Assembly: GCF_029269265.1 (NCBI RefSeq)
Contig: NZ_JARIXP010000011.1
Location: forward strand, 1 to 64,000
Origin: Rheinheimera sp. 1928-s
GTDB taxonomy: Bacteria > Pseudomonadota > Gammaproteobacteria > Enterobacterales > Alteromonadaceae
Direction: 5' to 3'
DNA: 64,000 nt
This document shows positions 1 through 64,000 of this stretch, piece after piece; position 1 is the first letter of the stretch, and the number at the start of each line of letters is the position of its first letter. The notes beneath the pieces were generated by a model, which saw only the letters and a list, made by a program, of their open reading frames with translations, had not been told where the DNA came from and made no database searches. The position numbers and the translations under genes were made by a program.

Positions 1-120
1 GGTTTATAAAGAGGAGTCCGGCGAGCTACCAGGCTGTTCCATCTTCTAAACCCCAAATTTTTGATACAAAAAAACCGACTATTGAGTCGGTTGATTGTTG
101 GTTGCGGGAGCCGGATTTGA
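1..120. repeat. Tandem repeat unit 1 (period 139)
   Basis: Bases 1-120 recur identically at 140-259, so the unit is repeated with a period of 139 bases. The unit contains part of a decayed fMet-tRNA-like sequence, a minus-strand terminator and the 3' end of a tRNA-fMet. Unit 1 is cut by the window edge, so more copies may lie to the left. Confidence 0.9.
65..92 (-). terminator. Rho-independent terminator, copy 1
   Basis: The stem AACCGACT/AGTCGGTT (73-80 and 85-92) has a four-base loop. On the minus strand it is followed by a run of seven T. This is the duplicated copy, lying downstream of the decayed tRNA. Confidence 0.75.
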
Positions 121-183
121 GCTGATGACCTTCGCCCAGGGTTTATAAAGAGGAGTCCGGCGAGCTACCAGGCTGTTCCATCT
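99..183 (-). pseudogene. Decayed tRNA-fMet-like copy
   Basis: The 3' end, including the CCA and most of the T-arm, and the D-arm GCCTGGTAGCTCG match the intact tRNA-fMet genes next door. The anticodon arm is replaced by unrelated sequence, the T-stem is broken and the 5' acceptor strand no longer pairs with the 3' strand. It cannot fold as a normal tRNA. A second, cut copy of its 5' half lies at about 1-44. Confidence 0.7.
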
Positions 184-237
184 TCTAAACCCCAAATTTT
201 TGATACAAAAAAACCGACTATTGAGTCGGTTGATTGT

Positions 238-259
<22 letters not shown>
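140..259. repeat. Tandem repeat unit 2 (period 139)
   Basis: This is the second copy of the 120-base block. Here the block runs into an intact tRNA-fMet, whereas unit 1 runs into a degenerate one. The copies diverge sharply after the T-loop region of the tRNA (base 120 versus 260). Confidence 0.9.
204..231 (-). terminator. Rho-independent terminator of the fMet tRNA operon
   Basis: The hairpin and T-run are the same as at 65-92. It lies seven bases past the 3' end of the last intact tRNA-fMet, so it is probably the working terminator of the tRNA transcript. Confidence 0.85.
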
Positions 260-314
<55 letters not shown>

Positions 315-379
315 TCCGTATCTTAACACCGAGCAGTGTGTGTTAAGTGGGGTACTACATCTACATAACTTACTTAAGT

Positions 380-456
<77 letters not shown>

Positions 457-508
457 TCCGTATTGATAGTTGAGCAGTAACTATCAGGATTTAAAACAAA
501 CATCAGAT

Positions 509-585
<77 letters not shown>

Positions 586-596
586 TCCGTGTTTGC

Positions 597-632
597 GGGG
601 CGCATAGTAGAGCTTTTGACATAGCAGCGCAA
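597..632 (-). promoter_or_regulatory. tRNA-fMet operon promoter (sigma70, GC discriminator)
   Basis: On the minus strand TTGCGC (627-632) and TACTAT (604-609) are 17 bases apart. They are followed by the GC-rich stretch GCGCCCCGC. Such a discriminator is typical of stable-RNA promoters under stringent control. That regulation is inferred from the sequence type. Confidence 0.75.
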
Positions 633-789
633 GGCCTAATATCAGTAAATTCCAAAGAAGCGAACTGACTGCACAATTATTAAACGCATAGGTCTTAAAG
701 TAGGCGATAGTGGCTATTTCTGAAGTTTCATCGCCGCAAATCTTTGTTTTTTGAGCTGAAAAACATCCCAATGCTTTCGAAAGCGCTTC

Positions 790-798
790 TGTTATAAT
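790..798 (+). promoter_or_regulatory. Extended -10 promoter of rlmKL
   Basis: TGTTATAAT is a consensus -10 with the extended TGn element, 30 bases before the rlmKL ATG. No good -35 is visible, as is common for extended -10 promoters. Confidence 0.6.
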
Positions 799-827
799 GT
801 GCGCCATTTTATTGCAGGGCAGATCAT

Positions 828-2960
828 ATGTTGGAATTCTGGGCCTTAACATCCAAAGGTGTTGAAGAGCTGTTGGCGGATGAGATCCGTCGTTATCAAG
901 GCGAAATCATTAAATTAGGCATGGGCGTAGTGCGCTTTAAGGCTGAACTTAAAGATGCGTATCAGCTGTGCTTATGGTCGCGTCTGGCGACCCGTATTAT
1001 GCGCCTGGAACAATCCATCGAAATTGATGCCAATTCAGATCTGTATCAGGTGGCTATGCGCATTAACTGGCCTTCCTTAATGCGGATGGAACAAAGTTTT
1101 GCTGTCGAGTGTGTGGGGAAGCACCCAACCATAGACAATACCCAGTTTGGTGGCATGCGCGTGAAAGATGCCATAGTGGATCAGTTCCGCGAGCGTTACG
1201 ACGCGCGTCCAAATGTCGACCGTCTGGATCCGGACGTCCGCTTTCAGGTGCGTTTAGAACGTCAGTTTTTCCATTTCTTTCAGGATTTCTCTGGTCCTTC
1301 ACTTCATCAGCGTGGTTATCGCAAAGAGCAGGGTGAAGCCCCACTAAAAGAACATTTAGCTGCCGCTTTATTATTACGCTCAGGTTGGAAAGCCGATCAG
1401 CCTTTATATGACCCATTTTGTGGTAGCGGCACTTTGTTAATAGAAGCAGTGCTTATGGCCCGTCAGTTAGCCCCAGGTTTAAAGCGGGAGAAGTTTGCGT
1501 TTGAACAATGGGGCGATCATCAGCCTGAACTCTGGCAACAACTGCGCGCTGAAGCTTTAGGCTCACGTCAGGCGATAGCTGAAGGTGTAACCTTTGTCGG
1601 TAGCGATACAGATGAGCGCACTTTGCAGAAAGCCCGTCAGAACGCTGCCCGTGCTGGAGTGGCAGATTTTATTGAATTTATTACCCAGGATGCGACACAA
1701 ATTCAGTCTGCTGTATGCGAAGGCAAAGGCGTAATTATTACCAACCCACCATACGGTGAGCGTTTAGGGGATTTGCCAAGCCTTATTCCTATTTATGCTG
1801 AATTCTCCTTAGGCTTGAAAAAACATTATCAGGGCTGGCGTTTAGCCATTATTACCTCAAGCCCCGATTTATTGCGGGCGCTGAAGTTATCCAAAGCCAA
1901 AAGCTATAAATTCACTAACGGTCCGCTGGATTGTGAATTTACTATGTTCGATTTGACCGAACAGCAAGTGCAGGTCAATGCCAACAGTCAAAGTGCAGCT
2001 TTGTTTTATGCGGAAAGCGAATCTTTTGGCAATCGCCTGAAGAAAAACGTCAAGCAGTTAGAGAAGTGGGCGAAACGCGAAAACATCAGTTGTTACCGTA
2101 TGTATGACGCCGATATTCCGGAATACAACGTCGCAGTCGACTGGTACGACGGTGAAGTGGTGATCCATGAATACGCCGCACCTTCTAATGTCGACGAGCA
2201 AATAGCGCAAAAACGTTTGTTTGATGTGGTGAACCTGGTGCCTAAAGTGCTGGGTATCAGCAGCGACAAGCTAGTGCTAAAAGTTCGCGAAAAACAAAAA
2301 GGTAAAGATCAGTATCAGGCGCTGGCCAAAGCCGGTCAGTACAAAGAAGTTACTGAATATGGCGCTAAATTTTTAGTCAATCTGCGTGATTATCTGGATA
2401 CCGGTTTGTTTTTAGATCACCGCGTCACTCGTTTGGCTATTCAACAGCAAGCCAAAGGCAAAAAATTATTGAATTTGTTTGCCTACACAGGCACTGCTTC
2501 TGTGCATGCTGCTTTAGGTGGTGCTTTGTCTGTTACTACAGTGGATATGTCAAATACCTATCTGGACTGGGCAAAACGCAATTTCCTTATTAATGGTCTG
2601 GATGGCAAAGCCTATCAGTTTGTGCAGGATAACTGTCTGGATTGGCTGAAAGGCTGTAAAAACCAGTTTGATTTAATCTTTGTTGACCCGCCAACTTTTT
2701 CGAATTCGAAACGGATGGAAGATACCTGGGATGTGCAACGTGATCACGTCAAGTTGCTGACTATGGTAGGCCGTTGTCTGGCGCCTAATGGCAAAGTAAT
2801 TTTTTCCAACAATAAAAGGCGCTTTAAAATTGACAAAGCAGAACTGGAAGAAGCAGGCTGGATCATCAAAGATATTTCAGCCCAAAGTTTGCCGGAAGAC
2901 TTTAAACGTAACCCGAATATTCACGTGTGCTTTGAGCTGTTTAAACGCCTTGAAGAGTAA
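828..2960 (+). CDS. rlmKL: Bifunctional 23S rRNA methyltransferase RlmKL
   Basis: This is a fused enzyme that makes m2G2445 (RlmL half) and m7G2069 (RlmK half) in 23S rRNA. The 710-residue length fits the E. coli protein (about 702). A THUMP domain spans about residues 43-154. The RlmL methyltransferase follows, with NPPYGERLG at about 305. The RlmK SAM domain has NLFAYTGTASVHAA at about 547 and VDPPTFSNSKRM at about 618. The ATG at 828 starts the family's usual N-terminus (MLEFWALTSKGVEELL). It heads a close-packed group with the glutaredoxin-like gene (6-base gap) and uup. Confidence 0.97.
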   Translation: MLEFWALTSKGVEELLADEIRRYQGEIIKLGMGVVRFKAELKDAYQLCLWSRLATRIMRLEQSIEIDANSDLYQVAMRINWPSLMRMEQSFAVECVGKHPTIDNTQFGGMRVKDAIVDQFRERYDARPNVDRLDPDVRFQVRLERQFFHFFQDFSGPSLHQRGYRKEQGEAPLKEHLAAALLLRSGWKADQPLYDPFCGSGTLLIEAVLMARQLAPGLKREKFAFEQWGDHQPELWQQLRAEALGSRQAIAEGVTFVGSDTDERTLQKARQNAARAGVADFIEFITQDATQIQSAVCEGKGVIITNPPYGERLGDLPSLIPIYAEFSLGLKKHYQGWRLAIITSSPDLLRALKLSKAKSYKFTNGPLDCEFTMFDLTEQQVQVNANSQSAALFYAESESFGNRLKKNVKQLEKWAKRENISCYRMYDADIPEYNVAVDWYDGEVVIHEYAAPSNVDEQIAQKRLFDVVNLVPKVLGISSDKLVLKVREKQKGKDQYQALAKAGQYKEVTEYGAKFLVNLRDYLDTGLFLDHRVTRLAIQQQAKGKKLLNLFAYTGTASVHAALGGALSVTTVDMSNTYLDWAKRNFLINGLDGKAYQFVQDNCLDWLKGCKNQFDLIFVDPPTFSNSKRMEDTWDVQRDHVKLLTMVGRCLAPNGKVIFSNNKRRFKIDKAELEEAGWIIKDISAQSLPEDFKRNPNIHVCFELFKRLEE

Positions 2961-2966
2961 GTTTTC

Positions 2967-3206
2967 ATGCAGATAAAGCTTTACAGCACCTGGGGTTGCC
3001 ATTTGTGCGAGCAGGCCGAGCAGCTTTTGCTGCAGGCAGGCGTTGCAGGTGCTGTTGAAATTATAGATATAGTGGACGAACCGGCTGCTTTTGAGCGCTA
3101 TCGTGTGCATATTCCGGTGTTAAAAGTGAATGAACAGGAACTGTTCTGGCCCTTTGAACTTGAACAGATACAACAACTGCTGCGTCAGCAGTCGTCAGGA
3201 TTATAA
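2967..3206 (+). CDS. Glutaredoxin-like protein (DUF836 family)
   Basis: This is a 79-residue thioredoxin-fold protein with the redox motif CHLC at residues 12-15 and the cis-proline segment IPVLKV at about 50. The family is often found between rlmKL and uup in gammaproteobacteria. Its substrate is unknown; a thiol-disulfide role is inferred from the CxxC motif. It lies 6 bases after rlmKL and 3 before uup, so the three are probably cotranscribed. Confidence 0.85.
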   Translation: MQIKLYSTWGCHLCEQAEQLLLQAGVAGAVEIIDIVDEPAAFERYRVHIPVLKVNEQELFWPFELEQIQQLLRQQSSGL

Positions 3207-3209
3207 AGA

Positions 3210-5120
3210 GTGGAATTATTACGTTTTCAGCAAGCCAGCCTTGCTTTTGGTACCCATCCCATTTTAGATAAAGTGGATTTCAGTTTATTTGCCGGCGAAC
3301 GCGTCTGTTTGGTTGGTCGCAACGGGGCTGGTAAATCATCCTTTTTAAAAATACTGACCGGTCATCAAAATTTGGATGATGGCCAGGTTGTGCGGCAGAA
3401 TAATTTAATTATCAGCCGCTTAGAGCAAGACCCACCAGCTCGTGTAGATATTAAAGTGGCAGATTTTATTCGTGAAGGTGCGGGCGATTTAGCTGAAAAA
3501 CTGCAGCGATTTTACCATCTGGCCGATCATTTTTCGGATGCCACCGAAGCTGAACAACGTGAGTTTGGCACCTTGCAGGCTGAACTGGATACCCGTCATG
3601 GCTGGCAGTTAGAAAACCGCATTGAAGAGTTGTGTTTGCAGTTTGAAATGGACCCTGATACCACCCTAGCTTCTTTATCAGGTGGCTGGTTACGTAAAGC
3701 CGCTTTAGCCAAAGCTCTGGTGTCACAGCCTACCGTATTGCTGCTGGATGAACCGACCAACCACCTGGATGTAGCCGCCATTCAATGGCTGGAGCAGTTC
3801 TTTATGAACTTCAAAGGCGCGATCATTTTTATCTCGCACGACAGGGCTTTTATTCGTGCTTTAGCCAGCCGTATTATCGATTTGGACCGTGGTGAGCTGA
3901 CTTCGCACCCAGGTAATTACGCCGAATATCTGGAACGTAAGCAAAAACTGCTGGAAGTTGAGCAACAACACAATGCCTTGTTTGATAGAAAACTGGCAGA
4001 AGAAGAAGTCTGGATCCGCCAGGGTATTAAAGCCCGTCGAACCCGTAACGAAGGCCGGGTTCGTGCCTTAAAAGAACTGCGTAACGAGCGTGCTGCCAGG
4101 GTAGAGCAAATGGGCAAAGTAGAATTTGCCATTGAGCAGTCGCAAAAGTCGGGCAAGCTGGTGTTTGAAACCAAAGATGTCAACGTCAGCTTTAAAGGCG
4201 AAACTGTACTGAAAGACATCAATATTTTAGTGATGCGTGGCGATCGTATTGCCTTGGTCGGTCCAAACGGTGTGGGTAAGTCCACCTTAATCAAAACTTT
4301 GCTTGGCGAATACAAGGCCGACAGTGGTGAAATTAAACGCGGCACTAACCTTGAAGTGGCGTATTTTGACCAACACCGTATTCAGCTGGATTTAAATGCC
4401 ACAGTGCAGGATAACGTCGCTGATGGTAAGCAGGAAATTATTCAAAACGGTCAGACCCGTCACGTATTAAGTTACCTGCAGGACTTCTTATTTGCACCAG
4501 CGCGCGCCAGAACACCGGTTCGGGCTTTATCTGGTGGCGAGAAAAACCGCTTATTACTGGCGCGTTTATTCGCTAAACCAAGCAATTTACTGATCCTCGA
4601 TGAGCCGACCAACGATCTGGATGTAGAAACTTTAGAGCTATTAGAAGATATTCTGCAGCAGTATCAAGGCTCTGTGCTTCTGGTCAGCCACGACCGTGAA
4701 TTTGTTAATAATACAGTGACCAGTTCGCTGTATTTCGCTGGTCAAGGCAAGGTGGTCGACATAGCCGGTGACTATGAAGATGTGGTGGCTTATCAAAAAC
4801 GGCAGCAAAACAATGTAAAAGCTGTTGAAATTGTGCAAAAAAGTGTAAAACCTGTCGAAGAAAAGCCTGTAGAGCTTTCATCCACAAGCAGTAAGAAGTT
4901 ATCATACAAAGAGAAACGAGAACTGGAACTATTGCCCGCTTTAATCGAGACACTTGATGCAGAATTGAGTGGCTTGCAGCAGCAAGTAAATGATCCACAA
5001 TTTTTCCGGCAAAGTGCCGATTACACCCAAAAAGCGTTGAACCAATTGCATGAGGCCGAGTCGAAGCTCGCGCACGCTTATGAGCGTTGGGAACAATTAG
5101 AAGCATTAAATCAGCAGTAA
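3210..5120 (+). CDS. uup: ABC-F ATPase Uup
   Basis: This cytosolic ABC-F protein acts on ribosomes, and loss in E. coli raises transposon precise excision. It is 636 residues long, as in E. coli. ABC domain 1 has Walker A GRNGAGKSS at about 37, LSGGW at about 156 and [11 protein letters not shown] at about 177. ABC domain 2 has GPNGVGKST at about 350, ALSGGEKNR at about 438 and LILDEPTNDLD at about 458. The charged linker between them and the C-terminal coiled coil (about 560-636) are characteristic of Uup. The start is GTG at 3210, preceded by AAAGAG. Confidence 0.95.
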   Translation: MELLRFQQASLAFGTHPILDKVDFSLFAGERVCLVGRNGAGKSSFLKILTGHQNLDDGQVVRQNNLIISRLEQDPPARVDIKVADFIREGAGDLAEKLQRFYHLADHFSDATEAEQREFGTLQAELDTRHGWQLENRIEELCLQFEMDPDTTLASLSGGWLRKAALAKALVSQPTVLLLDEPTNHLDVAAIQWLEQFFMNFKGAIIFISHDRAFIRALASRIIDLDRGELTSHPGNYAEYLERKQKLLEVEQQHNALFDRKLAEEEVWIRQGIKARRTRNEGRVRALKELRNERAARVEQMGKVEFAIEQSQKSGKLVFETKDVNVSFKGETVLKDINILVMRGDRIALVGPNGVGKSTLIKTLLGEYKADSGEIKRGTNLEVAYFDQHRIQLDLNATVQDNVADGKQEIIQNGQTRHVLSYLQDFLFAPARARTPVRALSGGEKNRLLLARLFAKPSNLLILDEPTNDLDVETLELLEDILQQYQGSVLLVSHDREFVNNTVTSSLYFAGQGKVVDIAGDYEDVVAYQKRQQNNVKAVEIVQKSVKPVEEKPVELSSTSSKKLSYKEKRELELLPALIETLDAELSGLQQQVNDPQFFRQSADYTQKALNQLHEAESKLAHAYERWEQLEALNQQ

Positions 5121-5132
5121 CAGGGGACCTGA

Positions 5133-6764
5133 ATGAGATTATCGCCCGTAGTATTAGCCTTATTACCCGGCCTGGCCGCCAGTTCAGCATACGCCGCTGT
5201 TTATCAGGTTCAGGAGTTGGCTGAGGTCACCACTGTCCAATCTCAGTTTGGCGCGGCTTTAAATGACAATGGCGACGCAGTTGGTTCTGGGTCTGTGATT
5301 TATAATTTCCCGATCGATATCAGCGCCATTGATTTCGAAAATGCCAGTTTGGTGGCAGCCTTAACGGCCGAACAAATAGAACAGATTAAGTTGGGTAACA
5401 TCACTGCGTCCTCTCAGCTTGTTTTGGTCAATTACCTTAGAGCCAACAGCACAAACTATGCAATCCAGCGCTATGTAGAAGTAATGGGCTTTAACCTGGT
5501 GACTGGTGAACAGCTTAAGATCCGCGAGCAAGCAGCAACACCAACCAATAATGAATACCTGTACGATATTAATAATAGTGGAAATGCTATTGGTGTTGCG
5601 ACAACCACCTACACCCAACAGAGTTTTACGCCTGAAGCTACTGAAGCAGTTCCATCGCCTGAGACTGTCAATTTATGGCTGCCTGCACCGGGTCATATAA
5701 AGTCTTATGTAGTCAATGGCAATAGCGTTACTGCATTACCTATTCCCTATGAAGAGTTTGGCGGTGGTTTCTCTGTTGCCATTAAAATCAGTCAGGACAA
5801 CTACGTGGCAGGTTATGGCAGTGTTTCTATGCTGGAAAGCGTTCAGGAAACTATTGAAACAACCTGTACCGGAAAAACCAGACCTATAAGTCTTTGTCAC
5901 GACCAATATAAAGATGGTTATGTTGAACGGGCATTAGTCTGGAAAATGAACGAAGCAGGGCAAATTTCAGCGCCAGTCCAATATGGCGTTTTAGGCCCTC
6001 TGATTGAAGATACGGCAGAAAATCTTTATTCCAGCCGGGCTTTATCTGTGAATGATAACGGTATAGCTGTCGGATATTCTACCTCTACTGATGGCAACCG
6101 TGCTGCATTGCATGCTAGTGTTTTTCATGAAGGTGAAGTGTCAGCCATCATAGATCCACTGGAATGGAATTCCAGTACTGCAGTTGATATCAACAATGAA
6201 AATATTGTCGTCGGTTCTGCAAGTACAACCTTTAATGGTATGTCACGCGACAGGTTATTCATTTTTGATTACAACACAAAAACCCTGACCTTTCCAAATG
6301 GCTTTTTTAATAGTTCTGATACGAACCCTATGGCCATCAACGAAAATAATATGGTAGTAGGTTCGGCTGAAATATTACCTGCTGATGGCACCAACAGGCG
6401 TATAGTGGCCTTTTTGTATGATATCGAAAACGATACTTTCACCGACTTAAATACCTTATTACCTTGTGATTCAGCTTTTACTTTGGCTGAAGCAAAAGAT
6501 ATCAACAATAACAACGAAATCATTGCCAACGCTGTAGTTTCTGTTGAGCAACGCGATAGCAAAGGGGAGTTGGTAAAAGACAGCGCGGGTAATCCTGTTA
6601 TGGAGAATGTCTCCAGAGCTGTGAAACTAACTCCGGTTCCTAACGGTACAATCGACAGCTGCAAGATACCAGAAGACGAAACCTATGAGCGTAAAGGTGG
6701 TTCATCGACGTGGTATAGCTTATTGTTGTTGCCACTATTGTGGCTAAGACGACGTGTAAGCTAG
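5133..6764 (+). CDS. DUF3466 family secreted protein with GlyGly-CTERM tail
   Basis: This is a 543-residue exported protein. It has a signal peptide (about 1-21, cleaved near SAYA/AVYQ), then repeated segments of the form D-I/L-N-N-x-N-x-I/A-V-G that recur through the protein (HAF-like repeats). The end is GGSSTWYS, a leucine-rich segment and RRRVS, which is the GlyGly-CTERM pattern recognised by rhombosortase in bacteria with type II secretion. The function of DUF3466 proteins is unknown; a cell-surface or released protein is inferred. It starts 12 bases after uup with AGGGGACCTG as the ribosome site. No rhombosortase gene lies in the window. Confidence 0.85.
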   Translation: MRLSPVVLALLPGLAASSAYAAVYQVQELAEVTTVQSQFGAALNDNGDAVGSGSVIYNFPIDISAIDFENASLVAALTAEQIEQIKLGNITASSQLVLVNYLRANSTNYAIQRYVEVMGFNLVTGEQLKIREQAATPTNNEYLYDINNSGNAIGVATTTYTQQSFTPEATEAVPSPETVNLWLPAPGHIKSYVVNGNSVTALPIPYEEFGGGFSVAIKISQDNYVAGYGSVSMLESVQETIETTCTGKTRPISLCHDQYKDGYVERALVWKMNEAGQISAPVQYGVLGPLIEDTAENLYSSRALSVNDNGIAVGYSTSTDGNRAALHASVFHEGEVSAIIDPLEWNSSTAVDINNENIVVGSASTTFNGMSRDRLFIFDYNTKTLTFPNGFFNSSDTNPMAINENNMVVGSAEILPADGTNRRIVAFLYDIENDTFTDLNTLLPCDSAFTLAEAKDINNNNEIIANAVVSVEQRDSKGELVKDSAGNPVMENVSRAVKLTPVPNGTIDSCKIPEDETYERKGGSSTWYSLLLLPLLWLRRRVS

Positions 6765-6792
6765 TTACAGTTGTATATAGATGGCTAAATAC

Positions 6793-6816
6793 AAACCCGC
6801 GAAAGCGGGTTTGTTC
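6793..6816 (+). terminator. Terminator after the DUF3466 gene
   Basis: The stem AAACCCGC/GCGGGTTT with a GAAA tetraloop is followed by GTTCT. It is a plausible intrinsic terminator ending the rlmKL-uup-DUF3466 group. Confidence 0.7.
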
Positions 6817-6828
6817 TATGTTGTCCAA

Positions 6829-7145
6829 CCTAAATTTTGTTCTCTGCTATCCAAAATATTGCCTCTAAAATGACGTTACTCCGTAACGTTAAACAACAGC
6901 AGGAGAGCCTTTTTCATAGCTTTAGCTGCCGAAGGCGAACATCACGGACGATGTGAGTAAAAAAAGTCCAAGCAATTCAAAAAAAATAAATTATTTTGTC
7001 ATCAAATCTTAAATAACTTCAGGTTCTTACTTAATGTCAATAGGGAAGAGCTAAGTTTATTAGTGGAACCTTTTCGGCATCTCAACTATCTATTAAGGTG
7101 CAACGTAAGTTGCTTGTTATTTATCAGATCGAGGAAGATTGCCTT
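6829..7145. other. Long leader/intergenic region upstream of rmf
   Basis: These 317 bases hold no credible gene. They contain the perfect dyad ACGTTAC/GTAACGT (6873-6889) and an A-rich stretch near 6958. The ribosome site GAGGAAG for rmf lies at 7131-7137. RMF is normally induced in stationary phase, so regulatory elements are likely here, but no clear promoter was recognised. Confidence 0.4.
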
Positions 7146-7328
7146 ATGAAAAGACAGAAAAGAGATCGTTTAGAACGTGCCCACGCTCAAGGTTATCGCG
7201 CCGCTGTCACAGGTCGCTCAAAAGAGATTTGTCCTTATCAGAATTTAGACACCAGATCGCAATGGCTCGGAGGGTACCGGGAAGCGATGGAAGACAAAGG
7301 GATTGGCCTGTTCGCCAGAGGCCAGTAA
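7146..7328 (+). CDS. rmf: Ribosome modulation factor
   Basis: RMF pairs 70S ribosomes into inactive 100S dimers in stationary phase. The start MKRQKRDRLERAHAQGY, the GRSKE-CPYQ core and RSQWLGGYREAMED match the E. coli protein almost residue for residue. This one has 60 residues versus 55. The ATG at 7146 is chosen over an upstream in-frame codon at 7098 because GAGGAAG lies 8 bases before it and the family begins here. The gene stands alone with its own terminator. Confidence 0.96.
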   Translation: MKRQKRDRLERAHAQGYRAAVTGRSKEICPYQNLDTRSQWLGGYREAMEDKGIGLFARGQ

Positions 7329-7345
7329 TTCACGAATTCAGATAA

Positions 7346-7370
7346 CAAGGCCCCGATAACCGGGGCCTTG
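7346..7370. terminator. Terminator between rmf and the TonB receptor gene
   Basis: The strong stem CAAGGCCCCG/CGGGGCCTTG with loop ATAAC is followed on the plus strand by TGCGTTTT. It ends rmf, and since the receptor gene converges on it, it may serve both strands. Confidence 0.8.
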
Positions 7371-7391
7371 TGCGTTTTCGAAGGCTCAAAA

Positions 7392-9788
7392 TTAGAAGCG
7401 GGCTTTGATGCCTAAAGTGAAAGAACGACCTGGCAGAGGCGCATCTTCTTTGATAAAGGAGCTATGCACAAAACCTAATTCATCGGTCAGATTGTTGGCT
7501 TTGACAAAAGCAGTCAGATCCAGATCATTTAAATTAAAGTAATAACTAAAACTCAAATCGAGGATCTGATAGGAGCCTGTTGCACTTTCATCTGCTGCGA
7601 CCCGGTTTTGCTTCATATAGTGAGTCCAGTCGATATTTGCTGACCAGTCCTCTGCTGAATAGCTATAACCTGTACCTACTTTCACAGGTGGAATACGCGG
7701 CAAATCACCGCCGTTGTCCAGCTTGGCTCGCACTGAGTCAATAAAAAACTCCAGTTGTTGTTCTGCTGTCAATTGATAAGCCATTGCAAACTCAGCGCCA
7801 TATAAAGTGGCATTCTGCTGTTGATAATGGAATATTGAGAACGCTTCATCTTCAGCATGGCCGTGTTCTTCATCATGCTCTTCGTGATCGTCATGCTCAT
7901 GGTCTTCATCTGCATGGGAGTGCAGGTCTGCCATAGTTAAACCTGAATCTCTCATATACAGGTAGTTATGTACTTTGTTGTAGAACAGGTTGTAAGTGAA
8001 GGTAAAATCACCGTCATATTTGCGTAACGTCAAATCGATGTTGTTCGCCACTTCTTTTTTGAAGTTGACATCAGACTCTGAAATTTCACCGTCTTGATCC
8101 AGGCTATAGGCCAAACCCAATTCATAAGTACGGGTAGCGATGTGGGCACCATTTGAGTATAACTCTGCAGCGCTCGGGGCTCGTTCAGAGCGGCTGACGG
8201 ATAAAGCCGCGTTGTAACCCGGCTGAAAGTTCCAGACTAAGCCTGCCGACAGGCTAGACGCTGTAAAGTCATGTTTTACCTCGTCAGCATGATGTTCGTC
8301 TGTGTCTTCTTCCTCATGGTGATGTTCAAACTCTATGCCAGAGGCTTTGTAATCGACGTGCTCAATACGGGCACCTAGCTGAGCTGTAAAGTCGCCAAAA
8401 CTGCGCTCTTCAAGCACAAATAAGGCGTGGGAATCGGTTTTGGTATCTGGGGTGAAGGCTTCTTCACCTATCGCCTGATAATCGCTTTGTTGCAGGTGAT
8501 AACCAAAAACACCATGCCAGCCGGCAATAGTTTCATGCTCAGCAGCGAAGCGGCTCTCAAAGCTATCATTCTTAAAGGTGGTACCAATGACGCCTTCTTC
8601 TATTTCGTGATGCTGATAACGGGTTAGGGCGCTGCTGAAAGATAAGGTTTCAATGCCGTTAAAAGGTTTATACAGCTCGCCAGCCAGGCCGTATCTGTCT
8701 TGTTTTACTTTAGCAAATACAGCTTCTTCTGTATGTTCATCGTGGTTCTCGTCGTGGTCCTCATCATGTTCTTCATGATGATGGTGATGGCCAGGAATAC
8801 CGTATTCACTGTCAATATGCCCTATGGAAAAACCAAGCAAGCCTTTATCAGTGATCCAGCTTAAACCACCATTCACCGCAGAATTATCCAGCCATGAATT
8901 TGCCAGTTGATCAGTGCTTTCGCCTTCATCATTGGTAAAATCTGGCACATCATAATTATCGGTTTTACGCTTAAAGCCATCCACATGCCAGGCGACTTGA
9001 TCCTGACCGCCATCATGAGTCAAGGCGGCAGTTTTTTCATCTGCACCTGAGCTGTAGCGCGTCTCTATCTGGGTATTGGCGGGACGTAACTGTCGTGGCA
9101 ATCTGTTGTCGACCACGTTCACGACACCACCTACAGCGCCACTGCCGTACAATAAAGTGGCAGGGCCACGTAACACTTCAATTTGCTCTGTGGTGATGGC
9201 GTCAGCACTGATGGCATGATCCGGGCCAATACGGGATACGTCAGCAGAATCAAGACCGTTACTTAATATGCGAACCCGTGGCCCATCGAGGCCCCGCAAA
9301 ATAGGGCTTGAGGCTACTGGGCCGTAATAGTTGCTGTGTACGCCCGGCATCGACTTTAAGGTTTCGCCTATAGTAGGGGCTATTTTACGGCTGAGCTCTT
9401 CACCTGATAACACAGAAACGGGATTAGCCATTTCCAAATCGTATTGATGCAAGCCTGAAGCTGAGACCACAATACGTTCCACGCCACCAGACTGCAGTTG
9501 TACTTTAAGTTCGTTGCTGTTTGATAAGGTGACAAACTGATCGCCATAACCTTTGGCAGAGATATGCAGTTCAGCGTCAGCAGGAGCCTGGATAGTAAAG
9601 CGGCCATTTTTGTCTGCGTACACATATTGCTGACGGCCATGCACATGCACACGAGCCTGTTCAATGGCTTTGCCGTCATTATCCAGCACTACACCGTTCA
9701 CGGTGATGCTTTGTGCGACAACCTGGGCTGAAAATGCTGAAACAACCAGCATGGCAACGGGAGTAAGTTGAAAAAGAGAAGGGCGCAT
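7392..9788 (-). CDS. TonB-dependent receptor with His-rich loops (probable zinc)
   Basis: This is an outer-membrane beta-barrel receptor of 798 residues. It has a signal peptide (1-25), a carboxypeptidase-regulatory-like domain (about 28-105), a plug with SGEELSRKIAPTIGETLKS and VLRGPATLLYGSGAVGG (about 120-225), and a barrel ending in the aromatic terminus ARF. Three extracellular-type segments are very rich in His, Asp and Glu, at about 325-350, 480-505 and 625-645. Such loops mark ZnuD-type zinc receptors, so a Zn2+ (or other transition metal) substrate is inferred. The gene is single, with a candidate metal-regulator operator just upstream (9819-9834). A nickel or copper role is not excluded. 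Confidence 0.9.
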   Translation of the reverse strand: MRPSLFQLTPVAMLVVSAFSAQVVAQSITVNGVVLDNDGKAIEQARVHVHGRQQYVYADKNGRFTIQAPADAELHISAKGYGDQFVTLSNSNELKVQLQSGGVERIVVSASGLHQYDLEMANPVSVLSGEELSRKIAPTIGETLKSMPGVHSNYYGPVASSPILRGLDGPRVRILSNGLDSADVSRIGPDHAISADAITTEQIEVLRGPATLLYGSGAVGGVVNVVDNRLPRQLRPANTQIETRYSSGADEKTAALTHDGGQDQVAWHVDGFKRKTDNYDVPDFTNDEGESTDQLANSWLDNSAVNGGLSWITDKGLLGFSIGHIDSEYGIPGHHHHHEEHDEDHDENHDEHTEEAVFAKVKQDRYGLAGELYKPFNGIETLSFSSALTRYQHHEIEEGVIGTTFKNDSFESRFAAEHETIAGWHGVFGYHLQQSDYQAIGEEAFTPDTKTDSHALFVLEERSFGDFTAQLGARIEHVDYKASGIEFEHHHEEEDTDEHHADEVKHDFTASSLSAGLVWNFQPGYNAALSVSRSERAPSAAELYSNGAHIATRTYELGLAYSLDQDGEISESDVNFKKEVANNIDLTLRKYDGDFTFTYNLFYNKVHNYLYMRDSGLTMADLHSHADEDHEHDDHEEHDEEHGHAEDEAFSIFHYQQQNATLYGAEFAMAYQLTAEQQLEFFIDSVRAKLDNGGDLPRIPPVKVGTGYSYSAEDWSANIDWTHYMKQNRVAADESATGSYQILDLSFSYYFNLNDLDLTAFVKANNLTDELGFVHSSFIKEDAPLPGRSFTLGIKARF

Positions 9789-9818
9789 CGGAAAACCTAT
9801 TACAGTAATTAATGATTG

Positions 9819-9834
9819 TGATGTTATAACATTT
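9819..9834 (-). promoter_or_regulatory. Candidate Zur-like operator
   Basis: ATGTTATAACAT (9821-9832) is a perfect 12-base palindrome about 35 bases upstream of the receptor ATG. It resembles the ATGTTATA half-sites of proteobacterial Zur boxes, although the classical E. coli box is longer. The reading is strengthened by the histidine-rich receptor it precedes. Confidence 0.5.
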
Positions 9835-9966
9835 TTGCGGATTAACGATTCAGACGCAAGTACTTTTGTGATGAAGTAACATTAATTTAAGATTTAGCTT
9901 CGACACTCTGAAGTCTAATGCTTTAATATCTGCATAATAATGTTTGAATAATCAAAAGGATAAGCT

Positions 9967-10617
9967 ATGGATTTCTGGCCGGAATTTTTACTGATCGCGT
10001 CAGTTCATTTAGTTGCAGTAGCAAGCCCCGGCCCTGATTTCGCCATAGTTCTACGCTATGCAGTGCGTTATGGTCGTAACGTCGCGTTAGCGGCCAGTGT
10101 TGGCATAGGTATGGCTATTTTTCTGCATGTCTGTTATTCGCTGCTTGGCTTAGGCTTGCTGATTAAAACCACCCCCTGGTTATTTACCTTGTTCAGCGCA
10201 CTGTCGGCAGCGTATCTGGCTTATATAGGCTGGCAGGCTATTCGTAGCGGCGCACCAACCAACACCACAGCAGAAATAGTCACAGAGCCGGTGACAGAGA
10301 CTCCGTCATTACTCAAAGCCTTTACCTCAGGTTTTGTCACTAATGGTCTAAACCCCAAAGCGACCTTGTTTTTCTTATCACTTTTTGCAGTCATTATTTC
10401 GCCAGTTACGCCACTTTCTTACAAAGTGATTTACGGCGTTTATATGGCCGGCGCTACAACGGCCTGGTTTGCATTTTTATCTGTGATCCTAACCCGCGAA
10501 AAAGTAAGAGCTTTTTTGCTTATGAAAGGGTACTGGTTTGATCGTTTAATGGGTGCGGTATTACTGGCATTGGCTATGCATCTGATTTACGGTGCAATTC
10601 AATCTCAGCTACACTAA
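9967..10617 (+). CDS. LysE/RhtB family amino-acid exporter
   Basis: This is a 216-residue inner-membrane protein with six hydrophobic segments. The family motif ASPGPDFAIVLRYAVRYGR is near residues 19-37, and TSGFVTNGLNPKATLFFLSLF is at about 119-139. The family exports amino acids such as homoserine, threonine or lysine; the substrate here cannot be read from sequence. The start ATG follows AAAAGGATAAGCT, a good ribosome site. It is divergent from the receptor gene. Confidence 0.9.
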   Translation: MDFWPEFLLIASVHLVAVASPGPDFAIVLRYAVRYGRNVALAASVGIGMAIFLHVCYSLLGLGLLIKTTPWLFTLFSALSAAYLAYIGWQAIRSGAPTNTTAEIVTEPVTETPSLLKAFTSGFVTNGLNPKATLFFLSLFAVIISPVTPLSYKVIYGVYMAGATTAWFAFLSVILTREKVRAFLLMKGYWFDRLMGAVLLALAMHLIYGAIQSQLH

Positions 10618-10652
10618 ACAGAGGTTGTTGCCGATACCAACGAGGTGTCTGT

Positions 10653-11189
10653 ATGCAAGTGATAAGCAAAGTAATAAGGCTGGATCTGAACTATGCGTCA
10701 GAGGCCAGTCATTTTTATCAAAAACGGACTTGTTATATAGCTCCTTATAAAACCGAGCTGGCTGAACATTTTGCCCGCCGTATTCTGGCTTATCTATCTT
10801 ATTTCGAATCTTCTCCACAACTGGCTAAAATAGAAAGTGCAGGTAAAACGCCTGACTTGTATGTCAGTGATGCGGCTGAACACATCAAACTTTGGTGTAA
10901 TGTTGATTTACTCAGCGAAAAACATATGCAACGCGCCAGCCATCAAGCGGATCAAGTGGTGTTGTTTCTGGATGAAACCCAACAGAAAAAAGTAAAAAGT
11001 CAGTACAAACAACACTTCAGCAATGTGCAGTTCCATGCGTTATCCCACCAACAGCTACTGGACTTTTGCTGCATGCTCAAAGGTCATATGCAGCTGGACT
11101 TGTGGCGGGAAGATGACAAGTTATTAATCACAGACGGTGAGCAAACCTTTGAGCTGGCCTTGTCCTCTGAGCCAGAACTCCGGCATTAA
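10653..11189 (+). CDS. yaeQ: YaeQ family protein
   Basis: This is a 178-residue cytosolic protein of the YaeQ family (PD-(D/E)XK nuclease-like fold, biochemical role unclear). Typical features are AEHFARRILAYLSYFE near residues 37-52, the PDLYVSDAAEHIKLWCNVDLLSEKH core, and the C-terminal WREDDKLLITDG strand pair. The length matches the E. coli protein (181). GAGGTG lies before the ATG. The family was once linked to RfaH compensation, but a confirmed function is lacking. Confidence 0.85.
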   Translation: MQVISKVIRLDLNYASEASHFYQKRTCYIAPYKTELAEHFARRILAYLSYFESSPQLAKIESAGKTPDLYVSDAAEHIKLWCNVDLLSEKHMQRASHQADQVVLFLDETQQKKVKSQYKQHFSNVQFHALSHQQLLDFCCMLKGHMQLDLWREDDKLLITDGEQTFELALSSEPELRH

Positions 11190-11201
11190 ACTTGCCATAA
11201 C

Positions 11202-11229
11202 TTGTTATTTCATTTTCACTAGTTATAAT
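11202..11229 (+). promoter_or_regulatory. Promoter of trhO
   Basis: TTGTTA (11202-11207) and consensus TATAAT (11224-11229) are spaced by 16 bases, about 60 bases before the trhO start. A small hairpin CCGGA/TCCGG followed by TTTT (about 11249-11269) sits in the leader. Confidence 0.65.
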
Positions 11230-11288
11230 GCTCGCCCGTATTTTTGCCCCGGATTTACGGTCCGGTTTTGCAGAAGGTGAATCCAAAA

Positions 11289-12206
11289 ATGTATGTTGTT
11301 GCTGCTTTATATAAGTTTGTCGCTTTACCTGATTATGTTACTTTGCGTGATAACCTCTACCAACATCTGGTGCTGAACAAAGTCAAAGGTACTTTGTTGC
11401 TGGCCGAAGAAGGTATCAACGGCACTATTTGTGGTCCACGTGAAGGTATAGATGCGATGTTGCAATGGTTTGCTGCAGACAGTCGTTTTGAAGCTATGTC
11501 TTACAAAGAATCTTTTGCTGATGAACAGGCGTTTTACCGCACTAAGGTCAAGCTGAAGAAAGAGATCGTCACTATGGGGGTTGAAGGTATCAATCCTGCT
11601 CATATAGTCGGCACTTATGTCAAAGGTGAAGCCTGGAATCAGTTAATCTCTGATCCAAACACTATAGTTATCGATACCCGCAACGATTATGAAGTGGCCA
11701 TTGGCACTTTTAAAAATGCTGTCAATCCAAATACCACCAGCTTCCGCGAATTTCCAGAATGGGCAGAACAAAACCTGGACAAAACCAAGCACAAAAAAGT
11801 GGCGATGTTTTGTACCGGAGGTATTCGCTGTGAAAAGTCTACGGCCTTTTTAAAAGAGCAAGGTTTTGAAGAGGTCTATCACCTGGATGGCGGTATTCTG
11901 AAATACCTGGAAGAAGTACCAGAACCAGAAAGTCTGTGGCAGGGTGAGTGTTTTGTGTTTGACCAGCGTGTTGCGGTGAAACATGGTTTGGAACAGGGCA
12001 GCTACGATCAGTGTTATGCCTGTCGCATGCCACTCTCACAGGACGAAATGAAGTCGCCACTTTATGTGCAAGGTTTAAGTTGTCCGCATTGTCATGACAA
12101 AATTACTGAAGAGCAGAAAGCTTCTTTTGCTGAGCGTCAAAAGCAAATAGCCCTGGCTAAAGAGCGAGGCGAACAGCATATCCGTGACGGTAAAGTTGAA
12201 TTCTAA
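11289..12206 (+). CDS. trhO: tRNA uridine-34 hydroxylase TrhO (rhodanese family)
   Basis: TrhO (YceA) hydroxylates U34 of tRNAs as the first step to 5-(carboxy)methoxyuridine using oxygen. The protein is 305 residues. Its N-terminal part has FVALPDY and [14 protein letters not shown], followed by a rhodanese domain with [15 protein letters not shown] at about 130 and the active-site loop [13 protein letters not shown] at about 175. The C-terminal zinc-like segment has CYACRMP and CPHCHD. An upstream in-frame start at 11244 would add 15 unrelated residues. The ATG at 11289 follows AGAAGGTG and gives the family N-terminus. Confidence 0.93.
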
Positions 12207-12221
12207 TTTCAGCTATATTTG

Positions 12222-12249
12222 AAAAGAGCCGTTAAGGCTCTTTTTTTTG
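12222..12249 (+). terminator. Terminator after trhO
   Basis: The stem AAAAGAGCC/GGCTCTTTT with loop GTTAA is followed by eight T, a clear intrinsic terminator. Confidence 0.9.
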
Positions 12250-12364
12250 CCCTTGTCTTTAGAGGTAATAGGTTATAGTTCTATTTATTAGAATTAAACG
12301 TGCTTAATTTTGCTATTTTAAACCAACTTCTGGAAAGATAAGCTGTGTATTAAGAGAGGAAGCT

Positions 12365-12904
12365 ATGGCAACAGAAAATAAAGGTTACAGTTGGACCAGC
12401 ATTGTATTGCACTGGCTGGTGGCCGTCATGGTCATTGGGCTTTTTGCCTCAGGCTTTTGGATGGTGGATCTAAGCTACTACAGCAGTTGGTACAGAACTG
12501 CGCCTTTTTGGCACAAAAGTGTTGGTGTGTTGTTATTGGCTCTGATGCTGTATCGGTTACTGTTTCGTGTGATTAAAGGAACTGCTGAGCCTTTATCCAG
12601 TCACAGTAAAGCCATACAGCGTGCCAGTCATGTTACCCATCTGACTTTATATGGCCTGGTGTTTTTGATTATCTGTAGCGGCTATTTGATCTCGACTGCA
12701 GATGGCCGGCCTATAGACGTATTTGGCTTATTTAATTTACCCTCAGCCGGAGAATTGTTTGCTGAACAGGCAGACAGAGCTGGACTGGTCCATAAGTTTG
12801 CCGCTTACGGCTTAATTGCGTTAGCCGTTTTACATGCAGCGGCTGCTTTTAAACATCACGTTTTTGATAAAGACAACACGTTAAAACGCATGCTTAAACC
12901 TTAA
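12365..12904 (+). CDS. Cytochrome b561 family protein
   Basis: This is a 179-residue four-helix inner-membrane dihaem cytochrome b. Candidate haem histidines are in SIVLHWLVA (helix 1), FWHKSVGV (helix 2), and VHKFAAYG and VLHAAAAFKHH (helix 4). Family members carry electrons between quinols and periplasmic partners. The next gene, 26 bases on, is a YceI protein, which binds isoprenoid quinones in relatives. The same pairing occurs in E. coli yceJ-yceI, and that supports an operon and a quinone-related role. Confidence 0.9.
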   Translation: MATENKGYSWTSIVLHWLVAVMVIGLFASGFWMVDLSYYSSWYRTAPFWHKSVGVLLLALMLYRLLFRVIKGTAEPLSSHSKAIQRASHVTHLTLYGLVFLIICSGYLISTADGRPIDVFGLFNLPSAGELFAEQADRAGLVHKFAAYGLIALAVLHAAAAFKHHVFDKDNTLKRMLKP

Positions 12905-12930
12905 GACCCTAATTACTAAAGGAGATTGGA

Positions 12931-13506
12931 ATGAAGAAATTACTAATTGCCGGTTTGTTGACTTCAATGTTAGCAGCACCAGCACTGCAAGCTGCAGACT
13001 ACGAAATAGATACGCAAGGTGCTCACGCTTTTATTCAATTTAAAATCAGCCACTTAGGTTATAGCTGGTTGTATGGCCGTTTTAATACCTTTGAAGGTAC
13101 ATTCAGCTATGACGCTGCCAAGTTAACGGACTCTAAAATCCAGTTAGAAATCGATACCAAAAGTGTTGACTCTAACCATGCTGAGCGTGACAAGCACTTA
13201 CGCAGCCCGGATTTCCTGAACGTAGACAAACACAGCAAAGCGACTTTTGTCAGCACAAAAATAGTACCAAAAGCAGGTGCTGATTTTGATGTAGTAGGTA
13301 ACTTCACATTAAACGGTGTTACTAAAGAAGTTGTGATCAATGCCACTAAGCTGGGTGAAGGTTCTGATCCATGGGGTGGTTACCGCGCAGGTTTTGCTGG
13401 CACCACCAGCATCAACTTAGAAGATTTCGCCATTAAAAACATTCTTGGCCCGGCATCTGCCACTGTTCATCTGGATCTGACGGTAGAAGGTATTAAGAAG
13501 TCTTGA
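12931..13506 (+). CDS. yceI: YceI family periplasmic polyisoprenoid-binding protein
   Basis: This is a 191-residue exported lipocalin-like protein. Its signal peptide spans residues 1-22 ([14 protein letters not shown]...LQA). Family blocks [45 protein letters not shown] and TLNGVTKEV follow, and the end [15 protein letters not shown] is typical. Relatives bind ubiquinone-like isoprenoids. It is preceded by AAAGGAG and lies in an operon with the cytochrome b561 gene. Confidence 0.93.
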
Positions 13507-13532
13507 TTCTGAATTGAGTTTCTAAAGACGAC

Positions 13533-13566
13533 ATTGCCCTGATGTATTTTTGATACTCAGGGCAAT
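13533..13566. terminator. Hairpin between yceI and yfaE
   Basis: The perfect 10-base stem ATTGCCCTGA/TCAGGGCAAT sits between two convergent genes; its right arm includes the yfaE stop codon. T-runs are weak on both sides, so terminator function is likely but not certain. Confidence 0.5.
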
Positions 13567-13811
13567 TCTATCTCTATATCTGTAACGGGAATACTGCAGC
13601 AAGGCAAAATTTCACCTGTTCGCACAAAAGCCAGCGGCTCGTTGATGTAGCTGACTGAACCTGACAGTAGTTTACAACGACATGCACCGCAATAACCTTC
13701 ACGGCACTGATAATTCACTTGCTGTTTTTGTGCTTCAAGGGCTTCAAGCAGGGTGCGTTGCTCAGGCCCAAACTCCAGACTGAGCACATTTTTCACCACT
13801 ACTTTAACCAT
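13557..13811 (-). CDS. yfaE: 2Fe-2S ferredoxin YfaE
   Basis: This 84-residue plant-type ferredoxin carries the cluster ligands CREGYCGACRC (residues 36-46) and a distal Cys in LPCCSIP. YfaE maintains the diferric-tyrosyl radical of class Ia ribonucleotide reductase. It lies 15 bases downstream of nrdB on the same strand, the arrangement seen in E. coli, which supports the assignment. Confidence 0.93.
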   Translation of the reverse strand: MVKVVVKNVLSLEFGPEQRTLLEALEAQKQQVNYQCREGYCGACRCKLLSGSVSYINEPLAFVRTGEILPCCSIPVTDIEIELP

Positions 13812-13826
13812 GTGAATAGTCGCAGA

Positions 13827-14957
13827 TCAGAGATCAAAATCGCCGAAGTCAGCGCCATCCATTTCGTTGTCGATTTGACCCACTAAATAGGAGCTGATTT
13901 CTGATTCTTGTGGCGCCACCTGCACATTGTCAGACACCAGCCAGGCATTGATCCATGGAATAGGGTTCTGAGTGGTGCTGAATATCGGTTTTAAGCCCAC
14001 AGCCTGCATTCTGTTGTTGGTGATGTACTCAACGTACTGGCATAAAATATCTTTGTTTAAGCCAATCATTGAACCATCTTTAAACAAGAACTCAGCCCAG
14101 TCTTTTTCCTGCTCAGCGGCTTTACGGAATATCGCATAGGCTTCGTCTTCGCATTCTTTGGCGATAATGGCCATTTCCGGGTCGTCTTCACCAGCAGCCA
14201 TAATATTCAGCATATGCTGAGTGCCGGTTAAATGCAGCGCTTCATCACGGGCAATCAATTTGATGATTTTTGCATTACCTTCCATCAGTTCACGTTCGGC
14301 AAAAGCAAAACTACAGGCGAAACTGACATAAAACCGGATGGCTTCGAGCACGTTTACCGACAAAATACAGATGTAAAGCTTACGCTTCAGATCATGCATG
14401 CTGATGGTATGAGTTTTGCCGTTCACTTCATGAGTGCCGACACCACATAAGTGATACAGGCTAACAGAAGTGATCAAATCATCGTAATAACGGGTCACGT
14501 CATCTGCACGTTCAACAATACGTTCATTTAGCAGAATATCGTCGAACACTTTATGAGGTTCGTTGGTGATATTACGCACTATATGGGTATAGCTGCGGCT
14601 GTGAATAGTTTCACTGAATGCCCAGGTTTCAATCCAGGTTTCCAGCTCAGGCAAGGACACTATAGGTAACAAGGCGACGTTTGGTGAGCGGCCTTGCACT
14701 GAGTCCAACAGAGTTTGGTATTTTAAATTGCTGAGAAATATATGTTTTTCATGTTCTGGCAACTGTTGAAAGTCGATGCGATCTTTACTGACATCCACTT
14801 CTTCAGGACGCCAGAAAAAGCTCAGTTGCTTTTCGATCAGTTTTTCAAAAATGCCGTATTTCTGTTGATCATAACGGGATACATTCACCGGATTGCCAAA
14901 AAACATCGGCTCTTTCATTTGATCATTGTTCGTACGGCTAAAGGTGGTATAACTCAT
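13827..14957 (-). CDS. nrdB: Ribonucleotide reductase class Ia beta subunit
   Basis: NrdB houses the diiron-tyrosyl radical cofactor that reduces ribonucleotides with NrdA. It has 376 residues, as in E. coli. Iron ligands lie in [15 protein letters not shown] and [22 protein letters not shown]. The start chosen gives [13 protein letters not shown], matching the family; an ATG two codons upstream is possible. Operon order is nrdA-nrdB-yfaE on the minus strand, with a 65-base nrdA-nrdB gap. Confidence 0.97.
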
Positions 14958-15022
14958 CAGCAATTTCTCTGTGTTTTTATTAGCTATGCATACAAAAAGA
15001 GGGCTGCAATGCAGCCCCAGTC

Positions 15023-17308
15023 TTAAATTTTACAGGCGCCACCGGCACAACCATCGTCTTCCGGCGTCGCTTTGATGTCTTCCTGTATGTCGGAAGCGCC
15101 ATCGCGGGTATTGTGGTAGTACATGGTTTTAACACCCAGCTTATAAGCCGTCAGTAAGTCTTTTAACAAGATCTTCATTGGCACTTTGCCACCTTCGAAC
15201 TTGCCCGGATCGTAATTGGTATTGGCAGAAATCGTCTGGTCCACAAACTTCTGCATTATAGCCACCAAGCTGATATAACCGTCGTTGTTAGGCATGTCCC
15301 ATAACAATTCATATTGGTTTTTCAGGCGATCGTACTCAGGCACTACTTGCTTTAAAATACCGTCTTTACTTGCCTTTATACTGATATGACCGCGAGGTGG
15401 TTCAATACCATTGGTCGCATTTGAAATTTGCGAAGACGTTTCAGATGGCATCAGTGCTGATAACGTAGAGTTACGTAAACCGTGTTTCACCACATCTTTA
15501 CGCAGTTGCTCCCAATCGTAGTGCAATGGTTCAGCACACACCTTATCCAGATCCTTTTTATAGGTATCAATAGGCATAATGCCTTCTGAATAGGTGGTCT
15601 CGTTAAATTTAGCGCATGGGCCAAACTCCTGAGCCAATTTGTTCGATGCTTTCATCAGGTAATACTGAATAGCTTCAAAAGTGCGGTGCGTTAAGCCGTT
15701 GGCTGAACCATCCGAGTATTTAACGCCATTTTTCGCCAGGTAATAGGCATAGTTAATCACGCCTATACCTAAAGTACGGCGGTTCATGCTGGCGTGGTAA
15801 GCGGCAAGGATAGGGTAGTCCTGGTAATCCAGTAAACTATCTAAAGCCCGCACTGCCAGTTCTGCTAGTTCTTCCAGTTCATCTAAATGCTCAATAGCAC
15901 CTAAGTTAAAGGCTGACAGAGTACAAAGGGCGATTTCACCATTTGGATCGTTAATGTCATTCAGTGGCTTAGTTGGCAGCGCTATTTCTAAACAGAGGTT
16001 GCTCTGGCGCACAGAAGCAAACTTTGGATTAAACGGGCTGTGCGTATTGCAATGATCGACGTTCTGTAAATAGATACGACCTGTGCTGGCACGTTCCTGC
16101 ATAAATAACGTGAAGAGTTCAACAGCTTTAATACGCTTCTTACGGATAGAGGCGTCCGCTTCGTATTGAACATACAGCTCTTCAAACTTTTCCTGATCTT
16201 CAAAAAACGCATCATATAAACCTGGTACGTCAGAAGGACTGAACAGGGTGATCATTTCATCTTTAATCAGGCGTGTGTACATCAGGCGGTTAAACTGCAC
16301 ACCGTAATCTAAGTGACGTACGCGGTTTTCTTCCACACCCCTGTTGTTTTTCAGAACCAGCAAAGATTCCACTTCCAAATGCCACAGCGGGTAAAACAGC
16401 GTTGCTGCGCCACCACGAACACCACCCTGAGAGCAGCTTTTCACTGCTGTCTGGAAATGCTTGTAGAAGGGGATACAACCTGTATGGAAGGCTTCACCGT
16501 TACGGATTGGGCTGCCTAAGGCACGAATACGACCCGCGTTGATACCAATACCGGCACGTTGACTGACGTACTTCACGATAGCACTGCTGGTGGCATTGAT
16601 GGAGTCTAAGCTGTCACCACATTCAATCAACACACAGGAGCTGAACTGACGGGTAGGGGTACGTACACCAGACATAATAGGCGTAGGTAATGAAATCTTA
16701 AACATAGACACAGCGTCGTAAAAACGACGCACGTAACTTAAGCGGCTGTCTTTTGGATAATTAGCAAATAAACAAGCGGCAACCAGCATATAAAGGAACT
16801 GAGCGCTTTCGTAAATCTGACCTGTGACCCGGTTTTGCACCAGGTATTTGCCTTCGAGCTGCTTTACCGCAGCGTAGCTGAAATCTAAATCGCGAGCATG
16901 GACAATGAAACTATCCAGCTGCTCTAATTCTTCTTTACTGTAGTCAGCCAGAATGTGAGCGTCATAACGCTTTTCTTCCACCATTTTGACCACATGGTCA
17001 TACAGCTTTGGTGGCTCGAACTGGCCATAGGCTTTTTTACGTAAATGGAATACGGCCAAACGAGCGGCCATATATTGATAATCTGGCGTCTCTTTTGAGA
17101 TTAAATCGGCAGCAGCTTTGATGATGGTTTCGTGGATATCGGCGGTCTTAATACCGTCGTAAAATTGAATGTGAGAACGTAACTCAACCTGAGACACTGA
17201 TACGTTTTGTAACCTCTCAGCTGCCCAATCTATCACACGGTGGATCTTGTCTAAGTCTAATGGCTCGCGCTGACCATCTCTTTTGGTTACGTATAATGTT
17301 TGAGTCAT
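15023..17308 (-). CDS. nrdA: Ribonucleotide reductase class Ia alpha subunit
   Basis: This is the catalytic large subunit (761 residues, equal to E. coli). An ATP-cone begins at [21 protein letters not shown]. The active site includes [15 protein letters not shown], the NLCLEI loop and the radical cysteine in [16 protein letters not shown]. The conserved tail YYHNTRDGA and the C-terminal redox pair in CAGGACKI are present. The ATG at 17308 is preferred to one 27 bases upstream because it gives the usual [12 protein letters not shown] start. Two NrdR-like boxes lie 110-160 bases upstream. Confidence 0.97.
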
Positions 17309-17418
17309 ATTTTTCCGCCGAAAATTCCATCTCAATTGTTATTATTGTGTGCACAGAATTTCTTCTGCGCAGCGAATTCACCCGCTTTTGGCTTCATTAG
17401 GTCAAACTCAATTGAGCG

Positions 17419-17434
17419 ACACAACATCTAGGGG
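17419..17434. promoter_or_regulatory. NrdR box 1 upstream of nrdA
   Basis: ACACAACATCTAGGGG fits the palindromic NrdR consensus acaCwAtATaTwGtgt at 12 of 16 positions. It pairs with box 2, centred exactly 31 bases away, the three-turn spacing usual for NrdR sites before nrd operons. Confidence 0.75.
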
Positions 17435-17449
17435 TGAAAGGAGAACGGA

Positions 17450-17465
17450 TCACAAGATAGAGTGG
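17450..17465. promoter_or_regulatory. NrdR box 2 upstream of nrdA
   Basis: TCACAAGATAGAGTGG matches the NrdR consensus at 12 of 16 positions. A 15-base gap separates it from box 1. ATP/dATP-bound NrdR is expected to repress the operon here. Confidence 0.75.
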
Positions 17466-17621
17466 ATCAATAGCAATTGCAACCCCTGCTGACGGGCGAA
17501 AAAAGCAGCATGTTAGTGTCCGCTAACGTGCGAAATAGGCTTTTAAAAACCTCTGCAGGGAAGCAATAGTTTTTCAGTAAAAAATCTATTTTGTCTGTTC
17601 GGTTAAATTTTAAGTGATTAG

Positions 17622-17649
17622 TAAAATCACCCGCAAAGAGGTGATTTTT
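17622..17649 (-). terminator. Terminator after gph
   Basis: The 9-base stem AAAATCACC/GGTGATTTT lies 30 bases past the gph stop on the minus strand. Its lower arm ends in TTTT when read on that strand. Confidence 0.6.
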
Positions 17650-17678
17650 AATTGACCAAAAATATGAAAAAACTGAAC

Positions 17679-18356
17679 TCAGTCGAGGTGTCGGATCAGG
17701 TCTGTGAAGTGGGAAATATGTAAATCTGCGCCCCAAAGTTCAGTTTTATCATCTGGCCCAACATAACCAAAATCACACATCACAGTTTGCATGCCAGCAC
17801 GACGGCCTGCTTCTATGTCGCGCTCTGCATCTCCTATATACCAACACTGGTTTGCAGAGACCTGCATATAGTGAGCAGCCATCCATAACGGAGTTGGATC
17901 AGGTTTACGTTGTGCCAGGCTGTCACCGCCCAGTAACAAGCGGCTTTTTAATAAGGCAGGTAACTGACGTTGTACTTTGGCGGCGAGCTTATAAGGTTTA
18001 TTGGTCACTATGGCCCAAGGGATGTTGCGTGCCTCAAGCGCTGCAAATAACTCTTCAGTGCCTGGAAACAAGCGGCTGTGTACGCCGCTATGCTCATGGT
18101 AATAATCCAGCAGGCTTTGGCGTGCTTTGCCAAAATCAATGTCTTTTAGCGCTTCACCAAAACCAAGCTGCAGTAGACCTTTGGCACCATGCGAGGCCAT
18201 AGGACGATATTCTTCGTAGCTTTTTTCTGGCATACCATGCTGTCGCAGAACAAAATTCAGAGCTGCGCCTAAATCCTGTGCTGTATCGACCAGCGTGCCA
18301 TCCAAATCAAATAAAATGGCGGCTGGTTTTTTAAGTGTAATGAGCTGTTGGGTCAT
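17679..18356 (-). CDS. gph: Phosphoglycolate phosphatase (HAD family)
   Basis: This 225-residue HAD hydrolase removes phosphate from 2-phosphoglycolate formed during DNA 3'-end repair. Motif I is [14 protein letters not shown] (about 15-28). Motif II is AIVTNKP (about 115), and motif III/IV is [10 protein letters not shown] and [17 protein letters not shown]. Gph or a close PGP-type paralogue (MupP/UbiG-linked phosphatase) is possible. The gene overlaps ubiG by four bases, a linkage common in gammaproteobacteria. Confidence 0.88.
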
Positions 18357-19075
18357 AACGGCTTTTTCGCTACCACAAAATAATTTACATCCAGCCCAGG
18401 GCCAGTGCGGAAGGACTGATTAATAGGGTTGTAATGCAGACCAGTGGCATCGACCACCTGTAAACCCGCATCATCAATAAAACGCATCAAATCAGAAGGG
18501 CGGATAAACTTCTCAAACTCATGAGTACCTTTGGGGACCAGTTTGAGTACCTGTTCAGCACCGACAATAGCCATCAGATAGGCTTTCCAGGTTTTATTTA
18601 AGGTCGAGAACACCAGCGTAGCGCCGGGTTTGGCTAAATCAGCACAAGCCTTCACCACAGAAGCAGGTTCTGGCACATGCTCCAGCATTTCCATGCAGGT
18701 CACTAAATCAAAGGCGCCTTGGTTGGCTGCGGCAAAATCTTCCGCAGTGCTTTGCTGATACTGGACTGATACCGCAGATTCCAATGCATGCAATTTGGCC
18801 ACGGTTAACGCTTCGTCAGCCATATCAATGCCTGTGACTTCAGCCCCGGCTTTCGCCATCGCTTCAGCCAAAATGCCGCCGCCACAACCTACATCTACAG
18901 CTTTTTTCCCGAATAAGCCTTGCACCTGATCACTGATAAAGGCCAGACGGCAAGGATTCAGTTGGTGTAACGGCTTAAATTCACCGGACGGATCCCACCA
19001 GCGAGAGGCGATTTCATTAAACTTGGCAATTTCGGCCGGATCAACATTGGAAGAGGGGTTCATAAGCGTATCCAT
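18353..19075 (-). CDS. ubiG: Ubiquinone biosynthesis O-methyltransferase UbiG
   Basis: UbiG performs both O-methylations in ubiquinone synthesis. It has 240 residues and matches the E. coli enzyme throughout: [30 protein letters not shown] motif [28 protein letters not shown] and GLHYNPI. An alternative start four codons in is possible. It is translationally coupled to gph through an ATGA overlap and divergent from gyrA. Confidence 0.95.
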
Positions 19076-19159
19076 TTAAAATTTTGCCTATTATAAGGCC
19101 TTGATCTGTTTGAGCAATGCTGTACAAAGCACAACAGAACTGGCAAGGTATTTTTTCTG

Positions 19160-19168
19160 TGGTAGAAT
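19160..19168 (+). promoter_or_regulatory. Extended -10 promoter of gyrA
   Basis: TGGTAGAAT forms an extended -10, with CTGGCA at 17 bases as a weak -35. It lies about 70 bases before the gyrA ATG. Confidence 0.5.
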
Positions 19169-19240
19169 CCGCCTTTGTCCCGCGACCCATTACAGTAAAA
19201 AACGCGGGTATCTTGTTGATTTAAGGGAAAAAAGCTTTTT

Positions 19241-21865
19241 ATGACAAATTTGGCCAAAGAAATTGTTCCCATTAATATCGAAGAAGAATTAAAGAATTCT
19301 TATCTCGATTATGCAATGAGCGTTATTGTGGGGCGTGCCTTACCGGACGTAAGGGACGGTTTAAAGCCTGTTCACCGTCGCGTTTTGTTTGCGATGAAAG
19401 AGTTAGGCAATGACTGGAATAAAGCCTACAAAAAATCTGCCCGTGTCGTCGGTGACGTCATAGGTAAATACCATCCACACGGTGACAGCGCTGTATACGA
19501 CACTATAGTTCGTATGGCTCAGCCTTTCTCCTTACGTTATATGTTGGTTGACGGTCAGGGTAACTTCGGTTCCGTAGACGGTGACTCAGCAGCAGCTATG
19601 CGTTATACCGAAGTGCGTATGTCGCGTATCGCAGGGGAATTATTAGCCGATCTGGATAAAGAAACAGTCGACTTTGTGCCTAACTACGACGGCACTGAAA
19701 TGATCCCGGCTGTATTACCTACTAAAATCCCAAACCTGCTGGTCAACGGCTCGTCAGGTATTGCGGTTGGTATGGCGACCAATATTCCGCCACACAATTT
19801 AAATGAAGTGATTGATGCCTGTCTTGCATTGATTGCTAATCCGGATATCAGCATTCCAGAACTGATGGAACTGATGCCGGGACCAGATTTCCCGACAGCC
19901 GCTATTATCAATGGCCGTCGTGGCATCGAAGAAGCCTACCGTACTGGTCGTGGTAAGGTGTATATCCGCGCCAGAACTCATATCGAAACTGACGAAAAAA
20001 CCGGTCGCGAGACTATTGTTGTCGACGAAATTCCTTATCAGGTCAACAAAGCCCGTCTGATTGAAAAAATCGCCGAACTGGTGAAAGAAAAGCGCATCGA
20101 AGGCATTTCAGCATTACGCGACGAGTCTGATAAAGACGGTATGCGTATTGTGATTGAAGTGAAACGTGGCGAATCGTCAGATGTACTGATCAACCACTTG
20201 TATACCCAAACTCAGATGCAAACCGTGTTTGGTATCAACATGGTAGCCCTGGATCAGGGCCAACCGAAGTTGATGGGCTTAAAACACATGCTGCAATGTT
20301 TTGTGTTGCACCGCCGTGAAGTGGTGACACGCAGAACAGTTTATGACTTACGTAAAGCTCGTGACCGCGCTCATATCTTAGAAGGCTTGGCTATTGCTCT
20401 GGCGAACATTGATGAAATTATTGATTTAATCAAAAACTCATCAAGCCCGGCCGACGCCAAACAAGGTTTAGTGGCTCGTGGCTGGCAGCTAGGTGATGTC
20501 AGCGCCATGTTAGAACGTGCCGGTGAAAACGCCGCCCGTCCTGAATGGCTGGAAGAGCATTTTGGTATTCGTGATGGCGAGTATTTCCTGACTGAACAAC
20601 AGGCTCAGGCCATCTTAGATTTACGTTTACACAAACTGACTGGTCTGGAACATGAAAAAATTCTGGACGAGTACAAAGAGTTATTAGTGCTGATTGCTGA
20701 GTTATTACACATTCTGGGTAGCCCGGAGCGTTTAATGGAAGTGATCTGTGAAGAGTTAGAAGCTGCAAAAGCCCAATATGGTGATGCCCGTCGTACTGAA
20801 ATTCAGGACAACTCGATGGATATCAACATGGAAGACTTGATCACTGAAGAAGACGTGGTCGTGACTCTGTCGCATTTAGGCTACGCCAAGTATCAGGCTC
20901 TGTCTGACTATGAAGCTCAGCGTCGTGGTGGTCGTGGTAAAGCGGCAACTACAGTAAAAGACGAAGACTTTGTCGACCAGCTTTTGATCGCCAGTACTCA
21001 CGATACGATTTTGTGTTTCTCTAACCGTGGTCGTCTGTACTGGATGAAGGTGTATCAATTACCGCTGGCCTCCCGTCAGGCGCGTGGTAAGCCAATAGTT
21101 AACTTACTGCCACTGGAAGAAAACGAACGTATCACCGCTATTCTGCCGGTTCGTGAATACGAAGAAGGCAAGTATGTGTTTATGGCCACTGCCAACGGTA
21201 CTGTGAAGAAAACCTCACTGACTGAATACTCTCGTCCACGTAGCAACGGCATTATTGCCGTGAACCTGAACGAAGGCGATCAGCTGATTGGTGTGGATAT
21301 CACAGACGGCAACAGCCAGATTATGTTGTTCTCCGACGACGGCAAAGTAGTACGCTTTAAGGAAGATCAGGTTCGTCCAATGGGCCGTGGCGCTACAGGT
21401 GTTCGTGGTATTCGTTTACGCGAAAACGGCTCTGTGGTGTCCTTGATTGTTCCGAAGAGCGAAGGCGCTATTCTGACGGTGACTGAAAACGGCTACGGTA
21501 AACGTACCGCATTGCAGGAATACCCAGAGAAGAGCCGCGCTACTCAAGGTGTGGTCTCTATTAAAGTCTCCGAACGTAATGGTCTGGTGGTAGGTGCAGT
21601 ACAAGTGAATGCGTTGGATGAAATCATGCTGATTTCTGACAAAGGCACACTGGTACGGACCCGCGTCAGCGAAGTATCACAAGTAGGCCGTAACACCGCT
21701 GGTGTTATTCTGATCCGCACCATCGAAGGTGAAAAAGTAGTAGGTGTACAACGCATCGACGAAATTCAGGATCAGGACGAAGTAGCAGCCGCAGAAGCGG
21801 AAGCTGCCGCATTAGCCGCACAAAATCCGACAGAAGATACTGTCGCGGACGGCGAAGAAGAGTAA
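19241..21865 (+). CDS. gyrA: DNA gyrase subunit A
   Basis: GyrA is the DNA-cleaving and rejoining subunit of gyrase. It has 874 residues. The quinolone-determining stretch [17 protein letters not shown] has Ser83 and Asp87, the sensitive wild-type residues. The catalytic Tyr122 is in AAMRYTE, and the GyrA box QRRGGRG needed for wrapping is at about 559. The C-terminal beta-pinwheel repeats and an acidic tail follow. It stands alone, ended by an unusually strong hairpin. Confidence 0.98.
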
Positions 21866-21877
21866 GACTGTTAAGAA

Positions 21878-21927
21878 GGGGCCAGATCACATTACTTAAA
21901 AAATAATGTGATCTGGCCCCTTTTTTA
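21878..21927 (+). terminator. gyrA terminator with perfect 17-bp stem
   Basis: The left arm (21878-21894) begins GGGGCCAGATCACATTA and pairs perfectly with 21904-21920 around the loop CTTAAAAAA; seven T follow. It works as a terminator by form. The GGGGCCAGATCA end also resembles REP-type palindromes that are spread by RAYT transposases. Confidence 0.85.
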
Positions 21928-22116
21928 TTTCTGTCTTTTGCAAAGTGCGCTAAAGTAGCGGCTGTTTAAAAAGAGCCGTCCAGACGTCAGGATTATTCGT
22001 TGACAGCACTTTTCGTTATAACCCAAGGCCACAATAACAAAGATCATCCAAAGATGACCCAAAGCAGTTTTCTAATTTGTTTTTCATTCGATAAAGCGTT
22101 GTAACAGGAGCAAGAG

Positions 22117-23196
22117 ATGACCACCTATAACTTTTGTGCTGGCCCGGCTATGTTGCCGGTGGAAGTGATGCAACAAGCACAGGAAGAGTTGATCAACTGG
22201 CATGGTCGCGGCTGCTCCATTATGGAGATGAGTCACAGAGGCAAAGATTTTATGCAAGTTGCGGCTCAGGCAGAGCAGGACCTGCGCGATTTATTGTGCA
22301 TACCAGCCAACTACAAAGTGCTGTTTATGCACGGTGGTGGCCGCGGTCAGTTTTCAGCTGTACCACTGAATTTAGCCAAAACCGGTGTCAGTGCAGATTA
22401 TATAGTTTCAGGCGCCTGGTCTAAGGCTGCGGTTGAAGAAGCAGAGAAATTCACCGCCTTAAAAGCTCAGGCTATTCAGTTTAAGCAAGATGGTCTTCGC
22501 ACTTTAGTACCGGCATCCGACTGGCAGTTGAACGACAATGCCAGCTTCGTGCATTTTTGCCCGAACGAAACAGTGGATGGCATGGAGTTTATCGACTTAC
22601 CCAGCACCAAAGTGCCTTTAGTGGCCGATCTGTCATCCACCATCTTATCGCGTCATATTGACGTCAGCCGTTATGGTGTGATTTACGCCGGTGCCCAGAA
22701 GAATATTGGGCCCTCTGGTTTAACGCTTGCGATTGTGCGCGAAGACTTGTTACCGGCCAAAGGCAGCAGCATTCCGAGCGTTCTGGATTATCGTTTGGCC
22801 GCTGACAATGACAGTATGTTTAATACACCTCCTACTTATGCCTGGTATCTGGCCGGTTTAGTCTTCCAGTGGCTGAAACGTCAGGGTGGTGTAGAGGCGA
22901 TGCAGCAGCTTAATGCCGTTAAAGCACAAACCTTGTATGGTTATATCGACCAAAGCGATTTTTATCGTAATGACGTAGCGCCACAATTCCGCTCATCGAT
23001 GAACGTGCCGTTTTTATTAGGTGACGAAACGCTGAATGACTTGTTTGTCAGCGAAGCCGAAGCCAATGGTTTGTTGGCATTAAAAGGCCATCGTATGGTC
23101 GGCGGTATGCGCGCCAGTATTTACAACGCTATGCCATTAGAAGGCGTACAAACTTTAGTGACTTTTATGAAAGAATTTGAGCGGGTGCACGGCTGA
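22117..23196 (+). CDS. serC: Phosphoserine aminotransferase
   Basis: This PLP enzyme makes 3-phosphoserine (serine pathway) and the pyridoxine precursor 4-phosphohydroxy-threonine. It has 359 residues. Signatures are [26 protein letters not shown], the [14 protein letters not shown] phosphate loop and the PLP lysine in [12 protein letters not shown] (about 195). AGGAGCAAGAG precedes the ATG. Its stop overlaps the aroA start by one base, the usual serC-aroA operon. Confidence 0.97.
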
Positions 23197-24482
23197 TGAA
23201 AACCTTAACCTTAGAGCCTATAGCTAAAGTGGAAGGCGTGGTGCATTTGCCTGGTTCAAAAAGCATTTCCAATCGCGCTTTATTACTGGCCGCTTTAGCC
23301 AAAGGCACAACCCGTATTACCAATTTGCTCGATAGCGACGACGTCAGCCATATGCTTAATGCCTTAACAGCACTTGGCGTACAGTTTTCGTTATCTGCGG
23401 ATAAAACAGTGTGCGAAATTACTGGTGTAGCTGGCGTATTTCAGCATAAAGAGCCGTTAGAACTGTTTTTAGGCAATGCCGGCACAGCGATGCGCCCCTT
23501 AACTGCAGCTTTGGCAGTATCCAATGTTGATGTGACCTTAACAGGTGAGCCACGGATGTACGAACGTCCTATTGGCCATTTGGTGGATGCCTTGCTGCAG
23601 TGGAATGCTGATATTGAGTATCTGCAGCACAAAGACTATCCGCCGCTGCGTATTCGCGGTCAAGCGCTGGCTGGCGGTAAAATCAGTATTGATGGCTCAG
23701 TCTCCAGTCAGTTTTTAACTGCTGTGCTGATGGCTGCACCTTTGCTGTCAGGTGACAGCGAAATTGTCATTAGCGGCGAGTTGGTGTCTAAGCCTTATAT
23801 TGATATTACCTTGGCCTTGATGGCTCGTTTTGGCGTGGCCGTCGAGAACAAGAACTATCAAAGCTTTGTCGTCAAAGGCAATCAGCAGTATCAGTCACCA
23901 GGTGATTTTCTGGTTGAAGGGGACGCATCTTCAGCCTCTTATTTCCTTGCCGCTGCTGCTATTAAAGGCGGCACCATTAAAGTCACAGGCATAGGCAAAA
24001 ATGCAGTGCAGGGTGATATTCACTTTGCCGACGCTTTAGAAGCCATGGGTGCAACGGTCGATTGGGGGTATGACTACATTTCGGTTACCCGTAACCAACT
24101 CAAAGGCATAGACCGTGATTACAACGCTATTCCTGATGCAGCCATGACTATTGCGACCACAGCATTATTTGCACAAGGTCCAACAGCTATCCGCAATGTG
24201 TACAACTGGCGCGTGAAGGAAACCGACCGTCTGAATGCTATGGCGACAGAACTACGCAAAGTAGGTGCTGAAGTGGAAGAAGGTGAAGATTACATATTGA
24301 TCACGCCACCAGCACAACTGAAACATGCCAGCATAGCCACCTACAACGACCACCGTATGGCCATGTGCTTCTCTTTGGTTGCGTTAAGTGACACTGCTGT
24401 GACCATTGAAGATCCGGATTGTACCCGCAAAACATTTCCTCAATACTTTGAAGTATTTAGCAAGTTAAGTACTTTGGCTTGA
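23196..24482 (+). CDS. aroA: 3-phosphoshikimate 1-carboxyvinyltransferase (EPSP synthase)
   Basis: This is the sixth step of the shikimate pathway. It has 428 residues. Motifs are [18 protein letters not shown] near the N-terminus, [18 protein letters not shown] (the class I glyphosate-sensitive type, with Gly and Pro in place) and the RVKETDRL and [13 protein letters not shown] blocks. It is translationally coupled to serC. Confidence 0.97.
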
Positions 24483-24488
24483 AAATAA

Positions 24489-24511
24489 CGCGTAACCCAA
24501 ATGGTTACGCG
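24489..24511 (+). terminator. Hairpin after aroA
   Basis: The perfect 9-base stem CGCGTAACC/GGTTACGCG starts 7 bases past the aroA stop. No T-run follows, so it may be a weak or Rho-assisted terminator or an RNA stability element. Confidence 0.4.
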
Positions 24512-24596
24512 CTCCCTTTGATTAAACCGCGCTTTTTGTCATTTATTTCTGTATAATGCCGCATCTTTTTGTGTGTTCGACTGTTTTGGAGGCAGA

Positions 24597-25277
24597 ATGC
24601 AACAAGCGCCGGTAATTACCATTGACGGACCAGGTGGCTCAGGGAAAGGCACTATTTGCCGTTTAGTTTCCCAAAAACTGGGCTGGCATCTGCTGGATAG
24701 CGGAGCGATTTATCGTGTATTAGCTTTAGCAGCTATCCATCACCAGATTGACCCTTCTGACGAAGAAGCCTTACAGCCTTTGGCTGCTCACCTTGATGTA
24801 CAGTTTACCTGTGACGAACAAGGCAATACCCGCATTACGCTGGAAGGCGAAAATGTCACTCATACCATACGTACTGAAGAAGTAGGTTCTGTGGCCTCTA
24901 AAATTGCCTCTTTACCACGGGTACGTGAAGCTTTGTTACGCCGCCAACGTGCTTTTAAAGAAGCTCCTGGCTTAGTGGCAGATGGCCGTGATATGGGCAC
25001 TGTGGTGTTTCCACAGGCAGAAGTTAAAATCTTTTTAACAGCCGATGCGTCAGAGCGCGCCAGACGGCGTTATTTAGAGTTGAAAGAAAAGGGCCATGAT
25101 GTTAACATCGGCGACCTTTTGAGCGAAATACAGGCCCGTGACGAACGGGATATGAATCGCGCCGTAGCGCCATTAAAGCCTGCAAGCGATGCATACATGC
25201 TGGATTCGACCAATAAATCCATTGAACAAGTGTTGGACGAGGTTCTCAACGTCTGTAAAAAGTTGAACCAGGCCTAG
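24597..25277 (+). CDS. cmk: Cytidylate kinase
   Basis: Cmk phosphorylates CMP/dCMP. It has 226 residues (E. coli 227). The P-loop is [21 protein letters not shown] is the NMP-binding region, and [13 protein letters not shown] and [10 protein letters not shown] follow. The ATG at 24597 is selected because TTGGAGGC lies just before it and the family begins here; an in-frame GTG at 24573 would add eight residues. A TATAAT at 24552-24557 suggests a promoter of its own. It leads into rpsA as in other enterics. Confidence 0.95.
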
Positions 25278-25293
25278 ACCTTCACGTTGGACA

Positions 25294-25349
25294 GCTTGTC
25301 GCAAGGAAGATGACAAGTTAACTTAGCAACCCCATGACACAGGACTGTG
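25294..25349 (+). promoter_or_regulatory. rpsA leader hairpins with GGA loops
   Basis: The leader has a stem CTTGTC/GACAAG (25295-25300 and 25312-25317) with AAGGAAG in its loop. A second small hairpin CACA-GGAC-TGTG lies at 25338-25349. There is no ordinary Shine-Dalgarno before the ATG. In gammaproteobacteria the rpsA initiation region is structured and S1 autoregulates through it; this leader fits that picture. Confidence 0.55.
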
Positions 25350-25378
25350 CGTGGAGCACTTAAACTGAAAAAGTGAAT

Positions 25379-27055
25379 ATGACTGAAAATTTTGCACTAC
25401 TGTTTGAGGAAAGCCTCAAGACTATCGAAACTCGCCCTGGTTCTATCGTTAAAGGAACCATCGTTGCTATCCATAAAGACGTAGTACTGGTTGACGCCGG
25501 TCTGAAATCTGAAGCAGCAATCCCGGTTGAACAATTCAAAAACCTGGCTGGCGAGATTGAAGTGAGCGTTGGTGACATCATCGACGTAGCTCTGGACGCG
25601 GTAGAAGACGGTTTCGGTGAAACCTTATTATCTCGTGAAAAAGCTAAACGCCATGAATCCTGGGTTCGCCTGGAAAAAGCTTGTGAAGATAAAGTTACTG
25701 TTATCGGTATCATCACTGGCAAAGTTAAAGGCGGTTTCACTGTCGAAGTCGATGGTATCCGTGCATTCCTGCCTGGTTCATTAGTTGACGTGCGTCCGGT
25801 ACGTGACACATTACACTTAGAACACAAAGAACTTGAGTTCAAAGTAATCAAATTGGATCAGAAGCGTAACAACGTGGTTGTATCACGTCGTGCTGTGATC
25901 GAATCTGAAAGCAGTGCTGAGCGCGATACACTGTTACAAAACTTAGAAGAAGGCATGGAAGTTAAAGGTATCGTTAAGAACCTGACTGACTACGGTGCAT
26001 TCGTAGATTTAGGTGGCGTTGACGGTTTACTGCACATCACTGACATGGCTTGGAAACGTGTTAAACACCCAAGCGAAATCGTCAATGTTGGCGACGAAAT
26101 CCCAGTTAAGGTTCTGAAGTTTGACCGTGAGAAACAACGTGTTTCTTTAGGTCTGAAGCAAATGGGTGAAGATCCATGGGCCGCTATCGCTTCACGTTAC
26201 CCAGAAGGTGCTCGCATCACTGGTCGCGTAACTAACCTGACTGATTACGGCTGCTTCGTAGAAATCGAAGAAGGCGTTGAAGGTTTAGTACACGTTTCAG
26301 AAATGGACTGGACTAACAAAAACATCCACCCATCTAAAGTTGTTAACTTAGGTGATTCAGTGGAAGTTATGGTCTTGGAAATCGACGAAGAACGTCGTCG
26401 TATTTCTTTAGGTCTGAAACAATGTAAAGCCAACCCATGGGAAGAGTTCGCTAAGGGCTTCAACAAGGGTGACCGCGTATCTGGTAAGATCAAGTCAATC
26501 ACTGACTTCGGTATCTTCATCGGTTTAGACGGTGGCATCGACGGTTTAGTACACCTGTCAGACATCAGCTGGAATTCAACTGGCGAAGACGCTGTACGTG
26601 AATTCAAGAAAGGCGACGAAGTACACGCAGTTGTGTTACAAGTTGACCCAGAGCGTGAGCGTATCTCTTTAGGCATCAAGCAATTAGACGAAGACCCGTT
26701 CAACGGCTACCTTGCTGATAACAAAAAAGGTGCTATCGTTAAAGGCAACGTAACTGCAGTTGACGCGAAAGGCGCTACTGTAATGCTGGAAGGTGGTGTT
26801 GAAGGTTACGTTCGCGTATCTGACATCGCTCGTGAGCGTATCGAAGACGCTACTACAGTATTAAAAGTTGGTGAAGAAGTAGAAGCTCGCCTGATGGGTG
26901 TTGACCGCAAAAACCGCGTAATCAGCCTGTCAATCAAAGCGAAATTCGAAGCTGAAGAAAAAGAAGCTATGGATACGATCAAAAAGCAGGATGATACTGA
27001 TTTTGGTGGTAACGCTATGGCCGAAGCATTCAAAGCTGCTCAAAAAGCTGACTAA
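25379..27055 (+). CDS. rpsA: 30S ribosomal protein S1
   Basis: S1 holds mRNA on the 30S subunit. It has 558 residues with six S1/OB repeats; the central ones begin at [36 protein letters not shown] and [18 protein letters not shown]. The ATG at 25379 gives [14 protein letters not shown] as in E. coli; a GTG two codons upstream is in frame. Codon use is strongly biased, as expected for a highly expressed gene. Conserved order: cmk-rpsA-ihfB. Confidence 0.98.
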
Positions 27056-27069
27056 TTGATGCTTGTATA

Positions 27070-27099
27070 GAAGGGCTGGAGCATTTGCTCCGGTCCTTC
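27070..27099 (+). terminator. Hairpin between rpsA and ihfB
   Basis: A 13-base stem with two G-U pairs (GAAGGGCTGGAGC against GCTCCGGTCCTTC) has an ATTT loop and is followed by ATTCT. It may partly terminate rpsA transcripts or separate the messages. Confidence 0.45.
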
Positions 27100-27124
27100 A
27101 TTCTACTGATACAGCGGAGGGTCC

Positions 27125-27409
27125 ATGACCAAATCTGAATTGATCGAAAAACTGTCTACTGATTTTTCTCATGTCCAGGTGAAAGACATCGAATCTTCAG
27201 TCAAAGAAATTCTGGAACAAATGGCCACCTCACTGGCGAATAACGAGCGTATCGAAATTCGTGGTTTTGGTAGTTTTTCTCTGCATTACCGCGCACCTCG
27301 TGTAGGTCGCAATCCAAAAACCGGCGATAAAGTGGAATTAGATGGCAAATACGTGCCTCATTTCAAACCGGGTAAAGAATTACGTGACCGGGTGAAAACT
27401 AACACCTGA
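27125..27409 (+). CDS. ihfB: Integration host factor subunit beta
   Basis: This is a 94-residue nucleoid protein of the HU/IHF family that bends DNA with IhfA. It has [11 protein letters not shown], the beta-arm region [25 protein letters not shown] with the intercalating proline, and [15 protein letters not shown] strong ribosome site GCGGAGGGTCC precedes the ATG. It lies in the cmk-rpsA-ihfB-lapAB cluster. Confidence 0.98.
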
Positions 27410-27444
27410 TCTCTTTTCAGCTAAAAAACGGGGTTGACGGAGTT

Positions 27445-27687
27445 TTGACCAGATTTTTTTATGTTGTATTTATTATTGCCCTGATTATTTTCGGGCTTAT
27501 TCTGGGTTCCCTCAATCAGCAAGTTGCTGAATTTAATTATCTTATTGCAAAATCAGAACTCAGAGTGGTGGATATCGCCGCTCTGTTTTTAGTCTCTGGT
27601 TTTCTGCTTGGCCTGAGTGTGTCTATGGCCTTTATCCTGAAGGCAAAAACCAAAGGTTGGTTTGCTAAATCTTCAGATAAAACCTGA
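27445..27687 (+). CDS. lapA: LapA (YciS) membrane protein
   Basis: This is an 80-residue DUF1049 protein with two transmembrane helices (about 2-22 and 45-66). The family core GSLNQQVAEFNYLIAKSELRV lies between them. LapA partners LapB in control of lipopolysaccharide synthesis. No ATG is available at the right place; TTG at 27445 gives the family N-terminus, with GGAG unusually close before it. Confidence 0.9.
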   Translation: MTRFFYVVFIIALIIFGLILGSLNQQVAEFNYLIAKSELRVVDIAALFLVSGFLLGLSVSMAFILKAKTKGWFAKSSDKT

Positions 27688-27692
27688 CTCCT

Positions 27693-28823
27693 ATGCTGGA
27701 ACTGTTATTTCTGTTACTTCCTGTCGCCGCCGCTTACGGCTGGTTTATGGGCCGCAACAGCGAAAAACAAAAAGAGCTTAAGGGCAGGGCTTCTGTTACC
27801 AAAAACTTATCTTCAGGCTTAAATTTCCTGCTGACTGATCAGGAAGACAAAGCTATTGAGCAATTACTGCAATTGCTTGATGTGGAAGCCGCGACTATTG
27901 ATACCTACCTGGCATTAGCTAATCTGTTCCGTCGTCGTGGCGACTGGGATAAAGCCATTCGTATTCATGAAAAATTACATCAGTTAAAGCTGCCGAAACA
28001 GCAGGCCCAAAAGATACAATTTGAGCTGGCCAAAGATTACTTTAGTGCGGGTTTATACGATAGAGCCGAGCCTTTATTAAGCGCTCTGGTGCAGGCCGAA
28101 AGCATTCGCGAAGCTGTTTTAAAACAATTGTTTAGCTTATTTACAGCCACTCACGAATGGCAAAAAGCCATGGATTTCCGTGCTGTAGTAGAACAGACAG
28201 ATTCCCGTTCCTTACGTATTGGTGTGGCGAATTTTAGCTGTGAAGCCTGGCGTAAAGAACCGGCACCCAGCGATGCGTATCGCCAGTTGATCCAACGTTA
28301 TCCGGTGTCCTTAAGGCCTAAATACGAACTGGCAAAAAAGCTGATTGCAGAAGAAGAATTCACCGAAGCGCGTGAGCTGTTGCTGGCCATACTTCAACAA
28401 CGGCCACAATGGGCTGCAGAGTTATTGCCTTTAGTGCAACAAACAACTCCAGAACCAGCCGAGTGGCAACAACTACTTACTGAGCTGAGCCGCAAACATA
28501 AAAACATCAGCGCTATAGCTGAGTTGGCAGAGTTTTATGCGCAAGGCGAAAACCTGCAGCAGGCTGAAAATTTGCTGACGGATAAACTCAGGCAGCAGCC
28601 GAATATCCGCTTATTCTTAAAATTCATTCAAATCAGACGGTTGCAAGACCCGTCTGAGCCACATTTGGCTGAAATAGAACAAATGTTACAGGCTTATCTG
28701 GATACCAAAGTGCTGTATCATTGCCGCAATTGTGGTTTTAAAACCAAGCAACCTTATTGGCTCTGTCCGTCTTGCCAGCAGTGGGAAACGGTGGAGCCAA
28801 TGACCGGCATTGACGGTCGCTGA
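27693..28823 (+). CDS. lapB: LapB (YciM) LPS assembly regulator
   Basis: LapB is a membrane-anchored TPR protein that steers FtsH-mediated degradation of LpxC. It has 376 residues: an N-terminal anchor (1-20), the conserved LLTDQEDKAIEQLLQLL and RRRGDWDKAIRIHEKL TPR start, and a C-terminal rubredoxin-like zinc knuckle with CRNCGF and CPSC at about 347-365. It lies 5 bases after lapA and 21 before pyrF. Confidence 0.96.
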   Translation: MLELLFLLLPVAAAYGWFMGRNSEKQKELKGRASVTKNLSSGLNFLLTDQEDKAIEQLLQLLDVEAATIDTYLALANLFRRRGDWDKAIRIHEKLHQLKLPKQQAQKIQFELAKDYFSAGLYDRAEPLLSALVQAESIREAVLKQLFSLFTATHEWQKAMDFRAVVEQTDSRSLRIGVANFSCEAWRKEPAPSDAYRQLIQRYPVSLRPKYELAKKLIAEEEFTEARELLLAILQQRPQWAAELLPLVQQTTPEPAEWQQLLTELSRKHKNISAIAELAEFYAQGENLQQAENLLTDKLRQQPNIRLFLKFIQIRRLQDPSEPHLAEIEQMLQAYLDTKVLYHCRNCGFKTKQPYWLCPSCQQWETVEPMTGIDGR

Positions 28824-28844
28824 TCTGACAATAAAGAGAATTTG

Positions 28845-29552
28845 ATGAATAACACCAGTCCTATAGTGGTCGCATTAGACTTCGAACAAAAATCCGCAGC
28901 AATGAATTTAGTCAGCCAACTTGACCCGGCTTTATGTCGCTTAAAAGTAGGTAAAGAGATGTTTACTCACTTTGGCCCTGACTTTGTCAAAGAGCTGCAT
29001 CAGCGCAAGTTTGATGTGTTTTTAGACCTGAAATTTCACGATATTCCAAATACAGTAGCCAAAGCCGTCAAAGCCTCAGCCGATTTAGGTGTGTGGATGG
29101 TGAACGTACATGCATCTGGTGGCAGTCGTATGATGATTGCCGCCCGTGAAGCCTTAGAAAGCTTTGGTAAAGAAAAACCTCTGCTGATTGCTGTAACCGT
29201 ATTGACCAGTATGGAGCAAAGTGATTTAGTGGAGCTGGGTATTAATTTAACGCCACAACAGCAGGTACTAAGACTGGCAGGGCTGGTTGATAAGTCCGGT
29301 TTGGATGGCGTGGTTTGTTCCGCACAAGAAGCTGTTGAATTAAAACAGCAATTTGGTAAAGAATTCTGCTTAGTGACCCCTGGTATTCGCCCATCTTTTG
29401 CCACTGCTGATGATCAAAAAAGGGTGATGACTCCAGCTGATGCATTAAAGGCTGGTGTAGACTATATGGTGATAGGGCGCCCAATTACCAAAGCAGCCGA
29501 TCCGTTATCCGCTTTACAGCAAATCTACCGGGAGATTTACCCCGCGCATTAA
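28845..29552 (+). CDS. pyrF: Orotidine 5'-phosphate decarboxylase
   Basis: This is the last step of UMP synthesis. It has 235 residues; the catalytic [10 protein letters not shown] (Lys and Asp) is at about 60-69 and VTPGIRP near 180. The ATG at 28845 is preferred over the adjacent in-frame TTG. lapA-lapB-pyrF order is conserved in gammaproteobacteria. Confidence 0.97.
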
Positions 29553-29570
29553 GAAAAAAGGAGCTTTTAT

Positions 29571-31292
29571 TTGGATGCAGTGAATTTAACAATCCTGGTT
29601 GCAGGGGCTCTGTTTTTCTCCAGTATCGTTGCTACTCTGATCTCGGCGCGCTTAGGTGCGCCTTTATTATTAATTTTCCTTGTCATTGGCATGCTGGCCG
29701 GTGAAGACGGTTTGCTGGGCATCAAGTTCGGCAATCCTGATGTCGCTCTGCTGATTGGCTCTATAGCTCTTGTGATTATTCTGTTTGATGGTGGTATGCG
29801 TACTCATCCGGACAGAGTTCGGGTAGTCTTAGCGCCAGCAGCGGTATTGGCCACTTTAGGTGTAGTACTGACCTGCGGCATTTTAGGTGTCGCAGCTTCT
29901 TATCTGTTTAATTTGACCTTGCTTGAAGGCTTACTGTTGGGCGCAATCTTAAGCTCAACTGACGCCGCCGCCGTATTTTCTATCTTCCAGTCTGCCGGCT
30001 TAAATATTAAAGAGCGGGTGGCATCCACATTGGAAATAGAGTCGGGTAGTAACGACCCTATGGCGGTCATGTTGACCTTTACATTGGTTGGCGTTTTAGC
30101 GGGCCAAAGTGAATTGAACTGGTCCTTGTCAACGGTATTCTTTCAGCAAGCCATAGTGGGCGCAGCAGTAGGTTATGGAGCAGGGCGCTTCTTTGTTTTG
30201 CTTTGCCGTAAACTGCCATTAAGCGCAGCGTTTTTTCCTTTACTGGCCGTCTCTTATGCACTGCTGATTTATGGCTTAACCAACCAATTTGGCGGCAGCG
30301 GTTTTCTGGCCGTGTATTTAATGGGCTTTTTAATAGGCAACGCCCGTTTACCCCAAATTCAGCAGATTTTACGCATGCACGACGGTTTAGCCTGGCTCAG
30401 TCAAATCATTATGTTTTTGATGCTGGGCTTATTGGTGACGCCAAGCAAACTGATGGAATATGCAATTCCTGCGCTGATATTGGCATTGGTGATGATCTTT
30501 ATAGCCCGGCCTATAGCGGTGTTTTTAAGCCTGGTGCCATTTCATTTTCCAAAGAAAGATCAGGTATTTATCAGTTGGGTAGGGCTGCGAGGTGCAGTGC
30601 CTATTATTCTGGCGTTATTCCCATGGCTGGCCGGCGTGCCAAATAAAGATTTGTACTTTAACGTGGCGTTTTTCGTAGTAATTGTATCCTTGCTTATTCA
30701 GGGCTGGTCTATAGCGCCGGTAGCGCGCTGGTTGAAGCTTGAAGTACCACCAGAGCCAGGCCCGGATCACTCCATGACGCTCGATAGCGTCGACAGCAAT
30801 GATTTGCTGCAAGTGTTGTCCTTTAAAGTCGGCAAAGGTTCACCTATTGTAGACAGCGACTGGCAACAACTGAATATGTCTCCCGATGTCAGCTACTTAG
30901 GTGTACTACGTAAAGGCGAATGGATCAAAGCCGAGCAAAGCCCAAGCTTTCAACTGAACGATATGCTGCTGGTACTAAGCAAAGCCAAAGATGTAAAAGC
31001 CGTCAGTGACAAAGTGTCCACTAGCGCAGAGCAAACCTCGTTGGATAAACTGGACTTCTTCGGTGACTTCGTATTAAACGGCGAAATCACCTTAAACGAG
31101 CTGGATGGCTTCTACAGCATTCAATTCACTGAAGACCAGGACCCAACCCAAAGCCTGTCCGAATACATCACCGAGAAATTCCACAGACGTGTGGTGGTTG
31201 GTGATCAGGTGCAGCTGGATCAGTTAGTACTGACAGTACGTCAAATCGACGACCACGACCAGATACTGCAGGTAGGTATTAAATCGGCCTAA
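29571..31292 (+). CDS. nhaP2: K+/H+ antiporter CvrA/NhaP2 family
   Basis: This is a CPA1-type cation/proton antiporter of 573 residues. It has twelve or so membrane helices with IILFDGGMRTH, SSTDAAAVFSIF (the ion-binding aspartate) and ESGSNDPMAVMLTF. A C-terminal cytosolic half contains TrkA_C-like (about 405-480) and CorC/HlyC-associated (about 490-573) domains. Relatives expel K+ at high internal potassium. The start is TTG at 29571, decided by AAAAAAGGAG seven bases upstream and the MDAVNLTI family start. Confidence 0.92.
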   Translation: MDAVNLTILVAGALFFSSIVATLISARLGAPLLLIFLVIGMLAGEDGLLGIKFGNPDVALLIGSIALVIILFDGGMRTHPDRVRVVLAPAAVLATLGVVLTCGILGVAASYLFNLTLLEGLLLGAILSSTDAAAVFSIFQSAGLNIKERVASTLEIESGSNDPMAVMLTFTLVGVLAGQSELNWSLSTVFFQQAIVGAAVGYGAGRFFVLLCRKLPLSAAFFPLLAVSYALLIYGLTNQFGGSGFLAVYLMGFLIGNARLPQIQQILRMHDGLAWLSQIIMFLMLGLLVTPSKLMEYAIPALILALVMIFIARPIAVFLSLVPFHFPKKDQVFISWVGLRGAVPIILALFPWLAGVPNKDLYFNVAFFVVIVSLLIQGWSIAPVARWLKLEVPPEPGPDHSMTLDSVDSNDLLQVLSFKVGKGSPIVDSDWQQLNMSPDVSYLGVLRKGEWIKAEQSPSFQLNDMLLVLSKAKDVKAVSDKVSTSAEQTSLDKLDFFGDFVLNGEITLNELDGFYSIQFTEDQDPTQSLSEYITEKFHRRVVVGDQVQLDQLVLTVRQIDDHDQILQVGIKSA

Positions 31293-31304
31293 TCTATAGA
31301 AATC

Positions 31305-31345
31305 AGCCTTATGCCGGATAAATGGATTAAATCAGGTATAAGGCT
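31305..31345 (+). terminator. Possible terminator after the antiporter gene
   Basis: The stem AGCCTTATGCC against GGTATAAGGCT has one mismatch. A T-run follows only 12 bases later. It lies between convergent genes. Confidence 0.4.
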
Positions 31346-31362
31346 TCTTAATGCCCTTTTTT

Positions 31363-31557
31363 TCATTTGAATGTAGCAAGCTTAGTAAGGTAATCATAAT
31401 TATCGAATTTCAGATTCATATCGTATTCTATGTATTCTATATCTTTTTTGCTTGGCGCCTCTTCAAATGCAAATACATGACTGTCATTTGGTAAGTCACC
31501 ATCATGATTGATATAGAAAATTCCTGATGCGGGCCTGCTTATTGTGTAAAACGGCAT
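31363..31557 (-). CDS. Small hypothetical protein (64 aa)
   Basis: The product is not recognised. It is acidic and aromatic-rich, with no signal peptide or membrane helix, and would be cytosolic. The ATG follows the strong ribosome site AGAGGTGA, which supports a real gene. A hairpin GTGCCG/CGGCAC (31576-31593) sits in its leader. Base composition is clearly more AT-rich than the neighbours. Confidence 0.6.
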   Translation of the reverse strand: MPFYTISRPASGIFYINHDGDLPNDSHVFAFEEAPSKKDIEYIEYDMNLKFDNYDYLTKLATFK

Positions 31558-31776
31558 AATTCACCTCTAAATGAAGTGCCGGATGTTCGGCACGCAACAA
31601 TAGTAACATCTCTTTTTATTTAATCAATTAACACAAAAAATAGAATGATAGTTTTTTGAATGAACAAGTTCATCACCAGTGAATACAATATTATTTGCGT
31701 TTATTTTTAACGATCATTATTTTTATTTGTTGTGCTTATATTAAAGCGAATAACTCAATGATAAATATTATATTAT
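31558..31776. other. AT-rich intergenic region
   Basis: These 219 bases, strongly AT-rich, hold the hairpin GTGCCG-GATGTT-CGGCAC (31576-31593) before the small gene. I see no promoter of confidence. Confidence 0.4.
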
Positions 31777-32115
31777 TCAGTTTTGAATTCCGGAAAGCCC
31801 TCTTACAAATCTATTCAAATAGTCGGCAGTGTGAATTAGCATTTTCATTTTTGGATCAGACTGCATAGCTTCAACTTTCGATTTTAACTCTGCAACTTTT
31901 CGCTGAGACTGAGCAGCAGACCATTTAAAACGCCAGATCAATGCAACGTCACCAGACGTACAACGGCCATGGGGCGTATTTAACCAGCCTTCAGAATCGA
32001 TATACATATCACGCCAAGAGGGATGATAAGGCAGAGATCCTTTACAGTGAACCTGAAAATACCGGTTCGCTGTTGCAAGGGGTTCTCCGTCATACCAGCG
32101 GCGGCTTAGCCAATC
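31777..32115 (-). pseudogene. ORF continuing in frame after an amber codon; no start
   Basis: The open frame of 112 codons follows the TAG that ends the TolA-like gene, in the same frame. The first ATG in it (at 32007) has no ribosome site, and 36 sense codons before it read as plausible protein (DWLSRRWYDGEPLATANRYF) without any ATG, GTG or TTG. The C-terminal half is a charged helix (KVAELKSKVEAMQSD). It may be the 3' part of a gene broken by the amber codon, or a fragment left by rearrangement. I do not recognise its family. Confidence 0.45.
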
Positions 32116-32631
32116 CTAGCTTTTAGGATCTGTATAGGTTTTAGAAAAGGAGCTCGGTTTATCATTACGCGGTGTACCTTCAAATCGAGGTATAAACTTA
32201 AAGTGTTGCAAACGAATACCTGTGGGAACGAATAGATCTCTAGGTGGACGAACTGCAGAGATGGCCTGAGCTACGATCGTAGGTAACTGTTGTTCAAACT
32301 CTTTACCCATAGTGCATGCGAAAACCTGTAAATTAAGTAGCTTTCTGTTTGCCACATCATGATTAAAACTTACTGTGCAAGACTTTCCTCTGTGGTACTC
32401 ATAGAGTCGTACACGACGATGAATTTCATTTTGAAGCGAAGTGTTATAGACCTGCATAGCATTGAAGCTTTTGACCTCGACAGATTTTTTGTCTGGATTA
32501 GCCTTATGCTCATAAAGCTTTTTAGAAACTGGTTTATTAGGTTCAACAACGTAGTGTTGAGCGAATAAGGGGAAGGCCACCAAAGTCATAAAACATATAA
32601 GTGAGCGATACACGTCTAGAGTTCCTTTCAT
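32116..32631 (-). CDS. TolA C-terminal-domain-like exported protein
   Basis: The product has a signal peptide or anchor (SLICFMTLVAFPLFAQ) and a domain resembling the TolA C-terminal domain: YNTSLQNEIHRRVRLYEYHRGKSCTVSF, then two conserved cysteines in the pattern of TolA and a closing FKF. The long helical TolA stalk is absent, so it is not the Tol-Pal TolA itself. Start choice is uncertain (32631, 32643 or 32667); 32631 gives the cleanest signal peptide. Periplasmic location is inferred. It is an orphan gene in an AT-rich patch. Confidence 0.55.
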   Translation of the reverse strand: MKGTLDVYRSLICFMTLVAFPLFAQHYVVEPNKPVSKKLYEHKANPDKKSVEVKSFNAMQVYNTSLQNEIHRRVRLYEYHRGKSCTVSFNHDVANRKLLNLQVFACTMGKEFEQQLPTIVAQAISAVRPPRDLFVPTGIRLQHFKFIPRFEGTPRNDKPSSFSKTYTDPKS

Positions 32632-32900
32632 TGATACATGCATCACCAATTTACAGTCTAAACCCATAGCAGTGCAACACGAGTTTGAAGTCAGTAGTTA
32701 GCTTAACATATTCAATTTAACATAATAATCATTATGCGACACATGATGCATTAGAGGAAAAGGGGATATTTATATATTTATCAATCAGATATCAGATTTT
32801 CACATGACTGTTATTCTGCTGCTTATCTGTTATTACTTTCGATATAAACCTCTATTTGCAGCGTTAAACTCGTTAATTAGAACACATGCCTAAGCTAGAC

Positions 32901-32934
32901 AGGAAACCATACACATCAACGTCTATGGTTTCCT
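32901..32934. terminator. Hairpin downstream of the coiled-coil gene
   Basis: The perfect 11-base stem AGGAAACCATA/TATGGTTTCCT has a 12-base loop and lies 15 bases beyond the stop of the gene at 32949. No T-run is present on either strand, so terminator function is uncertain. Confidence 0.4.
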
Positions 32935-32948
32935 GATCAAGATAAAGA

Positions 32949-33527
32949 TTAATTCCGTGAAATTAGTTTAATACCGCCATCGTAACATTCCGTTGTTTTG
33001 CCTGAATCTGATATCACCTGGATATGATCAAAGCCACCAGCTGGCGCTGACTTCTCCAGCAAGTCGGTAAAATCATCGGCTATGTCGCTGATTTCATCAC
33101 CTTTTTGTTCTAAAGCTGCGAAATGTGGTCTGTGGCGTTCTGTGATTTCATGAATTTCTTCGGCTAATTTGTGCTGTTCAGCCATTTTGACTTTATCTAT
33201 CCGAATACTATGCTCATCTTCCTGATGCACAAGATCGGAAAGCTCAGCCATACGGTCGCTGTGTTGCTCCATTTCAGCCTCAAACGCTTTTAAAGGTAAA
33301 TGCAGCTCTTCCATTTGTTGCTCAACAGCTTCTAAGCGTTGGTAAGCTGCGAATTCTTCTGTGGTCATAGCGCGCTGCTGTATCACTTTGCAGTTTTTAA
33401 TAAAAGCGATTTGTGCCGGTTTTGCCATAGAGCTCGTTACTGAGGTTTCAGCTTGAGCTGTACAGCCAACAGTGATTGCAATAGCGATGGATAACAAAGT
33501 GAAGGTAAATGATTTTTGGTATTTCAT
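32949..33527 (-). CDS. Exported coiled-coil protein, unknown function
   Basis: This is a 192-residue protein with a signal peptide (MKYQKSFTFTLLSIAIAITVGC...). It could be a lipoprotein at Cys22 (TVGC, an imperfect lipobox) or be cut after AQA. Residues about 55-150 form a charged coiled coil rich in Glu and His. Two further cysteines (about 46 and 180) could form a disulfide. AGGAG precedes the ATG. The family is not recognised. Confidence 0.7.
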   Translation of the reverse strand: MKYQKSFTFTLLSIAIAITVGCTAQAETSVTSSMAKPAQIAFIKNCKVIQQRAMTTEEFAAYQRLEAVEQQMEELHLPLKAFEAEMEQHSDRMAELSDLVHQEDEHSIRIDKVKMAEQHKLAEEIHEITERHRPHFAALEQKGDEISDIADDFTDLLEKSAPAGGFDHIQVISDSGKTTECYDGGIKLISRN

Positions 33528-33593
33528 AGCAAGCTCCTGTGCTTCAGTTATTACTAAGTCGGAGCTGTTGAATAAATAGTTGGAAGAAAAAAC

Positions 33594-33642
33594 AAAAAAA
33601 GTTGGTTTAATCGCTAAGGCATTGATTAAACCAACTTTTTAT
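33594..33642 (-). terminator. Terminator after maeA
   Basis: A perfect 17-base stem (33596-33612 with 33624-33640, core AGTTGGTTTAATC) is flanked by A7 and T5. It is strong in both directions and ends maeA on the minus strand. Confidence 0.85.
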
Positions 33643-33686
33643 TTAGCTGACTTGAACGAAAAACACAGAAAACTTAATGGCCGATT

Positions 33687-35375
33687 TTAGTGACCACTTA
33701 CGCGTTTATATTCACGGTATTCTGGCTTCCAGAAATTGCGTTCAATTTTTTGCAGTAATTCATCGTCACTGATTTCCAGTGCCAAACCTTGCTTTTGTGC
33801 AATTTTAGCCACTTCGAAGGCGATTTTTTTACTCAGCTCAGACAGTTCAGACAAAGCCGGCAGTAAGGATCCCTGCCCTGTATTGGCTAATGGCGACGCT
33901 GCAGCTAAGGTTTCGCTGGCAATACGTAACATATCATCGCTGATACGGCTGGCTTTCACAGCAACTACACCTAAACCAATGCCAGGGAAAATGTACGAGT
34001 TATTACACTGCGCAATGTGGTAAGTCTGGCCTTTGTAAGTCACAGGCTTAAATGGACTGCCGGTGGCGATAATCACTTTCCCATCTGTCCACTTGATCAC
34101 TTGTTCAGGTGTCGCTTCCACTTGTTTTGAAGGGTTGCTTAACGGGAAAATAATTGGCAATTCACAGTGTTTCTTCATTGCTGTGATCACTTGTTCAGTG
34201 AACAAGCCTGGCTGGCCAGAGACACCAATTAAGATATCTGGTTTAGCGCAATTCATCACATCCAATAAAGAAGCGTATTCGCCACTGTATGCCCAGTCTG
34301 CCAAATCTGATGTTTTCTGCATCAGAGCTTGCTGGAAATCACGTAAATCCGTCATGCCTTCGGTTAACAAACCAAAACGGTCAACCATATAAACTTGTTT
34401 GCGGGCTGTTGCGTCATCCAGTCCTTCGGTTTTCATTTGACTGATGATTTGCTCGGCAATACCACAACCGGCAGAGCCTGCGCCGACAAAGACAACTTTT
34501 TGTGAAGATAACTTCATGCCTTTGCTATAACAAGCGGCTAATAACGAACCTACAGTGACAGCAGCTGTTCCTTGAATATCATCGTTAAAGCAGCAATACT
34601 CATCGCGGTAGCGTTTTAAAATAGGCATCGCATTTGGCTGAGCGAAGTCTTCAAACTGCACTAAAGCCTCAGGCCAACGGCGTTTTACCGCTTTCATAAA
34701 CTGGTCGATAAAAGCGTCGTACTCTTCGCCGGTAATACGCTTATGTTTTGAACCCATATAAACCGGGTCATTCAGCAGTTTTTCGTTGTTAGTACCTACG
34801 TCCAGCATCACAGGTAAGGTATAAGCCGGGCTAATACCACCGCAGGCTGTATATAAAGACAACTTACCGATGGAAATACCCATACCACCCACGCCCTGGT
34901 CGCCTAAACCCAGCACACGTTCGCCGTCTGTAACTACTATCACTTTTACTTTTTTCTTAGTGACGCTACGCAGTATGTCATCCATATGCTCACGTTCACT
35001 GTAGGAGACAAAAATACCACGGGCGCTGCGGTAAATTGCGGAGAAACGCTCACAGGCGTCCCCTACTGTTGGCGTATAAATCACCGGGATCATTTCTTCC
35101 AGGTGCTCTTTTACCAGACGATAAAACAAGGTTTCGTTTTTATCGTGAATAGCACGCAGATAAATATGTTTGTTGATTGGCTCAGCAAAGCTGGAGTACT
35201 GCATATAAGCACGTGCCAGTTGCTGTTCAATAGTTTCGTAACGTGGAGGCAATAAACCAATCAGGTTAAAGGCGATACGTTCTTCTTTGGTGAAGGCGCT
35301 GCCTTTATTTAACAATGGAGTTTCTAATAAAGCTGGACCTGCGTAGGAGGTATAAAGAGGTTGTTTTGTACTCAT
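33687..35375 (-). CDS. maeA: NAD-dependent malic enzyme
   Basis: This enzyme oxidatively decarboxylates malate to pyruvate with NAD+. It has 562 residues (E. coli MaeA 565). Signatures are [46 protein letters not shown] and the nucleotide site [16 protein letters not shown]. It stands alone, with two GntR/FadR-type operators 48-130 bases upstream that suggest control by a fatty-acid or organic-acid sensing regulator. Confidence 0.96.
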
Positions 35376-35422
35376 GGGTATCTCTCGAAACTAGCCTGCT
35401 GGCTCAAATTGCCGCCGATCAT

Positions 35423-35439
35423 AACAGGTCTGACTAAAG
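35423..35439. promoter_or_regulatory. GntR/FadR-type operator A upstream of maeA
   Basis: AACAGGTCTGACTAAAG, read on the other strand, matches the FadR consensus AGCTGGTCCGACNTGTT at 12 of 16 defined positions. It is 48 bases upstream of the maeA ATG, in the promoter area. Confidence 0.5.
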
Positions 35440-35466
35440 CGGCAACCTCACATTGGGTAAAGTGTT

Positions 35467-35487
35467 GTTAAATGACGATCATTTAAC
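35467..35487 (-). terminator. Hairpin after the Lrp-family gene
   Basis: The perfect 9-base stem GTTAAATGA/TCATTTAAC has a CGA loop, between the lrp-like stop and maeA. It lacks a proper T-run on the minus strand. It may end the upstream gene weakly or be part of a regulatory region with the two operators. Confidence 0.35.
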
Positions 35488-35503
35488 GCTGGTCAGACCT
35501 GAA
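35487..35503. promoter_or_regulatory. GntR/FadR-type operator B upstream of maeA
   Basis: CGCTGGTCAGACCTGAA matches the same FadR consensus at 12-13 of 16 defined positions. Its centre is 64 bases from operator A, about six helical turns. The inner GGTCAGACC is nearly palindromic. Confidence 0.55.
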
Positions 35504-35520
35504 ATGCAGTATTTTCAGCC

Positions 35521-35970
35521 TTATCTTTTGAATTTTGTCTCCAGAATGACTGAAGAATTGGTGCGCTCTACCCCATCCAGATTGCCTATTTCATCCAGAA
35601 TATGGCTCAATTGTTCAGTGCTTTGCGCCTGCACTACGGCTATTAGGTCGTACTCACCACTGATGGCGTATAACTCGGAAATCTGACTGATTTGTTTCAG
35701 CTCAACGTTGGTTTTTGTCGTCAGTTTTTGTCGTACTTTAATAGCCACATGAGCTGAAACCAACTGGCTTAAAAATGCACTGCCATATTCCAGTACATAA
35801 CCTTTCACCACGCCGCTTTGCTCCAGCCTGTGCAGGCGGTTTTGTACCGTGCTGCGCGACACATTCAAGGCTCTGGCCAGGTCTGAAATACTGGCTCTGG
35901 CGTTACGGCGCAACATACCTAATAGTTTTTCGTCATCAGAACTTATCACTTTGCTCAATTGCCTTATCAA
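35521..35970 (-). CDS. Lrp/AsnC family transcription regulator
   Basis: This is a 149-residue regulator. Its N-terminal winged helix is KLLGMLRRNARASISDLARALNVSRSTVQNRLHRLEQSGVVKGY, and its C-terminal RAM ligand domain has ISGEYDLIAVVQA. It is divergent from the ast operon, so local control of arginine catabolism in response to an amino acid is likely. The start is uncertain: the longest frame begins with TTG at 35970, and other non-ATG starts (35958, 35949) are possible. Confidence 0.88.
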   Translation of the reverse strand: MIRQLSKVISSDDEKLLGMLRRNARASISDLARALNVSRSTVQNRLHRLEQSGVVKGYVLEYGSAFLSQLVSAHVAIKVRQKLTTKTNVELKQISQISELYAISGEYDLIAVVQAQSTEQLSHILDEIGNLDGVERTNSSVILETKFKR

Positions 35971-35998
35971 AATGACAGAATTAACTGCAATATTGTTG

Positions 35999-36037
35999 AA
36001 TATGCTACTGCATATTGGTAAGTCTGGCCAATATAAT
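35999..36037 (+). promoter_or_regulatory. ast operon promoter with palindromic operator
   Basis: The perfect palindrome AATATGC-TACT-GCATATT (35999-36016) lies 15 bases before a consensus TATAAT (36032-36037), covering the -35 position, where no good -35 is seen. That suggests an activator-dependent promoter, perhaps bound by the divergent Lrp-family protein. Confidence 0.5.
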
Positions 36038-36043
36038 AAGTAG

Positions 36044-37312
<1,269 letters not shown>

Positions 37313-37382
37313 AAGCCGTTGAAGGGAGTTCGTAGATCTCCCTTACCTTATCAAGCAGCTACTACGCAGGAATACTAAATTT

Positions 37383-39895
<2,513 letters not shown>

Positions 39896-39979
39896 AGCTG
39901 AACCAGATCAACATAATAAGCTGGCAAGCTCGCTACACTTGTCAGCTAGAACACCATAATCAACAGAGCAGGACCCGTT

Positions 39980-40783
39980 ATGCATACTGATGTGAAAGAA
40001 CTGTTTAACCAACTTTGGGCTAACTACTTAGAAGTCACTCCTTCTGCAAAAAAAATTCACGCTATTTTAGGCTCATCGCAACAGGATGATGTGATTAATG
40101 ATCACATAGCTTTACGTACTTTTAATATCGAAAAAGTAAGCCTTGAAAAATTGGCTGCTCACCTGTTGGCTTTAGGTTATACCGAAGGCGGCGAATACCA
40201 CTTTGAAGCGAAAAAGCTGTACGCCAAACACTTTGAGCATAAAGACCCAACTCTGCCGAAGGTCTTTATCTCCGAGCTGCTGTTAGAAAAATGCTCCGCG
40301 GAGCTGCAGAGCATAGTACGTAAACTGGTTGATCAAATCCCTGAATCGGCAGTGACCGCAGATAACTTCCTCTACTCAGGCCGTCACTGGACTATTGATC
40401 AGCAAAGCTATGAAACTTTGTTGGCCGAAAGTGAATACGCCGCCTGGATGTCAGTCTGGGGTTACCGTGCTAATCACTTTACGGTCAGCGTCAATGCACT
40501 GAATAACTATGAAACCTTAGAGTCGGTGAATCAGGCATTAAAAGATGCAGGTTTTCCATTAAACACCTCAGGTGGTGAAATCAAAGGCACGCCAGAAGTC
40601 TTGTTGGAACAGTCTTCAACTTTAGCAGACGAAGCACCGGTTCAATTCACTGATGGCACTCGCAACATCCCTAGTTGCTTCTATGAATTTGCCCGTCGTT
40701 ACCCTATGGCCAACGGCCAACTGTACGGTGGTTTTGTTGCGGCTTCTGCGGATAAGATTTTCGAAAGCACCAACGTGCGTTAA
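39980..40783 (+). CDS. DUF1338 (2-oxoadipate dioxygenase-like) protein
   Basis: This is a 267-residue member of the DUF1338/HglS-YdcJ family. These are Fe(II) enzymes that convert 2-oxoadipate to D-2-hydroxyglutarate in lysine breakdown. Candidate metal ligands are His in INDHIALRTFN (about 47), His in GYRANHFTVSVN (about 165) and Glu in PSCFYEFARRYP (about 240). It is shorter than the E. coli YdcJ type (about 450), so the substrate may differ. It follows astD by 84 bases, suggesting a role in amino-acid catabolism. Confidence 0.85.
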   Translation: MHTDVKELFNQLWANYLEVTPSAKKIHAILGSSQQDDVINDHIALRTFNIEKVSLEKLAAHLLALGYTEGGEYHFEAKKLYAKHFEHKDPTLPKVFISELLLEKCSAELQSIVRKLVDQIPESAVTADNFLYSGRHWTIDQQSYETLLAESEYAAWMSVWGYRANHFTVSVNALNNYETLESVNQALKDAGFPLNTSGGEIKGTPEVLLEQSSTLADEAPVQFTDGTRNIPSCFYEFARRYPMANGQLYGGFVAASADKIFESTNVR

Positions 40784-40805
40784 CAGGCTCTGTTCATTCT
40801 GACGA

Positions 40806-41360
40806 CTAAAGGCTGGATAAGTATCCGGCCTTTATTTTTTCCCAATAGATCCCTGCAGCTTCAGCCCGATAACCTTGAGATAAAACATTCATAAAACCAT
40901 GAGGATATGGCTCAAGGCTTTGTTTTACATTGGCTTTATCTGCTAATACACTCATCAGTTCCGACACTGAAAAATGTGTTTCTTCGGCAAATATCAACTC
41001 TGTTGGGTATAAAGGCTGAAGATGAGTCATGTGTCTGATTTGGCCGCCATAAAAACCAACACAATGCTTGATAGTTAAATGCTCCAGAATCAGATTCGCC
41101 CAGCAGGCTGCAGCACCGGCGCTAAAACCCACTAAAAATACCGGCCCTGTCTGTGCTTTAAGCACCTCGCCCACCTTATTGCAGTACGCCTCTATGCCGC
41201 CATGATCCAGAAAATACTGATAGGCCTCTTTGTCATCAGCGAACGCAGGAGGCTGATGTTTATAAGGCTGCACACAAATATGGGTGCAACCCAGCTTATC
41301 AAACTGCGAAAGAACTTCAGGTTGGGCACCAAAGATATCCGTCGCTATCACCAGTTGCAT
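40806..41360 (-). CDS. Dienelactone hydrolase-like alpha/beta hydrolase
   Basis: This is a 184-residue alpha/beta-hydrolase. The nucleophile elbow is GFSAGA (Ser at about 99), and the general base His is in PYPHGFMN near residue 153. True dienelactone hydrolases carry Cys at the nucleophile, so this is a serine variant with unknown substrate. It lies 9 bases downstream of the MBL-fold gene and is probably cotranscribed with it. Confidence 0.75.
   Translation of the reverse strand: MQLVIATDIFGAQPEVLSQFDKLGCTHICVQPYKHQPPAFADDKEAYQYFLDHGGIEAYCNKVGEVLKAQTGPVFLVGFSAGAAACWANLILEHLTIKHCVGFYGGQIRHMTHLQPLYPTELIFAEETHFSVSELMSVLADKANVKQSLEPYPHGFMNVLSQGYRAEAAGIYWEKIKAGYLSSL
40808..40840 (+). terminator. 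Terminator after the ast/DUF1338 operon
   Basis: The 11-base stem AAAGGCTGGAT/ATCCGGCCTTT (one G-U) with loop AAGT is followed by ATTTTTT. It overlaps the last codons of the convergent gene at 40806. Confidence 0.85.
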
Positions 41361-41369
41361 CTAGTGTCC

Positions 41370-42236
41370 TTAGCGAAACAAATTAACCGGAAGTTTTAAA
41401 TACACAGTGCCATTATCTTCTGCCGCCGGGAACTGCCCTGCCCGCACATTCACCTGCACCGAAGGTAAAATCAACTTTGGCATGCTCAGGGTTTTGTCTC
41501 TGGTCGTACGCATAGTGACAAAGTCCTGCTGACTGGTGCCTTGTTTTAGGTGGATATTCTGCTGTTTTTGCGCTGCTATTGTGGTTTCACAAACAAAGGC
41601 ATCACGCCCTGGCGCTTTGTAATCGTGACATAAAAACATCCGGGTTTGATCCGGCAGTTGATAGAGTTTTTGCACTGAATTAAACAAAGTGACTGCGTCA
41701 CCGCCCGGGAAATCACAACGGGCCGAACCATAATCAGGCATAAACAAAGTATCGCCGACAAAAACCGCATCTCCTATGCAGTAACTGACACAAGCAGGCG
41801 TATGACCTGGAGTATGCAGTACAGAGCAGTTGATGGTTCCCAACATAAACTCTTCGCCATCAGCAAATAGTTTGTCAAAAGCTGAACCGTCTGTTTTTAA
41901 ATCTTTGAGGTTAAATACCTGACCAAACAGCTGTTGTACTTCTGTGATACCTGAACCTATCGCAATACGACCGCCCAGCTGCTGCTTCAAAAATGGTGCA
42001 GCGGATAAATGGTCGGCATGGACATGAGTTTCTAAGAGCCATTGCACCGTCAGGTTATGTTCTTTCACCTCAGCTATGATTTGCTGTGCGAACTTAGTGC
42101 AGGTAGACCCTGAAGCTGCGTCAAAATCCAATACAGGATCGATAACTGCAGCCTCTTTGCTCACGGGATCCCAAACCAGATAACTGTAGGTAAAGCTTTG
42201 AGGTTCAAAAAAAGCATGGACAACAGGCTGTTGCAT
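41370..42236 (-). CDS. MBL-fold hydrolase, ETHE1/Blh-like
   Basis: This is a 288-residue metallo-beta-lactamase-fold protein. It has the metal motif THVHADHLSAAP (about 71), HTPGHTPACVSY (about 142) and the Asp of VGDTLFMPDYG (about 160). The FTYSYLVWDPVSKEAAVIDPVLDFD start and DYGSARCDFPGGD match bacterial persulfide dioxygenase-like proteins, whose job is glutathione-persulfide oxidation. A glyoxalase-II-type thioesterase is the alternative. It is the first gene of a two-gene operon. Confidence 0.85.
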   Translation of the reverse strand: MQQPVVHAFFEPQSFTYSYLVWDPVSKEAAVIDPVLDFDAASGSTCTKFAQQIIAEVKEHNLTVQWLLETHVHADHLSAAPFLKQQLGGRIAIGSGITEVQQLFGQVFNLKDLKTDGSAFDKLFADGEEFMLGTINCSVLHTPGHTPACVSYCIGDAVFVGDTLFMPDYGSARCDFPGGDAVTLFNSVQKLYQLPDQTRMFLCHDYKAPGRDAFVCETTIAAQKQQNIHLKQGTSQQDFVTMRTTRDKTLSMPKLILPSVQVNVRAGQFPAAEDNGTVYLKLPVNLFR

Positions 42237-42441
42237 AAATCACCGCTATTCGTGGGCAGGCCAAATTCAGGCTTATAGTAGCAAAGCTTTTTCATTCCAG
42301 AAAGATATAAGCTTATTACCTAAAAATTTATACCTGCGTATTAAACAACCACTCACAGATCCAGCGTCTGATTTGTCATAATTTTGCAATCGCCCGTCTC
42401 TACTCTGCCTGTGCCTGAAACTTAGTGGAGATAGGAGTTGT

Positions 42442-44748
42442 ATGAATATCGCCAGAAAATTAACCCTCGGAGCTGGTGTGTTGACTGTGATGGCGGTGAT
42501 TTTATCTGCCAGCACCAGTGGTTTATTAGCTTTAAAAGATAGCTCTGACGCAGTACATCAAAGTGCAGAACAGCAATTTCAGGCCCTGGCAGCAAGCAGA
42601 CACACCATGCTGCACACCCAACTCGACAGCCAACAGCAATTACTCAATGCACTGGCACATAATCGCCTGACACAAGAAGCTATTTACAGCTTTAAGAACC
42701 CTTTTGTGTCCTACCGTTATGAAGTTTCAGCCCCTAACCTGGATGGGCTGAAACAACAGATGGGCGACTGGTACAACACTAAGTATCAGCCTTATTTTCA
42801 GGCTCAAACTCAAGGCTTGTCAGTTAATACCAATGAGTGGCTGGAAAAATCCAAATTTGAAACCTTATTGCTGCAAAAATTCTATGTAGCCGAAAACCCA
42901 CAACCTTTGGGCAAGCAGCAGTTGCTGGAGGATCGCAGTGATGGTTCTGTTTATGGTCAGCAACATAAAAAATATCACAGCAGTTTTAAAGAAATAGTCG
43001 ACCGTTACGGTTTTCAGGATTTAATGCTGGTCGATGCCAACAGTATGGACGTGTTGTATAACGTCAACAAAGGTCCGGTGTTTGCCAGTAATTTACAAAG
43101 CGGTGCTTTTGCCAACACTGAACTGGCAACCTTAGCCAAGAACTTAAAACAAAAACCTAAAGCAGGTTTGCAGATCTCTGCTATCACAGCCTTTAGCGGC
43201 GCTTTTTCGCAACAAGTGTTGTTTTTTGGCGTACCAGTGTTTCATCCTAACAGTGCTGACACTCCAATCGGATTCTTAATAGCTCAGTATCCGGTCAGTC
43301 GTTTTACAGATTTGATGACCGGAAATCAAAAGTGGCAGGATTTAGGTTTAGGCGAAACCGGCGATTTGTATCTGGTTGACCAGGATCACAAACTGGTGAC
43401 TGAATTAAGGCCTTATCTGACGGATAAAAGCCGCTTTGCTGCCGACTATCCGGAATTTAAGGCCGGACCTTATGGTTTAGGTGGTCATAGCATATTAAAA
43501 CTGCCCCAAATTGACGCTGCGCTGGCTGGCCAATCCGGAGTAGCTGAAGCTGAAGATTACCGGGGTGTCGATTCATTAATCAGCTGGCGCCCTCTGCAGA
43601 TAGGTCAGCAGCAGTATGCGCTTATTGTGCAGCAGGATTTATCTGAAAGTATGGCGGCCGTCAGTACCATCAGAACCAACCTGGTTCTGAGCACCCTGCT
43701 CTCTGTACTCTTGCTTGGAATACTGGTGGTGCTGCTGGTTTATGTCTTAGCGCGACGTTTTGCCAGACCTATGTTGGCACTGCACCAACGTATCGAAGCT
43801 TCTGCCCAGTCTCATGATCTGACAGTGCGCTTTGATTTACAGTCTAAAGATGAGGTGGCGGATATTGGCGCTGCGTTGAATACACTCTTTGGCGCTTTTA
43901 GGTCGCTGGTGGCAAAACTATCAAGCACCTCTGAACAAAGTGCTTCAGCGGCCACTCAAAATTTGCAAATTAGCCTGGAATGTCAAAACTCAGCGATGCA
44001 ACAAGGTGCGGCTATCAGCCATTTGCTGCAGCAATCTCAAAGTCTGGATCAGCAACTGCAACATTCAGCGGAGCAGTTACGTCGTTCAGCCAGTCAGGCG
44101 AATCATGCCAACCAACAGGCTGACTCTGGTTATCAGGCGGTGGATCAGGTCGCAAGTTCAATGCGTCATCTGGCCGAGCAAGTCAGTTCATCCAGTCAGA
44201 GCATGGACCATTTACGCTCTGCCGCCACAGATATAGTGACAGTGCTTGATACCATCAAAGGCATTTCAGAACAAACGAACCTTTTGGCGCTGAATGCTGC
44301 AATCGAAGCTGCCCGGGCTGGTGAACATGGCCGTGGCTTTGCGGTCGTGGCCGATGAAGTACGACGTTTATCAGGCAGTACCCGTCAGGCCACAATGGAA
44401 ATTCAACATATGCTGGACCGTTTAATGAGCACAGTAGATGAAACTGCGCTGGACTTAGCGAAAGAGCGACAAAGTGCAGAACTTTGTGTCACAGGCTCCG
44501 AGCAGGCGTTACATGCTTTAGAAGAGATTAAACAACTGATTGCAGAGGTCAGCACTGATACCACAAAGATAGCCCAGGCCAGTGAGCAACAATACCAACA
44601 CAATCAACAAATGCGTGATGAACTGACCGCTGTGCAAGCTTTAGCAGCTCATACCGAACAAGCGATGGCCGAATTAAACATGACGGCAAAACAGCAGGAA
44701 AAACTGGCTGCTGAATTACTAAGTAACGCCAGAACCTTCCGGGTTTAA
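42442..44748 (+). CDS. Methyl-accepting chemotaxis protein
   Basis: This is a transmembrane chemoreceptor of 768 residues. TM1 spans about 8-30. A large periplasmic sensor domain (about 35-400) has [20 protein letters not shown]-type Cache features, TM2 is about 412-437, and HAMP follows ([15 protein letters not shown]). The signalling tip [21 protein letters not shown] is at about 613. There is no CheR/CheB pentapeptide at the C-terminus. The ligand is unknown. GGAG precedes the ATG. Confidence 0.93.
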
Positions 44749-44760
44749 ATCCTGAGCATG

Positions 44761-44792
44761 AAAAAAGCCCCTGTGGACGCAGGGGCTTTTTT
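44761..44792. terminator. Bidirectional terminator between the MCP gene and htpX
   Basis: A perfect 13-base stem (AAAAAAGCCCCTG with CAGGGGCTTTTTT) has a TGGACG loop. A- and T-runs on both sides let it serve both converging genes. Confidence 0.9.
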
Positions 44793-44807
44793 ATAACTAT
44801 TTACTGA

Positions 44808-45692
44808 TTAGCCTTCAAAGGAGCGGCTTTGTAGTGCATGAATACGTTTATCCAGCGGCGGGTGGCTCATAAAAAGCTCTGAAGCAGCTGGTTTAGTCGC
44901 CAGACCAAAAGCCGTCATTGAGCCTTGTAACTGACTTTCATGATTGCCCTTCAAACGTTGTAATGCGGCGACCATGTTTTCTGCACCTACTAAACGTGCT
45001 GCACCGGCATCGGCCTTATATTCACGTTGACGGGAAAACCACATCACAATGATGCTGGCCAGTACACCAAAGATCATTTCCAGTACAAACACAGTGATCA
45101 TATAACTGATACCGCCACCCTGACTTTCTTCTTCATCATTGGAGCGGAAAAAGTTATCAATAATGCCGGCTACAACCCGGGCAAAGAAAATAACGAAGGT
45201 ATTCACAACACCCTGAATAAGCGTCAGCGTCACCATATCGCCGTTGGCGACGTGAGAGACTTCGTGCGCTAACACAGCTTCGGCTTCCTGCTGTGTCATC
45301 GCATGTAATAAACCCGTACTAACAGCCACCAAGGCATTATTACGGCTCATGCCCGTGGCAAAGGCATTAATTTCCGGTGAGTCGTAAATCGCCACTTCAG
45401 GCATACCAATACCAGCTTGTTTTGCCTGACGTTGCACAGTGCTGACCAGCCAGTGTTCAGTGGCATTCGACGGCTCTGTGATCACCACAGCTCCTGTCGA
45501 ACGTTTTGCCATCCACTTGGACATAGCTAAAGAAATAAAAGAGCCACCAAAACCAAACACAGCAGCAAATATCAACAAGCCACCCATGCTGCGGTTATCT
45601 ATACCAAAAACTTTAAACACAATACTCAAAACGATACTCAGCACTAACATCACAGCTAAGTTCGTGATTAAAAATAGCACTATACGTTTCAT
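44808..45692 (-). CDS. htpX: Membrane protease HtpX
   Basis: This zinc endoprotease of the inner membrane (M48) removes damaged membrane proteins alongside FtsH. It has 294 residues. The zinc motif is [13 protein letters not shown] (about 141), the glutamate ligand is in the [14 protein letters not shown] region, and [14 protein letters not shown] closes the protein. The ATG at 45692 follows GAGGTTGG and gives the family start [15 protein letters not shown]; a longer in-frame start is unsupported. Confidence 0.95.
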
Positions 45693-46040
45693 ACCAACCT
45701 CTGTAATTCGGAAAACTGCTAAGTTCAAAACGGTTGTTGCTAAAAAGGCCCCTGTTTCATTGCTGTAACAGAGGCAAAGGGCGGATTAATTACCACAACA
45801 AGTACGTATTGGTTCTGCCCACCCCAACATCAGCATTTCGGCTCTTTGCGGGGTTATTCAGGGAACGCTGAGATAATAAGCTGGACAAGATAGTAAGGTA
45901 AAATCGAATATAACTGCCATTATGGTAGTTTTATACTGATAATTATCAGGTTGCGGATTTGTTTATCAGACCAAACGAAAAAAGCCTGTCAGGAGCGAAC
46001 CGGACAGGCTTTGGTATCATTAAAAATGCTGTAGTGTGGT
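45693..46040. other. Region between htpX and the dps-like gene
   Basis: These 348 bases have no gene. They contain the 14-base palindrome CTGATAATTATCAG (45936-45949) and the imperfect palindrome AACTGCCAT-T-ATGGTAGTT (45912-45930), both upstream of htpX, and the dps terminator (45977-46012). Confidence 0.5.
45977..46012 (-). terminator. Terminator after the dps-like gene
   Basis: The stem AAAGCCTGTC/GACAGGCTTT has a 12-base loop and is followed on the minus strand by TTTCG after the T-run. It lies 29 bases past the stop. Confidence 0.8.
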
Positions 46041-46508
46041 TTAACCTAACAGGCTTCTGAGCATCCAGGCATTTTTTTCATGCACCTGCATACGCTGCGT
46101 TAATAAATCCAGCGTAGGCTCGTCTGAGGCTTTATCTGCTACAGGCACTATAGAACGTGCTGTCTTTGCCAAAGCTTCCTGGCCTTTCACCAGATCTTTG
46201 ATCATGTCCTGAGCATTCGGAATACCATCGGCTTCTTTAATGCTGGTCAGTTTGGCGAATTCTTTATAAGAACCTGGCGCAAACTCACCTAAAGCACGAA
46301 TACGTTCTGCAATTAAATCGACGGCCAAAGCCAGCTCAGTGTACTGAGTTTCAAATAAAACATGCAGAGTCTGGAACATAGGGCCTGTCACGTTCCAGTG
46401 ATAGTTGTGAGTCTTCAGATACAGAGTGTAAGTGTCAGCCAGTAAAGTCGCTAAACCATGCACTATGGCTTTACGATCATCGTCTTCAATACCAATATTA
46501 ATTTTCAT
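46041..46508 (-). CDS. dps: Dps-like ferritin (DNA starvation/stationary phase protection)
   Basis: This is a 155-residue dodecameric mini-ferritin. The ferroxidase signature is [24 protein letters not shown] (about 32-55), then [17 protein letters not shown]. It stores iron and detoxifies peroxide. The ATG at 46508 follows CGGAGTTTCTT and gives the normal family length; a much longer in-frame start is not supported. It may be MrgA-type rather than enteric Dps, as the N-terminal lysine tail is short. Confidence 0.92.
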
Positions 46509-46669
46509 AAGAAACTCCGTGTTGCTGAAATAACGCTGTAACCCTAACACAGATAAAGCGGAACGCTCAATTAGACAAAGGGTTAAGCTGTTATAGATCA
46601 ATGGGATTGAATAAAGAGAAAACAAGGATACAGACCAAAATTAAGCCTTTAATCTGCATACCTGCTGTA

Positions 46670-47953
46670 TCACTTTGCTGATTTCACCAGGCAAAACTGC
46701 TTTTGACCTCGTTGCAACAACCAGTACTGGTGATGCAGCGGCTTTATGTCAGACATCTTCATATCTAGTTGCATCACTTCACCATTGAGCCTTATGGCTT
46801 TGGAGCTCAGCAAGTCTCTGGCTTTGCTTTTGGAAGAAGCCAGGCCTGCTTTTTGCACTAACTCCGAAAGTGTCAGGCTCCTTTCTATCTCAACGCAATG
46901 TAAAGCATCCAGTTCGAGTTGCTGCAATTCGGCTAAGCTCAGTTGCTGCGGCTGTCCTGTAAACAAGGCTTTCGTAATACGTTCTGCCGAGATCAGCCCT
47001 GCCTCGCCATGCACAAAGCGGGTCACCTGCTCTGCCAGAATACGTTGAGCCTGAGGTTTGCTGCCGGAGTTGCGGTCCGTTTGCTCCAGAGCAGTTATCT
47101 CGTCACAACTTAAAAAACTGTAGTAGCGCAGCAGGTTATACACCTCTTTATCGTCGGTATTTAACCAGAACTGATAGAAGCTAAAAGGCGAGGTTTTGTT
47201 TTTATCCAGCCAGATGGTGCCGGATTCGGTTTTGCCAAATTTAGAGCCATCCGCTTTGGTGATCAAAGGTAAAGTTAAGCCTTCTACTTTGGTATGGTTT
47301 AATCTGCGGCACAGATCAATACCTGCCACTATATTGCCCCACTGATCATTGCCCCCTATCTGCAAAGTGCAGCCAAACTTTTGGTTTAACATAGCGAAGT
47401 CGTAAGCCTGCAGCAGGCTGTAACTAAACTCTGTAAAAGAAATGCCCTGATCCGGCCGCTCCAGTCGCTGCCGCACTGATTCTTTACGCATCATGGCGTT
47501 GACTGAAAAGTGTTTTCCTACATCCCGAAAGAAACTAATCACATCTAATGTCGACAGCCAGTCGGCATTATTGACCAGTTGCAACGGTTCGGATAACACA
47601 GGTTGCAGCAGCGCAATGATCTGACTGCCAAGCTGCTCAGTCCAGGCTTGAATGCTTTTTGTGTCGTTTAAACTGCGCTCTGTGGCTTTAAAGCTTGGGT
47701 CACCAATAAAACCTGTAGCCCCGCCTATTAAAGCTATTACGTGATGGCCTGCATCCTGAAAACGTTTTAGCATCAACAAAGGCACCAGGTGGCCTATATG
47801 CAGGCTGCCCGCTGTAGGATCAAAACCACAGTACAAGCTTTGTCTGCTGCTCAAAAAGTCGCGTAAGAGTTCTGGATTTGAACATTGGGCTATCAGGCCA
47901 CGCTGGAGCAAGTCGTCCACTAGCTGGGGTTTGCTCACTGCTGTTGTTGTCAT
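46670..47953 (-). CDS. tyrS: Tyrosyl-tRNA synthetase
   Basis: This class I aminoacyl-tRNA synthetase has 427 residues. The HIGH motif appears in [16 protein letters not shown] (about 43-58), and the KMSKS equivalent is SKFGKTESG (about 235), with Thr instead of the usual Ser. An S4-like domain is at the C-terminus ([23 protein letters not shown]). It stands alone between the dps-like gene and a LuxR-type regulator. Confidence 0.96.
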
Positions 47954-48046
47954 TGGCTGCTCTCTTTGTGCATATAAAGTGAAAAGCAGCAGCTTAAAGC
48001 TCAGATGCAGAAAAAGGCATGTCCCTAAAGGGATAAGAAAGGCATT

Positions 48047-48826
48047 TTAGCTGGTCAGCAGATGAGTCAGAAACAACTGGAATAACTCGCTTAATGAGCC
48101 GATTTGCAGTTTAGCGTAGATTTTTTTGCGATGGTTTTTGACCGTGCCAGTGCTGATATGCAGCTGCTGGGCTATATCCTCTGAATCAAAACCCTGAAGT
48201 AACAAACAGGCAATCTGCTGCTCTTTATCAGTCAGTAACTGCTGGCCAAAACAGGAAAATGCCTGGCTCAGTTGGTGCTGCAAGCCAGTTTTTTCTGACG
48301 AAGCGTTGGATACGACAAAGCTGTCCTGACCCCAATGCTGGCGAATGAAAGCGCTGAGCAGGCCTTGCAGTTGTGTCAATTTTTCATAGCTGGTTTGATA
48401 ACGAGCCTGGTTGGGTTCGCGATAACCGATAAACAGCACAATCCAGCGGTTTGGTCCCAGCTTAAAACTCAGGCAGAACTCATCATGCAGACCGGTCTTT
48501 TCGGTAAAGAGCGTCTGGTAGCTTTTACGGGCTTTAGCCGAATCAAACAGATCCTGCAAACGCCATAATCCGTCGTCAGTCGCTTGCTGAGCATGCAGAT
48601 AAAAAGGGTCTTGCAGGTAGGAATCCATTAAATAGTGATGAAACAAAAACTCACGTTTTATATCTATGCAGTCGTACAAATAAATCGGATGTTTATCTGC
48701 TCTGCAGCCCAACAACAGCAGTTGGTCACAGTGCAACTCTGTTTTAAGAAAAGCCGCCAGCCGTTGACTAAAGTCCATGGTCCGGATGCTGCTAACGAGA
48801 TCAGCCACTGTCTGCCATTCTGTCAT
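48047..48826 (-). CDS. LuxR-family transcription regulator
   Basis: This is a 259-residue protein with an uncharacterised N-terminal part of about 190 residues and a C-terminal LuxR-type helix-turn-helix (EQQIACLLLQGFDSEDIAQQLHISTGTVKNHRKKIYAKL). The N-terminal part does not look like a response-regulator receiver or an obvious autoinducer-binding domain. The ATG at 48826 has GGCGAGGA before it. The target is unknown. Confidence 0.85.
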   Translation of the reverse strand: MTEWQTVADLVSSIRTMDFSQRLAAFLKTELHCDQLLLLGCRADKHPIYLYDCIDIKREFLFHHYLMDSYLQDPFYLHAQQATDDGLWRLQDLFDSAKARKSYQTLFTEKTGLHDEFCLSFKLGPNRWIVLFIGYREPNQARYQTSYEKLTQLQGLLSAFIRQHWGQDSFVVSNASSEKTGLQHQLSQAFSCFGQQLLTDKEQQIACLLLQGFDSEDIAQQLHISTGTVKNHRKKIYAKLQIGSLSELFQLFLTHLLTS

Positions 48827-48852
48827 TAGGGATAAGTCCTCGCCCAAAATGT

Positions 48853-48878
48853 AAAAAAGCCGGTGTTCAGACCGGCTT
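48853..48878 (-). terminator. Terminator after ybiT
   Basis: The stem AAGCCGGT/ACCGGCTT with loop GTTCAG is followed by six T on the minus strand, 26 bases past the ybiT stop. Confidence 0.85.
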
Positions 48879-48904
48879 CTTAGCTTACAACATCAATACT
48901 GTTG

Positions 48905-50518
48905 TTACGAACGGGCAGCCAATTCAGCTTGTTGTACTAAATAATCTTCGTATGTACCAGCGAAGTTACGTACGCCGCTGTCCGTCATTTCGACGATACG
49001 GGTTGCCAGTGAAGATACAAACTCTCGGTCGTGGCTGACAAAAATCAGTGTGCCTTTGTACATTTCAAGCGCCATGTTCAAAGATTCAATAGATTCCATA
49101 TCCAGGTGGTTGGTTGGTTCGTCCATGACCAGAATATTTGGCCGTTGCAGCATCAGCTTACCAAATAACATCCGGCCTTTTTCACCACCTGATAACACTC
49201 GTGTTGGCTTGGCAATGTCGTCTTGTGAAAACAATAAACGGCCTAAAATACCACGAATCGCCTGTTCATCATCTGAAGGCTGTTTCCACTGGCTCATCCA
49301 GCTAAACAGCGTCATGTCTTTTTGAGCGCCTTCAAACTCGTATTCATGGTCCTGAGCGTAATAACCAATATTGACGTTTTCAGACCATTTCACTATGCCT
49401 TTTTCAGCGGTTAATTCGCCAACCAGACATTTTAAGAAAGTGGTTTTACCAATACCGTTTGTACCGAGGATCGCCACCTTCTCACCGACTTCAATCGTCA
49501 GATCAAGGTTTTTCAATACGTGCAGATCATCAAAGCTCTTGTTTAACTCTGTCACTTCTAAAGCTAAACGGTACAGCTGCTTTTGCTGATCAAAACGGAT
49601 AAACGGGTTCACCCGGCTGGACGCTTTTACTTCAGACAGGGTAATTTTATCAATTTGTTTAGCACGTGAAGTGGCCTGACGTGCTTTAGAAGCGTTGGCA
49701 GAGAAACGACTCACGAAGGTTTGCAGCTCAGCAATTTGAGCTTTTTTCTTGGCGTTATCAGACAATAAACGTTCACGCGCCTGAGTGGCTGCCGTCATGT
49801 ATTCGTCGTAGTTGCCAGGGTAAACACGCAGCTCGCCGTAGTCTAAGTCAGCCATATGAGTACAAACGCTGTTTAAGAAGTGACGGTCGTGCGAAATGAT
49901 AACCATAGTGCTGTTACGTTCCGCCAATACTTCTTCTAACCAACGGATGGTGTTGATATCTAAGTTGTTGGTTGGTTCGTCCAATAACATAATTTCAGGG
50001 TCAGCAAATAATACCTGAGCCAATAACACCCGCAGTTTCCAGCCTGGTGCTATAGAGGACATTAAGCCAAAATGCTGTTCAACCGGAATACCAACACCAA
50101 TTAATAATTCGCCGGCACGGGATTCAGCGCTGTAGCCGTCCATTTCGCCAAAAGCGACTTCTAAATCGGCCACACGCATACCGTCTTCTTCGCTCATATT
50201 TGGATCAGCGTAAATACGGTCACGTTCTTCTTTCACTTTCCACAGTTCAGCGTGGCCCATAATCACAGTGTCAATAACACTGTATTGCTCAAAGGCAAAC
50301 TGATCCTGGTGCAACTTAGCCACACGGTGGTTAGGTTCAACAAAAATGTTACCACCACTTGGGTCTAACTCTTTGCTGAGGATCTTCATAAAGGTTGATT
50401 TACCGCAGCCGTTGGCGCCAATCAAACCATAGCGGTTGCCGTCGCCGAATTTAACGGAGATATTTTCAAAAAGCGGCTTAGCGCCAAATTGCATCGTAAT
50501 ATTTGCGGTAGAAATCAC
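48905..50518 (-). CDS. ybiT: ABC-F ATPase YbiT
   Basis: This ribosome-associated ABC-F protein has no membrane part. Two ABC domains have Walker [10 protein letters not shown] and GTNGIGKTT, signatures [10 protein letters not shown] (divergent) and LSGGEKGRM, and [10 protein letters not shown] and [10 protein letters not shown]. The segments [33 protein letters not shown]-type and [15 protein letters not shown] match YbiT. The start is uncertain: GTG at 50518 gives the E. coli-like N-terminus, while an ATG at 50545 adds nine residues. Confidence 0.93.
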
Positions 50519-50675
50519 AGTGTTTTTGATCCAACAAAGAGTCATATATAAGCCGCGCCGACAAGTTTAGCTCGCCAGCACAGCCCCAAAAATAGCGCGC
50601 CACTATACGCTTTTTCGACGCTAAACTCAAAGTATCTCTGTGTTTTATGACAAATTTGCCAGAGCTTTCTGCGCT

Positions 50676-51584
50676 TTAGCCAAAACGTCGACCTAAAGCT
50701 ATGCAACCCACCACAGTCAAGGCCAATATCCAGTGGATCCACTGCAATGGCTCCGCCAGCAATAGCGCGCACAAGGCCAGCCCGCTAAAAGGCGATAACA
50801 GCTGCAATTGACTGACTTTAGCAATGCCGCCTATAGCCAAACCTTTGTACCAGCAGAAAAAGCCAATAAACATGGTAAAGACCGACAGATACCCCAGCGC
50901 CAGCCAGGAGCGCAGCGATACCGCCGCGTAATCCGGCTGATAAGCCCAAACCCAGGGCAGCAAGACTGGAATCGACATCACCAGTGCCCAGCAGATCACC
51001 TGCCAGCTGCCTAGCTCTTTGGATAAAATAGCCCCTTTGGCATAACTAAAACCGCATAAAAAACTCGCTAACACCAGATAACCATCAGCGAGCTGAAAAG
51101 GGCCAGTGCTGTGCTGTAACGCATAAAGCGCAACACAAGCGGCCCCCAGCAGTGCAAAAAGCCAAAAACCAATAGCTGGCCATTGTTTAGTTAAATAAGC
51201 GCCAAAAAAGGCGGTAAAAAGTGGCATTACACTGGTCACCAGAATGCCGTGACTGGCCCCTACCTGTTGCAAGGCCAAAGCAGATAACACCGGGTAAGCA
51301 AACACAGAACCCAATGCCACTAACGACAGCCCCTGCCACTGTTTTGCGCGAGGTAATTTTTGTCGTGTGATCAGTAGCAGTATCAAAGCCAGCATCGCCG
51401 CTATCAAAGCCCTGCCCGCACCAACAAAAACCGGCGGCATATCAAGCACAGCCATTCGAGTTGCAGGTAAACCCGCTGAGAACATCAGCATGCCTAAGCT
51501 GCCAAACCATAAGCCTTGCACCAGCGGCTTTTGCCAAAATGGCAAAGCGGTTGAGTTTTGCTCTGAAACAGAAACTGCGGACAT
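50676..51584 (-). CDS. EamA/DMT family transporter
   Basis: This inner-membrane protein has 302 residues with ten predicted helices and two EamA repeats, typical of drug/metabolite exporters. The substrate is unknown. The ATG at 51584 follows GGGAGCAGC. The gene is divergent from a MocR-type PLP regulator (51707), which commonly controls such neighbours, for example with an amino-acid or vitamin metabolite. Confidence 0.88.
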   Translation of the reverse strand: MSAVSVSEQNSTALPFWQKPLVQGLWFGSLGMLMFSAGLPATRMAVLDMPPVFVGAGRALIAAMLALILLLITRQKLPRAKQWQGLSLVALGSVFAYPVLSALALQQVGASHGILVTSVMPLFTAFFGAYLTKQWPAIGFWLFALLGAACVALYALQHSTGPFQLADGYLVLASFLCGFSYAKGAILSKELGSWQVICWALVMSIPVLLPWVWAYQPDYAAVSLRSWLALGYLSVFTMFIGFFCWYKGLAIGGIAKVSQLQLLSPFSGLALCALLLAEPLQWIHWILALTVVGCIALGRRFG

Positions 51585-51706
51585 AAAAGCTGCTCCCAAA
51601 AACTGGCTGGACAGTCAGCCAACTTCGGTTAGTATACAAAGCTAGAGACCATGACAATCAGGACAGTTAGCGCTAAAGCTCACTTGACTGTACAGGTGAA
51701 AATTCC

Positions 51707-53152
51707 ATGACAATTGCAGTGACTCAGTGGCAGCTGGATAAAGCCAGCAAAGAAAGTTTTGGCAGTCAGCTTTATTTGCAGGCACAACAAGCCATTCAAT
51801 CCGGACGCTGGACAGCAGGTGCCCGCTTGCCGTCGATCCGGCTTTTAGCGGCGCATTTAGAGATCAGTAAATTTACTGTGGCAGAACTCTATGAAAAACT
51901 CTCTGCCGCAGGTTTTGTCCGCTCTCAGCCTGGCAGCGGTGTGTATGTCAGTCGTTTAACTGAGCAGCAACAGCAACTGGAATCCAGCGCCAGCCAAAGC
52001 AGCAGACAACAGGATGTCGCCCTGATGCGTCAGACGCTGCTGCGCGAACCTCATTGGATCAAAGCATCAGCGGGTTGGTTATCGCCGGATTGGATGCCGG
52101 ATCAGGAAATACGTCAGGCGATGCGGGATTTAGCCCGTCAACCTCAGTCTTTAACCGACTATGGCCCGGCTCAAGGTTATTTCCCGTTGCGCCAGTATTT
52201 CACTCAGCGTTTATCGCAGTTATCTATTGCCACAGAACCAGCCCATATTCTGCTGACCTACAGCGCCTCTCATGCCCTTGATTTGGTGTTTCGTTTACAT
52301 CTGAAACCCGGCGATTGGGTGATGGTGGATGACCCGGGTTTTTATAACTTCTTCGCTTTGCTGCGTTTGCATCAGGTGCAGCTCTTGGTGGTGCCACGCA
52401 CTAAGGAAGGTCCAGATTTAGCTGTGATGCAACAACTGGTGCAGCAGTATCAACCCAAAGCCTATTTAACCAATTCAGTGCTGTCGAACCCAGTGTCGTT
52501 AAGTATCCATCCGGCCCGTGCTTTTGCGGTATTGCAGCTACTGCAACAGCATCAGTGCTTGTTAATTGAAGATGATATCTACGCCGACTTTGAAACCCAG
52601 CCGGTATCGCGTTACGCTTCGATGGCGGGCTTTCAATCTCAAAATGGCTTTGAAACCATCTACTTAGGCAGTATGTCGAAAACCTTGTCCGCCGATTTAC
52701 GGGTAGGTTTTATTGCTGCAGCCCCTGCCACTATTGCGGCCCTGACGGATTTGAAACTGATTAGCGGTATATCTACCTCCAATACTATGGAGCGTCTGGT
52801 ATACGCGCTATTAACAGGCGGCGGTTATCGCCGTCATCTTGAACAGTTAAAACGTCGTTTACAGCAAGCCCGCAGTCTGGTGTTTTCGAAATTAAAGCAA
52901 CTGGATTGCCAGTTATGGGCAGAACCTGCAGCTGGTTTTTTATGTTGGGTCAAGCTGCCAGAAGGCGTCAGTAGCAGTATGTTATCGGAGCGTTTACAGC
53001 AACGTCAGGTGGTATTAGCGCCTGGTTCGCAGTTCAGCACCCTGCCCGATGCCGATCACTACACCAGACTCAATGTGGCACAGTGCCTGGATGAAGAATT
53101 TTGGTTGATATTGGAAGAAGAGTTGAGCTTGCTCAAAGCAATGGCAAAGTAA
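51707..53152 (+). CDS. MocR-type GntR/aminotransferase regulator
   Basis: This is a fused regulator of 481 residues. An N-terminal GntR winged helix (LPSIRLLAAHLEISKFTVAELYEKLSAAGFV, about 43-73) precedes a class I aminotransferase-like domain with a PLP lysine in LGSMSKTLSADLRVGF (about 327). MocR proteins sense PLP or amino compounds. It is divergent from the EamA transporter gene across a 122-base gap, so control of that gene is likely. It is followed after 73 bases by the CoA-transferase gene. Confidence 0.92.
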   Translation: MTIAVTQWQLDKASKESFGSQLYLQAQQAIQSGRWTAGARLPSIRLLAAHLEISKFTVAELYEKLSAAGFVRSQPGSGVYVSRLTEQQQQLESSASQSSRQQDVALMRQTLLREPHWIKASAGWLSPDWMPDQEIRQAMRDLARQPQSLTDYGPAQGYFPLRQYFTQRLSQLSIATEPAHILLTYSASHALDLVFRLHLKPGDWVMVDDPGFYNFFALLRLHQVQLLVVPRTKEGPDLAVMQQLVQQYQPKAYLTNSVLSNPVSLSIHPARAFAVLQLLQQHQCLLIEDDIYADFETQPVSRYASMAGFQSQNGFETIYLGSMSKTLSADLRVGFIAAAPATIAALTDLKLISGISTSNTMERLVYALLTGGGYRRHLEQLKRRLQQARSLVFSKLKQLDCQLWAEPAAGFLCWVKLPEGVSSSMLSERLQQRQVVLAPGSQFSTLPDADHYTRLNVAQCLDEEFWLILEEELSLLKAMAK

Positions 53153-53225
53153 TAAGCAGATTATCGACTTAGGTCGCACTGACAAAACCGTTGTAATCTG
53201 ACATGGTAAAGAAAAAGGATGCTGA

Positions 53226-55091
53226 ATGGCCAAAACATCAGATAAATCGCCGGCAAAATCGCTGGACTGGAGTGCACTGCTGCAATCCGGTAATCGTATT
53301 TTTATTGGCTCACACGCAGCCGCGCCTCAGGCTTTGTTGGCCGATTTAATGGCCCGCAGTAAAAACCTGCATGATATTGAGCTGGTGCAACTGATGGTGC
53401 TGGCTGATAACTGCTGGGCAGAACAGCGTTACAGCGATTTATTTAAAATCAATGCGTTATTTATTGCAGGTGACAAAGTGCGTAATGCGGTCGCTGAAGG
53501 CCGGGCCGACTATACCCCTTGTTTTTTATCTGAAGTACCAGCGCTGTTTAAAAACGAAATTCTGCCTTTAGACGCCGCTTTAGTGATGGTCAGCCCGCCT
53601 GATGCTTTTGGTTATTGCTCTTTGGGTGTATCAGTTGATGCAGTATCAGCAGCTGTGCGCTCAGCGAAAAAAGTTATAGCGCAAATCAACCCCAAAATGC
53701 CACGGACCAATGGTTATACCTTTATTCATCAAAGCCAAATTCACGCTTTTATTGAGCAGGAAGAAGAGCTACCAGAACTGCCACCGCCAGTGCTGGATGA
53801 AGTCACAGAACGGATTGGCCAGTATGTGTCGATGCTGATTGAAGATGGCGCTACCTTACAGCTGGGTATAGGCAAAATTCCTGAAGCCGTTTTACGTTAT
53901 TTAGGCAATCACAAAGATTTAGGCGTGCACTCAGAAGTGATTTCCGATGGTGTGATGGAGCTCATCACCAAAGGCGTGATTAACAACAGGAAAAAATCCT
54001 TTCACCCCGGCAAAACCGTCACCAGTTTTTGTATGGGCAGCAAAGCTTTATATGACTTTGTGGATGGTAACCCTCATGTTGAGTTTTACCCCAGCGAATA
54101 TGTCAATTCCCCCACCAATATTGCCCGTAACGACGCCATGATCGCCATTAACAGCGCCATAGAAGTCGATTTAACAGGCCAGGTGGTATCAGATTCCATA
54201 GGTCACAGATTTTACAGCGGTATTGGTGGTCAGGTAGATTTCAGCCGTGGCGCGTCAATGAGCAAAGGCGGCAAACCTATTATTGCCCTGCCCTCCACAG
54301 CGAAAAATGGCACAGTATCACGTATTGTGGCCACTATCACTGAAGGTGGTGGCGTAGTCACCTCCCGTGGCCATGTGCATTATGTCGCGACAGAATTTGG
54401 TGTGGCGTCCTTACGCGGAAAAAGTATCCGCGAACGGGCATTGGAATTAATTCGGGTGGCGCATCCAAAATTCCGTAAACAACTGCTGGATGAGGTTCGT
54501 ACCCGCTATTGGGTGCCGCATTATCAAAAAGATTACCCCAAAGATGTGACTGAGCTTGGCAAAGTGGGTGTGAAAACTTTAACTATAGCGGGCGAGCAGT
54601 TTGATTTACGGGCACTCAACCCGGCAGATGAGCGCCGTTTGCAGGAGTTCTTTTACTCTCATACCAAAGAAACCTTGTTGCTGCGCTACAACCACCACCC
54701 CAAACAAATGAGCAGAGAAAAATCCTGTACTTTGGTTAGTGTGGATCAGTCCCGCGATTTAGCGCTTTGTATTGTCAAACAGCAAGGCTCGATACTGGAA
54801 ATTCAGGCGGTAGGCCGTTATTACCTGAACGAAACCGACAATAGCGCAGAAGTAGCTTTTGTCACCCGCGAACGGCAACATGGCAAAGGCATGGCCAAAC
54901 GGCTGCTGGAAGAGATGATCCGAATTGCCCGTATGCGCGAACTCAACCGCATGATGGCGTATGTCCGGGCCGACAATAAGCCGATGCAAAAGGTGTTTGA
55001 AAAGGCCGGATTTAAACGCATCGCTAGTGGCGATCCGGATGAAGTGTATTTAGAGTTGCTGTTAAAGGCGGCAGAACCAGAGAAGCAGTAA
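53226..55091 (+). CDS. Acetyl-CoA hydrolase/transferase fused to GNAT acetyltransferase
   Basis: This is a 621-residue fusion. Residues about 1-430 form a 4-hydroxybutyrate CoA-transferase/acetyl-CoA hydrolase domain with LGIGKIPEAVLRYLG, the catalytic Glu segment GVHSEVISDGVMEL, and IGGQVDFSRGA. Residues about 460-610 form a GNAT acetyltransferase with AEVAFVTRERQHGKGMAKRLLEEM (acetyl-CoA loop) and NKPMQKVFEKAGF. AAAAGGATG precedes the ATG. The next gene, a deacetylase, starts immediately after the stop. CoA-linked acyl transfer coupled to acylation/deacylation is inferred. Confidence 0.9.
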   Translation: MAKTSDKSPAKSLDWSALLQSGNRIFIGSHAAAPQALLADLMARSKNLHDIELVQLMVLADNCWAEQRYSDLFKINALFIAGDKVRNAVAEGRADYTPCFLSEVPALFKNEILPLDAALVMVSPPDAFGYCSLGVSVDAVSAAVRSAKKVIAQINPKMPRTNGYTFIHQSQIHAFIEQEEELPELPPPVLDEVTERIGQYVSMLIEDGATLQLGIGKIPEAVLRYLGNHKDLGVHSEVISDGVMELITKGVINNRKKSFHPGKTVTSFCMGSKALYDFVDGNPHVEFYPSEYVNSPTNIARNDAMIAINSAIEVDLTGQVVSDSIGHRFYSGIGGQVDFSRGASMSKGGKPIIALPSTAKNGTVSRIVATITEGGGVVTSRGHVHYVATEFGVASLRGKSIRERALELIRVAHPKFRKQLLDEVRTRYWVPHYQKDYPKDVTELGKVGVKTLTIAGEQFDLRALNPADERRLQEFFYSHTKETLLLRYNHHPKQMSREKSCTLVSVDQSRDLALCIVKQQGSILEIQAVGRYYLNETDNSAEVAFVTRERQHGKGMAKRLLEEMIRIARMRELNRMMAYVRADNKPMQKVFEKAGFKRIASGDPDEVYLELLLKAAEPEKQ

Positions 55092-56009
55092 ATGAGTTTA
55101 GTGATATTCAGTCATGGTCGCTGTTTGTCTTACGATATAGGGCATGATCATCCGGAAGCCGCATCGCGAATACATGCAGTGCAGGACCAGCTATTAAGTT
55201 CGGGGCTGGAATATGTGGTGCAGCAACGGGATGCCAGCCCTGCCAGTCGTGAGCAGCTGTGTTTAGCGCATTGTCCGTCCTATGTCGATCATATACTTGA
55301 TGTAGTGCCAGATAGCGGTCATATCTGGCTGGATGACGATACCCAGGCCAATGCTAAATCGCTAAACGCAGCGTTGTATTCAGCAGGCTCCGGTATCAAT
55401 GCGGTAGATTTGGTGATGCAACAATCTGACGCACAGGCTTTTTGTTTAATACGCCCACCTGGTCATCACGCTGAATACAAAGCGGCCAAAGGTTTTTGTA
55501 TTTTTAATAACATCTCCATAGCAGCGGCTTATGCTATGCAGCAGTATGGGTTGCAGCGTGTGCTGATTGTGGATTTTGATGTGCATCATGGCAATGGCAC
55601 CGAAGATATTTTCCAGCATGATCCCAGAGTGAAGTTTTTCTCTTCCTTTCAGCATCCGTTTTACCCTTACACAGACCCTGTCAGTCATACGCCGTCTATC
55701 GTCAAAATGCCTTTAGCTGCTGGCACTACAGGCGCTTTGTATCAGCAGCGTTTTACCGATGAATGGCTACCTTTAATGCATGAATTTCAGCCTGAACTGA
55801 TATTGGTCTCAGCTGGTTTTGATGCTCATATCGAAGATGATATGGGCCAGATGAAACTGACTGAGCTGGATTATTTATGGTTGGGCCAACAACTCAAGCA
55901 ACTTGCAGACAGTTATTGCGGCGGTCGTTTAGTTTCAATGCTCGAAGGTGGTTATGAACATAGCCCGCTGGCGCGCAGTGTGGTGAGTTATCTAAAGGGG
56001 CAGTTATAA
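55092..56009 (+). CDS. Histone-deacetylase family amidohydrolase
   Basis: This is a 305-residue class II HDAC/acetylpolyamine amidohydrolase type enzyme. The active-site segments are RPPGHHAEYKAAKGFCIFNN (tandem His, about 119), VDFDVHHGNGTEDIF (zinc Asp/His, about 160) and SAGFDAHIEDD (zinc Asp, about 238). It removes acetyl groups from lysine or a small amine; the substrate is unknown. It starts directly after the stop of the CoA-transferase/GNAT fusion, so the two are cotranscribed. Confidence 0.93.
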   Translation: MSLVIFSHGRCLSYDIGHDHPEAASRIHAVQDQLLSSGLEYVVQQRDASPASREQLCLAHCPSYVDHILDVVPDSGHIWLDDDTQANAKSLNAALYSAGSGINAVDLVMQQSDAQAFCLIRPPGHHAEYKAAKGFCIFNNISIAAAYAMQQYGLQRVLIVDFDVHHGNGTEDIFQHDPRVKFFSSFQHPFYPYTDPVSHTPSIVKMPLAAGTTGALYQQRFTDEWLPLMHEFQPELILVSAGFDAHIEDDMGQMKLTELDYLWLGQQLKQLADSYCGGRLVSMLEGGYEHSPLARSVVSYLKGQL

Positions 56010-56012
56010 CAA

Positions 56013-56045
56013 CCCCTGTGGGCGGGGATAAACCCGCCCCCTACA
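56013..56045. repeat. REP-like GC-rich palindrome
   Basis: A hairpin GGGCGGG/CCCGCCC (56020-56026 with 56033-56039) has a GATAAA loop. Flanking CTGT and CTACAG extend the symmetry. It has the form of a dispersed palindromic repeat and may also terminate the operon. Confidence 0.5.
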
Positions 56046-56081
56046 GTTTCATTGAGCTGTCTATCTGTGTTGCAATCTTTC

Positions 56082-56098
56082 TTTATACAATCTTTATA
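56082..56098 (+). promoter_or_regulatory. Candidate KdpE operator
   Basis: The direct repeat TTTATA-CAATC-TTTATA matches the two half-sites with five-base gap (TTTATA-n5-TTTACA) of the E. coli kdp operator. It lies 20 bases upstream of a TATAAA (56118-56123), over the -35 position, before trkH. Confidence 0.6.
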
Positions 56099-56117
56099 AC
56101 CTCTAGAGACCTAAAGC

Positions 56118-56123
56118 TATAAA
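56118..56123 (+). promoter_or_regulatory. -10 element of the trkH operon
   Basis: TATAAA lies 34 bases before the trkH ATG at 56157. No consensus -35 is present; the KdpE-type repeat occupies that place, as in activator-dependent promoters. Confidence 0.5.
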
Positions 56124-56156
56124 ATTTGGCTGTTGTTTCACGCCGGATCAAATTTT

Positions 56157-57641
56157 ATGGCCGCCACTTTGGTGTTGGGTTCTGCAGTAAAAAACGCCAG
56201 TCGTTATCTGATGTACCGGGTGCTTGGGCATTTGTTATTGCTGTTGTCGGCGGTCAAGCTGGTGGCTATGGCGGTGTCTATTCTTTATAACGAAAGCAGT
56301 TTTTGGGTGTTTCTTGGCTCCGCACTATTTACAGCTTCTGTAGGTTATACGCTGGTGTACAAAGGCCGTGAAGCGAAAGATATTAAGCATCGCCAGTTGT
56401 TTTTACTCACCACCTTAAGTTGGCTGTCGCTTTGTGTTTTCTCCGCTATCCCTTTATGGCTGATTGTGCCCAATTGCACTTTAACAGACGCTGTGTTTGA
56501 AACCGTCTCAGCCGTCACTACTACAGGTTCTACAGTGCTTGCCGGATTAGATACCATGCCAAAAGGCATTTTATTCTGGCGCGCCGTGCTGAACTGGATA
56601 GGTGGTATAGGTATTATTGTGATGGCCATCGCCATTTTACCTGCACTAAAAATCGGCGGTATGCGATTATTTAAAACCGAGAACTCCGATACCTCAGATA
56701 AAATTCTGCCCCGCAGTTCTACTTTATCCGCTGCCATTGGCGTTGTTTATCTGGTATTAACTGTCTGTACTATGACTGCCTACTATCTGGCGGGCATGAC
56801 AGGTTTTGACGCTGTCACGCATGCCATGACTACTGTGGCCACAGGTGGATTTGCTAACTACGATGCATCCTTTGGTCAATTCAAAGACATGCCGCAAATC
56901 TTCTGGTTAAGTAGTTTTTTTATGATGCTGGCCGCCATGCCTTTTGTGCTTTTTGTCAGTATCGCCAAAGGCGATAAAACCTCGTTGTGGCGAGACCCGC
57001 AAGTACGGGCATTTTTAGCCATAGTAGCATTTTGCAGCCTGCTGCTGACTGTGTATCAAGTGGTGCATAATGACAGAGCCGTATTTGATGCCCTCACCCA
57101 CAGCTTGTTTAATGTAGTGTCCATTATTACCACCTGCGGTTATGCCTCAGAGGATTACACCTTGTGGGGCAATATGGCCATTATGCTGTTTTTCTACCTG
57201 ACCTTTGCCGGAGCTTGTTCAGGTTCTACTTCGGGTGGTTTAAAAATATTCCGAATTCAGCTTGCTGCTATGTTATTGGTAAAACAGTTAAAATTGCTGG
57301 TGCATCCCAAAGCGGTCTGGAGCCAGAGTTATGGTGGTAAAAAAGTAGATGACCAGTTATTAGGCAACGTACTGGCCTTTTGTTTTATCTATTTTGCTAC
57401 CATAGCCTTTATCGCTATGGCATTGTCTTTTTGTGAACTGGATTTAGTTACTTCAATCACTGGTGCCGCAACAGCTGTCGCGAACGTTGGTCCTGGTCTT
57501 GGCAGCATTATTGGCCCTGCCGGTAACTTCGCGACTTTACCAGATGCCGCTAAATGGTGGCTGAGTTTAGGTATGTTAATGGGACGACTGGAAATTCTGA
57601 CTTTACTCATTTTATTTACCCCCTCTTACTGGCGCTATTGA
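56157..57641 (+). CDS. trkH: Trk-type potassium transporter, TrkH family
   Basis: This is a membrane K+ channel-like protein of 494 residues with the four pore repeats. Selectivity loops are TTTGSTVLAG, TTVATGGFANYDASF, TTCGYASEDYTLWG and VANVGPGLGS. It is the translocating subunit that normally works with a TrkA/KtrA ring, which is not in the window. An in-frame TTG at 56133 would add eight residues; no ribosome site is strong at either. It is followed, two bases past its stop, by a KdpD-like kinase. Confidence 0.93.
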   Translation: MAATLVLGSAVKNASRYLMYRVLGHLLLLLSAVKLVAMAVSILYNESSFWVFLGSALFTASVGYTLVYKGREAKDIKHRQLFLLTTLSWLSLCVFSAIPLWLIVPNCTLTDAVFETVSAVTTTGSTVLAGLDTMPKGILFWRAVLNWIGGIGIIVMAIAILPALKIGGMRLFKTENSDTSDKILPRSSTLSAAIGVVYLVLTVCTMTAYYLAGMTGFDAVTHAMTTVATGGFANYDASFGQFKDMPQIFWLSSFFMMLAAMPFVLFVSIAKGDKTSLWRDPQVRAFLAIVAFCSLLLTVYQVVHNDRAVFDALTHSLFNVVSIITTCGYASEDYTLWGNMAIMLFFYLTFAGACSGSTSGGLKIFRIQLAAMLLVKQLKLLVHPKAVWSQSYGGKKVDDQLLGNVLAFCFIYFATIAFIAMALSFCELDLVTSITGAATAVANVGPGLGSIIGPAGNFATLPDAAKWWLSLGMLMGRLEILTLLILFTPSYWRY

Positions 57642-57642
57642 T

Positions 57643-58953
57643 ATGGCAAAACCACTGCGTGTTTCGTTTTCTTATTTGCCGGAGCTGGCCGGTACTTTAC
57701 TGGCACCGCTGCTGATAGTGCTGCTGTGTTTACCGCTACGAGACTGGATAAGCCCGACTGACGTTGCCATGTTGCAATTGTTATGGGTGGCATGGCAGGC
57801 GCAGCATTATGGCTGGCGCTGGGCCTCGCTGACCACTTTGGTGTCGGTATTAATTTTGAACTGGTGTTTTGTGCCGCCCTATTACACTTTTGATGTGCAC
57901 GATGCCAGTTTCTTTATCAGCTTTGTGGTGATGGTGGTACTGGGGTTATTAATCAGTTTGTTGTCTGATCAGTCAAAACAGCAGTTAAAACGTTTGCGTT
58001 ATGCCATGTCACAAACCCGTGGCATGTATATGCTGGCCAAAGGTTTGGGCCAACGCCAAAACTGGTCACAACAATGTGCTTACGCAGCTAAATTATTAAG
58101 TCGCCGCTTAGGCGCTACTGTTCAGGTTGTTCAAGAACAGGAACCTACAGCAGTTGCGGAGCAAGCGATTTTGGCTGTTGGATCTCCTGCTTCCGCCTGG
58201 ATCCTGGTGCCTCCCTGCTTTTTATCAAGTCACGCAACTTTATTGCATACAGCTCAGTCTTTATTAGCGCAAAGTTATGCCCAGCTGGAATTGCGTGAAA
58301 AAGCACAACAAGACAGGGTTACAGCTCAACTGGAACAACAAAAAGCTATGCTGTTACGCTCGTTATCCCATGATTTACGTACGCCTTTAGCCACTATTAT
58401 GGGCGCATCCAGTATGTTGGCAGACCCAGAGCTGCAACTGAGCACAGCGCAGCGTCAACAACAGGCACAGAATATTTACCAGCAAAGCCAGATTTTAAAT
58501 CAGCATTTTGAAAAAGTGCTGGAGCTGAGCAAAGCCCAACTGACAGGGCATCAAATTCAGCTAACGGATTTCAGTTCAGACGATTTAGTGGCTGGCGCTT
58601 TGGCCAGACGAGGTGAAAAAGCCACAGAGTTAACTGCATCTTTGCACTGTAGCGCGGCGGAGTCTTTGTCAGGTGATTTGGAATTACTGGAAATTGCGCT
58701 GGCGAATATGCTGGAAAATGCCTTGTATCATGGGGCAGCCCCTTTCGAGTTGCAGATGGGACACAAAGGATCTGCTTTTTACATCCGGCTGACAAATGCT
58801 GTGAATGATCAAGCGCCGTCAAACCGGGATAAAGGCCATGGTTTGGGTATCAATATTTGCCGGGCTGTGGCTGGTTTGCATCAGGGTAGTTTTGAATTAC
58901 AGAGCAGCCCGCAGCTACAGCAAATCACAGCTGTATTGGAGTGGCCACGATGA
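57643..58953 (+). CDS. KdpD-like sensor histidine kinase, short form
   Basis: This is a 436-residue kinase. A four-helix DUF4118 membrane segment as in KdpD (about 15-110) precedes a linker/GAF-like part, a HisKA motif SHDLRTPLATIMGASSM (His at about 242) and a HATPase with LANMLENALYHG and KGHGLGINICRAV. The large N-terminal KdpD/USP domains of E. coli KdpD are absent. The stop overlaps the next start by four bases (ATGA). A K+ or turgor signal is inferred from the neighbours. Confidence 0.9.
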   Translation: MAKPLRVSFSYLPELAGTLLAPLLIVLLCLPLRDWISPTDVAMLQLLWVAWQAQHYGWRWASLTTLVSVLILNWCFVPPYYTFDVHDASFFISFVVMVVLGLLISLLSDQSKQQLKRLRYAMSQTRGMYMLAKGLGQRQNWSQQCAYAAKLLSRRLGATVQVVQEQEPTAVAEQAILAVGSPASAWILVPPCFLSSHATLLHTAQSLLAQSYAQLELREKAQQDRVTAQLEQQKAMLLRSLSHDLRTPLATIMGASSMLADPELQLSTAQRQQQAQNIYQQSQILNQHFEKVLELSKAQLTGHQIQLTDFSSDDLVAGALARRGEKATELTASLHCSAAESLSGDLELLEIALANMLENALYHGAAPFELQMGHKGSAFYIRLTNAVNDQAPSNRDKGHGLGINICRAVAGLHQGSFELQSSPQLQQITAVLEWPR

Positions 58954-59645
58954 ACAAAGGCACAGCAAAAGATCTCTCTGTCAGCCTGCTGGTGCTTGAA
59001 GACGACACCGGGCTACAAAGTTTCTTACAAACCCTGCTGGATAGTCAGGGCTATCAGAGTTTGATCACCGCTCAGGGTAAACAAGGCTTTGCTTTACTCA
59101 AGGAGCATAGTTTTGATTTGATTTTACTGGATTTAGGTTTAGCCGATATGGATGGCATTCAGTGGTTGCAGCAACTGCGCAGCTGGTCTGAAGTACCAGT
59201 CATTGTGATATCAGCCCGGGGCAAAGAGTTAGATAAAGTTCAGGCGCTGGATAGCGGCGCCAATGACTATGTCACTAAACCTTTTAGCTCAGCCGAGCTG
59301 TTAGCACGGGTTCGAGCCACACTGCGACAACAACAAAAAACCGCCAGGCCATTGGCTTTTGCCGACATCAAGCTGGATCCGGTGCAGCGCCTGGTGACCA
59401 AAGCCGGTGAAGCTGTGCATTTGACCAAAACCGAATACGATATCTTACTGTTGCTGGTGCGGCATTTAGGTTCAGCGCTGACGCATAACCAAATTTTGCA
59501 GCAAGTTTGGGGCGAACATTACCAGGACAGACCTGAGTATATTCGCGTCCATATGGCACAGTTAAGGCAAAAACTGGAAGATAACCCTTCAGCGCCACGG
59601 CATCTGAAAACCGAGGCTGGAGTTGGCTATAGGCTTTGTGAGTAG
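58950..59645 (+). CDS. KdpE-like response regulator (OmpR family)
   Basis: This is a 231-residue regulator. The receiver has LVLEDDTGLQSFLQTLL, phospho-Asp in LILLDLGLADMDG (about 60), VISARG and DYVTKPFSSAEL. The winged helix is VHLTKTEYDILLLLVRHLGSALTHNQILQQVWG, closing with RVHMAQLRQKLEDN. The ATG at 58950 overlaps the kinase stop. Its likely target is the trkH promoter at 56082-56123. Confidence 0.92.
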   Translation: MNKGTAKDLSVSLLVLEDDTGLQSFLQTLLDSQGYQSLITAQGKQGFALLKEHSFDLILLDLGLADMDGIQWLQQLRSWSEVPVIVISARGKELDKVQALDSGANDYVTKPFSSAELLARVRATLRQQQKTARPLAFADIKLDPVQRLVTKAGEAVHLTKTEYDILLLLVRHLGSALTHNQILQQVWGEHYQDRPEYIRVHMAQLRQKLEDNPSAPRHLKTEAGVGYRLCE

Positions 59646-59751
59646 CGGCTCGTTAAAGTCCCTCATCCAGAAAAAATGGTTGCAGCAAAGTTAGTTTCTG
59701 GCTAGTTTAAATGACCCATAGGGTCATGACAGCAAAAGCTAAGGATAGTGA

Positions 59752-60189
59752 ATGAAACAAAAGTCTTTGATAGTTTTCGTGTTTTCCATGCTGACAAGCA
59801 TTCCGGTCAGTGCAATGAACTACGGTTATGTCCATTTAACTGAACTGCAACCTACGCCACAGGACGCTCTGTGGTCACGTATTAAACAAGTGCCCCCGGC
59901 CTACCCTGTTGAAATGGCGATGAAAGGCGCAGTAGGTTGTGGCGTTTTTAAAATCAGCTTAGATAAAGACGGCAAAGCTGAAAGCATTGATTTACTCACT
60001 TCAGTACCGGCGGCAGCTGAATTTAAATCAGCAAAAAAAGAGCTGAAGAAATGGAAATGGCACAATACGACAGGTAAACCTGACGCACCGGAGCAAAAAA
60101 TTCTGCGACTGGATTATTGCATGGGTGGCAGTACCGAAGCCGAAGCTATTCAACGTTGTGAGTTACAAGCCAAGGCTGAATGTAAGTGA
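59752..60189 (+). CDS. Exported TonB C-terminal-domain protein
   Basis: This is a 145-residue protein with a signal peptide (1-21). A TonB-C-like domain starts at PPAYPVEMAMKGAVGCGVFKISLDKDGKAESIDLLTSVP and ends near KWKWHN. Four cysteines (one in VGCGV, three in the C-terminus) could form two disulfides in the periplasm. It lacks the membrane anchor and proline spacer of TonB, so it is not an energy transducer by itself. Function is unknown. Confidence 0.75.
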   Translation: MKQKSLIVFVFSMLTSIPVSAMNYGYVHLTELQPTPQDALWSRIKQVPPAYPVEMAMKGAVGCGVFKISLDKDGKAESIDLLTSVPAAAEFKSAKKELKKWKWHNTTGKPDAPEQKILRLDYCMGGSTEAEAIQRCELQAKAECK

Positions 60190-60261
60190 GTAAGTTGGTG
60201 TACATTTAGAGTAGTCAGCGCAGCATACTGACTACTTTTAACATCCGCCCCTATGCCCTTC

Positions 60262-60651
60262 TTACAAAGTGCCTTTTGTGTACTTCCCTTGCATAAGCCC
60301 ACAGCTGGATTCAATGCCTGCAGCTTCATCAGCAGATCGTTTATAGTAAAAAAATACAGTTTTTGCGGTGTTTGAATTATCACATTTCGCCTGAAAAGGC
60401 ACAGGACAGCTGGATAAATAAGTAATCTTGGCCGCTGGCCCGCCCATAGAGACCACAGCTTGTGATAACCCCTCACACTGAGCTTTAAAATCAGCGGCCG
60501 CCATTCCTGCATTTTGTATGCAGTCTTTAATATCTAATTTTACCCCCATAAAATCCGCATTGGTTTCAAGCAAACAAGCTTCATTAGCTAAGGCGTGATT
60601 GCTCGATAGTAAGAGCGCAAACATCGAGCTTATCAATAAACTTTTTGGCAT
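60262..60651 (-). CDS. Small secreted cysteine-rich protein, unknown
   Basis: This is a 129-residue protein with a signal peptide (MPKSLLISSMFALLLSSNHALA). Six cysteines in the mature part (starting ANEACLLETN) suggest disulfides. No family is recognised. The ATG at 60651 is chosen because GAGGTTT lies just before it and the signal peptide begins there; a longer in-frame start exists at 60696. Confidence 0.65.
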   Translation of the reverse strand: MPKSLLISSMFALLLSSNHALANEACLLETNADFMGVKLDIKDCIQNAGMAAADFKAQCEGLSQAVVSMGGPAAKITYLSSCPVPFQAKCDNSNTAKTVFFYYKRSADEAAGIESSCGLMQGKYTKGTL

Positions 60652-60824
60652 AGTAAACCTCATCAATAGGACTGTTGATTGGTGTTCTTTGTACATACCC
60701 AGAGCCCAAAATACCAGACTGATTCAGCTTCCATGAGTTTGAGGTAAAAAACCAGAAATTTAACGAAAAATAGATCAGATATAGGAGCAAGACTTAAATC
60801 AAATTGTTCTCACAAGTCGGCGAA

Positions 60825-60863
60825 CAAGCCGCTGCAGGCAGGTAAAATGACTGCAGCGGCTTG
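60825..60863. terminator. Strong hairpin beside the NTF2-like gene
   Basis: The perfect 13-base stem CAAGCCGCTGCAG/CTGCAGCGGCTTG lies just beyond the stop of the minus-strand gene at 60867. T-runs are short on both sides (CTTTT on the plus strand). Confidence 0.6.
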
Positions 60864-60866
60864 CTT

Positions 60867-61313
60867 TTAGTAGTGACTGTAGCCCACTTTTGAAACGATG
60901 CGCCAGCCTTCATCAAACTTGTACAAACTCAGATAATCCGTGTAAGCCAGTTTGTCGGCTTTGTACACATCCAGTTTGGACACTGCAACAGAACCTGTAA
61001 CATCAAGCTGCAGAAATTTTCCGGTATAGATGATTTCTGGCGCTGCACCGGCGGCGTTTTCTACGCGCATTTTGGCACCGGCAATCCATTGAGCAATAGT
61101 TGTTTTCTCGATATTGCCGTCCTTTAACCGCAACACTTCAAATGATGGATGAAAGCCTTTCTCCATGGCAGAGATATCCACCAGATTCGCAAATCCGTCT
61201 ATGTAAGCCGATTGGACCACTTGCTGAACAAGCTCTGCATCGGCGCTTTGTGCTGTTGCAGGAATTGAATGAAAGGCGAAAAGTAACGCAACAGAAAGAA
61301 CTAGTGATTTCAT
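60867..61313 (-). CDS. Exported NTF2-like (lumazine-binding-like) protein
   Basis: This is a 148-residue protein with a signal peptide (1-22, cleaved after TAQS or ATA). It has an NTF2/SnoaL-type fold as in the putative lumazine-binding family: LVQQVVQSAYIDGFANLVDISAMEKGFHPSFEVLRLKDG, and the closing DYLSLYKFDEGWRIVSKVGYSH. Its ligand is unknown. AAGGATAGCTT precedes the ATG; it starts 25 bases past the propeller gene and may be cotranscribed with it. Confidence 0.8.
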   Translation of the reverse strand: MKSLVLSVALLFAFHSIPATAQSADAELVQQVVQSAYIDGFANLVDISAMEKGFHPSFEVLRLKDGNIEKTTIAQWIAGAKMRVENAAGAAPEIIYTGKFLQLDVTGSVAVSKLDVYKADKLAYTDYLSLYKFDEGWRIVSKVGYSHY

Positions 61314-61338
61314 AAGCTATCCTTATTTGTTATATGGT

Positions 61339-62211
61339 TTACTGCTTGGGTCTAAGAGTTTCAATAAATTGTGCGTCTACCCAGAATATGTCTACGTTTT
61401 CATGATTGCCCGGAGCCATATTTCGATTGAAAAAAAGATATTTACCATCCGATGTTACGCTGGCCATTGCTTCCCAGCCTTCGGTATTTATTTTGTCGCC
61501 TAAATTAATGGCTTCCCCCCATGTATCATCTTGCTGTCTATAGCTGATATAAAGATCTGAGTCGCCATAACCTCCTTCTCTTTTACTATCAAATATCAGA
61601 TAAGATTCATCTGCGGCTATGAAGGGATGAAAACTTTTTCCACTATTGATTTCTTTCCCCAGCAGCTTGGGTTCTTCATGTTTGCCATCTACCAATCGTG
61701 AATATCGGATATCCCCGGTAAAATCTCGTTTGAATTCATCAAAAAAGTAAGTACCTTTTGAAGATGCTGTAAGGCGCATGATAGGCAATGTGTCGAAAGG
61801 AGCACCCAGTTTTTTAACTTCAGACCAGCCAGTCTCAGTGCGCTCCTTGTAACGCTTACCTAAATGCATGGTTTTACCATCTGGCGCGATCAAAGGGGTT
61901 CCCACTCTTGGCGAAAAAACTGATTCATGCCACCCATTATTGGTATTTATAAAAACAACCATTTCTTGCTTTTCGCTGACCTTGTTATCTCGAATGAAAT
62001 AAAACTCATTGAGCTCAGGCGTGAACGCTCCACTAACTTCCCAACCTTCAGTAGAAACAATACCAGGTGCAAAAATTTCTGGCGTTGAACCGGGTGGCTT
62101 TTGCCCAAGGTAAGGGCCTGTTAGCACTGGAGATCCGTTTTCTGCATAACTTTCGCCAGCGACAAATAAAGCTGAAAACACCAGAGCCGCTGCCATATAA
62201 ATACGCTTCAT
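61339..62211 (-). CDS. Exported PD40/TolB-like beta-propeller protein
   Basis: This is a 290-residue protein with a signal peptide (1-23). Its repeats are of the WD40-like PD40 type, with blades around FTPELNEFYFIRD, IAPDGKTMHLGK, IAADESYLIFDSKREGGYGDSDLY and VTSDGKYLFFNRN. Function is unknown; such proteins bind partners or sugars at the cell surface or in the periplasm. AATAAGGATAAATT precedes the ATG. Composition is more AT-rich than the housekeeping genes. Confidence 0.8.
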   Translation of the reverse strand: MKRIYMAAALVFSALFVAGESYAENGSPVLTGPYLGQKPPGSTPEIFAPGIVSTEGWEVSGAFTPELNEFYFIRDNKVSEKQEMVVFINTNNGWHESVFSPRVGTPLIAPDGKTMHLGKRYKERTETGWSEVKKLGAPFDTLPIMRLTASSKGTYFFDEFKRDFTGDIRYSRLVDGKHEEPKLLGKEINSGKSFHPFIAADESYLIFDSKREGGYGDSDLYISYRQQDDTWGEAINLGDKINTEGWEAMASVTSDGKYLFFNRNMAPGNHENVDIFWVDAQFIETLRPKQ

Positions 62212-62572
62212 AATTTATCCTTATTAAAGAGCTCAACTTAACTAAACAGGCTTTAAAGTAGTACACATATCGCCACCGTATTGAAGCTTGTTTTCATACT
62301 GAGAGTTTCGTTATGGTTGCCCTGATTAAGATGAGCCGAGCTTGGGCCGCTGATGCTTGTGTCTCCAACCTGTTGTGACCAGAGGGTGGGTATTCGGGAT
62401 AAAGCATTTCTTCCGGCTTGATGCCGTGCGACTATAGCGCCCAATAAATCCGCTTATTTCGTATTATCATTCCAGGGCTGGGGGGACACCCGAAAGCGTT
62501 TTATAGCGGCACCGCCAAGCATCCCGATAAATTTTGTTGCCAGGAAAGGAGACTATGCCTCACATCGAATTA

Positions 62573-62618
62573 GAAAAACCTATAGGGTCAAGTCTGAAAA
62601 ACCTATAGGGTCAAGTCT
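62573..62618. repeat. 23-base tandem duplication
   Basis: Two adjacent perfect 23-base copies (62573-62595 and 62596-62618) have the core ACCTATAGGGTCAAGTCT. The second runs on into the palindrome GGGTCAAG-TCTTGCCC. Confidence 0.9.
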
Positions 62619-62752
62619 TGCCCTGTGCCCCGTCAAATCAGAACCAAACAAAAATGTTCATAAAATCAAAAAATAATAGAAAAACATCACCAATTCATTC
62701 ACAACTAATGATGTCCCCCTAAAAAATCGGGGCATGGGTCAAGACTTGCCCC
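62608..62752. repeat. Pair of GGGTCAAG-type palindromes flanking an AT-rich block
   Basis: GGGTCAAGTCTTGCCC (62608-62623) and GGGTCAAGACTTGCCCC (62736-62752) are each near-palindromic and lie as inverted copies around an AT-rich interior. This is the architecture of a small palindromic element or MITE related to REP elements. Confidence 0.6.
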
Positions 62753-62770
62753 CAATACTCTTAGCCGCCA

Positions 62771-63577
62771 TTACGGTTGCCCCGACATAACACCTTGAAT
62801 CCATTGTTTATAATGATTCAGTCGAACATTACAAGTGACTTGGCCGTATCGCCCTGGTGTTCTGTTCGTACTTTGCAGATCAGTCCAGGAAGTCAAACCG
62901 GCTAACAGCCATCCTGTTTTATCCTCAATCAAAACTGGTCCACCGCTATCGCCATTTCCTGATCCGCCTTCAAGAGGTAAAGCATCCACTGAGTTGTCAA
63001 ACAGATAGCAGATCCATCGGCCATCCGCGCTCGTGACCTTATTGTACGCACGACGAAGTTCAGTACGATGTGGGTCGCTGAATTCATAACCACTCAAACC
63101 ATTCCCTGTAGCGCCTTTTCCGATAACCTTAACTATTTGTCCGAACTCACTATTGCCACTAAAAATAGACGCAGGTACAACATCGGTGATGGGCTTTGCT
63201 AATTTCAGCAGAGCGATGTCATCCGACGAAGCGAGCAGAACCCTGAAAAGCGTCCAATCCCAGGTCGCTAGAGCTTGTTCGAGTAGTTGCTTTGGCGGCG
63301 CTTTATAACCGGGATGTATCTCAATACGCTCAACAACTCGAGGTGTACCGCCCACCATGACTTGTTTGATTTCAGCTTGCCATGTGATCGCATGAGCGGC
63401 GGTAATAATCCACTGTGGCGCAATTAATACACCATGCCCCTCAACGGGCATGTCCGCCAGAGCTGGAAACTCAGTTGCCTGAATTCGATACTTTGAATCG
63501 TCAACGTCGTGTCGAATCACAATGGCGTTTAGGCTAAAAGACAAAGCAAGCAGTGTGAAAAGCAAAACTTGAGGCAT
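62771..63577 (-). CDS. Exported trypsin-like serine protease (S1 family)
   Basis: This is a 268-residue protein with a signal peptide (1-18). The catalytic triad is visible: His in IITAAHA (about 61), Asp in SSDDIALLKLAKP (about 119) and Ser in GNGDSGGPVL (about 211). Two cysteines may pair. AAAGGAAATATAA precedes the ATG, which lies 30 bases past the end of an attC site, as the start of a gene cassette would. No attC is seen behind it. Confidence 0.88.
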   Translation of the reverse strand: MPQVLLFTLLALSFSLNAIVIRHDVDDSKYRIQATEFPALADMPVEGHGVLIAPQWIITAAHAITWQAEIKQVMVGGTPRVVERIEIHPGYKAPPKQLLEQALATWDWTLFRVLLASSDDIALLKLAKPITDVVPASIFSGNSEFGQIVKVIGKGATGNGLSGYEFSDPHRTELRRAYNKVTSADGRWICYLFDNSVDALPLEGGSGNGDSGGPVLIEDKTGWLLAGLTSWTDLQSTNRTPGRYGQVTCNVRLNHYKQWIQGVMSGQP

Positions 63578-63606
63578 TTATATTTCCTTTGATGTTCCCT
63601 TCGACG

Positions 63607-63660
63607 GTTAACTTCTCAATCAGCCGACGCGTCAGCGGTCGGCTGCATTGAGTTGTTAGC
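63607..63660 (-). repeat. Integron attC site
   Basis: The 54-base site, read on the minus strand, has all attC parts. R'' is GCTAAC, an AA spacer follows, and L'' is CTCAAT-G-CAGCCGAC with one extrahelical G. After a 9-base terminal loop comes L' GTCGGCTG-ATTGAG, which pairs perfectly with L''. Then come an AA spacer and R' GTTAAC. R'/R'' carry one mismatch. The metallo-hydrolase gene reads into it: its last 13 codons and stop lie inside. Confidence 0.88.
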
Positions 63661-64000
63661 ATTAGTTGAACCACTCGATTTAAGCTCTTCTTTGACCTCT
63701 TCAGTGGCCGACTCTTCTTGTTGCTCAATAAATTGGGAGAAGTTCTCCTGACTAATGAATGGATTGATGGTTTTGTATTTGGCACTGATCCCGCGATTAG
63801 AAAACAAATTGTTCTTATGCGGATGATTGGATAGGTTGACTGTTACTGCGGGGCTTTGCGTTGCTATCTTCTTGATGCGAGCCATGCTAGCCATAAACTG
63901 CTTGGCAAGACCAGGTTTTTGGAAATTTGCTCCATGCCCACCAACTACAAACGCGCGATATTGCTTGCCTTTATCTTCCACGAAGAAGTCGATGGACAGG
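63616..64000 (-). CDS. Metallo-beta-lactamase-fold protein, C-terminal part
   Basis: The gene is cut by the right window edge; about 128 residues are visible and the frame stays open to base 64000. FFVEDKGKQYRAFVVGGHGANFQ and the zinc-site-like NLSNHPHKNN resemble the C-terminal part of subclass-B3-type MBL proteins. A zinc hydrolase is likely, but lactamase activity cannot be claimed from this fragment. The tail NNSMQPTADASAD is translated from the attC site, a frequent feature of integron cassette genes. Confidence 0.7.
   Translation of the reverse strand, partial: LSIDFFVEDKGKQYRAFVVGGHGANFQKPGLAKQFMASMARIKKIATQSPAVTVNLSNHPHKNNLFSNRGISAKYKTINPFISQENFSQFIEQQEESATEEVKEELKSSGSTNANNSMQPTADASAD

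Follow-up and report, generated by a model that had tools for sequence, protein, structure and literature searches.

The integron attC site at positions 63606-63661 of the window probably closes a gene cassette in an array whose attI is a satellite copy, located between eda and a KdpE-like response regulator, where there is no integrase gene and where an integrase encoded at a distant locus would act in trans. The window is the 64,000-nucleotide stretch of Rheinheimera sp. 1928-s DNA that we analyzed; it belongs to contig C3 of the assembly, which runs on for 5142 bases past the window end.

An attC site at the end of a metallo-hydrolase gene

A preliminary description, made from the letters alone, had placed an integron attC site where a metallo-hydrolase gene ends and had read in it R'', L'', a terminal loop, L' and R' with two-base spacers. 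Anatomy, folding and a covariance model bore this out. The parts of the site are as follows.

63606..63661, minus strand in cassette orientation, with the plus strand as the recombining bottom strand: attC site of the metallo-hydrolase cassette (anatomy, folds, scan, covariance model)
63606..63612, minus strand: R' core box, GTTAACC on this strand (sequence and fold)
63615..63628, minus strand: L' arm, in which the upstream gene has its stop codon (sequence and fold)
63638..63652, minus strand: L'' arm, with extrahelical base 63646 and, in the fold, a second unpaired base, 63637 (sequence and fold)
63655..63661, minus strand: R'' box, TGCTAAC on this strand (sequence and fold)

On the bottom (plus) strand, two nucleotides follow R' and two precede R'', giving a 2x2 spacer, and the tip of the hairpin is 63629-63637. 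When compared with the complementary R-box consensus RYYYAAC and GTTRRRY, AAC and GTT are exact and 5 of 8 further positions agree; 5-6 of the 7 pairs can form between the boxes, a 6-bp pairing of which one pair is G-T. The L''/L' stem consists of 8 + 6 bp flanking base 63646. In the minimum-energy DNA fold, base 63637 is unpaired on the same arm, 8 bp off. According to a passage of PMC10127599, attC sites carry two to three extrahelical bases; the site here has one clear extrahelical base, 63646, and a possible second, 63637, whose position outside the helix hinges on a stem of 2 bp that is itself weak. The earlier reading had a single extrahelical G within 54 bases; the span is 63606-63661 with both 7-bp R boxes counted (54-56 bases). 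The gene does end inside the site as first described, with its TGA stop (63618-63616, minus strand) in L' and its last 13 codons (63619-63657) within the attC.

The hairpin is far stronger than chance would give. Fold z-scores were -4.89 for 71 nt on the plus strand, -5.12 for 71 nt on the minus strand and -6.10 for 60 nt on the plus strand, with 0/200 shuffles equally good each time. In a scan for attC anatomy, 63606-63661 was the top match of the window with a score of 24.0; among dinucleotide shuffles, 493 kb contained no match of at least 23, and 960 kb contained two, which scored 23-24. We also trained a covariance model on six further attC sites, with the target left out; it matched the target on the plus strand at 47.9 bits (E 1e-11), the six training sites having all been picked by the anatomy scan and one of them, L179:1580-1635, being closely related to the target. 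The absence of such a match had been named beforehand as grounds for rejecting the site. The same model gave 23.2 bits on the minus strand, its runner-up match had an E of 0.77, and the stronger strand is the one expected to recombine for a minus-strand cassette. In genome G008, the attC of the target's type (L179:1580-1635) comes after a different gene. A search of the window against Rfam at the gathering level returned three tRNAs and nothing else; these are tandem genes with equal scores at 241-585.

When 246 genomes of the family were sampled, four, this one included, had the hydrolase, and two of the four carry it at 52% and 41% identity. For two homologs from other genera, the local matches end at residues 301 and 297 of 323, ahead of the attC-encoded tail, which speaks weakly against a tail that is intrinsic to the gene.

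An array of seven attC sites

The layout had been taken to be that of an integron gene cassette, and further attC sites had been proposed as a check. We found a same-strand array with seven attC sites, in which the target is the last and the six others, of mixed strength, lie past the window end. The features of the window that belong to the array or flank it are as follows.

58941..59645, plus strand: KdpE-like response regulator, which flanks the satellite locus on the left and is conserved there (best NCBIfam match KdpE, 213.5 bits, below the cut-off of 325)
62575..62760, no strand assigned: repeat with inverted GGGTCAAGTCTTGCCC-like ends, identified by eye, with similar stretches in G002 at 94% and 92%
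62771..63577, minus strand: trypsin-like serine protease gene, the last gene of the array, which travels with the hydrolase cassette
63616..64000 and on to C3:64587, minus strand: gene for a hydrolase of metallo-beta-lactamase fold, 3' part in the window (ORF and domain matches)

From the trypsin-like gene rightwards the main ORFs are all on the minus strand, in the order trypsin-like protease, metallo-hydrolase, 108-aa protein, PF00144 serine hydrolase, and proteins of 185, 157, 184 and 171 aa. The nearest profiles to the metallo-hydrolase (C3:63616-64587) are those of subclass B3, whose cut-offs it does not reach (127 vs 240 bits), and a second cassette, L011:4977-6347 (PF00144), also encodes a hydrolase of beta-lactamase fold; both activities are putative. 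The repeat at 62575..62760 starts just past the expected start of the attC of the trypsin cassette, and that attC is absent. Further left, a PD40-repeat gene (window 61327-62228) has a 96% second copy at C1:280788-281689, with attC-like sites near it, and copies in G010 and G012.

Individually, the other sites vary. Four of the six scored 15.5-18.2 in the scan, within the shuffle range. The remaining two, L011:4885-4972 and 7026-7120, scored below 13 and folded poorly (z -1.23 and 0.06), and are supported by similarity to the attC sites of other arrays. Of these six sites the covariance model recovered two, with E values of 0.0022 and 1.4. We accepted weak single sites because they are placed between same-strand genes and resemble the sites of relatives. 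At the far end of the array is an IS91-type segment whose attC-like end scored just 16.1; one stretch there had a z of -5.39, and a 70-base stretch prefers another fold. We infer that this segment is a true cassette, so the first unit of the array looks like an IS91-type cassette and the hydrolase cassette is the next-to-last.

The array, comprising the target and six sites of varied strength without an intI, is a CALIN by the usual definition, for which we used the threshold of two or more attC sites given in a passage of PMC12444791. More clusters of attC homologs lie away from intI elsewhere in the genome, at C1:874803-876809 (L127), C21:16700-18700 (L175) and C1:280364-282400 (L174).

Probable position of the array in the genome

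One contig of the relative G012 carries, in order, a KdpE-like regulator, an array, an attI copy and eda; its left part matches C3 and its right part matches C21. The arrangement of regulator, attI and eda on one contig was present in 5/5 relatives tested, and by tblastn none of the five had an intI there; attC homologs lay between regulator and eda in 4/5. At the G016 locus no attC homolog was found, and the structural scan gave one strong site (25.3). In our genome, the end of C21 consists of an IS91-type element described below, then an attI copy, then eda, which is above its NCBIfam cut-off, and edd. By tblastn, neither C3:60001-69142 nor C21:210001-222869 contains an intI, a locus call that depends on the inferred join of C3 to C21. 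With this join, no intI lies beside the attI and array at the window locus.

C20 ends in a YcxB cassette and continues into C14, from which it differs by one base in a 105-base overlap, and the end of its array matches the intI-bearing contigs of G002 and G012, past their arrays. Given the synteny of the relatives and these C20 matches, the window array is most likely located at the intI-less locus between the regulator and eda, and C20-C14-C22 is most likely the intI locus, which has a separate attI and the longer of the two arrays. Both sets of contigs, C3-C21 and C20-C14-C22, were joined only via shared repeats and synteny. Of the two origins first suggested, a sedentary chromosomal integron tail or a CALIN, the second holds and the first is contradicted by synteny.

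The integrase and its attI

It had been noted that the window holds no integrase, and the lack of one nearby had been listed as an objection. The integrase is present at another locus, on C22. IntI (C22:2531-3502, 323 aa) is intact; it scored 462.5 bits against TIGR02249, for which the curated cut-off is 265, and aligns along the whole protein to the solved IntI4 structure 2a3v (residues 1-319, E 3e-132). The genome has nine tyrosine-recombinase matches, of which no other exceeds the integron-integrase cut-off, and 0/14 control genomes had a match above it. Ahead of intI on C22, at a distance of 17 bases, is a LexA-like box, CTGTTTATTTAAACAG.

We aligned the region upstream of intI among 13 intI loci, our own and 12 others. 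In nine of them homology extends to the GTT and ends directly past AAATTGTT, beyond which each has a different sequence; this marks the segment as attI, with cassettes joining at its GTT and on one side only. G014 runs into the same element as C22, and G003, G005 and G013 were too diverged. A promoter scan at attI found 1 promoter where 0.7 were expected, giving no support for a Pc promoter. By eye, the minus strand at L010:2306-2345 has a short ORF (ATGTTCGACTTGCGGGCAG...), a candidate leader peptide, that extends into the core of attI. In G001, G002 and G012 (L056, L054, L058) the match to intI ends past residue 277 of 323, at a DNA insertion of ~75-90 bases, and these integrases are apparently broken. 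A second IntI-like protein, more distant (44-49% identical), is encoded elsewhere in G002, G010, G012, G014, G015 and G017; in G015 it is the only one.

Dispersed attI copies

With a 231-base attI query we obtained 105 matches in 18 of 22 Rheinheimera genomes, up to 13 per genome and 8 in our own, a count that includes the copies at intI loci and partial matches. From these, the 26 copies away from intI in the regions examined were analyzed for neighboring attC sites; nine of them represent one locus, that of eda, in as many genomes. We left out matches whose start lay beyond query position 60, which among the loci examined were G000:C19:311576, C20:497196 and, in L177, a second short match. 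The test was run first with the structural scan for attC and then with BLAST for attC homologs. The scan alone gave the weaker result, with 14 matches in 56 kb on the cassette side versus 6 in 63 kb on the other. By BLAST within at most 3 kb, attC homologs lay on the cassette side of 17/26 copies and on the other side of 0/26, all in cassette orientation. The eda locus contributed 6/9 and other copies 11/17. Three of the nine copies without an attC homolog have less than 1 kb of flank.

Shared flanks connect G000:C24 with G015 and G021, and G021 with G016, and suggest that further orthologous satellite loci exist. The eda-side copies retain the LexA-like box, which most other copies lack. The retained box (CTG-N10-CAG, 11-12/16 to the LexA consensus) stands at the eda-side attI though intI is absent there, in L104, L126, L128, L129, L107, L108 and L178. 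G016 and G021 have an eda-side attI copy and no IntI match at E<=1e-60, so the copy there would not be served at present and some copies would be idle.

Probable cassette movement and alternative explanations

The mechanism that we consider most likely follows the known reaction, in which, according to a passage of PMC11023631, the substrates of IntI are the folded bottom strands of attC and a double-stranded attI, where the cassettes go in. One IntI, encoded at another locus, would act in trans on the window's array: it would recombine the folded bottom strand of the attC sites and excise cassettes, which could then enter either attI copy at its G^TT core. Use of the satellite attI by IntI, and expression of cassettes there, are the predicted parts of this scheme.

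A different history is conceivable, in which a complete integron once lay between regulator and eda, lost its intI, and left an inert attI and attC sites. The attI copy extends past the LexA-like box and stops ~17 bases short of where intI would start, as a remnant of this kind might, the attC of the trypsin cassette has been lost, and in G016 and G021 the copy persists although neither has an IntI match. Against this, tblastn found an intI remnant in 0/9 loci tested, and cassettes appear to have moved lately. Over its 1777 bases the hydrolase-trypsin block (C3:62761-64537) shares 97.1% identity with its counterpart in the intI-locus array of G012, compared with 88.9% for intI and 87.4% for the S46 peptidase (87-89% for neighboring genes). 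The right end of the block falls in the next attC (C3:64537, within the site 64530-64577), and its left end is the start of an R'' box. The element tails at the two attI sites are identical (229/229 bases, which are contig-end sequence), whereas the attI copies themselves agree at 179/209 (14% different); in G014 the figures are 109/109 and 187/209. The YcxB cassette is present in both arrays, and over 630 bp two contigs differ in it by a single mismatch each. Together the element tails, the YcxB cassette and the 97.1% block suggest recent cassette movement, and we regard a dead remnant as fairly unlikely.

The dispersed 200-bp segment might also be some other repeat, such as a miniature transposon or a regulatory leader, that merely resembles attI. 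It is multi-copy, its two subtypes differ just within the core, and its conserved body exceeds the length that an attI should need. We consider this improbable: in nine aligned intI loci cassettes join exactly at the segment's GTT, attC homologs are confined to the GTT side, and the far end varies between copy groups with no common terminus seen.

More doubtful still is an ordinary sedentary chromosomal integron in which C3 passes through the IS91-type element into attI and intI on C22. The element in question (2.3 kb, C22:1-2305, L010) encodes an IS91-family transposase and a tyrosine recombinase and abuts attI on C22. The final 298 bases of C3 are its start and equal C22:1-298, and with such a join cassettes and intI would diverge in the usual manner. 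The same 298 bases also end C14, however, and on C21 this element forms the contig end on a path into eda. The five relatives with an intI-less attI between regulator and eda, and the match of C20 to the intI-bearing contigs of two relatives, are at odds with the join as well, and on this synteny we set it aside as very improbable. We also rejected the idea that C14 and C3 are variants of one array, with and without a part, in a mixed culture, since the YcxB cassette and the element are both two-copy, their second copies lying at the ends of C20 and C21, respectively. The element is bounded by integron core points; it is found at the contig ends of C21 and of C11/C6 in G014, and a 68% relative lies next to attI-intI in another genus (G125, L111).

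Finally, a transcription terminator or a chance product of the coding sequence can be dismissed as a reading of the hairpin, for strong as it is at the 3' end of a gene, its boxes, spacers and extrahelical base are all in position, the covariance model shows a strand preference, and its attC type follows another gene in G008.

Discussion

Integrons are commonly pictured as one integrase next to one attI. The attC of the window is nothing out of the ordinary in itself; what stands out are the arrays at satellite attI copies, on which the integrase presumably acts in trans. For the genus as a whole, we give an even chance to the broader proposal that Rheinheimera carries a family of attI landing sites that lack an integrase, of which some occupy the same locus in several species, each with a changing array of its own and all with one integrase acting in trans, probably under SOS control. 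Among the papers listed by our literature search, in which subscription papers were mostly outside coverage, none dealt with attI copies dispersed in this way or with the integrons of Rheinheimera.

Several known systems come close. CALINs are described in Shewanella as attC clusters without an integron integrase (PMC9229058), and in Xanthomonas they recur at conserved loci (PMC12444791); as here, several attC cassettes lie distant from intI. The array studied here differs in that an attI copy heads it and belongs to a dispersed family, features absent from the passages of those two papers on which we draw. The intI locus C20-C14-C22 resembles a sedentary chromosomal integron of the Vibrio type, with an IntI nearest to IntI4 (2a3v) among solved structures, an attI and many cassettes, but the window array is at a separate, intI-less locus. 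Cassettes also occur outside integrons at attG, genomic insertion sites distinct from both attC and attI, and those share a short consensus where we see a common 200-bp attI segment (passages of PMC12444791). The Delta-attI-type cassettes of mobile integrons likewise place attI sequence away from intI, although according to PMC12901181 this is a truncated attI within mobile-integron cassettes, in contrast to the separate chromosomal loci found here. Beside a Shewanella attC, as a passage of PMC9229058 describes, the IS91-like ISShvi3 yields a new cassette structure through an element of the IS91 family; in our case an element with a tyrosine recombinase gene comes first at two attI copies in one genome.

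If the dispersed attI copies are used in trans, some CALINs would be addressed landing sites, beyond debris or chance insertion. Software that relies on attC clusters and intI would class such loci as CALINs and overlook the attI. An integrase would then have many platforms instead of one. Rheinheimera could serve as a test system, since it offers species with IntI and species with attI copies but without an IntI match, and within one genome it offers identical cassettes at two attI copies.
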